Shown piece after piece: positions 1-38,730 of a stretch of DNA of 38,730 nt. Position 1 is the stretch's first letter, and each line of letters begins with the position of its first letter. The DNA is from Thermoplasmata archaeon. GTDB lineage: Archaea > Thermoplasmatota > Thermoplasmata > Thermoplasmatales > Thermoplasmataceae. The notes beneath the pieces are model-generated. The model did no database searches and was not told the origin of the DNA. It saw only the letters and a list, made by a program, of their open reading frames with translations. Where the stretch lies: NCBI GenBank assembly GCA_021809755.1, contig JAJZJZ010000009.1, positions 1 through 38,730 on the forward strand, written 5' to 3'. Made by a program: the position numbers and the translations under genes.

Positions 1-168
1 TGCAACCATTCTAGGATGATTAATAGGTATCCTTGATAATTTCACAATAGCTAAGAAATTTTAACCTATAAGTAATTTGTAAAAAAACTTTTTATTAAAA
101 ATTTCAAGAGATTAATGCTTTCTTGATAGATAGTGTAAACTTTATTTATTTCATAGAGTTAAGAAGCA

Positions 169-948
169 ATGGATCTGATTGATAAGAGGATTTTGTTCAG
201 TCTACTAAAAGATGCACGGACACCTCAAAGACAAATTGCAAATAATATAGGGATTTCGGCTCAGACCCTTAACTATAGGATGGGAAAGATGATTGAAGAA
301 GGGATTATTAAAAATTTCATAGTTATGGAATCACCATATTTAACAGGAAAAGTTGAAGGGTTTGCCGCATTTGTATCAGAGCGGGAATTCAGTGGCATAT
401 CAAGAACCAAAATTAAGTGTCTTGAAAAAATTACGCTTTATGGGTTTGAAGGTAAGAATGAAGCTGATGTAAATATCCAAATATCCAAGGCTGCTGAAGA
501 ACTTGGAAACCCAGTGATGAGATACTTTCCAAAGTTTATTTCCTATAATTCAAATTCAAAGGCAATTGACCGGGAAATTATTGATCAGCTAAGATTGAAT
601 CCCAGGGCAAATCTTTCTGATATTGCCAAGGAAATTAATGCTCCATTAATGAGAGTTAAATGGCGCTACAATATTATGAAGAAAAACAATCTTCTAAATG
701 TTACAATTAAAGTGGACCTTTCAAAGACAGACATCGTTCTTTTTAGCATATTTTCGGGTAATAATGAAAATATAAGAAAAGCACTCATTGAAAGTACTAT
801 ATTCTCTATTACAGACTCTAAATATGGGGTTTTTATATGTTTTTCGGAGAATATGGTTACTGCAAAAGATGTGATAAATAAGGTAAGAACTATGGAAGAA
901 TCCTCAGAGGTTATGGTAATTTACGATTACGATTTTTTTTCCGGATGA
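169..948 (+). CDS. Lrp/AsnC-like regulator with two winged-helix domains
   Basis: Predicted DNA-binding protein of 259 residues. Residues 1-55 form an AsnC-type helix-turn-helix: an LIDKRILFSLLKDAR-like opening, then a recognition segment around GISAQTLNYRMGKM. A second, similar unit starts near residue 133 (DREIIDQLRLNPRANLSDIA), so the chain carries two HTH units instead of one HTH plus a single RAM effector domain. The C-terminal 80 residues (beta-rich, LFSIFSG, VMVIYDYDFF) could be an effector or dimerisation domain. A TATA-like TTTATTTA at 141-148 lies about 25 bases before the ATG, which suggests a leaderless transcript. The 3' end overlaps the convergent exporter gene by 22 bases. Control of that exporter is possible but is inference. 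No ligand can be named. Confidence 0.75.
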   Translation: MDLIDKRILFSLLKDARTPQRQIANNIGISAQTLNYRMGKMIEEGIIKNFIVMESPYLTGKVEGFAAFVSEREFSGISRTKIKCLEKITLYGFEGKNEADVNIQISKAAEELGNPVMRYFPKFISYNSNSKAIDREIIDQLRLNPRANLSDIAKEINAPLMRVKWRYNIMKKNNLLNVTIKVDLSKTDIVLFSIFSGNNENIRKALIESTIFSITDSKYGVFICFSENMVTAKDVINKVRTMEESSEVMVIYDYDFFSG

Positions 949-2381
949 GACACAGTTATGTGAATATCATTACCTGATCTCATGAACGAACAAAAGCCTG
1001 CTACTAGAAGGATAAGTGCAGATGCTACAAAAGCGTACCTTAATCCTCCCAAAAATGAAACATATTGGGAAGAATTCAGAGCTCCATCTCCTAGAAATAT
1101 TTCATAGGACACGTATCTGGGAACAGTTAAGGATGCAACGGAAATTGTAATAACAAAACTAAGTAGAGTACCAATATTCGCAAGGGTTCTCTGCAAACCG
1201 GAAGTAGACCCAAAGGATTTTGTTTGCGCCGCTGCCATTACAGCTTTATTGTTTGAGGGCCAAAACATCGAACCGCCCACCCCTGCTATGAGTGATCCCG
1301 TAATGACCTGATAATATGAGGAATCGCTCTTTAACTGTGCATATATGATCACCGCTATAATCATTAAAAATATTCCCAATGTAGCCATGGTTCTTGAGCC
1401 AAATTTATCAGCTACCTTTCCCATTTTAGGTGAAAGGAAACTTGCAATTACATACCCGGGAACCAAAATAAGGGCAGCATAAAGGGGAGAAAGTCCTCTT
1501 ACGCCCTGTAGATATAATATTAGCAGAAAAACTACAGATAGATATCCGGTTGCCTGTAAGAATGTAGCCATTAGTGATAAACTGAGGTATTTTGATTTAA
1601 ACGCTCCAAGATCAATTATTGGATTTTCACTCTTCGTTTCTATTATAAGAAAAACTATAAATGATGCTAACCCTATGACCATATATGTCAAAACTATGAA
1701 TAGTGCTGCTCCTGATGCCACTTCCACACCTGAATATGACAGAGAGAACAATGATATGGCAAGTGCAACAATTCCGGGAAAATCAAACACGTGCTTTACT
1801 TTCTTTGAATCTTTTATATATTTTATGCTGAAGATAAAAGCTACAAGACCTATGGGGGCATTTATGAGAAAAATGTAGTTCCATGACAAATAGTAAGTAA
1901 TAACTCCACCTAGCACAATTCCTAAAGTTCCTCCAATATTCCAACCAAGTGTGGTATATCCAAAGGCCTTCCCTCTGATCTTCGGACTAAACGTGTCGGC
2001 AACAATAGCTCCTGAGTTTGCCTGCATCATGGCTGCACCAAAAGCCTGAACTCCTCTCATTGAAATGAGGATACTAATATTTGGAGATAAGCCACACACA
2101 ACAGATGCGATTGTAAATAATGCAATCCCTGAAGAAAATATCTTTCCCCTGCCCAGAGAATCGCCAACCGAACCTAACTGAGTTGTAAAAATAGCCACTA
2201 TCATTAAATAAATGAGGATGACCCAAATGGATGAGGAGAAATCTGTAACGAGGGCACCATTGATTTTAGGTAATGCTAGAAGCACTATTGTGGAATCAAC
2301 AGCAGACATCATAGTTCCAATAATCAGAACCATCAATATGATATTCCTGTGTGGCAGTTCAGATTCCTGCATCTTTGGCAT
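927..2381 (-). CDS. MFS multidrug exporter, DHA2 (EmrB/QacA) type
   Basis: Integral membrane protein of 484 residues with about 14 hydrophobic segments, the usual size and topology of the 14-TM drug:H+ antiporter family. The N-terminus has the hallmarks of the family: SAVDSTIVLLALPKI in TM1, and a motif-A-like loop GSVGDSLGRGKIF between TM2 and TM3. The TM5 region reads GWNIGGTLGIVLGGVITYY, like antiporter motif C. It probably exports organic compounds using the proton gradient; the substrate is unknown. The gene starts at ATG 2381, 76 bases downstream of ppdK on the same strand. AT-rich TATA-like elements lie at about 2418-2434. It is convergent with, and overlaps by 22 bases, the tandem-HTH regulator. 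Confidence 0.88.
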   Translation of the reverse strand: MPKMQESELPHRNIILMVLIIGTMMSAVDSTIVLLALPKINGALVTDFSSSIWVILIYLMIVAIFTTQLGSVGDSLGRGKIFSSGIALFTIASVVCGLSPNISILISMRGVQAFGAAMMQANSGAIVADTFSPKIRGKAFGYTTLGWNIGGTLGIVLGGVITYYLSWNYIFLINAPIGLVAFIFSIKYIKDSKKVKHVFDFPGIVALAISLFSLSYSGVEVASGAALFIVLTYMVIGLASFIVFLIIETKSENPIIDLGAFKSKYLSLSLMATFLQATGYLSVVFLLILYLQGVRGLSPLYAALILVPGYVIASFLSPKMGKVADKFGSRTMATLGIFLMIIAVIIYAQLKSDSSYYQVITGSLIAGVGGSMFWPSNNKAVMAAAQTKSFGSTSGLQRTLANIGTLLSFVITISVASLTVPRYVSYEIFLGDGALNSSQYVSFLGGLRYAFVASALILLVAGFCSFMRSGNDIHITVSHPEKKS

Positions 2382-2457
2382 ATTTCAATTTCCTATTTCA
2401 TTTTGATGTCAAATCTACTTAAACAATTTAAAAGAAAAATTTGATTAAATCTTAAAT

Positions 2458-5127
2458 TTATCCAACATCCATTATGGCTGCCCTTGCTGCAGAAAGTCTT
2501 GCTACCGGTATTCTGAAAGGGGAAGCAGAAACATAATCAAGTCCTATTTTATGGCAAAACTCTATAGTTTCCGGATCTCCTCCCTGCTCACCACATATTC
2601 CAATTTCAAGTTTAGGCTGCCCTTTTCTTCCTTTCTCAACAGCCATTTTCATTAACTCCCCCACGCCTTCAAAATCTACAGTTCTGAAAGGATCTCCTGG
2701 GAGAATTTGATTATCGAGATATTTGGACATAAATTTTCCTTCTGCATCATCCCTTGAATATCCAAAGGTCATCTGCGTCAGGTCGTTTGTTCCAAAGGAG
2801 AAGAAATCAGCGAACTTTGAAATCTTGTCTGCCGTGACACACGCTCTCGGTATTTCTATCATTGTTCCAAATTTGTATTTTATCTTTTCATGACCATCGA
2901 TTGATTCAACAACCTTTTCTAATCTCTCTCTAAGAATTTCCAGTTCTCTGCTCTCCCCGACCAGAGGTATCATTATTTCGGGGAATATCTTCTTTCCCTC
3001 ATTTGATACATTGATTGCAGCTTTAATTATTGCGTTAACCTGCATTTCATATATCTCAGGATAGCTTATTCCAAGCCTGCACCCTCTGAAACCAAGCATA
3101 GGATTGAATTCTTCTAGAGATTTAATTACCTGATAAATCTTGTTTTTCTCGCTTAACACTGCAACGGCATCGTCAATTTCCTTTGGATCTCTCATTGAAG
3201 AAAGTTTCATTTTTAATGAAAACACCTCATTCATAATTTCTTCCTTATCTGGAAGGAATTCATGTAGAGGGGGATCCAAAAGTCTTATGATAACTGGATA
3301 CCCCTCCATTGTTTTAAAAAATTCAGTGAAATCTGATATCTGCATTGGAAGTAGTTTTGAGAGATAAAACTGTCGGTCCTCCCTTGTTTTGGACATAATC
3401 ATTGCTCTCATTATCTCTATCCTACCATCACCTAGAAACATCCTTTCGGTTCTTGCAAGCCCTATACCTTCTCCGCCATTATTTCTTGCAAGTCTAGCCT
3501 CCTCTGGAGTATTTGCATTTGCCCTGATACCAAGCTTTCTGAATTCATCTGCCCACTTTAGGAGAAGATCAGTATCGTTTCCTACTGATGGCTTTTCAAG
3601 ATCAGTCACGCCTATAATGAACTCACCATTGGTTCCATCCATGGTTATAATGTCACCCTCTCTTAGTACTATGCCTTGGCACGTAAGGGTTCCATCTCTT
3701 ACATTTACGGTGATACTTTCTGCACCAACCACTGCAGGTTTACCCATTGCCCTTGCTACCACTGCAGCATGAGAAGTCATTCCACCCTTTTGAGTAAGGA
3801 AACCCTCAGAGGCAGACATACCTCTAACATCATCGGCAGTTGTTTCGGGACGAACTAGAACAACCTTCTTTTTTTGCTTGGATAATTCAACTGCTCTGTC
3901 AGATGAAAATACTATTGAGCCAACAGCGGCACCAGGCGATGCAGCCAATCCTGTTCCCAGAACCTTCTCTTTACCAGTTTTCTTGACCTGGTAATGGAAA
4001 AGCGTATCCAAAGTATTAGGCGTTATTCTAAGTAGCGCTTCCCGTTTATCAATTATACCTTCCTTCACGAGATCCGTAGCCACTCTTACTGCACATTTGG
4101 AACTTCTCTTGGCGTTTCTTGTCTGGAGCAGATAAAATTTTCCCTTCTCTATGGTGAATTCAATATCCTGCATATCCTTATAATGGAGCTCTAGTTTTTT
4201 GGCAGAAGATATGAGATCGTTATAAGCTCTGGGCATGAATTTTTCCAAATCTAAAATTTTCTTAGGAGTTCTGATACCAGCAACAACATCTTCTCCCTGT
4301 GCATTTTCTAGGTATTCCCCAAATATACCAGGTTCACCAGTATTTGGATCCCTTGTAAAAGCAACTCCTGTTGCAGAATCTGAACCCATATTTCCAAAGA
4401 CCATGGAAACAATGTTTACTGCAGTACCTAAAGAATTATCAATTGCGTTGATCTCCCGGTATGCTTTGGCTCTTTCGGAATTCCAGGACAAAAACACTGC
4501 CTTTATTGACATGTTAAGTTGTTCTCTTACATCTTCAGGGAATTTTTTATTGTTCTTAACATAAACATCATCGAAATTATCTACTAAAATTTCCATATCT
4601 CTTTCATCAAGCTCAACATCGAACTTTTTTCCCCTCTTTATTTTAAGTGCCTCTATTGCGTCCTCGAATTCTTCATGAGGGATACCCAAAACTACTGTAC
4701 CGAACATCTGCTTAAGTCTTCTGAAAGAATCCAATGCGAATCTGCGGTTTCCAGTCTTAGCGCTTAGACCCTGAATTGTCTCACTGTTCAAGCCTACGTT
4801 GAGAATTGTATCCATCATTCCCGGCATGCTGATTGGTGCTCCTGATCTCACTGATACCAGAAGAGGATTTTTTGAGTCACCAAAAATCTTCCCAGTCTCT
4901 TTCTCCAACCTCTCCAGTGCCTCTTCGTACTGCTTAACCAAACCCTCCGGGAACTTCTGATTTTTCTGGAAGGAGATGCAGGCTTCTGTGGTAATTGTAA
5001 AACCTGGAGGTACCTGAAGTCCAATCTTCCTCATCTCAGCCAAACCTGCACCCTTTCCTCCTAAAAGATTGACCATTTCTTTGCTTCCTTCCGAAAAATC
5101 ATAAACATACTTTTTTTGACCAGTCAC
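2458..5127 (-). CDS. ppdK: pyruvate, phosphate dikinase
   Basis: Interconverts pyruvate + ATP + Pi with phosphoenolpyruvate + AMP + PPi, linking pyruvate to gluconeogenesis or glycolysis in the cytosol. At 889 residues it has the full PPDK length. The order is: N-terminal ATP-grasp (GGKGAGLAEM at 23-32; SVRSGAPISMPGMMDT near 92-107), a central phosphohistidine domain (GGMTSHAAVVARAMGKP, catalytic His453), and a C-terminal PEP/pyruvate barrel (GTNDLTQMTFGYSRDD; GICGEQGG with catalytic Cys845). The long TSHAAVVAR version and the overall layout fit PPDK better than PEP synthase. The start is GTG at 5127. No Shine-Dalgarno is seen, but an AATTTAATTA box lies about 28 bases upstream, so a leaderless GTG start is likely. 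It is divergent from the alpha/beta hydrolase across 142 bases. Confidence 0.97.
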   Translation of the reverse strand: MTGQKKYVYDFSEGSKEMVNLLGGKGAGLAEMRKIGLQVPPGFTITTEACISFQKNQKFPEGLVKQYEEALERLEKETGKIFGDSKNPLLVSVRSGAPISMPGMMDTILNVGLNSETIQGLSAKTGNRRFALDSFRRLKQMFGTVVLGIPHEEFEDAIEALKIKRGKKFDVELDERDMEILVDNFDDVYVKNNKKFPEDVREQLNMSIKAVFLSWNSERAKAYREINAIDNSLGTAVNIVSMVFGNMGSDSATGVAFTRDPNTGEPGIFGEYLENAQGEDVVAGIRTPKKILDLEKFMPRAYNDLISSAKKLELHYKDMQDIEFTIEKGKFYLLQTRNAKRSSKCAVRVATDLVKEGIIDKREALLRITPNTLDTLFHYQVKKTGKEKVLGTGLAASPGAAVGSIVFSSDRAVELSKQKKKVVLVRPETTADDVRGMSASEGFLTQKGGMTSHAAVVARAMGKPAVVGAESITVNVRDGTLTCQGIVLREGDIITMDGTNGEFIIGVTDLEKPSVGNDTDLLLKWADEFRKLGIRANANTPEEARLARNNGGEGIGLARTERMFLGDGRIEIMRAMIMSKTREDRQFYLSKLLPMQISDFTEFFKTMEGYPVIIRLLDPPLHEFLPDKEEIMNEVFSLKMKLSSMRDPKEIDDAVAVLSEKNKIYQVIKSLEEFNPMLGFRGCRLGISYPEIYEMQVNAIIKAAINVSNEGKKIFPEIMIPLVGESRELEILRERLEKVVESIDGHEKIKYKFGTMIEIPRACVTADKISKFADFFSFGTNDLTQMTFGYSRDDAEGKFMSKYLDNQILPGDPFRTVDFEGVGELMKMAVEKGRKGQPKLEIGICGEQGGDPETIEFCHKIGLDYVSASPFRIPVARLSAARAAIMDVG

Positions 5128-5269
5128 ATGAAATTCATAGTGATCAGTAATTAAATTTTTACTATTTCTGCTCTTATACCTGACAACAATAATTTCTTTT
5201 TATTACGAAAAACGTAACATTATCATTTTCAGGCAAACATTTTGATTTATTGTTGCATAAGGCTTTAAT

Positions 5270-5986
5270 ATGAAAAGGGACATAGTTGAAACAAGGCATG
5301 GAGAAATATCATTTTTAGACGGAGATGGAGAAATTCCCGTAATTCTTCTTCACGGATTAGGAGGAATGGGGAACGTCTTTTTTAAGCTTTCAGGGTGCCT
5401 TCCAAAGAAATACAGGCTAATATTTCCTGATCTTCTGGGTCATGGACATACAAGATCGAAATCAGAAAATATTACCGTACAAATGCAAAGAGAATCAATG
5501 GAAGATTTTATTGAAAATCTCAATCTGAAAGAGCCGGTTATAGGGGGACATTCATACGGAGGATGGGTTGCACTGAACTATGCAACCTCTCATGAAGATA
5601 TTTCGGGATTGATATTAATAGGAAGCGCAGGTACCAATCCAACTCTTGCAACAGCAGGTGAATCAGAAATTGAAAAATTTTTGGATCAGGTTTTAGCAGT
5701 CAACAAAAACAATGACAGAGCAACAATGAGAAATATTATAATGAATAATAGCAGAGACGATATGAAAATCGGAAACAATCTCTTAAGGAACATCCAAATT
5801 CCAACACTCATTCTTTGGGGGTCTGATGATCCAAGAATTCCATTGGAATATGGCGTCAAATTATCAAAGGAAATCAAAAATGCCAAAATGCATATTATTG
5901 ATGGCGGGGGGCACAATATTCATTATAGCCACTATGAAGAAGTTTGTACAAGTATAAGTGAGTTCTTGGTTCCTTTATTCTCATAA
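5270..5986 (+). CDS. alpha/beta hydrolase (esterase/lipase-like)
   Basis: Soluble serine hydrolase of 238 residues. It has an oxyanion-hole segment LLHGLGG near 26-32, the nucleophile elbow GHSYGG with Ser95, an acid in WGSDDPRIP (Asp187), and catalytic His215 in GGGHNIHY, so the Ser-Asp-His triad is complete. The short lid region (about 125-165) and overall pattern resemble monoacylglycerol-lipase, C-C hydrolase and carboxylesterase members. The substrate cannot be deduced. The start is ATG 5270 with a TTTGATTTATTG element about 24 bases upstream, consistent with a leaderless message. It is transcribed away from ppdK and is not in an obvious operon. Confidence 0.88.
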   Translation: MKRDIVETRHGEISFLDGDGEIPVILLHGLGGMGNVFFKLSGCLPKKYRLIFPDLLGHGHTRSKSENITVQMQRESMEDFIENLNLKEPVIGGHSYGGWVALNYATSHEDISGLILIGSAGTNPTLATAGESEIEKFLDQVLAVNKNNDRATMRNIIMNNSRDDMKIGNNLLRNIQIPTLILWGSDDPRIPLEYGVKLSKEIKNAKMHIIDGGGHNIHYSHYEEVCTSISEFLVPLFS

Positions 5987-6092
5987 CAATTTTCTTTATG
6001 GACTCACATTTATTCTAAATTCATATTCAGGAACTTGAAAAGGCCACGATATCAATTTGAGAAATGAAAAATTGATTTTCCACTTTAATATC

Positions 6093-6860
6093 TTACTTTT
6101 TTATAAATAAATCATAAGAACCCGGGTCCTCTTCTAACCTCTTTTTTCTCATTTCCCGGACTTGTTCCCAGTCAAATTCCACAATTAGGTTTGAGGATTG
6201 GGTTGCAGTAGTTGTGCTGAGCTTTGCTCCAAACTTATATGGAAATGGAAAGGAAGCAATTGATTCCCCCATGAATACTTCCGAGGAGGAATTCACAGAT
6301 ATAATTCCAATTCTGTTCTCCAAAGACCTTGCTTTAACATATAGATGCCACATATCATGAAAATTTTCAACAATGAGTGCTGGATTTATTATTAGGTCAC
6401 ATCCTTTATGAGCCAATATTCTTGAGTAGTAAGGAAAGTCGATATCATAACATATTGCTATTCCTATCTTTATCTCATTAAACTGGAAGACATTTATCTG
6501 TTTCCCACCAGTAACTCTCGACCTTTCATTGAGGAACGGTGAGATTTTCTCCTGCCATCCCATGATTTTTCCGTCAAGAATGAATGGAGAACGGTTTGTG
6601 ATTTTATTCTCACTTTCAACGAGGAATGATCCTGGAACGATGCATAATTTATTGTCTTTGGATATCTGTAGCAATCTTTCTATAATTAAGGAAAATTTTT
6701 CGTTTTCATTAGTTATGGTATTAGAAATCCAGCGTTCTGGAAATACTACAACCTTATTTTCTAGTTTCACAACCTTCTGCAAGGCATCCTCAAGAAGATT
6801 TAAGGCATCATCAATCTGCACAACGGGTAGCTGTATTCCTATTATTGAAATGTCCTTCAT
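6093..6860 (-). CDS. nitrilase-superfamily carbon-nitrogen hydrolase
   Basis: Predicted amidase of 255 residues. The three catalytic residues of the family are visible: Glu42 in VVFPERW, Lys105 in WQEKISPF, and Cys137 in GIAICYDIDFP. The length is typical of stand-alone omega-amidase-like branches. It could hydrolyse a small amide; the natural substrate is not apparent. The ATG lies only 2 bases after the coaBC stop, and a GGGG run about 10 bases upstream can act as a ribosome-binding site, so it is probably the last gene of a thioesterase-coaBC-amidase operon. This links it by context to coenzyme A metabolism (pantetheine or a related amide is a natural but untested idea). A vanin-type pantetheinase would be expected to be longer. 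Confidence 0.87.
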   Translation of the reverse strand: MKDISIIGIQLPVVQIDDALNLLEDALQKVVKLENKVVVFPERWISNTITNENEKFSLIIERLLQISKDNKLCIVPGSFLVESENKITNRSPFILDGKIMGWQEKISPFLNERSRVTGGKQINVFQFNEIKIGIAICYDIDFPYYSRILAHKGCDLIINPALIVENFHDMWHLYVKARSLENRIGIISVNSSSEVFMGESIASFPFPYKFGAKLSTTTATQSSNLIVEFDWEQVREMRKKRLEEDPGSYDLFIKK

Positions 6861-6862
6861 CG

Positions 6863-8032
6863 TTAAATTTCCCCTTGAAGCATATTAATCAATCTTTGAG
6901 CCATGGAACTTTTTGTCATTAACTCTTCCTTCTCTTCCCTTCCTCTTATAAGAAATTTATATTTTCCAGATTCAGATCCAATGATATTATCTTCAATGTA
7001 GTTAACCACCATGATTTCGTTCTTTTCTGCTGTTATATCTTTACCTCTATGGGTGAGCTTGAAACTGATAATTGGAATCTTGAATTGCTCCTTTATGATG
7101 TCTTTTAATTTTTTTGAAGGTTTCAGAACAAGGGAAAGATTCTTAGAACTGTCAATCTTTTCCTTTGATGCTTCGAATTCATAGTCCGACAACGCAGCTG
7201 AAACGATCACGCAGTCGTAGTGACTGTTTTTTAACTCGTCCATAGCTATGGAATAAAAATCTTTGTTAAGATAACAGGCCTTTAAAGTTACGTACGCAGG
7301 AAAAACCTCTGAGGCGTTTCCTATGAGAGTTATTTTGTTGAAACCCGATCTATATGCCCATCTGGAAAGCCAAATACCTGTAGTTCCAGAACTTCTATTC
7401 GTAATAGACCTCACTGGATCTATGGGTAATTCACTTCTCCCGCTTATGATTAAAATATTTTTTCCATTATTTTTCGTTCCTGATCTTATAATAGCATCTA
7501 TTATCTCCTCAGAATCCTGTATCTTTGCCTTTTCGTCTGCAATGATTGGTTCAAGTATCGTAACTCCTGCTTTTCTGAGCTTTTCTATGTTTTGGGTTAT
7601 GATGGTATTTCCATACATATCAAGATGCATTGCAGGCACGATAATTATTCTAATACCATGGCCAAGAGCATATGCAAACATTGTATCAATTATTCCATCC
7701 GCAATGCCAGAGGCAAATTTTCCTATCTGGTCATAAGTTGCAGGACATACAAGGAATACCTTTTTTTCCGGTTCATTCTCAAAAATATTGATATGTTCCA
7801 TCTTTCCAGACAAATTATCCAGAACATCAGCTTCTGCTGCCCATTGAATTGTCGTTTTGGTGATGAGTGTTAGTGAGGTCTGGCTCATAACAGGCAAAAC
7901 AGAAGCACCTGCTTCCCTGAGATCTCTAATAATATCTGGAACTCTGTATATTGAAATACTGGCTCCCATTGCGAATATAATAGTTTCCCCAACCAATGAC
8001 TTATCTTCCTTGAAAATTCCCATTCGGCTCAT
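6863..8032 (-). CDS. coaBC: phosphopantothenoylcysteine decarboxylase / phosphopantothenate-cysteine ligase
   Basis: Bifunctional coenzyme A biosynthesis flavoprotein (389 residues from the chosen start). The N-terminal CoaC half shows an FMN-binding flavoprotein fold: FAMGASISIYR near the start, a PASANT-like CPATYDQIGK, GIADGIIDTMFAYAL, and PAMHLDMY. The C-terminal CoaB half has the ISGRSELPIDPVRSITNRSSG segment and a SAALSDY motif. An in-frame extension to 8143 exists but would overlap the thioesterase gene by more than 100 bases. The ATG at 8032 is preferred because it sits 4 bases after that gene's stop, with a GGTGAT Shine-Dalgarno directly before it that also contains the stop. Translation is therefore probably coupled to the upstream gene. 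Confidence 0.92.
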   Translation of the reverse strand: MSRMGIFKEDKSLVGETIIFAMGASISIYRVPDIIRDLREAGASVLPVMSQTSLTLITKTTIQWAAEADVLDNLSGKMEHINIFENEPEKKVFLVCPATYDQIGKFASGIADGIIDTMFAYALGHGIRIIIVPAMHLDMYGNTIITQNIEKLRKAGVTILEPIIADEKAKIQDSEEIIDAIIRSGTKNNGKNILIISGRSELPIDPVRSITNRSSGTTGIWLSRWAYRSGFNKITLIGNASEVFPAYVTLKACYLNKDFYSIAMDELKNSHYDCVIVSAALSDYEFEASKEKIDSSKNLSLVLKPSKKLKDIIKEQFKIPIISFKLTHRGKDITAEKNEIMVVNYIEDNIIGSESGKYKFLIRGREEKEELMTKSSMAQRLINMLQGEI

Positions 8033-8036
8033 ACAA

Positions 8037-8435
8037 TCACCTGAACACAGACCATATTCCGCTTCCCTTGGAACACAATTCTCCCTTTCCATCAAAGAGT
8101 TCCATTGTGGCAAACGCAGTTCTTGTTCCCATTCTTTCAACATTTGCTCTTATCTCAATGGGTCCATTATTGACCTGTCTCATAAAGAGGATATTTAATT
8201 CTATAGTCACACTGTTAATAATATCGGCCGCAGTAAAAATTGCAATACCTCCGCAAAGATCGAAAAGACTGGAAATAGCCCCGCCATGCATTATTCCGCC
8301 CGGTCTCATGATCTTCTCATTGAATTCAACAATAATAGATGCCTTTCCTGATTCGGCGGATTTCAGAGAAAGATCCAGATGAGCAAGGAAACCATCAAGT
8401 TGAAGGATCCTCTGAAAAAATTCTTCATTATCCAT
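8037..8435 (-). CDS. PaaI-like hotdog-fold thioesterase
   Basis: Small acyl-CoA thioesterase-like protein (132 residues). The hotdog signature is clear: RPGGIMHGGAISSLFDLCGGIA (given here only as key residues, HGG at about 52-54, with the following Asp on the central helix), then strands ITVELNILFMRQV-like and GTRTAFATMELFDGKGELCSKGSG. The first in-frame codon at 8450 is TTG. The ATG at 8435 is favoured because a TATA-like TATAAAAGG (about 8466-8474, reverse strand) lies some 35 bases upstream, allowing a very short leader. It is the first gene of the operon with coaBC and the amidase, so a role in hydrolysing or proofreading CoA thioesters fits the neighbourhood. The acyl substrate is unknown. 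Confidence 0.85.
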   Translation of the reverse strand: MDNEEFFQRILQLDGFLAHLDLSLKSAESGKASIIVEFNEKIMRPGGIMHGGAISSLFDLCGGIAIFTAADIINSVTIELNILFMRQVNNGPIEIRANVERMGTRTAFATMELFDGKGELCSKGSGIWSVFR

Positions 8436-8546
8436 GAAGTGAGAATTCAAACTGAATAAAATACCTTTTATATGAAATAGTAAGTACTCAAATTATTTGA
8501 CCACAAAAAAACTATGAATATTTTATCTGAATGTCGATTAGGTTAC

Positions 8547-9071
8547 ATGATTAGAATAGGAAGTAATGTATTTTTAGCTCCAACAGCGGTTTTGATTGGA
8601 AATGTGGAGCTTGATGATGGTGTTTCGATTTTTGACAATGCAGTACTAAGAGGAGATTTGAATAGCATTAGAATTGGAAAGAATACCAATGTTCAGGACA
8701 ATGTCACTATTCATACTGAAAGGGAAAATGCAGTATTAGTAGGAAACAATGTTTCCATTGGGCACAATGCCGTTGTTCATGGGGCAAAAGTAGATGATAA
8801 CGTGATTATTGGAATGGGGTCCGTTATTCTTAACGGATCACACATTGCCTCGGGATGTATAGTTGGAGCAGGTGCTGTGGTAAAAGAGAATTTTACCTGT
8901 CCCCCGAATTCTATCATTGCAGGTATTCCTGCAACTGTGAAGAGAACCGGTGATGATATTGCAATTATGGCACAAAGCAACGGGAAAGGGTATCAGGTAT
9001 TAAGGGATCGATATCTTAGGAGTGAATATGAAAGAAAAACTGGTAAAGATTTAGTGAATGTTCAAAAATAA
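8547..9071 (+). CDS. gamma-carbonic-anhydrase-like hexapeptide-repeat protein
   Basis: Left-handed beta-helix protein of the gamma-CA/YrdA/PaaY group (174 residues from the chosen start). The pattern of repeating hydrophobic-x-G-x-N hexads runs through most of the chain. The three metal-ligand histidines of the family are present (VTIHTERE, SIGHNAVVHG). It ends in the family's typical IPATVKR region followed by an alpha-helix. It may bind zinc or iron and hydrate CO2, though many relatives lack measurable activity. An upstream in-frame ATG at 8514 adds 11 residues. ATG 8547 is preferred because the family usually begins here (MIRIGSNVFLAPTA), an AGGT lies close upstream, and a TATTTTATC box is about 24 bases away. 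Confidence 0.87.
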   Translation: MIRIGSNVFLAPTAVLIGNVELDDGVSIFDNAVLRGDLNSIRIGKNTNVQDNVTIHTERENAVLVGNNVSIGHNAVVHGAKVDDNVIIGMGSVILNGSHIASGCIVGAGAVVKENFTCPPNSIIAGIPATVKRTGDDIAIMAQSNGKGYQVLRDRYLRSEYERKTGKDLVNVQK

Positions 9072-9089
9072 AACATCGATTAAATTTTA

Positions 9090-10538
9090 TCAGATTGGGT
9101 TTGGTTTGAACCTCTCCTTTACTTCCTCAATCTCATGAACTACAACAGATTTGAATTTTGGAAATTCTTCCGGAGTCTTTGGATAATTGTCGTAGATCTC
9201 ATTTAGTTCCTTCATTTTCTTTACTGTGTATATGAGATTGGAGAATGCTGTGATATTTCTTGCTCCCTTGAGGATCATTTTAAACTTCTGTGCCATGGAC
9301 AACTCAGGGATTAAACCAACGGTTAAATCAGAGGCTTCCTCATTCGTAAGGAATGATTTCATTCCATAGTTTAGGATTGAATTGTTTAGGGATTGCAAAT
9401 ATATTCTGAAAGCTTCCATTCCTGCCATCTTCTTCCCGTAGAGTTCGTTATATTCTAAATTATAACTCCACAAATTTTTCACAGATACATCTCCTTCCTG
9501 TACAGCTCTTGCGGCATGTTTTCCGCAGACTATACCTGAGATAAGAGCGGGGCCAATTCCACCTGCGCTGATTGGATTTGGCATAACCATACTGTCACCA
9601 GCCCCCATATATCCATTGAACACCAGACTTTCCATCTGTCTTCTTACTGGTACAGACCATGATCCCTTTCCGTTACTATCCTTGTCGTATATTTTGAGGT
9701 CTTTAAACACAGGTAACATTTTAACATAATTGTCAATTAGAGATTGAAGATTATCTGACTTTCCCAGTGCTTTATTTCTAATGTCAAGACTCCTTTTCTG
9801 TACTCCCAATCCAATGTTGACTCTGTTTCCGGATCTTGGGAAAACCCATCCATATCCTCCAGGTGCAATCTCATTGTTAAGATGTATGAGCGCATATTTT
9901 CTGTCGTAATATCTCTCATCTTCGTGATCAAGAGATTCAAATTCAAAGATATATCTACCAGTGCTTTCAATATCATCGATATCTATGGTTCTGTCTATAA
10001 ATGGATTCTCTGGGAGTTTTCTTCTGATAACAGTGGAGACTCCAAGACAGTCTATAACTAATTTCGATTTGAAGACCTTTTTTTCTCCTCCTTTGGCTCT
10101 TCCCGATATACCGGTGATTACATTATTTTCTGCTATTGGACCATCCACTTCAAATTCGGGAATATACTCAACCCCACTCTTTAAGGCTATCTGCAGTAAT
10201 TTTCTCTCAAATTCTGGTCTATCCAATGAATATCCAAGACCATCGAAGGGATATTTCGAGGAAAGATCTGGCGAAAGAGCGAGTACACCGTCCACCTTCT
10301 GATCAAGTTCCGGGTGTGAAAATGTAACGCCTGTGTTTTTTTGAAGAAAGTCAATATGGCTTCCAGCAACTGCATCACCGCATGTCCATCCCCAAACAGT
10401 CTTTTTCCCGACGGATTCTTCTTTGTTTCTATCCACAAGCAAAACCGATGCCCCTCCTCTGGCCGCCATAGCTGCCGCCAAACTACCTGACATCCCTGCC
10501 CCAGCAACAATTACATCATAATCATTAGAGGTTGTCAT
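9090..10538 (-). CDS. geranylgeranyl reductase family flavoprotein
   Basis: FAD-dependent reductase of 482 residues. The Rossmann FAD motif VAGAGMSGSLAA is at the N-terminus. The family hallmark Y-x-W-x-F-P followed by G-x-G appears as YGWVFPRSGNRVNIGLG near residue 240. A second FAD segment is GYMGAGDSMVMPNPISAGGIG. In archaea this family saturates the geranylgeranyl chains of ether lipids, so this protein probably reduces membrane lipid precursors; related halves act on menaquinone side chains, and I cannot separate these by eye. It is longer than the roughly 400-residue characterised enzymes, with a C-terminal extension of about 80 residues. ATG 10538 is chosen over an in-frame TTG at 10547. 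A TTTAAAC box lies about 35 bases before the ATG. It is divergent from the CBS-domain gene. Confidence 0.88.
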   Translation of the reverse strand: MTTSNDYDVIVAGAGMSGSLAAAMAARGGASVLLVDRNKEESVGKKTVWGWTCGDAVAGSHIDFLQKNTGVTFSHPELDQKVDGVLALSPDLSSKYPFDGLGYSLDRPEFERKLLQIALKSGVEYIPEFEVDGPIAENNVITGISGRAKGGEKKVFKSKLVIDCLGVSTVIRRKLPENPFIDRTIDIDDIESTGRYIFEFESLDHEDERYYDRKYALIHLNNEIAPGGYGWVFPRSGNRVNIGLGVQKRSLDIRNKALGKSDNLQSLIDNYVKMLPVFKDLKIYDKDSNGKGSWSVPVRRQMESLVFNGYMGAGDSMVMPNPISAGGIGPALISGIVCGKHAARAVQEGDVSVKNLWSYNLEYNELYGKKMAGMEAFRIYLQSLNNSILNYGMKSFLTNEEASDLTVGLIPELSMAQKFKMILKGARNITAFSNLIYTVKKMKELNEIYDNYPKTPEEFPKFKSVVVHEIEEVKERFKPNPI

Positions 10539-10654
10539 ATATACCAATTTCCAGAGTGTATAATCTATTTAGTTTAAATGTTTTTAGTTCACCTATGAAC
10601 AAAATAATGATTGAATAGCAATATTATGATAAGCGGAAATGTATAACCCTTAAT

Positions 10655-11506
10655 ATGGAGCTGTCAGTAAGAGATATAATGACTGAAAAACCAATCATTT
10701 TTAAAGTTCCCGGAACATTGTCGGAAGCAGTGGATGCCTTGGTAAGGAATAATATAACTGGCATGCCTGTAACAGATTCAAATGGAATTTTTGCCGGTGT
10801 TATAAGCAGGAGGGACATATTTAACAATCCAAATGAAACTCAGGCTGCAATGGTAATGAGGAACGCAAAAACGGTTAATCCAGAAGATTCAATTGAGTTC
10901 GCAGCCAGGGAGATGATAAGGCAACGAAGGAGGCACATTATCGTTACTGATGAGTCAAACAGAGTAATCGGAATTCTCACTCCACAGAACTTTCTCGGAA
11001 TTATGGCTCAACGATTTCCAAATGTGGAGATTAAGAACATAAGATTGGGAATTACATTTCCCATGTGGGAGAAAACACCACTTTCCGTTGCTTATTATAC
11101 CATGAGGTACAGCGGTACATTTGCAAACCCAATCATTGATATAGAGGGAGTATTCAAGGGATTAATAACAGACAGAGATCTATTTGATAAAATCGATATT
11201 ATTTCAAACATCAATAGAACCAATCCGGGAAGCGACCTTGACGAAGATCCATGGACGTGGGGAGGGATTAGAAATATGGGCTCATACTTTATAGAAAGAA
11301 ATCAGATAAAAATGCCACAGGAGACGGTAGAAAGCATACTTATCAGAGATCCCGTCGTCGCATATTCCAAAGAGACGATTGGTTCAATTGCCAATAAGAT
11401 GAGCAAGGGAAATTTTAATCATTTACCTGTTCTTGACGGCCCAGGAAGATTATCAGGAATGCTTTATGACCTTGATCTAATGGGGGTATTCGATGTCAAA
11501 CTTTGA
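10655..11506 (+). CDS. four-CBS-domain protein
   Basis: Cytosolic protein of 283 residues built entirely of CBS motifs, in two Bateman pairs. CBS1 spans about 1-60 (VRDIMTEKPIIF, ITGMPVTDSNG, GVISRRDIF). CBS2 is 62-125 (ARTV-like start, RRRHIIVTDESNRVIGILT), CBS3 130-190 and CBS4 215-283 (ILIRDPVVAYSKE, HLPVLDGPGRLSG). Such proteins usually bind adenine nucleotides and regulate a partner. No catalytic domain is attached. The last 14 bases overlap the start of glycyl-tRNA synthetase, so the two are translated from one message and the CBS protein could sense ATP/AMP status in connection with that enzyme. That link is inference from context. Confidence 0.92.
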   Translation: MELSVRDIMTEKPIIFKVPGTLSEAVDALVRNNITGMPVTDSNGIFAGVISRRDIFNNPNETQAAMVMRNAKTVNPEDSIEFAAREMIRQRRRHIIVTDESNRVIGILTPQNFLGIMAQRFPNVEIKNIRLGITFPMWEKTPLSVAYYTMRYSGTFANPIIDIEGVFKGLITDRDLFDKIDIISNINRTNPGSDLDEDPWTWGGIRNMGSYFIERNQIKMPQETVESILIRDPVVAYSKETIGSIANKMSKGNFNHLPVLDGPGRLSGMLYDLDLMGVFDVKL

Positions 11507-12947
11507 TGAAATTGTTGAAATTTGCAAAAGAAGGGGGTTTTTCTGGCCTTCATTTCAGATCTATGGTGGCTCTGCCGGATTATATGATTACGCCCCACTT
11601 GGAACAATTCTGAAAGAAAATGTCTATAAGATCTGGATGGAAGAATATCTGAAAATTGGTGCAATCCCTTACGATTCACCGTCCATAACACCGGAAGCAG
11701 TTTTTCGGGCATCCGGGCACTTGCAAAGATTCGCTGACCTTGCCACAACATGTGAACAATGCAAATCAAGTTTTAAAGTAGAATCCTTACTCTCAAATCA
11801 AGGGATAAATCTTGTTCCATTGAACGAGGATCAAGCCGCATCACTTCTCTTAGATAACAAGATACGTTGCCCAAAATGCGGTTCTTTTCTTAAGAACGCT
11901 TACAACTTCAACCTCATGTTTCAGATATCATCAAACGGAAATGAAAAACTTTACCTCAGGCCGGAAACCGCACAGGGAATCTTTGTTAATTTCAAACTTC
12001 TTCTTACGTATAATCGAGGAAAATTGCCAATGATTGTAATTCAGAGAGGGAAAGGATTCAGGAACGAAATTTCCCCTAGGCAGGCAATCATAAGACAGCG
12101 GGAATTTAACATGGCTGAGGTTGAGGTATTCATAGACCCGTCCAACAAATCTCCTTTTTATCCCGACAAAGGCGAAGTAATAACACTCCTTAGCAATAAT
12201 GGGAGAGAGCAGAAGAAAGATATCGAAAAAGCATTCGAGGAAGGTATAATTGGAACACCTGAGCATGCCTATTTCATGGAAGTAACATTAAGGATTGCTT
12301 TAAGGATTGGAATAGACAGAAATAGATTGAGATTCAGGCAACACAGAAAAGATGAGTTAGCACATTATTCATCAGATTGCTGGGACCTTGAATTTCTTCT
12401 AGACGAAGACTGGGTTGAAATTGTGGGGATATCTGATAGAGGACAATTTGACGTAAAAAATCACCAGAATTCTTCAGGACAGAACATGAGTTTAGGCGAA
12501 AATGGTGATATTATTCCGAAGGTTCTGGAACCTGCCTATGGTATTGACAGAATGATTATGGCGATTCTATCATCCTCGTATAATAAGAGAGAAAGCGGAT
12601 ACAAGGTTCTTTCCTTAAAAGAGGAAATCTCTCCATATGTTCTAGCAATATTGCCTCTTCAGAAGAAGGATGGGCTCACAGAGAGAGCACAAGAACTTTT
12701 CAATGCCTTAAGACAAATTGAATCGAGGATTCTTTTCGACGACAGTGGTTCTATTGGTAGAAGATATTCAAGACAGGACGAGATCGGAACTCCGTATTGT
12801 ATAACCGTGGATTATGATACGCTTTCAAGAAATGTTGTGACAATTAGAGAACGGGATTCTCAGAGGCAGATAAAAGAAGTTCCCATAGAATCTTTGATGG
12901 AGGGTTTTGATTTCCTCAATAATCCCATTTTGCAGAAATTTGAATGA
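11493..12947 (+). CDS. glyS: glycyl-tRNA synthetase (alpha2, class II)
   Basis: Charges tRNA-Gly. The N-terminus is diagnostic for the archaeal/eukaryotic/Thermus-type enzyme (CKRRGFFWPSFQIYGG, GLYDYAPLG). A zinc-ribbon-like insertion has Cys87, Cys90, Cys126 and Cys129. Motif 2 is GKGFRNEISPR (Arg190), followed by QREFNMAEVEVF. Motif 3 is PAYGIDRMI. The C-terminal anticodon-binding domain begins near residue 385 (YVLAILPLQKKDGLTERAQ). At 484 residues it is shorter than the roughly 560-570 usual for archaeal GlyRS and close to the compact Thermus form, so an insertion is probably reduced. No frameshift is seen. It starts inside the 3' end of the CBS gene (14-base overlap). The threonine-to-glycine genes lie just downstream. 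Confidence 0.97.
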   Translation: MSNFDEIVEICKRRGFFWPSFQIYGGSAGLYDYAPLGTILKENVYKIWMEEYLKIGAIPYDSPSITPEAVFRASGHLQRFADLATTCEQCKSSFKVESLLSNQGINLVPLNEDQAASLLLDNKIRCPKCGSFLKNAYNFNLMFQISSNGNEKLYLRPETAQGIFVNFKLLLTYNRGKLPMIVIQRGKGFRNEISPRQAIIRQREFNMAEVEVFIDPSNKSPFYPDKGEVITLLSNNGREQKKDIEKAFEEGIIGTPEHAYFMEVTLRIALRIGIDRNRLRFRQHRKDELAHYSSDCWDLEFLLDEDWVEIVGISDRGQFDVKNHQNSSGQNMSLGENGDIIPKVLEPAYGIDRMIMAILSSSYNKRESGYKVLSLKEEISPYVLAILPLQKKDGLTERAQELFNALRQIESRILFDDSGSIGRRYSRQDEIGTPYCITVDYDTLSRNVVTIRERDSQRQIKEVPIESLMEGFDFLNNPILQKFE

Positions 12948-13116
12948 CGTAAGGTTAGTAATATGGCAATTAACAAAATTAAACAATTTGTTTCCGACTC
13001 AATAAGACATTATTCCATGCATTTAGACTGACTTGAACACTATGTTAAAAGTTAATAACCACCGTCATCTCAAATTGGACTTAAATAGCTGATACATGGT
13101 GATACGGTGAATAATA
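12948..13116. other. intergenic stretch between convergent glyS and tdh
   Basis: 169 bases, AT-rich, with stops in the frames I checked. It contains a weak AAACAATTTGTTT palindrome at about 12982-12994 and a short direct repeat GATACATGGTGATACGGTGA near 13092. No convincing terminator, RNA gene or ORF is seen. Confidence 0.5.
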
Positions 13117-14055
13117 CTAATTTTTTTGGATATTGGTTATCATATCTTTGATCATTTCCCTTAAAGTGAATCTGGCATTGAAACCCCAATCTTTTATCGC
13201 ATCTGAACAGTCAAGGCTTCTTGGCCAGGATTCTGCAATCTTCTGTCTGCTGTCAGGTTTATAATTGACTTTGAAGTTGGGAACAAACTCCCTAATGGCT
13301 TCAGCTAATTCACCTGGTGAAAATGAGAAGGCTGATATGTTGTACTCTCCGCGATATCTTAAGTTCTTGAGTGGGGCATTAAAGAGCCTAATTGTATTTT
13401 CCATGGCGTCTGGCATATACATCATTGGAAGAACTGCATCATCTTTTAGGTAGCATGTATAATCTTTGCCCTTAGCAGCGTGTATGATCATATCTACTGC
13501 ATAATCTGTTGTTCCTGCTGTAGGCGGTGTTTTATAGCTCAGCAGACCGGGATATCTTATTCCTCTTACATCGAGGTTACTCCGTTCAAAATAGTATTGC
13601 ATTAGATATTCTGCAGTGAATTTCGAAATACCATACATGGTCCTGGGTCTTGATGCATTTAAAATTGGGGTATTATCCTTTTGTGCTTCCGGTCCGAAAA
13701 CCCCTATGGTAGATGGTATAAAGACCCTGTCTATTCTAAGTTCTGCTGCTGCATATAGAACATTGTGTGTTCCGTTCATGTTAACATCAAAAGCAAGCTT
13801 TGGGTTTTCTTCACCCTTAGCTGAAAGAATTGAGGCAAGATGAAATATATACCTTATATCTTTTTCTTTAATTATTTGTTTTAATAAATCATAGTTTCTT
13901 ACATCAAGAATAATTTTTTCATATTTATCAGAAATTCTGTCCAATCCACTAATGTCAGATATTATTATATCATTTGATGAGAATTTCTTTTCAAGTTCTA
14001 ATAATAGTTCTCCGCCAACCTGACCAGCGGAACCGGTCATAAGTATTTTAGACAC
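13117..14055 (-). CDS. tdh: L-threonine 3-dehydrogenase, short-chain (SDR/epimerase-like) type
   Basis: Oxidises L-threonine to 2-amino-3-ketobutyrate with NAD+. The protein (312 residues) has the extended-SDR cofactor motif TGSAGQVGG and the YxxxK catalytic pair in MYGISK. It also carries segments I associate with the Thermoplasma volcanium/Flavobacterium threonine dehydrogenases rather than sugar epimerases: FHLASILSAKGE, IPSTIGVFGPE, GIRYPGL, PTAGTTDYAV and LPMMYMPDA. The divergent neighbour kbl encodes the next enzyme in the pathway, which strongly supports the substrate. The start is GTG 14055, with a TTTTTTAATG box about 25 bases upstream (leaderless). An internal ATG six codons later would remove part of the first beta strand. 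Confidence 0.95.
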   Translation of the reverse strand: MSKILMTGSAGQVGGELLLELEKKFSSNDIIISDISGLDRISDKYEKIILDVRNYDLLKQIIKEKDIRYIFHLASILSAKGEENPKLAFDVNMNGTHNVLYAAAELRIDRVFIPSTIGVFGPEAQKDNTPILNASRPRTMYGISKFTAEYLMQYYFERSNLDVRGIRYPGLLSYKTPPTAGTTDYAVDMIIHAAKGKDYTCYLKDDAVLPMMYMPDAMENTIRLFNAPLKNLRYRGEYNISAFSFSPGELAEAIREFVPNFKVNYKPDSRQKIAESWPRSLDCSDAIKDWGFNARFTLREMIKDMITNIQKN

Positions 14056-14140
14056 ATCAGGTAATCAATATGGCATTAAAAAAGGCGACGGATAAACTTT
14101 TTTCACAAAGTAAAATTAAAGTTAGTAAGGATATGATATT

Positions 14141-15322
14141 ATGGTAAATCTCGGTTGGGTAGATGATGAAATTGCATCTTTGAAATCTTCAGGAAGGTAT
14201 GTGCCGATAAGAGTTCTCCAAAGTCCGCAGGGAGCGTGGGTCAATATTGAGGGCCGTAAAATGCTCAACATGTGTTCCAATAATTACCTGGGACTTGCAA
14301 ATCATCCGGAGGTAAGGAAAGCAGCCATAGAGGCAATTGAAAGCTTTGGGGTTGGAGCAGGTGCTGTAAGATCAATTGCAGGTACAGATGAAATCCACAG
14401 AAAACTCGAGGAAAAACTTGCAGAATTTAAGCACATGGAGGATTCACTTGTTTATCAGGGTGGTCTTCTTGCAAATCTGGGCACTATACCAGTGCTTGTA
14501 GGCAAAGAAGACTTAATATTTAGCGAGGAACTAAATCATGCAAGTATTATAGATGGAACAAGGTTGAGCTCCGCTAAGAGGTATGTGTATAAGCACATGA
14601 ATGTGGAAGATCTTGAGAAACAACTAAAGGAACACAGGAGTGAAGGAAAAAGATCCCTTGTGATAACAGATGGAGTATTCAGTATGGATGGAGATATTGC
14701 ACCTCTTGATGAAATAGCAGAGGTGAAGGAGAGGTACGATACCATGTGTTATGTGGATGATGCTCACGGAGAAGGAGTACTGGGTAAAAATGGAAGAGGC
14801 ATAGTTGATCATTTTTCCTTGGCGGGAAAGGTTGAGGTAGAAATGGGAACATTTTCGAAAGCACTAGGCTCAATGGGCGGTTTCGTAGCCGGTAGTTCTC
14901 ATCTTATTGATCTACTCAGGCAACGTTCAAGACCATTTCTATTTAGCAGTGCTTTGAACCCTGGCGATGCAGCTGCTGTTCTAAAATCTATTGAAATAAT
15001 GAGCAGAGATGATTCGCTGATAAAAAAATTATGGAAAAACTCTGAAATCCTGAAGAAAGGACTTATTGATAATGGTTTCAAGCTAACAACAACAAAGACC
15101 CCAATAACACCGGTTGTTATTGGAGACGAAAGAAAAACTGTGGAATTCAGTAAGCTGCTGTATGAAGAGGAAAATATATTCGCTTCTCCAATCGTATATC
15201 CCACAGTGGCTATGGGAACAGCGAGGATAAGACTGATGCCATCTGCTGTTCATTCTAATGAAGATATAGCAAGAGCGGTTGATGCATTCGTCTCAACAGG
15301 TAAAAAATTAAAAGTAATTTGA
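14141..15322 (+). CDS. kbl: 2-amino-3-ketobutyrate CoA ligase (glycine C-acetyltransferase)
   Basis: PLP enzyme of the alpha-oxoamine synthase family (393 residues). It cleaves 2-amino-3-ketobutyrate with CoA to glycine and acetyl-CoA. Visible markers are NMCSNNYLGLANHPEV, GVGAGAVRSIAGT, YVDDAHGEGVLG, and the PLP-binding Lys240 in TFSKALGSMGG. AONS and serine palmitoyltransferase are close relatives, but the divergent tdh across an 85-base gap argues for Kbl. AAGGAT lies 8 bases before the ATG, and an AAAATTAAAG element is centred about 25 bases upstream. A weak 6-base inverted repeat (AACTTT at 14095, AAAGTT at 14118) flanks this promoter. Together tdh and kbl give threonine catabolism and a glycine supply. 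Confidence 0.95.
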   Translation: MVNLGWVDDEIASLKSSGRYVPIRVLQSPQGAWVNIEGRKMLNMCSNNYLGLANHPEVRKAAIEAIESFGVGAGAVRSIAGTDEIHRKLEEKLAEFKHMEDSLVYQGGLLANLGTIPVLVGKEDLIFSEELNHASIIDGTRLSSAKRYVYKHMNVEDLEKQLKEHRSEGKRSLVITDGVFSMDGDIAPLDEIAEVKERYDTMCYVDDAHGEGVLGKNGRGIVDHFSLAGKVEVEMGTFSKALGSMGGFVAGSSHLIDLLRQRSRPFLFSSALNPGDAAAVLKSIEIMSRDDSLIKKLWKNSEILKKGLIDNGFKLTTTKTPITPVVIGDERKTVEFSKLLYEEENIFASPIVYPTVAMGTARIRLMPSAVHSNEDIARAVDAFVSTGKKLKVI

Positions 15323-15386
15323 GTTCTCGTATATAAAAAAATTAATTATAAACATAATTTTTATATGTTCCTATGATTCACTCGCA

Positions 15387-16331
15387 ATGATTGGAGCAAT
15401 ATTATCAGGTGGGTATGGGAAGAGATTAAAACCTTTGACGGATGAAATTCCCAAATCGCTTATTGAGATAAAGGAAAAATACACTATTATGGACAGGCAA
15501 ATTTACGATTTTCAGAATGCAGGCATAAAAGAAATATACATACTATCGGGCCACCTTGGAGAAAAAATAGAGGAGCGATATGGTAAAACCCACATGGGAA
15601 TGAATTTTCATTATCTAAAGGAAGAAAAGCCCATGGGCACACTGTATTCAGTGAGAAATCTTATGAAAAATTGCCCTGATCAGGATATTGTGCTTAGAAA
15701 CGGAGACACAATAACAGACCTGAACTTTAGCGAATTTATCAAATTTTCCATAAATTCACCGTTTCAAATGATAATGTTCATATACAGAATGAAGAGTCCT
15801 TTTGGTATTGTCGAGACCCTAGGGGATCAGGTAACAAGCTTCAAAGAAAAACCATTTTTAAGATATTTTATAAATGCCGGGGTCTATTATCTAAAATCTT
15901 CAGCAAAGGATATATTTTTTGCAGATTATCTTAATAAAGATATAGAAACAACAGTATTTCCTGAACTTGCAAGAAGAAAGTTGATCGGTGCATACCGAGA
16001 AGAAACTTTCTGGATGGGCATTGATAGCGAAAAAGATCTGGAAACAGTAAGAAGCCAGTATGCAGGGAGGGTAGATTATCCATGGGGATATATGAAAAAT
16101 GCCTTTTCCGGAGAAAATATTTCTATTGTGTCATATCATATGAAAGAAAACTCCAGGATGTCGCTGGAAATGAGGGAAGGAAGTGTGATGCGTATTGTTG
16201 AAGGTGAAGGTATGGTGCGCTCGCATAAGGATATAATTTATGGAAAGGACACGGTTGTTGATGAACCAGGAAAACTTGAAATCATATGTCATAAGACAAC
16301 TGAATTTGAAATAATATCAAATTCAAAATAA
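15387..16331 (+). CDS. sugar-1-phosphate nucleotidyltransferase with degenerate cupin tail
   Basis: Residues 1 to about 225 are an NDP-sugar pyrophosphorylase domain: the nucleotide-binding LSGGYGKRLKPLT, then PKSLIEI, GTLYSVRN, a metal-binding LRNGDTITD and INAGVYYL. It should couple a hexose 1-phosphate to an NTP for nucleotide-sugar or glycan synthesis; the sugar and base are not determined. The last 85 or so residues begin with YPWG and look like the type II phosphomannose-isomerase cupin (VEGEGMVRS). However, the metal-binding histidines expected there are not visible, so that domain is probably non-catalytic. The start is ATG 15387, with TTTTTATATG ending 20 bases before it. The 3' end overlaps the convergent GNAT gene by 9 bases. 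Confidence 0.85.
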   Translation: MIGAILSGGYGKRLKPLTDEIPKSLIEIKEKYTIMDRQIYDFQNAGIKEIYILSGHLGEKIEERYGKTHMGMNFHYLKEEKPMGTLYSVRNLMKNCPDQDIVLRNGDTITDLNFSEFIKFSINSPFQMIMFIYRMKSPFGIVETLGDQVTSFKEKPFLRYFINAGVYYLKSSAKDIFFADYLNKDIETTVFPELARRKLIGAYREETFWMGIDSEKDLETVRSQYAGRVDYPWGYMKNAFSGENISIVSYHMKENSRMSLEMREGSVMRIVEGEGMVRSHKDIIYGKDTVVDEPGKLEIICHKTTEFEIISNSK

Positions 16332-16784
16332 TGGTTTCCACATTACATAGGCATCAGATCCGTCGCTGTAATAGGCAGGAAGGGTCGATGTTATAGAGTA
16401 ACCCAGTCTTTTGTAAAATTTTATTCCAAGAACATTGTCAGTTCTAACTTCCAGTCTTACACTAAGAATTCCTAAATATCTGCACTTCTCTTCGAATTTA
16501 TTCATCAATTCCTGCCCGATACCCAACCCCCTGTACTTTTCCTTTGTTGCAAGTAGAAGTACCCTGGCATCATGTTGAGTTTTTCTGCTTCCGGCAAGAA
16601 ACCCGATAATTTGCTTACCACCTGCGAAAACATAAAAACCTTCATGCCATGAAAGAAATATCTCATAGACCACGCTCTTAGAATAAGATTCAGATAGAGA
16701 TGAACTGCAAATCTCCATGACTTCGTCGATGTCCAGAGGATCGAATTGCCTTATTCCCCCAATCTCGAAAGTTGTCATGGCCAT
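16323..16784 (-). CDS. GNAT-family N-acetyltransferase (RimI-like)
   Basis: Predicted acetyl-CoA-dependent acetyltransferase, about 153 residues. The acetyl-CoA loop is YRGLGIGQEL, preceded by a strand LLLATKEK, and the C-terminal NVLGIKFYKRLGYS is typical of RimI/Ard1-like enzymes that modify protein N-termini. An open frame runs up to ATG 16808. I chose the in-frame ATG at 16784 because a strong AATTTATTAT box lies about 28 bases upstream of it, fitting a leaderless start, and because the added residues (HQKIIHS) look non-conserved. ATG 16778 is also possible. Substrate unknown. It overlaps the nucleotidyltransferase gene tail-to-tail by 9 bases. Confidence 0.85.
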   Translation of the reverse strand: MAMTTFEIGGIRQFDPLDIDEVMEICSSSLSESYSKSVVYEIFLSWHEGFYVFAGGKQIIGFLAGSRKTQHDARVLLLATKEKYRGLGIGQELMNKFEEKCRYLGILSVRLEVRTDNVLGIKFYKRLGYSITSTLPAYYSDGSDAYVMWKPLF

Positions 16785-16808
16785 GGAATGAATAATTTTT
16801 TGATGCAT

Positions 16809-17084
16809 AATAAATTTTGCAAAAGTTATTGGCTAATTGCTTTAACATTTGCCATAGAGTGGATAAAAGAGAGTGAAACGTTATTATCTTTCAAGTTGTT
16901 GCATAATCTGCCACCGGTCAGAATTGAAAGTGGTCAGATCGCATATTGCTTTAGCCATGCCCGCATTCTTAAATTCATATGGCTTAGCATGAAGGAAAGA
17001 GTACTTTCAGATCGAAGCGAATTAAAGTCCATGGAAATTCCGTAAGCAACTCTTGAAGTGGGACGCCTTGCGAAAGCTGAGCAC
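16809..17084. other. 276-base gap between GNAT and ClC genes
   Basis: AT-rich sequence upstream of the GNAT gene and downstream of the ClC gene. A forward reading frame stays open to 17047 but has no recognisable domain and an atypical composition, so I do not call a gene. A decayed gene remains possible. The GNAT promoter lies at its left edge. Confidence 0.45.
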
Positions 17085-18911
17085 TCAATCCTTCCTAATC
17101 GCCTTTCTCCTTCTTATTTCTCTGTTATAAGCATCAGCAACCTCAGTGAAACCTACAGTTCCGAAAATCATGGAATGATCTTTTGAATCCACAACAGCTA
17201 GTTTCCCTCCCGGTTCTCTCGTTAGTTTATCCAGAGCTTCATGAATATTTTCATCCTTTGAAATAATCGGTATGTCGGTTGACATTACCGATGAAACTGG
17301 TCCACTAAGGTCACCATTAAGGTCAATATTTTCAATGGAAAGGTACCCAACCAATTTCCCATCATCCACAATCATTATGGATTTCGTTTTACTCTCCCGC
17401 ACTTTACTGACCGCTTCTTTTATCGTGGCATTACTTGGAACATTAATGAAATCTCGTTTCATGGCGTCAAATACAGATATTTTGTCCATAATTGGATTTT
17501 CATATTCATAACTGTGTGCTGGGGAATCTTTTCTCGTATTAACCTGGGATCTGTATATTGAGTACTTATTTCCCGATACAAAATAACTCACGGTTGTTGC
17601 GAGCATTAGGGGAATGAAGAGAGCATAGGATCCAGTCATCTCTGTACCCATAATAATTATTGCAATTGGGGCTTTTGAAATCCCTCCAAAGAAAGCAATC
17701 ATGGCCACTATGATAAATTCTGCAAAGTTAAGGAATGAAAACACAGGGAGAAGTTCATGAAAGGGGATATATATGGCAACTCCAAGGAATGCTCCTGAAA
17801 CAATTCCTGGGGCAAAAACACCACCAGAACCACCTGATCCTACAGTTAAGGAAGTTGCAACGATCTTCAATATGAAGAGGAGCAAAAAAAACAGTGAAAG
17901 GTATAACCAGAATCCCGAATAAAACAAATTGAAATTTTCATCCAGGAGTTGCTGGACCCATCCATATCCCAGGCCAATGACCTCGGGAAATTCTATTGCT
18001 ATTAGACCCATCATTAAAGCTCCAATGGCAGGTTTTGCCATCTTGGGAATCTTCTTTCTTTTATTGAAAAAACCCTGAATCCCATAAAACGTCTTAACAT
18101 AGAAAATTCCGCCGAAGCCGGTAATTATCCCTATTAAGAGATAGGCAAGTAACGCTGTGGGGTGAAAAAAGCCGATGGTTGTGGTTACAGGTATATCAAA
18201 AATTGTTTTGTATCCGACGAAATAACCGAATATTGAGTATCCGACAACCGAGGCAATTATTGCCGGTATCAACGCCTCCACTTCAAAATCTCTTCTATAA
18301 AGGATTTCTGTACTCAGGATCGCCCCTCCCAATGGTGCCAGAAAAATGCTTCCTATTCCGGCTCCGATTCCTGCCGCTACTGCAATTCTTCGGTCTTTAT
18401 CGTCCAGTCCGAATAAATCTGAAATCATTGACCCAAAACCCGCGGCAATTTGAGCGGTTGGACCCTCTCTTCCTGCACTGCCCCCTGATCCTATTGTGAT
18501 TGCAGACGCAACTGTTTTTACGAGGGGAATTCTTTTCCTGATCTTGCCAGCCTTGTTATGGAACGCATCAATTGCCGCGTCCGTTCCATGACCTTCAGCT
18601 TCGGGAGCGAACCTAAAAATGATAAAGCCTGATATTATTCCTCCAATAACTATTGATACTGGTATGAAATAATATTTATAGTTTGTAGGAAACGAATAGA
18701 GAGAGGTTCCTGATACTATTCCTGAACGAGGAAGGGTGAATCCAGTAAGATTTTGAAACATATAAATCGTTATCAGGTCAATGGCAGAATATAACGCTAG
18801 GGCTCCGAATCCTGCAACAACACCAATTATGACACCTATAAGGGTCCATTTTCCGGCGGTTGTGGATAAAATTTTGTTTAAAATATCATGAAGGATTCGT
18901 CTACGAAACAT
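17085..18911 (-). CDS. ClC-type chloride channel/antiporter with C-terminal CBS pair
   Basis: Membrane protein of 608 residues. Roughly 1-455 form the ClC core with many hydrophobic helices. The anion-pathway motifs are present as GSGGSAGREGP (the gating glutamate is kept) and GGSGGVFAPG. The usual GSGIP serine motif is replaced by GSGGS at the first site. Residues 470-600 contain two CBS motifs (FINVPSNATIKEAV, IMIVDDGKLVGYLS; STDIPIISKDENIHEAL), which likely sense nucleotides. A second conserved (proton) glutamate cannot be settled by eye, so channel versus Cl-/H+ exchanger is open. In an acidophile such proteins may help with acid resistance (inference). The start is ATG 18911. An unusual palindrome lies 70 bases upstream. 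Confidence 0.93.
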   Translation of the reverse strand: MFRRRILHDILNKILSTTAGKWTLIGVIIGVVAGFGALALYSAIDLITIYMFQNLTGFTLPRSGIVSGTSLYSFPTNYKYYFIPVSIVIGGIISGFIIFRFAPEAEGHGTDAAIDAFHNKAGKIRKRIPLVKTVASAITIGSGGSAGREGPTAQIAAGFGSMISDLFGLDDKDRRIAVAAGIGAGIGSIFLAPLGGAILSTEILYRRDFEVEALIPAIIASVVGYSIFGYFVGYKTIFDIPVTTTIGFFHPTALLAYLLIGIITGFGGIFYVKTFYGIQGFFNKRKKIPKMAKPAIGALMMGLIAIEFPEVIGLGYGWVQQLLDENFNLFYSGFWLYLSLFFLLLFILKIVATSLTVGSGGSGGVFAPGIVSGAFLGVAIYIPFHELLPVFSFLNFAEFIIVAMIAFFGGISKAPIAIIIMGTEMTGSYALFIPLMLATTVSYFVSGNKYSIYRSQVNTRKDSPAHSYEYENPIMDKISVFDAMKRDFINVPSNATIKEAVSKVRESKTKSIMIVDDGKLVGYLSIENIDLNGDLSGPVSSVMSTDIPIISKDENIHEALDKLTREPGGKLAVVDSKDHSMIFGTVGFTEVADAYNREIRRRKAIRKD

Positions 18912-19251
18912 TCTTAATTGGTTATTTATGATGCATTATTAATGTTAACTTTATGGAGTCTTAGACAGACAGGATTTAACTTTATATTAAGGTAATATAA
19001 ATTGTATTCATTTTTGATAAAATTGGGTAAGGAACTTGAGCAGATGAAGTATTTTCATTGTTTAAAGGGCTTCTACGTTATTCATAACAAAGATTCAAGT
19101 ACTCCAAAACTAATTTAATATCTAAGTAAAGGGCGGATTTATTAGTTAATAGAGTCGAGCTATCCGTTTACACACATCATACTGTCTTTAAGGGCGGGCA
19201 ATGCGCAAAAGTATTATAGCAATTTGTCGATAGAATAAGGATAAATATCAA
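18912..19251. other. 340-base intergenic region between divergent clc and xerA
   Basis: No credible ORF. It contains a perfect 9-base inverted repeat (18981-19001), three short TAA(A)GGGC motifs (near 19057, 19127 and 19188; the last two extend to AAGGGCGG about 61 bases apart), a GTATTATAG element near 19210 and an AAGGAT just before xerA. It must hold the promoters of both flanking genes. Placement next to a Xer recombinase makes it a place to look for a dif-like site, but nothing here proves one. Confidence 0.5.
18981..19001. repeat. perfect inverted repeat, 9-base arms, 3-base spacer
   Basis: TTTATATTA, spacer AGG, TAATATAAA. The arms are exact reverse complements. The site lies 70 bases upstream of the clc start and about 250 bases upstream of xerA. 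Archaeal dif sites have similar AT-rich arms but a longer (about 6-base) centre, so an operator or a paired TATA element is as likely. Confidence 0.6.
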
Positions 19252-20100
19252 ATGATGACAAGTGTTGAAGAGCAGATTGACCGGTTCAGAAAAAATATGA
19301 TTGGTGAAAGAAGAAGCCCTTATACAGTGAAAGAATATTCTTTTCTATCGACCATATTCCTCAACTTTTTAAATAAGGATCTTGACCAATGCACGCCAGC
19401 AGATATAGAGAATTTTAAGCTTTATCTGGCAGTGGAAAGGAAATATTCTAAATCTTCACAGTATCTTGCAATAAAGGCGGTTAAACATCTTTTCAAATCT
19501 AGAAATATAAAACCTCCCGAGAATCTGATTGCTCCCAGGAGATCGGCTAAAATGCCTGTATACTTGAGTCAGAATGAAATGGAAAGGCTCGTGGAAGCTT
19601 CAAGGGAAGATTTAAGGGATAGATCAATGATACTACTCCTGCTTTACACAGGAATGAGAGTGGGAGAACTATGCAGCCTTAAAGCTGAGGATATTGACAT
19701 ACCTGAAGGACTTATCAGAGTTCGTTCAGGTAAAGGTGATAAAGACCGGATTGTTCTCATTCCCAAGGAATGCTCGGACGTTTTATCCCAACTCTATTCA
19801 AGAAATATTGCCTCAGGAAAATTCCCAGAATATTTCTTTGGTACAAGAAATGGAAAGATTCACCCCACCACTGTCGAAAGAGTTGTCAGAAAAAACGCTA
19901 AGAAATGCGGAATAGAAAGGAAAGTCACCCCGCATACGCTAAGACATACATTTGCCACAACTGTATTGAAAAACGGTGGTGACATAAGATTCATTCAGCA
20001 GATTCTGGGCCATGCCAGTATTGCCACCACACAGATCTACACCCACATAGACAGTTCGACTCTAAGGGATATGTATTCTAAATACCGGCCAAAAATTTGA
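19252..20100 (+). CDS. xerA: tyrosine recombinase XerA
   Basis: Site-specific recombinase of 282 residues, the usual length of archaeal XerA, which resolves chromosome dimers at a dif site. The N-terminal SAM-like core-binding domain is residues 1-95 (SPYTVKEYSFLSTIFLNFL). The catalytic domain has the complete set: Arg136 (TGMRVGEL), Lys161 (SGKGDKDR), His228 and Arg231 (HTLRHTF), His254 (LGHAS) and the nucleophile Tyr263 (QIYTH). There is no integrase-specific extra domain and no phage or plasmid genes nearby, so it is a housekeeping recombinase and not an element's integrase. Two ATGs are adjacent (19252, 19255); AAGGAT lies 10-13 bases upstream. Confidence 0.95.
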   Translation: MMTSVEEQIDRFRKNMIGERRSPYTVKEYSFLSTIFLNFLNKDLDQCTPADIENFKLYLAVERKYSKSSQYLAIKAVKHLFKSRNIKPPENLIAPRRSAKMPVYLSQNEMERLVEASREDLRDRSMILLLLYTGMRVGELCSLKAEDIDIPEGLIRVRSGKGDKDRIVLIPKECSDVLSQLYSRNIASGKFPEYFFGTRNGKIHPTTVERVVRKNAKKCGIERKVTPHTLRHTFATTVLKNGGDIRFIQQILGHASIATTQIYTHIDSSTLRDMYSKYRPKI

Positions 20101-20116
20101 AAAGAGCAATACGATG

Positions 20117-21199
20117 TCAATTCTTCCTTGTTACCAGATATTCTGAAAGCCATAACAGGAAATCTTTTGTATTGTTATCACCATTGATTGTTTTAACATA
20201 TTGCTTCCCTGACAATATAAACTTTTCAATTAGTCTTCTTGAATAGTCATATGAACCCGATTTCTCTACAATTTTTTTAATTTTTTCAAATTCGGCATCA
20301 GAAACATTTCCCCTTTTAAGAATATCTTCAATAAATTGAGATTCTTCCCTACTGGAATATTCCATTGCTTTAATCATGAGAAGTGTTTGTTTACCCTCGT
20401 TTACGTCACTTTTTACAGGTTTTCCTATCTCTTCTTCCTTTCCAAACAATCCTATAATGTCATCATGAAGCTGGAATGCCAGACCGGTTAGGCAGCCGTA
20501 AGCGCTAATTGCCGCAGTGGGGCCATCGTAACCTGCAAGTGTTGCACCTAATAGCAAAGGACCTTCAAGGGTGTATTTGGCAGTCTTCCACAAGTGAAGC
20601 CTTATAAGGTCATTCATTTTGAGTTTCACGCCTGCTGTTGTTAACATGTCTATCCCTTCACCATATCCCGTTATCTTGGTTATTGAAATGAGTTCTTTCA
20701 TAGCTTTATTCTTAATTTTATCATTAAAATTAGTTTCTGAAAGAGCTTCATAGGCATATGTCATCGCAAGATCTCCTGCTACAATTGCAATATTCTCTCC
20801 CATTCTTCTGGCTTCCCTCATACCTACAAAATCTTTTTCCAGAACTTTGTGTAACGATGGCTTACCCCTTCTAAGATCGCTTTGATCCATAATATCATCG
20901 TGTATGAGGAAGAAAGATTGGGTCAATTCTATTGATATTGAAGCTTTGTAAACTTCCGGGTCTGGTTCCTTAAAAAGGTTATGCCCACAAACAACTAAAA
21001 TAGGTCTTATTCTTTTACCTCCCTGAACTGTATAATCGGCAATTTGGCCTATGAGTTTTTTTATGCTGGAATCGCTTATTTCTCTGATCCTTCTTTCAAA
21101 AAATCTCGAAAGTTCTATGTTGATGTTTTTTCTTGCCTCTGAAATGAATTCATCTGGATTCATTTTTGCGCTGTCCTGAGCCATATGGCATAGAATCAT
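20117..21199 (-). CDS. idsA: trans-isoprenyl diphosphate synthase (GGPP synthase-like)
   Basis: Condenses isopentenyl diphosphate with allylic diphosphates to make the C20 (or similar) chains of archaeal ether lipids. It has 360 residues, all-helical. The first aspartate-rich motif is LIHDDIMDQSDLRRGKPS (DDxxD) and the second is FQLHDDIIGLFG (DDxxG). GGKRIRP near residue 60 binds IPP. The chain-length determinant cannot be read reliably, so GGPP versus a longer product is not settled. M1 at 21199 has a TTTATAC element 25 bases upstream. M6 at 21184 has its own candidate (GATAAATAC) at a similar distance, so either start is possible. It diverges from rnhB and works in the same pathway as the geranylgeranyl reductase at 9-10.5 kb. 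Confidence 0.93.
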   Translation of the reverse strand: MILCHMAQDSAKMNPDEFISEARKNINIELSRFFERRIREISDSSIKKLIGQIADYTVQGGKRIRPILVVCGHNLFKEPDPEVYKASISIELTQSFFLIHDDIMDQSDLRRGKPSLHKVLEKDFVGMREARRMGENIAIVAGDLAMTYAYEALSETNFNDKIKNKAMKELISITKITGYGEGIDMLTTAGVKLKMNDLIRLHLWKTAKYTLEGPLLLGATLAGYDGPTAAISAYGCLTGLAFQLHDDIIGLFGKEEEIGKPVKSDVNEGKQTLLMIKAMEYSSREESQFIEDILKRGNVSDAEFEKIKKIVEKSGSYDYSRRLIEKFILSGKQYVKTINGDNNTKDFLLWLSEYLVTRKN

Positions 21200-21204
21200 T
21201 AAAG

Positions 21205-21230
21205 TGTATTTATCGCTTTATGTATAAATG
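21205..21230. promoter_or_regulatory. divergent idsA/rnhB promoter region with shared TATA element
   Basis: TGTATAAATG at 21221-21230 reads as a TATA-like box on both strands. It is about 25 bases from idsA ATG 21199 on one side and about 24 from rnhB ATG 21249 on the other, so both genes could be leaderless from one element. A second box (GTATTTATC, 21206-21214) offers an alternative for idsA ATG 21184. Confidence 0.5.
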
Positions 21231-21248
21231 GATCGGCATCCTGAACAA

Positions 21249-21875
21249 ATGAAGCACTTATGCGGTATAGATGAGGCGGGCAGAGGGCCTGTTTTTGGGC
21301 CAATGGTCATTTCAATAGTTTGTGGGGATGTTGATAAAATTTCTGCCTCTGGAGCAAAGGATTCTAAAGAAATGAGTCAGAGCGCCAGGGAAATAACTTT
21401 TGATAAAATATTAAATGACGCTGAACTTGTTAAATTTGAGATCATAAGCAGTAAAGAAATTAATCGTCTCATGGAATCAATGACGCTCAACGAGATTGAA
21501 GGAAGGTATGTCTTAAAACTTTTGGAATACTCAAATTATTCAACCATCGTTGATTCCTTTGATGTAAATGCAGATCGGTGCTCCAGCACTCTGTCTAAGA
21601 AAAGTGGAAAAAATGTAATATGCAGACATAAGGCCGACAGAGACTATCCTATTGTTTCAGCTGCATCTGTGATATCAAAAGTTATTCGTGAAAGGGAAAT
21701 GGATAAAATCAGAAATCAATATCCCGGGATAGGGTCCGGGTATCCTTCTGATCCATATACTATTGAATATCTTAGATATGCTTTGAATAATAACGTTGAC
21801 TTGGGAGAAATAGTAAGAACTAAATGGAAAACCTATACTAATGCTTTGAAGGAAACAAGGCAAAGAAGATTGTGA
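21249..21875 (+). CDS. rnhB: ribonuclease HII
   Basis: Removes RNA primers and misincorporated ribonucleotides from DNA. The family opening GIDEAGRGPVFGPMV carries the first two catalytic acids. Later acids sit in TIVDSFDVNADRC and HKADRDYPIVSAASVISK. The length (208 residues) is normal for archaeal RNase HII. The frame is open back to ATG 21228. ATG 21249 is preferred because the family starts close to the GIDEAGRG motif and the TATAAATG box lies 24 bases upstream. The stop codon is inside a hairpin followed by seven T residues, which probably ends the transcript. Confidence 0.96.
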   Translation: MKHLCGIDEAGRGPVFGPMVISIVCGDVDKISASGAKDSKEMSQSAREITFDKILNDAELVKFEIISSKEINRLMESMTLNEIEGRYVLKLLEYSNYSTIVDSFDVNADRCSSTLSKKSGKNVICRHKADRDYPIVSAASVISKVIREREMDKIRNQYPGIGSGYPSDPYTIEYLRYALNNNVDLGEIVRTKWKTYTNALKETRQRRL

Positions 21876-21898
21876 TTCAGTAAAGTGAATCTTTTTTT
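21874..21898 (+). terminator. hairpin plus T-run after rnhB
   Basis: GATTCA (21874-21879), loop GTAAAG, TGAATC (21886-21891), then seven T (21892-21898). The stem begins inside the rnhB stop codon. It resembles an intrinsic terminator. Archaeal termination needs mainly the T-run, so function is likely even if the stem is weak. Confidence 0.65.
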
Positions 21899-22139
21899 GG
21901 AAAAGAAATCACATTAATGAGATTATTCATTCATTTTAGTATTTATTGGAAATTTCATTAAATGTTAAACCAAGATATCTAAAGGATTAGAGGAAAAAAT
22001 ATGTCGCTTCCAATAGATTTAATTATACTGACTAATATTTAAGCAGTCAAAAGTGCAACAAAGCTTTATATATATTCTTTATCAGCCATTCTGTTTGGCA
22101 ATAAAAAACGTATAAAAGAAGAAGAATTGCTCGAGGAAG
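21899..22139. other. upstream region of the 22-26 kb gene cluster
   Basis: AT-rich. It holds a strong TATA-like run at 22065-22076, a second box GTATAAAAG at 22110-22118, and a coding-like purine-rich stretch at 22088-22144 that is in frame with the next gene but separated from it by a TAG. A tiny frame of 13 codons (22001-22042) also lies in this frame, preceded by AGAGGA. I see no RNA gene. Confidence 0.45.
22065..22076 (+). promoter_or_regulatory. TATA box of the secreted-protein/ABC cluster
   Basis: TTTATATATATT preceded by a purine-rich CAACAAAG that fits a BRE. Transcription would begin near 22092-22098. A second candidate, GTATAAAAG (22110-22118), is about 26 bases before ATG 22140. 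Either could drive the five-gene cluster. Confidence 0.5.
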
Positions 22140-22174
22140 ATGTCTAGTTTGGGGACATATTTGTAGTCATAGGG

Positions 22175-22846
22175 TTGTTATTCTCACTTTTTGTCATTTT
22201 TCCATTCATTTTTTCGGCACAAAGTATTGGAACTACGGTTAATAACTCTGTTCACAATGGAAGAACTGTTGTTTCAGTAACCGCCACTAGTGAGGTCATG
22301 ACTAACAACATAGAAACTCAACTTGTTAGAAGTTCATGTCCAACAGAAAGTTATACTTTCGGCTTGGCATTTCATTATCATCATCATTGGTCTGCTTATC
22401 ACGGATTGTTCAGTGGCTGTGACTCTGGAACCTACACAATGGAATTTAAAGACATTATAGGGTTTTCTGCAGTTTTTCGTGAGAATATCATCTATTGTGC
22501 AAGTGAAAGTGGTTCTATAACTTGCAATAACGCAATTAGTGCCACTTCGCCAACAATAGCTGTAAGGACGGTACAGGAACCTAACAATCCTTCAATACCC
22601 ACTGAACTAGAAATGTTTCAATATTCAAACCTTATCATAATTGGTAATAATGGTGGTGAACCAACGGTTGATTTGTCAGGCGTTGTCTATTTATTCGGGG
22701 CACCTGCAGTTACAGCCCAATGGAGTCCAAGCCTAGCAACTTTTAGTGGAGAGTTGTCATTGGCATGGATGCATAGCGCAAATTTCAACTATTATTGCCC
22801 TTATCCAATTGCCCCTGGAACAACATTGACAGGTTATGGAAGTTAA
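22175..22846 (+). CDS. secreted cysteine-containing protein, damaged or unusual N-terminus
   Basis: Function not recognised. The open frame gives 223 residues from TTG 22175: a hydrophobic stretch (LLFSLFVIFPFIF) that should be a signal peptide or anchor, then an extracellular-looking domain with five cysteines, a histidine cluster HYHHHW and one N-glycosylation sequon. There is no C-terminal membrane segment. The start is doubtful: TTG 22175 lies inside the hydrophobic segment and lacks a Shine-Dalgarno. ATG 22140, with GAGG just upstream, would give a good signal peptide only if one base were added near 22160-22163. Alternatively an in-frame TAG at 22145 interrupts a longer N-terminal tail. 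Thus it may be a pseudogene, carry a sequencing error, or use an odd start. It is the first gene of the cluster to 25.9 kb and a candidate substrate of the ABC transporter. Confidence 0.6.
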   Translation: MLFSLFVIFPFIFSAQSIGTTVNNSVHNGRTVVSVTATSEVMTNNIETQLVRSSCPTESYTFGLAFHYHHHWSAYHGLFSGCDSGTYTMEFKDIIGFSAVFRENIIYCASESGSITCNNAISATSPTIAVRTVQEPNNPSIPTELEMFQYSNLIIIGNNGGEPTVDLSGVVYLFGAPAVTAQWSPSLATFSGELSLAWMHSANFNYYCPYPIAPGTTLTGYGS

Positions 22847-22877
22847 GAATAAATAACTTAAAGGATTGAGGCTAGAA

Positions 22878-23735
22878 ATGAAATTAAAAACATTTATCAC
22901 TCTCTTTATGACTATAATAGCACTTTTATCCATACTAATAACATTTCTTCCTCTTATGGAGGAATCTTATTCATTGAGAAATGCATTAACAGAGCCTAAT
23001 GAGAAAGGTGCATGCCTTAAGTTTCAATTTTATGATCCTTCACTCTCTGTTTTAGGGGTGGAGCATAATGGTACATGTGCACCAATAGGGGGAATAATAT
23101 ACCTGAAGGGCGAAGGGAATCACTATACTATTACCGCAGATTTGGATAATATGTGGGCAAACTATAGTAATCAGAGTAGCTTATTCATAGGATCTTTCCT
23201 CATTTATCCCCACAAAATAACATCAGGTGAGATTGCAAATGTAAACGGAATTGAAGGAGTATTTAAAGAACAAACATCATGTCTCCTTTGTCCTGAAATT
23301 GACAATGTATCCACAAGATATTATCCATATATAATTTCCAAAACTTCTGGGCCTGATTTATTTTTGCTTCCAACTTCCAGCGAAGGAGTAGTGTACGATG
23401 GGTCTGGTTGCTTTAATCAAACGAAATCAGTTAATTTTTTTAAGGACTTATATGGGCCCCTAGGAATTTCATTGAATTTCAGACCAGGAATTGTTCTGAA
23501 TTTTCAGTTAGTGAAGTCTAATATCAAATTTACTTCATTGGATGATTATTATTACATTGATCAAAACACATCTATAGTGAGTTTGCTCATTGTTTTTTCA
23601 GCGGTTTTTTTGGTTTTAGTGATACAACGAATGAAAACCAAAAGGAAGTACATTACGAAATCTGATATTCTAAAGAATAAACATCAAAAAAATCTGAGGG
23701 GAATAGTGAGGAAGAAGAATGAAGGAAAGAAATGA
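22878..23735 (+). CDS. membrane-anchored ectodomain protein of the ABC cluster
   Basis: Not recognised as a known family. From ATG 22878 (GAGG six bases upstream; the TTG at 22866 is rejected) it has 285 residues. Topology: an N-terminal membrane segment (TFITLFMTIIALLSILITF), an ectodomain of about 200 residues with five cysteines including a CLLC pair, and several N-glycosylation sequons (HNGT, NYSN, NQSS, DNVS, FNQT, QNTS). A C-terminal membrane segment (IVSLLIVFSAVFLVLVI) and a very basic cytosolic tail of about 45 residues follow. The same plan recurs in the last gene of the cluster. The 3' end overlaps the ATPase gene by 17 bases, so they are co-translated. It may be a surface subunit or accessory factor of the transporter. 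Confidence 0.75.
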   Translation: MKLKTFITLFMTIIALLSILITFLPLMEESYSLRNALTEPNEKGACLKFQFYDPSLSVLGVEHNGTCAPIGGIIYLKGEGNHYTITADLDNMWANYSNQSSLFIGSFLIYPHKITSGEIANVNGIEGVFKEQTSCLLCPEIDNVSTRYYPYIISKTSGPDLFLLPTSSEGVVYDGSGCFNQTKSVNFFKDLYGPLGISLNFRPGIVLNFQLVKSNIKFTSLDDYYYIDQNTSIVSLLIVFSAVFLVLVIQRMKTKRKYITKSDILKNKHQKNLRGIVRKKNEGKK

Positions 23736-24585
23736 ATCTAACGCATGGTTGAAAGTGGAAAATTGCATAAAGAAATATGGATCAGTTACAGCACTTGATT
23801 CTGTCTCTTTTTCAGCAGGAAGAGGGGTAACGATATTGCATGGAAGGAATGGTTCCGGAAAGAGCACTATAATATCAATTTTGGAAGGTCTATCTCCTAC
23901 GGATGAAGGAAAAATATCAGTCATTGGTTATGATCCAATGAAAAACCCTAAAAAAGTAATGGAGAATGTGGCATTTCTCCCAGAAAGACCACAGGTCTTT
24001 GGCGCCAATATAGTTGGGGATTTTCTGTATTGGTACGGAGAAATAAATCATTGTGATTATAATGATTTAGAACGATTACTGGAATATTTTGATCTTCGAA
24101 ATCTGATCAAGAGTAAATTCAGTAATCTGAGTAGTGGAGAAAAACAGTTAATAGTCTTAAGTGTCATATTATCTTCGAAGAAAAAGGCCTATGTTCTTGA
24201 TGAACCCAATGCAAATGTTGATTCTGTAAGAAGAATGCAGATTGCCATGGAAATTGAGAAAAAAGCAAGAACAGGGGCTTCTCTCTTAGTTACAACTCAC
24301 ATGCTTGATGACCTACTTCCAATAGCCGATTCTATGATCCAAATCAAAGGTGGGAGAATAAAAAAAATACTTAGCCGAAATGATATAAAGGAAAATACAA
24401 ACTTAACTGTTAGAATTTGGATGTCCAATGAACAGTCCTTCCAAAATCTGGCTGATTTTGATATAACTGTTAACAAGGATATCGTAGATATAAGAGGCGC
24501 TACTGTTTCAAAGATTTTAGAAGCATTAACACCAGAACAAAAGGAAAATATAATCAGTATTAACTCGGTTCCCGAGATGATCTGA
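23719..24585 (+). CDS. ABC transporter ATP-binding protein
   Basis: Cytosolic ATPase of 288 residues. Walker A is GRNGSGKST (42-50), the Q-loop region reads AFLPERPQVFG with PERP in place of the usual glutamine, the signature is LSSGEKQ (137-143), Walker B is AYVLDEP (Asp161, Glu162), and the switch His194 is in TTHMLDD. The PERP-type Q-loop and layout resemble exporter ATPases of the NosF/GldA/multidrug (CcmA-like) type, not importers; no binding-protein gene is nearby. About 70 C-terminal residues form an extra domain. It shares a one-base stop/start overlap with the permease gene, with which it should form a 2+2 transporter. Confidence 0.92.
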   Translation: MKERNESNAWLKVENCIKKYGSVTALDSVSFSAGRGVTILHGRNGSGKSTIISILEGLSPTDEGKISVIGYDPMKNPKKVMENVAFLPERPQVFGANIVGDFLYWYGEINHCDYNDLERLLEYFDLRNLIKSKFSNLSSGEKQLIVLSVILSSKKKAYVLDEPNANVDSVRRMQIAMEIEKKARTGASLLVTTHMLDDLLPIADSMIQIKGGRIKKILSRNDIKENTNLTVRIWMSNEQSFQNLADFDITVNKDIVDIRGATVSKILEALTPEQKENIISINSVPEMI

Positions 24586-25310
24586 TGAAATTATTACAGT
24601 TAAAGTATGTGCTGAATGAGACGGACCCATTTTATATAAGGGAACTGCTAATGGCCTCTTTCTTCTATCTTGTTGTAAGTTCATATGTAAGTTCACTAGA
24701 CTATTCTGCCGTTCCAGCTATTGATGTCTTTCTCCAGAATACTACATTCGCAGCGTTTACTATCCTAATTCTTTATGGCGCAATGCTCTCTGCTATTTTT
24801 GCCAGAGGGATCGAAAACGGTTCAACTGGCTTTTTGTTCACCACACCAATTAATAGAAAATTCCATATATTACTTTCAATGTTTGTTCAGGCGATTATTG
24901 GAGGCGCCATATTTCTTATTCCAATAGGATTTGTTTATTGGTTAACATTTTATGCACTCAATCTCTATGTTCTTGTAATAATTTATCTTGCAATTTTAGC
25001 GCTTATTCTGATTTATCTTTCATTCGGCTACCTTATTTCATCTATAACGAAAAGTGCAGTAGGGACTTTTATTCTGACGGCATTTTTCTTTCTGCAAATG
25101 AGTTCTGAATCAGCAAAGATCTTCAAGCATAATCTAACCGGGCAGTTTATCCTGTCAGGTCTTACAACAATGAATTTGAATTCCCCATTTGGTTCAAAGG
25201 GAGCTGGTTATGTCTTTGATGCCTTAGTTTTTGCCTTAATAATGTCGGTTACTGTCTCAACTGTTTGCTATTACCTTCTGATTAAAGGAAACATGAGGAG
25301 TGGGAGATAA
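24585..25310 (+). CDS. ABC transporter permease (ABC-2-like)
   Basis: Hydrophobic protein of 241 residues with about six predicted membrane helices, beginning with a cytosolic segment (LKYVLNETDPFYIRELLMA). The helix pattern and the short loop FARGIENGSTGFLFTTPI after the second helix resemble ABC-2/NosY-type exporter permeases. It starts within the ATPase stop (ATGA overlap) and its own stop overlaps the next start (TAATG), so all three are translationally coupled. The substrate is unknown; the secreted cysteine proteins on either side are the obvious candidates. Confidence 0.82.
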   Translation: MKLLQLKYVLNETDPFYIRELLMASFFYLVVSSYVSSLDYSAVPAIDVFLQNTTFAAFTILILYGAMLSAIFARGIENGSTGFLFTTPINRKFHILLSMFVQAIIGGAIFLIPIGFVYWLTFYALNLYVLVIIYLAILALILIYLSFGYLISSITKSAVGTFILTAFFFLQMSSESAKIFKHNLTGQFILSGLTTMNLNSPFGSKGAGYVFDALVFALIMSVTVSTVCYYLLIKGNMRSGR

Positions 25311-25942
25311 TGCTTAAAAAACTATTTCATATAGTACTTTTCATAGTTGCATTCTTATCCATTTTTTCATTCTATGCTTACGGAGAGATTACCCAGTCCA
25401 CGCATAATTTCAAGACTCAAAATTTTGCAGTAAATGTATGTAACACAAATGAAAAGAACACATTAATATTATCAAAAACAGTTTGTTGCATAACAACACT
25501 AGGGAACGGATTGAATATATCTTATGTGGGAGCAAATCCATCTTTTCCGAAACAATTCAATGTGTCAGGCGTAACTTATTTTATAAATATATTCAAGGGT
25601 AATTCTACAATATACGACAATTTATCATTCCAGGGAAGCAGTAATATCCAATATTTATGTTATCAGCATGGTGCTGGAATGTACCAAATATCAACTTATG
25701 TCGTAGTCGACACCAACAATTCTTCCGCAATATCTCATATATCATCTATTACTTACAAAGCGACGGCACTTCTTGTTTCCAGACCTGCAAACCCAACTGA
25801 ACTAATCTATCCGGGAATCGTATTTGGAGTTGTTGCTGTAGTTGTTTTTATACTATCAAGAATCTACGGGGAAGATACTAAATATGTTCCTGAACGTCTT
25901 CTCCATCAGAAGCAAAACTTGAAGCGGATAAGGAGAACATAG
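25310..25942 (+). CDS. second membrane-anchored ectodomain protein of the ABC cluster
   Basis: Function unknown. It has 210 residues: an N-terminal hydrophobic segment (LFHIVLFIVAFLSIFSFYAYG), an ectodomain of about 140 residues with four cysteines (VNVCNTN, TVCCITT, YLCYQH) and sequons NISY, NVSG, NSTI, NLSF and NSSA, then a C-terminal membrane helix (IYPGIVFGVVAVVVFIL) and a basic tail ending KQNLKRIRRT. The topology matches the protein at 22878-23735, though I see no clear sequence similarity, so these may be two subunits or distant relatives. The start is ATG 25310 overlapping the permease stop. It closes the cluster; 68 bases then separate it from the TPR gene. Confidence 0.75.
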   Translation: MLKKLFHIVLFIVAFLSIFSFYAYGEITQSTHNFKTQNFAVNVCNTNEKNTLILSKTVCCITTLGNGLNISYVGANPSFPKQFNVSGVTYFINIFKGNSTIYDNLSFQGSSNIQYLCYQHGAGMYQISTYVVVDTNNSSAISHISSITYKATALLVSRPANPTELIYPGIVFGVVAVVVFILSRIYGEDTKYVPERLLHQKQNLKRIRRT

Positions 25943-26010
25943 TAAAGAAGGTTATGCAATTCATAAGATACTTTACAATAAGTTAATGTATTTTAGGATA
26001 TTCTTGTCTT

Positions 26011-26706
26011 GTGCCGCAAGACGAATTAGGTAGGGACCAGGCAGAGATAGCTGATGATTACAATGAAAGAGGAGTTTCATTCTTTAATCTTAATAAATAT
26101 CCTGATGCAATAAAGGAGTTTACCAGGGCAATAAAGATACTTCCCAAAGATCCGGATTATTATTTTAACAGGGGATTATCATACTATTCCATGAGAATGT
26201 ATGAGCCTGCCATTAAGGACTTTAAGAAATCTATTGAACTATATCCTGAACATGCAGATTATTATAATGCTGCTGGAGCAGCCTTGGAAGATTCCGGAGA
26301 TCTTCAGGGAGCATATGATCTTTTCACTCAGGCAATAAAGATAGAAGGAGATATACCAGATTACTACTACAACAGGGGAAACGTGCTTTGGAAATTGAAG
26401 AAACTTGAAGAAGCCCTGCAGGATTATACTGAAGCAGTAAGGCTGAACAGCATGGACCAGATTTTCGTCTATAGAAGATATGAGTTGCTTATGGAAATGG
26501 GACAAAAAGAAAAAGCTCTAAGAGATATAGAAACGGCAATATCACTGGTTCCTGAAAATTTCAATTACCACATCATAAAGGCAGAAACGCTGGCTAAAAT
26601 GGGGAAGAAAAAGGAGGCCCTTGAAGCCTTTGAAGAGGCCTCAAGATATATTTCACAACCAGAACTCATTGAGGAAAAAAGAAAAGAACTTGAAAAGCTT
26701 CTTTAA
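26011..26706 (+). CDS. tetratricopeptide-repeat protein
   Basis: Soluble helical scaffold of 231 residues made almost wholly of about six TPR units of 34 residues (near 15, 49, 83, 117, 151 and 185). Each has the usual pattern, e.g. YNERGVSFFNLNKYPDAIKEF, YFNRGLSYYSMRMYEPAIKDF, YYNRGNVLWKLKKLEEALQDY. It probably mediates protein-protein contacts; there is no catalytic domain. The start is GTG 26011, with a GTATTTTAG element about 22 bases upstream; no earlier ATG is in frame near by. The XPD helicase gene starts 24 bases after its stop, so the two are probably in one operon and may work together. Confidence 0.87.
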   Translation: MPQDELGRDQAEIADDYNERGVSFFNLNKYPDAIKEFTRAIKILPKDPDYYFNRGLSYYSMRMYEPAIKDFKKSIELYPEHADYYNAAGAALEDSGDLQGAYDLFTQAIKIEGDIPDYYYNRGNVLWKLKKLEEALQDYTEAVRLNSMDQIFVYRRYELLMEMGQKEKALRDIETAISLVPENFNYHIIKAETLAKMGKKKEALEAFEEASRYISQPELIEEKRKELEKLL

Positions 26707-26730
26707 TTGAAGAAATAAAAGGTAAGCAGG

Positions 26731-28605
26731 TTGGTTCATGAATCTTTTAACGCTCTCAATTTAAGGAATTATCAAAAAGATGCAATAGAATTTGTAATCA
26801 ACAGCCTCAAGGAAAAAAATGGAGCAATACTGGAATCTCCAACCGGTTCAGGCAAAACAATTATGGGCCTTGTCTCTGCAATTTCTTTTGCAAGGGAAAA
26901 TAAGAAAAAAATTCTCTATCTTACCAGAACAAACTCTCAACAGAGTCAGGTTATTGAAGAAATCAGGGTCATTCAAAAATTTGTGAACATAAAAGCGACC
27001 GCAATACAGGGGAGGGGAAATCTTTGCCCATTGTATCGGGAAATTGAAAACGAAGATGATTTTACATCCGAATCGCTATCAAAAATGTGCTCCTCCAGAA
27101 AGAAAAAAGTTGTGGAAGGAAATCAGGATGCTTGCAGATTCTACAATTCAAAAGTGAAATCTGAGGAAATAAAAAGCCGTATTATTACTGAACTGATAAG
27201 TCCGGAAGCTGTTTATGAAGAACTGGTTCCTCTAGAAATTTGTCCATACGAGAGCATCAAATATGCAATGAGAGATGCAGAGATTTGCATAATGCCGTAT
27301 TCTTATTTTCTTAATCCGGGAATAGCCCCATCGGTATTGTATAATTGGAGAACTTCAAGGGAAAGTATAGTTATTATTTTAGACGAAGCGCACAATCTCC
27401 CTGAACTTTCAAGGGGGATTTTCTCTTTCAAAATAACAATGAGGCAGATTGAACTCGTGGAAAAGGAGTGTGCAGATTATGGGGACCCGGAATTCCTGCC
27501 AAGGATCAGAGCGAGCGATGTATGTGAATACATTAGAAATGCCATAATCGATATGGAAAAAGAGAGGCTTTCAGAACAGGAAGAAAGCAGAATGATGTTT
27601 CGGGATTTCATCGATTATATTCGAATAAATGGTAAATTGACGGGTGAAAATCTAGAGTATATTATTGATGGATTGGGGACTCTTGGTGATAGTATAGAAG
27701 AAACAAAGGAAAAACTTGGAAAGGTACCCAGATCACATGTTAAAACACTTTCCACTGAATTGAAATTTTGTCTCAATGCAGAGGAATCAAACTATATTGC
27801 CATTATAAGGAAAGATAATGGTGGTGTTTTTGAGGCGTATTGTCTCGACCCATCAATAGTTTTGAAACCTCTTCAGGAGTCTGCAACAATACATTTATCC
27901 GGAACTCTAAGACCGTTTGATATTTACTGCAGGATGACCGGATTTGAAGAATTGCCTGCAATGGCAATTGAGAACGTATTTCCTGAGAAGAATCTTCTTA
28001 TTGGATACAAAAAGGGGATTGGCACAAGATTTTCAGAATTGAACAGTGAGATGCTTCAAAAGATAGGTAATGAAATACAAAACATAATCAATTCAACTAA
28101 AAGAAAGACTATCGTGTTTTTTCCTTCAAGGAATTTAATGAATGAGGTTATTGACATAGTGGGAAATAAAGGAATCCTCATCGATTCGGGCGATTTGGAT
28201 CAAATAGATCTAATGCACCTTATAGATAAATTTAAGAAGGAAAACAGAGCCTTATTTACTGTTATAGGAGGGAGACTCTCAGAGGGAATAAATTTACCTG
28301 GAAAACTTTTGGAGATTGTGATCTTAGCTGGTATCCCATATCCCAAACCAGACGTGAAACAGAGAACCATAATGGCATATTATGATCATTTATACGGAAG
28401 GGGATGGGATTATGCAGTCACTTTTCCAACATTGGTAAAAATGAGACAAACCATAGGCAGACTTATACGAAATGTTGATGATAAAGGCGTTGCAGTAATA
28501 CTGGATGAGAGGGCAGAAATTTTTAAAGATTATCTTAAGGGGCTAAGGGAATTTATTGATGTTCAGAGAGAAATAGAAGATTTTTTCATAGGTATAATGA
28601 AATAA
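26731..28605 (+). CDS. xpd: XPD/Rad3-family DNA helicase with Fe-S cluster
   Basis: 5'-3' DNA helicase of superfamily 2 (624 residues), used in nucleotide excision repair and related processes. Walker A is SPTGSGKT (36-43), the Walker B box is DEAH (218-221), and motif VI is RQTIGRLIR near the C-terminus. Four cysteines are spaced as in XPD's 4Fe-4S domain: Cys99 (GRGNLC), Cys120, Cys135 (ACRFY) and Cys171 (ICPYES). The start is TTG 26731, supported by AAAAGGTAA about 7 bases upstream; no usable ATG precedes Walker A. The cluster depends on the Suf machinery encoded at 31-37 kb. Confidence 0.95.
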   Translation: MVHESFNALNLRNYQKDAIEFVINSLKEKNGAILESPTGSGKTIMGLVSAISFARENKKKILYLTRTNSQQSQVIEEIRVIQKFVNIKATAIQGRGNLCPLYREIENEDDFTSESLSKMCSSRKKKVVEGNQDACRFYNSKVKSEEIKSRIITELISPEAVYEELVPLEICPYESIKYAMRDAEICIMPYSYFLNPGIAPSVLYNWRTSRESIVIILDEAHNLPELSRGIFSFKITMRQIELVEKECADYGDPEFLPRIRASDVCEYIRNAIIDMEKERLSEQEESRMMFRDFIDYIRINGKLTGENLEYIIDGLGTLGDSIEETKEKLGKVPRSHVKTLSTELKFCLNAEESNYIAIIRKDNGGVFEAYCLDPSIVLKPLQESATIHLSGTLRPFDIYCRMTGFEELPAMAIENVFPEKNLLIGYKKGIGTRFSELNSEMLQKIGNEIQNIINSTKRKTIVFFPSRNLMNEVIDIVGNKGILIDSGDLDQIDLMHLIDKFKKENRALFTVIGGRLSEGINLPGKLLEIVILAGIPYPKPDVKQRTIMAYYDHLYGRGWDYAVTFPTLVKMRQTIGRLIRNVDDKGVAVILDERAEIFKDYLKGLREFIDVQREIEDFFIGIMK

Positions 28606-28658
28606 TCATGATTACTGTGAACGGTTAATATTAAATCCATTTAAAGCGCTATACATCC

Positions 28659-29636
28659 ATGCTTGCTGCACGAATTCACAGCCCAGGAGGTATTGAAAAC
28701 CTAAAACTGGATAATATTGAAGAACCTGAAATAAACGACGGGGAGATTCTTGTTAAAATAAAGTTGGCAGGGTTCAACCCTCTTGAATATAACCTTATAA
28801 ATGGAAAGGTAGTGTATTCGGTGAAACCATTTCCTCATATTCCCGGTTCAGAGGTGCTTGGAGAAGTTCTTAACGATGGAAGAATGGTAAAAAAAGGGGA
28901 CAGAGTAATTATATATAACCGGATATTTGACGGTAATTGTGATCTTTGTCTCTCCGGAAGGGAAAATCTGTGTTATAACGGTGGCCTTTGGGGAGTAATA
29001 ACAAATGGCGGTCTTACGGAAAAAATATTGATTAGCGAGAGGAATGTTGTAAAAATACCGGAATCAATTCCTGATGATATAGCAGTCTCAATACCAATAG
29101 GTGCACTGACAGCATATCATGCTCTGAGAAAGGCAAATGCATCAGCCGGCAAGAGCATACTTATATACGGAGCATCTGGAAACACAGGAATATTTGCTGC
29201 TCAGATAGCAAGGATCATGGGATTGAGGGTTTACGGAGTATCCAGAAAGACATGGGTCAAGGATTATGGGGTTCTGAAAACATTTCTCATGGACGACATA
29301 CCGGAAACCATGTCATTCGATATCGTTGTCAATTCGCTTGGTTCAAGGTTCTGGGAAAGTTCAATAAGTCATGTAAAGCAGGGTGGTTCTCTGGTATCTT
29401 TCGGCGTTCTCACAGGAAGGGAAACCACTCTGGACATCGCAACGTTATATACAAGAGAAATTCAGATAGTTGGGAGCACGGGAGGAACAAGAAACGATCT
29501 TATGGAACTTCTTAAAATAATGGAGACCAATCAGTTTAGGGTTCCGGTTGCAAAAAAATTCAAACTAGAAGAAATAAAAGACGCAATATCTTATTATGAA
29601 ACAGTTAGAGATGGAAGGGTATTAATCGAAATTTAA
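28659..29636 (+). CDS. MDR-family (alcohol dehydrogenase-like) oxidoreductase
   Basis: NAD(P)-dependent oxidoreductase of 325 residues. The N-terminal GroES-like domain and a Rossmann domain with YGASGNTGIFAAQIARIMG are clear. The structural-zinc lobe reads DGNCDLCLSGRENLC: three cysteines plus Asp in place of the first. The catalytic-zinc site is not kept: FNPLEYN replaces the usual C-x-T/S-D, and GSE replaces GHE. So it may be a zinc-poor reductase such as a quinone/enoyl reductase-like enzyme rather than an alcohol dehydrogenase. Substrate unknown. ATG 28659; a TTAATATTAAAT element is centred 28 bases upstream (leaderless). It is convergent with rpe, 17 bases apart. Confidence 0.87.
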   Translation: MLAARIHSPGGIENLKLDNIEEPEINDGEILVKIKLAGFNPLEYNLINGKVVYSVKPFPHIPGSEVLGEVLNDGRMVKKGDRVIIYNRIFDGNCDLCLSGRENLCYNGGLWGVITNGGLTEKILISERNVVKIPESIPDDIAVSIPIGALTAYHALRKANASAGKSILIYGASGNTGIFAAQIARIMGLRVYGVSRKTWVKDYGVLKTFLMDDIPETMSFDIVVNSLGSRFWESSISHVKQGGSLVSFGVLTGRETTLDIATLYTREIQIVGSTGGTRNDLMELLKIMETNQFRVPVAKKFKLEEIKDAISYYETVRDGRVLIEI

Positions 29637-29653
29637 AAATCTCAGGATCATAG

Positions 29654-30298
29654 CTAGAGTGATTTCAACTTCCCAATTCGCTCTGAAATATTTCCTCCAT
29701 ATATATATGAAGCAGATACAAGGATATCTGCTCCAGCATCCAAAGCCTTTTTCCCTGTAATTTCGTTTATACCGCCATCTATTTCGATCATCGTTTCCAG
29801 GTCATTCTTATTTATGAATTCTCTGACTTTTTTTACATTATCCAAACTCATTTCTATGAATGACTGGCCTGAAAATCCAGGATATACCGACATTATGAGA
29901 ACAATATAGGCACCATCCAGGTATTGTTCTACCTTGGAGAACGGAGTATCTGGATTTATTACAATGCCATACTTTTTTCCAGAATTTTTAATTTCCCTAA
30001 AGGTTTCATGAATATTACAAAGCGATTCATAATGAATCAGAAATATGTCAGCTCCCGCTTCTGAAAACTTTCTCCAGTATTTATCAGGTTTTTCAACCAT
30101 GAGGTGAACTTCAAGTGGAACGGTTGCAACACTTCTAATGGCCTTCACCAGATCTGGTCCCATGGTAAGATTGGGTACAAAGTGACCGTCCATGACATCA
30201 AGATGAAACATGTCAGCGTGAGCAGCTTCTGACAGTTTTACCTGCTCTCCAAGTTGTGTAAGGTTGCTGGAGATTATTGAGGGGGAGATAATAACCAT
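29654..30298 (-). CDS. rpe: ribulose-phosphate 3-epimerase
   Basis: Interconverts ribulose 5-phosphate and xylulose 5-phosphate in the pentose phosphate pathway. TIM-barrel protein of 214 residues, the normal length. Diagnostic segments are ISPSIISSN, FHLDVMDGHFVPNLTMGP (catalytic Asp and metal ligands), EVHLMVEKPD, an MSVYPGFSGQSF loop (family consensus MTVNPGFGGQ, so two changes) and EIDGGI near 175. ATG 30298. It lies 41 bases after the Nudix gene on the same strand, so they may be co-transcribed. Confidence 0.95.
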   Translation of the reverse strand: MVIISPSIISSNLTQLGEQVKLSEAAHADMFHLDVMDGHFVPNLTMGPDLVKAIRSVATVPLEVHLMVEKPDKYWRKFSEAGADIFLIHYESLCNIHETFREIKNSGKKYGIVINPDTPFSKVEQYLDGAYIVLIMSVYPGFSGQSFIEMSLDNVKKVREFINKNDLETMIEIDGGINEITGKKALDAGADILVSASYIYGGNISERIGKLKSL

Positions 30299-30339
30299 GG
30301 CAGTTTATTTCAATTACATATTAGATTTTCACTCTTGTT

Positions 30340-30765
30340 CTATTTGTATTGCCCATTTGCAATAATAAAATCATAAGCCTTTCTGATTATTTCCTTCTGG
30401 TTCTGGAATGATAAAGACTTCATGGATTCATCCAGCGATAGCCAGACAAAACCGGTATGTTCCTGCGAAATGTGAACCTCAGAATTATCAGAAACATTTC
30501 CCAGATAGAGAGAGACCTTTTTCCAAATCTTTTCACCTTCATAAGTGTACCAATATTCCTGAAGTTCTCTGAAACCCTCTAGAAGATTCACAGTTAGACC
30601 AGTTTCCTCCAGTGCTTCCCTTTTTGCAGCAATTAGTTCACTTTCACCTTTTTCAATGTGCCCCTTTGGCATATCTAGAAAACCTTCTCTTCTTTTAAGG
30701 AATAGAAATTCTATCTTACCTTTATTTCTGAATATTATGATACCTGAACTTATCTCTTCCTTCAT
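30340..30765 (-). CDS. Nudix hydrolase
   Basis: Pyrophosphohydrolase of 141 residues. The Nudix box fits the consensus GX5EX7REUXEEXGU: GHIEKGESELIAAKREALEETGL contains the Gly, Glu and REALEETG elements. It resembles small Ap4A/NTP-cleaving members (IIIFRNKG, FLFLKRREGFLDMPKG). The substrate is not certain. A TTG at 30774 is in frame, but ATG 30765 is preferred, with a CATTTAAGG element about 30 bases upstream. Confidence 0.9.
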   Translation of the reverse strand: MKEEISSGIIIFRNKGKIEFLFLKRREGFLDMPKGHIEKGESELIAAKREALEETGLTVNLLEGFRELQEYWYTYEGEKIWKKVSLYLGNVSDNSEVHISQEHTGFVWLSLDESMKSLSFQNQKEIIRKAYDFIIANGQYK

Positions 30766-30931
30766 ATTATTCAATCAATGAGAAAAGTACCTTAAATGTT
30801 TCTGTTTTGATTATGGAAATCAAACAGCCATAATAAGTGTGGTCAATATAACTACTACAAAAAAATTTTCGACATGGGCTTAGTAAGATTTATTGTTTGC
30901 TTCTCTGATGGAAAATATATTATATTTATTC

Positions 30932-31591
30932 TTAAATTCCAACTTCAACGACACATTTATTGCCGCCATCTGAGAACCTTTCCGTTATCTTAAAATCTTT
31001 TTCTCCCGACTCACTTATGACACTTGATCCAAGTACTCCGCAAACAATCTTACTGTTTGTTCTTGCAAGCTCGTAAAATATACAGTTATGCCTGATAATT
31101 CTCACGGTATCCCCATCTATTTCCATTCTTGCATAATACCCCATCCTGTTTAAAGCCTGAACGAAATTCCTCAGTTTCTCGACTTTTTCATCTCTTGTGG
31201 ACAGGTTACTAGATTGTTCGGAAAATCCAGCCTGATGAATCATCCTGTCAGCAACCTTTCCAAGAATTATATTTAACTGATCCTGTCCAAGTGTCTGCTG
31301 AATTTCATCAAGAAGTATGGTGGATAGTTCGGCATATTTCTTAGGGAACAGATCCAACCCTTTGTCCGTAATTTCGTAATGTTTCGATGGTCTTCCACTC
31401 TTTTCTTTCTTAAAAAAACCCTTTACATATCCCATTTTCTCAAGAGAATCCATGTGCTCCTTAACCGCAGTCTTATTAATTGACAGAAGCTCAGAAAGTT
31501 CAGCCATGCTTCGCTCTGATTCTCCCAAAATATTGAGTATATTGTTTTTCATTTCCCCCAGGAGGCCTTCAACTGCAAGATGGTTTTCCAT
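30932..31591 (-). CDS. sufR: SufR-like iron-sulfur-sensing transcriptional repressor
   Basis: Winged-helix regulator of 219 residues. The N-terminal HTH (NILNILGESERSMAELSELLSINKTAVKEHM) and wing (FKKEKSGRPSKHYEIT) are like DeoR/ArsR-type SufR proteins. The C-terminal half has cysteines at 170 (RHNC), 184 (KIVC) and 213 (NKCVV). As I recall the cyanobacterial SufR pattern (four cysteines that bind a 4Fe-4S cluster), these match the first, second and fourth positions, the 184-213 spacing agreeing exactly; the third is replaced (Lys198). It diverges from the suf operon, so it probably represses suf when its cluster is intact. ATG 31591, with a TTATATAC box about 25 bases upstream (leaderless). 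Confidence 0.85.
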   Translation of the reverse strand: MENHLAVEGLLGEMKNNILNILGESERSMAELSELLSINKTAVKEHMDSLEKMGYVKGFFKKEKSGRPSKHYEITDKGLDLFPKKYAELSTILLDEIQQTLGQDQLNIILGKVADRMIHQAGFSEQSSNLSTRDEKVEKLRNFVQALNRMGYYARMEIDGDTVRIIRHNCIFYELARTNSKIVCGVLGSSVISESGEKDFKITERFSDGGNKCVVEVGI

Positions 31592-31632
31592 AATAAGTCA
31601 TAATGTGAAATGTATATAAGTACTTTACCGAC

Positions 31633-31656
31633 TTTAAACATAAGAAAGTGTTTAAA
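31633..31656. promoter_or_regulatory. candidate SufR operator overlapping the sufC TATA box
   Basis: Perfect inverted repeat TTTAAACA, 8-base spacer TAAGAAAG, TGTTTAAA. The right arm forms part of the GTTTAAAT element that lies about 26 bases before sufC ATG 31681. Binding here would block TBP access, and the site lies between the sufR and sufC starts. The operator role is inference. Confidence 0.6.
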
Positions 31657-31680
31657 TAGAAACAATCAATCATGGACATA

Positions 31681-32421
31681 ATGACTGAACTTATCATCAA
31701 GAATCTAAGTGCAAGAGTTGAGGGGAAGGAAATCCTCAAGGATGTTAATCTTACCATAAGAGGCGGTGAAATTCATGCTCTAATGGGTCCTAATGGTGCA
31801 GGAAAAAGCACTTTGGGAAACGTTCTAATTGGGCACCCCAATTATGAGATAACAGGAGGATCAATAAAGCTTGATGGCGTTGAACTCGTAGGAAAATATC
31901 CTGAAGAAAGGGCAAGGGCAGGATTGTACCTGGCTTTTCAGAGTCCCGTTGCAATACCAGGAGTAAAATTATCTGCTTTTCTTAGAACTGCTTATAAAAA
32001 CCTTCATCCTGAAGAGAAACTTTCCGTAAACGATTTCTATAAACTTGTATCTTCCCATCTAAAGAAAGTTGGCCTTGACGAATCATTTATGTCAAGATCT
32101 GTCAATGACGGCTTTTCAGGTGGAGAGAGGAAAAGACTGGAAATACTTCAAATGGTCATATTAAGACCAAAGATCATTGTTCTCGATGAAATTGACTCAG
32201 GTCTGGATGTTGATGCACTGGGTCTTATATCAGATGAAATTCTGCAATTCTTCAGCGATCAGACAGCATTCCTCATAGTAACGCACTATCAGAGAATTCT
32301 GAAGAGAATAGACCCGCAGTTTGTTCATGTCTTAATGAATGGGAAAATTGCAAAGGAAGGAGACAGGGAACTGGCATTAAGGATTGAAAATGAAGGATAT
32401 GACTGGATAAGAGGTAATTAA
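31681..32421 (+). CDS. sufC: Fe-S assembly ATPase SufC
   Basis: ABC-type ATPase that drives the SufBCD scaffold (246 residues). Walker A is GPNGAGKS, the SufC-specific signature is SGGERKRLEILQM, and Walker B is KIIVLDEIDSGLD. The upstream in-frame ATG at 31672 is only 17 bases from the TATA box, whereas ATG 31681 is 26 away, so the latter is taken as a leaderless start. It is the first gene of the five-gene suf operon; sufB starts 1 base after its stop. Confidence 0.97.
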   Translation: MTELIIKNLSARVEGKEILKDVNLTIRGGEIHALMGPNGAGKSTLGNVLIGHPNYEITGGSIKLDGVELVGKYPEERARAGLYLAFQSPVAIPGVKLSAFLRTAYKNLHPEEKLSVNDFYKLVSSHLKKVGLDESFMSRSVNDGFSGGERKRLEILQMVILRPKIIVLDEIDSGLDVDALGLISDEILQFFSDQTAFLIVTHYQRILKRIDPQFVHVLMNGKIAKEGDRELALRIENEGYDWIRGN

Positions 32422-32422
32422 T

Positions 32423-33874
32423 ATGGAAGTACAAAACATGAGTAAAGATGAAGAAATAGAAAAACTGCTGGAAAGTGTAAAGAATATCACTTCAAAGAAA
32501 AGTGATTGGGAATTCAAAGATTCATTTAAACCGCAATATACGACAGGTAAAGGCCTAAATAAGAAGGTTGTTGAGGAAATTTCAGATATAAAGAATGAAC
32601 CGGACTGGATGAGAAGAATCAGGCTAAAGGCTTTGGAAATTTTTGAAGCCAAACCGGTACCAACATGGGGGCCAGATCTCTCTGGAATCGACTGGGAAAA
32701 TATATCATATTACAATAAACCTGGAGACAGTAATACGAACAGTTGGGATGATGTACCCGAGATGATTAAGGACACTTTCCAGAAACTGGGCATTCCAGAA
32801 ATGGAACAGAAATATCTGGCAGGGTCCGTAGCACAATATGAAAGTGAAGGAGTATATCACTCCCTTAGGAAAGTGTGGGAAGACAAAGGAGTAGTTTTCA
32901 TGGATCTGGACAGTGCCATAAGGGAGCATCCTGATCTCGTTAAACAATACTTCTGCAAGGCAGTACCTATAACGGACAACAAGTTTGCAGCGCTAAATGG
33001 AGCTGTATGGAGTGGTGGATCATTTCTATATGTGCCAAAGGGTGTGCATATTGACATGCCACTTCAGACATATTTCAGGATGAATAATGAGGGTACAGGT
33101 CAGTTTGAACATACCATAGTGGTGGCAGACGAGGGCTCCAGTGTTCACTACATAGAAGGATGCACAGCTCCAAGATGGGACAAGAACTCACTTCACAGTG
33201 CAATAGTGGAGATATACGTCAACAAGAATGCAAAGGCAAGATATACAAGTGTTCAGAACTGGTCAAAGAGTGTTTACAACATGCCTACCAAGAGGGCATG
33301 GGTAGAGGAAAACGGTCAGATGGAATGGGTTGGTGGATCATTGGGTTCTAAGGTAACAATGCTTTATCCTTCATCATATCTAAGGGGTGCACATGCATCA
33401 GCTTCAAACCTAAACATTTCCCTTGCAGGACCAGGCACAGTTAAGGATACAGGCGCAAAGGCACTTCACTTTGCCCCATATACGACAAGTAAAATTGTTG
33501 CCAAGAGTATAAGTATAGAGGACGGAAAGGCAATTTACAGAGGTTTGCTCAGAATAAATAAGGGAGCGATAGAATCCAAGAGTCATGTACAGTGCGATGC
33601 CCTTCTCATAAACGACGAATCAGCTTCCTATACATTCCCACATGATGAAATATATGAGCCAACTGCAACCTTTGGTCATGAAGCGAGTGTCGGAAAAATT
33701 GGTACTGAAGAGTTAACTTATCTGAGGTCAAGAGGACTTTCTGAGGATGAAGCAAGTTCGATGATAGTACTTGGTTTCCTGGATGATGTAATGAGAGAAA
33801 TACCCATGGAATTTGCCATTGAGATGAACAGACTCATTAAGATGGAAATGTCCAAGATGGGCGCAGTAGGATGA
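32423..33874 (+). CDS. sufB: Fe-S cluster assembly scaffold SufB
   Basis: Core scaffold subunit of the SufBC2D complex (483 residues). Recognisable blocks are FMDLDSAIREHPDLVKQYF, SGGSFLYVPKGVHIDMPLQTYFRMN, GQFEHTIVVADEGSSVHYIEGCTAP and SHVQCDALLINDESASYTFP; the last contains the conserved cysteine implicated in cluster assembly. It ends in an ELTYLRSRGLSEDEAS segment shared with SufD. ATG 32423 has GAGGT 7 bases upstream, within the end of sufC, so translation is coupled. Confidence 0.98.
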   Translation: MEVQNMSKDEEIEKLLESVKNITSKKSDWEFKDSFKPQYTTGKGLNKKVVEEISDIKNEPDWMRRIRLKALEIFEAKPVPTWGPDLSGIDWENISYYNKPGDSNTNSWDDVPEMIKDTFQKLGIPEMEQKYLAGSVAQYESEGVYHSLRKVWEDKGVVFMDLDSAIREHPDLVKQYFCKAVPITDNKFAALNGAVWSGGSFLYVPKGVHIDMPLQTYFRMNNEGTGQFEHTIVVADEGSSVHYIEGCTAPRWDKNSLHSAIVEIYVNKNAKARYTSVQNWSKSVYNMPTKRAWVEENGQMEWVGGSLGSKVTMLYPSSYLRGAHASASNLNISLAGPGTVKDTGAKALHFAPYTTSKIVAKSISIEDGKAIYRGLLRINKGAIESKSHVQCDALLINDESASYTFPHDEIYEPTATFGHEASVGKIGTEELTYLRSRGLSEDEASSMIVLGFLDDVMREIPMEFAIEMNRLIKMEMSKMGAVG

Positions 33875-33880
33875 TATTCC

Positions 33881-35107
33881 ATGGAAGCCTACTCAGAAAT
33901 TCTCAAATCAAAAATCAGTGATCCATCTTTCGATTACAGGAAGGAATCCATGTTGCGATTCCTGAAATCACCCGTAAGAGATTATAAGGAGAGTCCTACA
34001 GTAAAAGATTACGTGGAAGTTACTGACCTAGAACTGATCAGAATGGCCACTGGTAACTACTCCGCAAGCAGAACAGACCAACAAAATTCTAGAGCAGATA
34101 TAATTGTTTCTGGTAATGCTTTCATTATGAGGAAGGGAAAATCTGCTCAATTTGAAGTAGATCATCTATCGGATGCTCTCTCTAATTCTTCACAAATACG
34201 GAATAAGGTCGAGTCATTTTTTGGAAATGAAAGGGAAGAGCATCTTATCAATTCATCATGGCAGGGAGGTTTATTTATAAAAACTCAATCAGATATATCT
34301 CTATCCATAAGCATAGAAACATCAATCAGGGCATCAGAATCAGGGTCACAGAAGGATTTTGTTTGGATCGGAAGAAATACAAAATTGGTACTCTCTGATA
34401 TTAGGACAAGTGAAGGTTCAGGTAACGGAGTCCAGGGAAGAAATATTTATTTTTACCTTGAAGATGGGGCAAATCTGGATTACCACTATATGCAGGACAA
34501 GGCAGATGGGGTATTTGACATTACGTTTATTAGAACATTTGGAGAAAAGAACACACTTGGAACAATATATCATATAAATCATGGAGCCGGAAAGGTTCTC
34601 TTTCAGAACGAATCAAATCAGATGGGTGATCAATCAGATTACAAGGTTTTCGGAGTAAGTTTCAGCTCAGGGAAGCAGAAGATAGACATAAGGGATAGCA
34701 GTTTTCAGGTTGGAAAACACACAAATGCTGATATTCACGTTAGAGGTGTTGTCACAGGCGAAAGTTCAACTATTCATCGCGGCAACATTGATATTGAACT
34801 TGAAAGTACTAAATCAACTGGATTTTATGATTCAAGAATCGTTCTTCTTTCTAAGCTTGGATATGCAAATTCAAAGCCTGCTCTAATGATAAAAAACAAC
34901 GACACCCGATCCAAGCATGGATCGGCAATAAGTTCCATAGACAAAGAAGAGCTAACTTATATTAGGAGCAGAGGAATATCAGAGAAGGACGCAAAATCTA
35001 TGATTTCTGCTGGTTTTGTAGGCTCGATGATAGAAAGGGCAAATAATACAAAATTCACGGAAATGGTGGATAGATTTGCCCACGAGCTGATAATAGATGA
35101 ATTTTGA
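33881..35107 (+). CDS. sufD: Fe-S assembly protein SufD
   Basis: SufB paralogue and partner in SufBC2D (408 residues). The beta-helix core includes SFSSGKQKIDIRDSSFQVGKH and STIHRGNIDIELES. The C-terminus ELTYIRSRGISEKDAKSMIS closely matches SufB's. It lacks the SufB cysteine block, which supports the D assignment. It starts 6 bases after sufB's stop with AGGATGA just before, and overlaps sufS by 11 bases. Confidence 0.93.
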   Translation: MEAYSEILKSKISDPSFDYRKESMLRFLKSPVRDYKESPTVKDYVEVTDLELIRMATGNYSASRTDQQNSRADIIVSGNAFIMRKGKSAQFEVDHLSDALSNSSQIRNKVESFFGNEREEHLINSSWQGGLFIKTQSDISLSISIETSIRASESGSQKDFVWIGRNTKLVLSDIRTSEGSGNGVQGRNIYFYLEDGANLDYHYMQDKADGVFDITFIRTFGEKNTLGTIYHINHGAGKVLFQNESNQMGDQSDYKVFGVSFSSGKQKIDIRDSSFQVGKHTNADIHVRGVVTGESSTIHRGNIDIELESTKSTGFYDSRIVLLSKLGYANSKPALMIKNNDTRSKHGSAISSIDKEELTYIRSRGISEKDAKSMISAGFVGSMIERANNTKFTEMVDRFAHELIIDEF

Positions 35108-36380
35108 CGAGGTAAGGGAACATTTTCCTATCTTCAAAAAATTAGATAAAGAAGGAATCATCTATCTGGACAATGCTTCAACAACGCAGAAGCCATACGA
35201 AGTAATAAATGCCGTTGTGGATTTTTATGAAAATCATTGCAGCAATGTGCATAGAGGAGTATACAGATTGGGTGAGGAAGCAACCGAGATGTTCAATCAT
35301 TCCAGAGAGAACATTGGAAATTTCATTGGAGCCAAGGACAGGGAAATAGTTTTTGTGAGAAACACAACTGAAGCACTGAATCTTCTTGCTTATTCTCTTG
35401 GCAGCAAGTTGCAGGAAGGCGATGAAATAATTCTGAGCAACAGTGAACATCATTCCAATATTGTTCCATGGCAGATGTTGAGCGAAAGAAAGAAAGTGAA
35501 GTTAAGGTTCTTAAACTCCAGACATGATGAACCAATATCTCCGGAGGAAGTTTCCAATTTGATATCTAGGAAAACAAAGATTGTCTCTTTAACAGAATGC
35601 TCAAACATATTAGGCAACATCAATGATATGAAACCTATCTCAAAAATAGCACATGATGCAGGTGCAATAATGATAGTAGACGGAGCTCAGAGCGTACCGC
35701 ACATGCCAGTCAACGCCAAGGATATGAATTGCGACTTTCTTGCATTTTCAGGTCATAAAATGATGGGGCCATCGGGTATAGGATGCCTGTATGGAAAGGA
35801 AGAAGCACTTGAGGAACTTCCCCCTTTCATGGGTGGAGGGGAAATGATAAGGACAGTCACAAAGGCAGGTTTCACTTGTGAAGACATACCTATAAAATTT
35901 GAAGCGGGAACTCCAAATATAGAGGGTGCCATTGGATTCTCGGCGGCAGTAGATTTCCTCAGGGATTTGGGAATGGAAAACGTGAGGAATCATGAAAAGG
36001 ATCTAATAGCTTATACTCTGAAAATGGAAGAAAATAGTGGTATAAAGGATCTAATCTCATATGGAACCAGGAACATTGAGAACAGAGCCGGCATCTATGC
36101 TTTCAATATTGGAGAAATACCAAAATTTGATAAAGAAAATATCAGTTCAGAAAACTTGTCTGTAAAAGTTCACGCAATCCATCCACATGATCTCTCTTCT
36201 TTGGCAGACAGAACATACGGAGTTGAATTGAGATCAGGGCATCACTGTGCCATGCCAATGACGGAAGATCTGGGGGTATCAGCCACAACCAGGGCATCAT
36301 ATTATGTTTATAATACACGCGAAGATGTGGAAAAATTGTTTGAGGCGTTAAGTGCAAGCATAAAGAGGTTCGGATTTTGA
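35097..36380 (+). CDS. sufS: cysteine desulfurase SufS
   Basis: PLP-dependent enzyme supplying sulfur from cysteine for Fe-S clusters (427 residues). It begins FPIFKKLDKEGIIYLDNASTTQKP. Other markers are HRGVYRLGEEAT, SEHHSNIVPWQ, the PLP Lys221 in FSGHKMMGPSG, and the catalytic Cys384 in RSGHHCAMP, all of the SufS (group II) type. The start lies inside sufD. The partner that accepts its sulfur is probably the SufU-like protein encoded next, since no sufE is present here. Confidence 0.97.
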   Translation: MNFDEVREHFPIFKKLDKEGIIYLDNASTTQKPYEVINAVVDFYENHCSNVHRGVYRLGEEATEMFNHSRENIGNFIGAKDREIVFVRNTTEALNLLAYSLGSKLQEGDEIILSNSEHHSNIVPWQMLSERKKVKLRFLNSRHDEPISPEEVSNLISRKTKIVSLTECSNILGNINDMKPISKIAHDAGAIMIVDGAQSVPHMPVNAKDMNCDFLAFSGHKMMGPSGIGCLYGKEEALEELPPFMGGGEMIRTVTKAGFTCEDIPIKFEAGTPNIEGAIGFSAAVDFLRDLGMENVRNHEKDLIAYTLKMEENSGIKDLISYGTRNIENRAGIYAFNIGEIPKFDKENISSENLSVKVHAIHPHDLSSLADRTYGVELRSGHHCAMPMTEDLGVSATTRASYYVYNTREDVEKLFEALSASIKRFGF

Positions 36381-36763
36381 CGGATGATGAATATATCAAT
36401 AGTGAGATTCTGGATGAACATTTCAGAACACCAAGAAACTTTGGTAAAATCTCAGACCGTGATGTGGAGATTATAGAGACAAACCCAACTTGTGGCGATA
36501 CCATTGTCCTCCATATGAAATTTGATGGAGAAATCTTAGTGGATATAAAGTATGTAACAAGAGGATGTTCAATCAGTACTGCCGCAGCATCAATCCTTTC
36601 TGAAAACCTTATGGGAAAAACTATGGATGAAATAAGGAGGATGTCTAAAGACGAAGTTCTTGCTAACATTGGTCTCAAACTGGGACCGGCAAGGGAAAGA
36701 TGTGCTCTAATTTCTTATGATGCCGTTCAGAAAGGTATAAAAAGTCACCTTAAAAGCAGATAA
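36377..36763 (+). CDS. sufU: SufU/IscU-like scaffold or sulfur-transfer protein
   Basis: Protein of 128 residues of the IscU fold. Three conserved cysteines are present: Cys39 (NPTCGD), Cys64 (TRGCSIS) and Cys109 (RERCALI), with Asp41 next to the first. It could accept sulfur from SufS or carry zinc or a cluster. The start is TTG 36377 overlapping the sufS stop; GAGGT lies about 6 bases upstream, and the nearby ATGs (36384, 36387) are out of frame, so the unusual start is well supported. It is the last gene of the suf operon. Confidence 0.92.
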   Translation: MTDDEYINSEILDEHFRTPRNFGKISDRDVEIIETNPTCGDTIVLHMKFDGEILVDIKYVTRGCSISTAAASILSENLMGKTMDEIRRMSKDEVLANIGLKLGPARERCALISYDAVQKGIKSHLKSR

Positions 36764-36774
36764 AAGCTGAAATA

Positions 36775-37371
36775 TTAAAAAGATGGAAATACTAGTATAA
36801 TCAACGCCGTAGCCATGAGAAGAATACCAATCACATAATCAAGATTTTCAGGTTTCATTTCAGCCATTCTCTTGCCTATAGTTTTAGAATTGAGAAATAT
36901 AATTGCGTTGATGGATAATATACTTGATATAAGAAACCCGATGAAAATCAGCAATCCATATGGAAGTGTGTATTCCGAGGCCGATACCATTATGGGTATT
37001 ATGGCAAAATCTGGGAAAACACTGACTGCGATTATGGAATTCTCAAGGTTTTCTTTTGATTCCCTTGATTCTCCATATCCATTTAAAATGAAGTATAAAC
37101 CCACTATTAGGAGAAGTGCAATTGAAATATACACAAGCTCATTGATATCTGCCCTGAGAAATGTAAAACCCAAAAAGAGAAATAGTAAACCCAGAGCCCC
37201 AGAGATAGTAGCATGTCCACCGCCGATCAATGTAGCAATTCCGTATTTTTTTGGGGGTGAATATTGCCTTTTTGAAGCAAGAGATGTTAGGGGAATCCAA
37301 TGATCTGGCGCAAGCATATGGAAGAAGGCGATAAAAATGGCAAGAAGTAATAGAAAACCAAACGGGATCAC
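36775..37371 (-). CDS. NicO/UreH-like membrane protein (possible metal transporter)
   Basis: Integral membrane protein of 198 residues with about six helices. The FHMLAPDHWIPLTSLA and GGGHATISGALG motifs resemble the histidine-containing signatures of the NicO/UreH/RcnA group, which move nickel or cobalt. The metal is not determined, and some relatives in this superfamily transport other substrates. It is convergent with sufU (12 bases apart). The start is GTG 37371, with TTAAAATAT about 25 bases upstream. This promoter abuts a TnpB remnant, so it may have been reshaped by an insertion. Confidence 0.7.
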   Translation of the reverse strand: MIPFGFLLLLAIFIAFFHMLAPDHWIPLTSLASKRQYSPPKKYGIATLIGGGHATISGALGLLFLFLGFTFLRADINELVYISIALLLIVGLYFILNGYGESRESKENLENSIIAVSVFPDFAIIPIMVSASEYTLPYGLLIFIGFLISSILSINAIIFLNSKTIGKRMAEMKPENLDYVIGILLMATALIILVFPSF

Positions 37372-37410
37372 TTCAGGTCATTTCCAGTTTATATTTTAAT
37401 ATGTGGACAG

Positions 37411-37587
37411 TCAACTACCCCTCCCTGACGGAATGGGCTTGTTTCTGTCCGGATGACGCAACGATTGGCTGGTTGACAGCATGCTGAAATACTCAGATTT
37501 GCCAAGTATTCCGATGTTTCTTGCGGTATTGAGATCGGCATGAAGTTCAAGGTAGCAGTTCAGGCAGTGAACGCCATAGTGGTTATT
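37411..37587 (-). pseudogene. tnpB: 3' remnant of an IS200/IS605-type TnpB gene
   Basis: Reverse-strand frame giving the TnpB C-terminus: a CLNC zinc-knuckle half, ELHADLNTARNIG, then a GKSEYFSMLSTS-like tail and a stop at 37411. A TAG at 37588-37590 closes the frame upstream, and the RuvC part and the first CxxC are not found, so only about 58 codons remain. The GGGAGGGGTAGTTGAC at the end resembles the right end of such elements. TnpA is absent. The element is dead. Confidence 0.8.
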
Positions 37588-38031
37588 CTAAAAATAAACA
37601 TAATAGACTGGAATAATCCAATTTCAAATGTATTTTTTGGTCTTGAGGGAAAAGCCGATTTCATTGCCTCCCTCAACAACAGAAAAAGGGTTGCTGTGAG
37701 CCATCCTATTGTGGCAGGTGCTATTTTGATCTTAAGATACCCCTGCTTCAAGCTCAGTCTTTTGGAATATTACCGCATCTCTAATTGATGTCATTTGTTG
37801 TTCTGTCTTTATAATACTCAAAAGTTTAAAGATTTATTCATTATAAAGTAAGAAATGCCGAACATAGAAGGGAAATCAAAGACCTCACAAATACTGATGA
37901 GATGAGATCGCGGAATTCTAATGAAAAGCTGAGATGAGCCAATTTATTGTATATTTCCTGTTGCGTAATGTGTAAATCCGGAACTCCAATAAAGTCCCCA
38001 AAACATAAAAGGATTCAGCAGTTGCAGTAAT
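37588..38031. other. gene-poor stretch between TnpB remnant and tRNA-Ile
   Basis: 444 bases with no supported gene. Two overlapping frames of 60-80 codons occur at 37540-37788 on both strands. The reverse one is hydrophobic and might be a decayed membrane-protein fragment, but no family is recognisable. A purine-rich CTGATGAGATGAG segment near 37895 recalls a C box but is not convincing. T-runs near 38008-38018 (reverse strand) could terminate the tRNA. Confidence 0.4.
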
Positions 38032-38104
38032 GGGGCTGACCGGATTCGGACCGGTGACCTCCCGGTTATCAGCCGGGTGCTCCACCATGCTAAGCTACAG
38101 CCCC
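38032..38104 (-). tRNA. tRNA-Ile (anticodon GAU)
   Basis: 73 bases that fold as a full cloverleaf. The acceptor pairs GGGGCTG with CAGCCCC, the D stem is GCTT/GAGC, the anticodon stem CCCGG/CCGGG encloses the loop CTGATAA (anticodon GAT), and the T arm is ACCGG-TCCGAAT-CCGGT. There is no intron and no encoded CCA; the discriminator is A. A TATTTAAATATTT element at about 38133-38145 lies upstream. Confidence 0.97.
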
Positions 38105-38112
38105 TCAACCTG

Positions 38113-38128
38113 ATGGCAAATATGCCAT
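38113..38128. repeat. inverted repeat in the tRNA-Ile 5' leader
   Basis: ATGGCA-AATA-TGCCAT, perfect 6-base arms, between the TATA-like box and the tRNA. It could form a hairpin in the pre-tRNA leader or be a protein site. Confidence 0.5.
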
Positions 38129-38569
38129 TGGAAATATTTAAATATGTTCAGATGAGCAAGTTTCGACGATTAACAATGATCGAAACTCATTTCTGACTGC
38201 AGTTGATTTCTTTGCACTACTAAAGCCTTATGATTATTACCATGGTAGCAAAAACTGTTAGAAATTTAACAATAATTCTTCTGTGCAAACCTGCAATGAT
38301 CGGAATGACTATAATGATCAAGCATGTTACGTAAGTTTGCCCACACAGGAAATTGCATGAAAGTGGTAAATCACTAATAAATATTAAAAACGACAAACAA
38401 TCCTTTTGCCGCTATGGGTGATTGCGCAAAATTTATGCAATCTCCTGTAGCATGGGCTCTGTCGGGCATGTTTCTCCTCATTAATATGTGTGGAGTCATG
38501 CACAATAATCGTCTGACGAAATATGTTTTTGATATACTATTTAGCTGAGGAGAGCTGTCAGTATTGATT
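38129..38569. other. gene-poor stretch between tRNA-Ile and hisS
   Basis: 441 bases. It contains an inverted repeat GTTTCGA (38160-38166) / TCGAAAC (38180-38186) and a small forward frame, 38414-38548, of 44 residues from ATG (MGDCAKFMQSPVAWAL start) with a hydrophobic middle. I recognise no family; it could be a transposase or membrane-protein fragment or chance. No other structure is seen. Confidence 0.4.
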
Positions 38570-38730
38570 CTATGAGGAAGATAATGACTTGAGAAGCCGA
38601 TTCAAATCTTCTGCTTTACCTGTTACCTGCTTTCCTGATTGCATATTCCTTATGGTTAATGTTCCGTCTTCAAGTTCCTTATGCCCAATTATTACGGTAT
38701 AGTCAACACTATTTGATGCTGCTTTTTTGA
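38570..38730 (-). CDS. hisS: histidyl-tRNA synthetase, C-terminal end (partial)
   Basis: The last 52 codons of a reverse-strand gene that continues beyond the window; stop TAG at 38570-38572. The fragment (YTVIIGHKELEDGTLTIRNM) fits the C-terminal anticodon-binding domain of class IIa synthetases. The VIIGxKELE...VTIRNM pattern is most like HisRS; ProRS or ThrRS are less likely. No catalytic motifs are in view, so the name rests on this domain alone. Confidence 0.75.
   Translation of the reverse strand, partial: KKAASNSVDYTVIIGHKELEDGTLTIRNMQSGKQVTGKAEDLNRLLKSLSSS

What the first reader, a model, noticed from the sequence alone, without database searches (positions are those of the whole stretch)
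22065..25942. Five-gene cluster of cysteine-rich surface proteins around an ABC exporter, of unknown function
Seen directly: three proteins with N-terminal hydrophobic segments and 4-5 cysteines each, two of them with a matching C-terminal membrane helix and basic tail and many N-glycosylation sequons. They enclose an ABC ATPase and permease. Genes two to five overlap by 1-17 bases, so they are made together. Known: exporter ABC pairs of this type (NosFY-like, bacteriocin-immunity or surface-assembly transporters) often sit with the proteins they serve. Inference: this is one secretion, surface-assembly or metal/redox-handling system; I recognise none of the three ectodomain families.
Basis: partly seen in the sequence, partly recalled or inferred. 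Interest (0 to 1): 0.7.

Follow-up and report, generated by a model that had tools for sequence, protein, structure and literature searches.

The report
Orphan five-gene archaeal exporter cassette
Acid-loving archaea of the order Thermoplasmatales share, and repeatedly lose, an undescribed five-gene kit made of one exported protein, two surface-anchored glycoproteins and an ABC pump; in this genome the exported-protein gene is broken while the rest is intact, a pattern that resembles a lost antimicrobial with its immunity retained, although the function is untested.

Summary
The cluster is real and more than local. The order A-B-ATPase(C)-permease(D)-E recurs on one strand in about 29 cassettes with complete B-E genes, across many Thermoplasmatales genera (B in 35 of 117 order genomes at E<=0.01; other families rare and weak; nothing outside the family in a 390-genome phylum sample). 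The five genes co-diverge (Mantel r 0.84-0.95) and evolve under purifying selection. A, B and E match no family in Pfam and no PDB sequence usefully.

'Cysteine-rich' is not a family trait (0-11 Cys), although ectodomain Cys counts co-vary. And gene A of this window is broken: an in-frame TAG at 22145-22147 cuts homologous coding sequence (19.3 bits with the part before it, 1.2 without), and no ATG/GTG start precedes it. Gene A is likewise broken or missing in 9 of 29 cassettes whose B-E are intact, by different lesions; no cassette lacks exactly one of B-E.

Most likely reading (about 0.4): A is an exported effector, perhaps an archaeocin, and B-E capture and expel it, as NisI/NisFEG do. Main rival: exporter-assisted assembly of A as a surface protein. 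Metal or redox handling is disfavoured. A conserved system of orphan families; function unproven.

The parts
22065..22075 (+).
   Evidence: Sequence TTTATATATAT; several intact relatives carry a TATATA-type element about 25-45 nt before the ATG of gene A. Inference from consensus only.
22100..22144 (+). Remnant coding sequence of the gene A N-terminus (NKKRIKEEELLEEDV), conserved acidic motif before the membrane helix
   Evidence: N-terminal profile of 14 relatives: 19.3 bits with this part included, 1.2 bits without it; genome search reads the gene A match through the TAG from model position 3
22145..22147 (+). In-frame TAG stop inside gene A
22148..22846 (+). Rest of gene A: membrane helix and extracytoplasmic domain, 5 Cys; annotated ORF would start at TTG 22175
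   Evidence: Profile match E 9e-33; no Pfam family
22810..22869 (+). Shifted-frame peptide CPWNNIDRLWKLRINNLKD, possible original C-terminal helix of gene A (a second lesion); weak
   Evidence: Resembles relatives' C-termini by eye, but a C-terminal profile did not pick it out
22878..23735 (+). Gene B: double-anchored ectodomain protein, N-glycosylation sequons, 5 Cys
   Evidence: Orphan family, alignment A2; profile match E 3e-63
23719..24585 (+). Gene C: ABC ATPase with Glu at the Q-loop position, LSxGE signature and DEPNxN Walker B region
   Evidence: PF00005 E 7.5e-19; alignment A4; motif table
24585..25310 (+). Gene D: ABC-2 type permease, about six helices
   Evidence: PF01061 E 0.0014, below cut-off; 4 of 16 relatives match ABC2_membrane_2, best E 9.8e-8
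25310..25942 (+). Gene E: double-anchored ectodomain protein, strongest sequon enrichment, 4 Cys
   Evidence: Orphan family, alignment A3; sequon counts

Best explanation
A five-gene Thermoplasmatales operon. A is an effector protein inserted by a signal-anchor helix and displayed or released outside the cell (shown: architecture; inferred: release and killing). B, C, D and E form the partner machine: two glycosylated ectodomain proteins anchored at both ends (B, E) around an ABC-2 pump (C, D). Inferred mechanism: B and E bind A-type proteins at the cell surface and CD expels them from the membrane, so that B-E gives self-immunity (as NisI plus NisFEG do for nisin) and may also help export. 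Cells that lose A but keep B-E would be immune non-producers; the window's genome would be one.
For: A alone is broken or absent in 9 of 29 cassettes with intact B-E: TAG (window), TAA, frameshifts, transposase insertions, deletions; no cassette lacks exactly one of B-E. By gene length alone A would take about 18% of single losses, so 9 of 9 has a chance of about 2e-7 (own arithmetic; fewer independent events would weaken it). Patchy distribution, several cassette types in one genome, tree mixing genera. Intact genes stay under purifying selection, including B-E of A-less L028. B and E are sequon-rich surface proteins, A is not. Some loci keep only A-B or B. Immunity by surface binding protein plus ABC pump is established for nisin (PMC8538875), and ABC immunity without its bacteriocin is known in wild populations (PMC10598978).
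Against: No activity data. A is no more variable than B, D or E, so there is no sign of an arms race. All A-less cassettes sit at tips, so they may simply be decaying; my three-way estimate suggests about two-fold higher dN/dS on the A-less L028 branch than on the A-intact L068 branch. No homology of A to any known toxin or archaeocin was found, and SulA/SulB could not be compared. Some lesions could be assembly errors in draft genomes.
Confidence: 0.4

Rival explanations
1. Surface-assembly or maturation exporter: A is the client (a surface or adhesive protein), B and E are ectodomain chaperones, and CD supplies energy for release or assembly, comparable in logic to NosDFY or GldAFG.
For: Co-divergence of all five genes; conserved N-terminal motif and helix of A; co-varying ectodomain Cys counts suggest contact between A, B and E.
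Against: B-E kept intact without A in 9 of 29 cassettes; orphan B genes and A-B pairs without the pump.
Confidence: 0.3
2. ABC-2 exporter for a lipid, drug or other small molecule with two ectodomain adaptors, in which A is a dispensable accessory or regulator.
For: The ATPase is nearest to generic drug-efflux and GldA models; A is dispensable in many genomes.
Against: A is conserved under purifying selection and co-diverges with the rest; no known efflux family matched beyond generic scores.
Confidence: 0.18
3. Metal or redox handling (NosFY-like copper-protein maturation).
For: Cys in the three ectodomains of this window and correlated Cys counts; such permeases are annotated NosY in related genomes (PMC10354927).
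Against: No conserved Cys or His column in A, B or E; cassettes such as L026, L028, L029 and L068 have none or almost none.
Confidence: 0.05
4. Only for the window: gene A is not broken; translation starts at TTG 22175, or the TAG is a sequencing error or is read through.
For: Open frame from 22148 to 22846; L031 and L033 have naturally short, signal-like N-termini; the assembly is a draft (86% complete).
Against: Homology extends upstream of the TAG; no ATG/GTG start; independent lesions of the same gene in other cassettes.
Confidence: 0.25

Closest known systems
Lantibiotic immunity NisI + NisFEG (and SpaI + SpaFEG)
   Same: Surface-anchored binding protein plus ABC pump beside an exported protein; Glu at the ATPase Q-loop position (recalled as a LanFEG trait, not verified; not specific, since another ABC protein of this genome has it).
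   Different: A is about 20-25 kDa rather than a modified peptide; two double-anchored ectodomain proteins instead of a lipoprotein; no sequence family shared beyond a generic ATPase.
Enterocin AS-48/MR10 EFGH immunity transporter
   Same: ABC transporter plus accessory membrane component next to a bacteriocin; also found without bacteriocin production (PMC10598978).
   Different: Gram-positive system; no detectable homology tested beyond generic ABC families.
Sulfolobicins (SulA, SulB, SulC) of Sulfolobus
   Same: Archaeal, membrane-associated antimicrobial proteins of about 20-22 kDa (PMC5733018); a truncated sulA is reported from S. islandicus (PMC3718332).
   Different: No ABC cassette is described in the text read; sequence comparison could not be made here.
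NosDFY and GldAFG type ABC-2 systems
   Same: ATPase plus ABC-2 permease working with exported or double-anchored partner proteins.
   Different: No conserved metal ligands; B and E match no Pfam family, so no NosD or GldG domain was detected.

Membership tests
ABC-2 type exporter | ABC ATPase domain with Walker A, signature and Walker B | tested here: met
   PF00005 E 7.5e-19; motifs GxNGxGKST, LSxGE, DEPN; the signature departs from LSGGQ
ABC-2 type exporter | ABC-2 membrane domain | tested here: inconclusive
   Window permease below the Pfam cut-off (18.6 against 26.9 bits); some relatives match ABC2_membrane_2, best E 9.8e-8
Lantibiotic immunity (LanI + LanFEG) | Neighbouring exported antimicrobial and a demonstrated protective effect | not testable with these tools
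   Needs an activity assay
Lantibiotic immunity (LanI + LanFEG) | ATPase passes the curated cut-off of the lantibiotic protection model TIGR03740 | tested here: not met
   77.4 bits against a cut-off of 309.75
NosFY-type metalloprotein maturation | Conserved metal-binding residues in exported partner proteins | tested here: not met
   No invariant Cys or His columns in A, B or E; intact cassettes without ectodomain Cys
Sulfolobicin | Sequence similarity of A to SulA or SulB | not tested
   No sulfolobicin sequence could be obtained; the primary paper is not held
Known anti-phage defence system | PADLOC match beyond a generic ATPase | tested here: not met
   Only generic ATPase matches for C; none for A, B, D or E

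The most novel reading that the evidence does not exclude
An undescribed archaeal interference system of Thermoplasmatales: a signal-anchored killer protein (A, about 20-25 kDa) with a four-protein immunity complex of two double-anchored glycoproteins and an ABC pump (B-E), moving between genera as cassettes and leaving immune non-producers such as this genome.
Probability: 0.35. Interest if true: 0.78.

Novelty: new variant of a known kind. Interest (0 to 1): 0.56.

Why it matters
Little is known of how archaea compete with one another, and Thermoplasmatales include some of the most acidophilic organisms known. A compact five-gene system, repeatedly gained and lost and built around three orphan surface-protein families, gives a defined and testable candidate for archaeal antagonism, or otherwise a new exporter-linked surface system. 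It also suggests that the NosY/CcmA labels usually given to such genes can mislead.

Tried and rejected
Plasmids with the permease: none. PHROGs with B: none. PDB sequence searches: nothing meaningful; the single Alba hit for gene A (E 0.009, a cytosolic DNA-binding protein) was judged chance. AlphaFold models of E (two sequences) and A (one) reached mean pLDDT 43 and 34, so no fold search was run; relatives found by the genome search are not among the sequences the prediction tool permits and were not submitted. B and E resemble each other only at the first helix, A and B not at all. Arms-race diversification of A: tested, not seen. C-terminal frameshift of the window's gene A: suggestive by eye, not significant.

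Full report
What was checked. ORFs and sequence at 21.8-26.2 kb confirm five + strand genes: A (remnant, to 22846), B (ATG 22878 to 23735), C (23719-24585), D (24585-25310), E (25310-25942), with overlaps of 17, 1 and 1 nt. C is a clear ABC ATPase, D a weak ABC-2 permease, and A, B and E have no Pfam family. The same holds when every family member is scanned, apart from isolated weak matches of single members. PDB sequence searches give nothing usable.

A conserved cassette. A permease search of 61 relatives found the first homologous loci, and their surroundings showed the same five genes in the same order. ATPase homologues led to more. Profile searches over 117 genomes of the order found B in 35 genomes (E<=0.01), E in 29, A in 24 and D in 24 (E<=0.001); the weakest of these hits are doubtful. 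A 390-genome phylum sample gave hits only in the window's family. In the order search a few weak B hits lie in other families, one of them (L090, G076) with a full five-gene arrangement. Profile annotation of all loci, with reading by eye where the profile was too weak (L077, L082, L086, L090), gave 29 cassettes with complete B, C, D and E, the window included.

It is one unit. Pairwise distances of the five genes correlate at r 0.84-0.95, with 0 of 500 permutations as high. dN/dS is 0.10-0.41 for all five genes in the informative pairs; L031/L032 is too close to be informative. The ATPase tree mixes genera, and one genome (G016) holds four cassettes in different parts of the tree, so cassettes have been exchanged or differentially lost. 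In the window's own genus the block Xer, GGPP synthase, RNase HII, TPR protein, helicase is syntenic. The cassette lies between RNase HII and TPR here; only an E remnant survives there in G003 and an E tail in G001; none was found there in G002, which has a different cassette about 10 kb away on the same contig.

Gene A is broken here and often elsewhere. The gene A profile match in the window covers 22118-22795 with a TAG inside. A profile of the family's N-termini scores the window at 19.3 bits when the residues before the TAG are included and 1.2 bits without them, so the stop interrupts sequence that was once coding. No ATG or GTG start lies in frame between the TATA-like element and the helix. 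In other cassettes with intact B-E, A is cut by a TAA (L020), truncated (L019), frameshifted (L024; L030, whose near relative L068 is intact), split by a transposase (L029, L073) or absent (L028, L070). That is 9 of 29 including the window; no cassette lacks exactly one of B, C, D or E. If breakage fell by gene length, A would take about 18%, and nine of nine would have a chance of about 2e-7. The lesions differ in kind, so most are independent events, but all lie at tips of the tree. Searches that start from D or E found no complete cassette lacking B, so the bias of having searched from B is small.

What the proteins look like. A: a cytoplasmic N-terminus of about 10-40 residues with a conserved acidic motif, a membrane helix, often a Gly-rich linker, a domain of roughly 180 residues and, in many members, a short Trp-led C-terminal helix; a subset (L031, L033) has a short signal-like N-terminus instead. 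B and E: helix, ectodomain, helix, basic tail. Sequons are enriched 1.6-fold in B and 2.5-fold in E ectodomains against composition-preserving shuffles and not in A. Cys counts of the three ectodomains co-vary (rho 0.65-0.76, partly shared ancestry) and do not co-vary with those of C or D. The ATPase has Glu at the Q-loop position in 23 of 23 members and an LSxGE signature. From memory the Glu is a feature of lantibiotic-immunity ATPases, but another ABC protein of this genome also has it, so it is only compatible evidence.

Interpretation. Shown: a conserved five-gene, operon-like unit; the architecture of its parts; selective, repeated loss of A; constraint on B-E. Inferred: A is an exported effector that is costly or dispensable, and B-E has value without it, as immunity would. 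The closest working analogy is NisI plus NisFEG (PMC8538875) and ABC immunity transmitted without its bacteriocin (PMC10598978). Against it: A is no more variable than its partners, A-less cassettes are all young, and a three-way estimate from the values suggests partly relaxed constraint in A-less L028. The main rival is exporter-assisted assembly of A as a surface protein. Metal handling is disfavoured because no ligand is conserved.

Novelty. Full-text searches found no paper describing such a cassette. The one Thermoplasmatales genome paper found mentions seven NosY copies and many CcmA genes and reports that its own database searches found no bacteriocin locus (PMC10354927). The pump is of a known kind and the three surface families are new, so I rate it a new variant of a known kind rather than categorically new.

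Noticed in passing
L194:3644-4152 (G003) and L195:2834-2974 (G001): At the window's cassette site two same-genus genomes keep only decayed pieces of gene E between RNase HII and the TPR gene, so the cassette is older than the split and was lost there.
   Followed up: partly
L069 / L100 (G023, JAMCUH010000033.1), about 1-2.2 kb: Gene B is followed by a partial second copy of its C-terminal part, and the ATPase holds an internal repeat of about 45 residues (YWFSSLNGTGTERIIDY... twice); tandem duplication or assembly artefact.
   Followed up: no
L087 (G091), 5684-6922: A 402-residue protein beside an isolated B gene begins with an A-like N-terminal motif and helix (E 3e-6) but has a different, larger body; possibly the A N-terminus serves as a portable signal.
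   Followed up: no
L079 (G097), L074 (G089), L088 (G080), L089 (G096): Loci with A-B only or B only, without the ABC pump: possible minimal or orphan forms.
   Followed up: partly
L029 (G019) and L073 (G089), gene A: Transposase genes lie inside gene A in two independent cassettes while B-E stay intact.
   Followed up: partly
window 31672-36380: Probable Suf (iron-sulfur assembly) genes in the same window; in same-genus G002 the cassette lies directly beside suf-like genes (L021:1229-4667).
   Followed up: no
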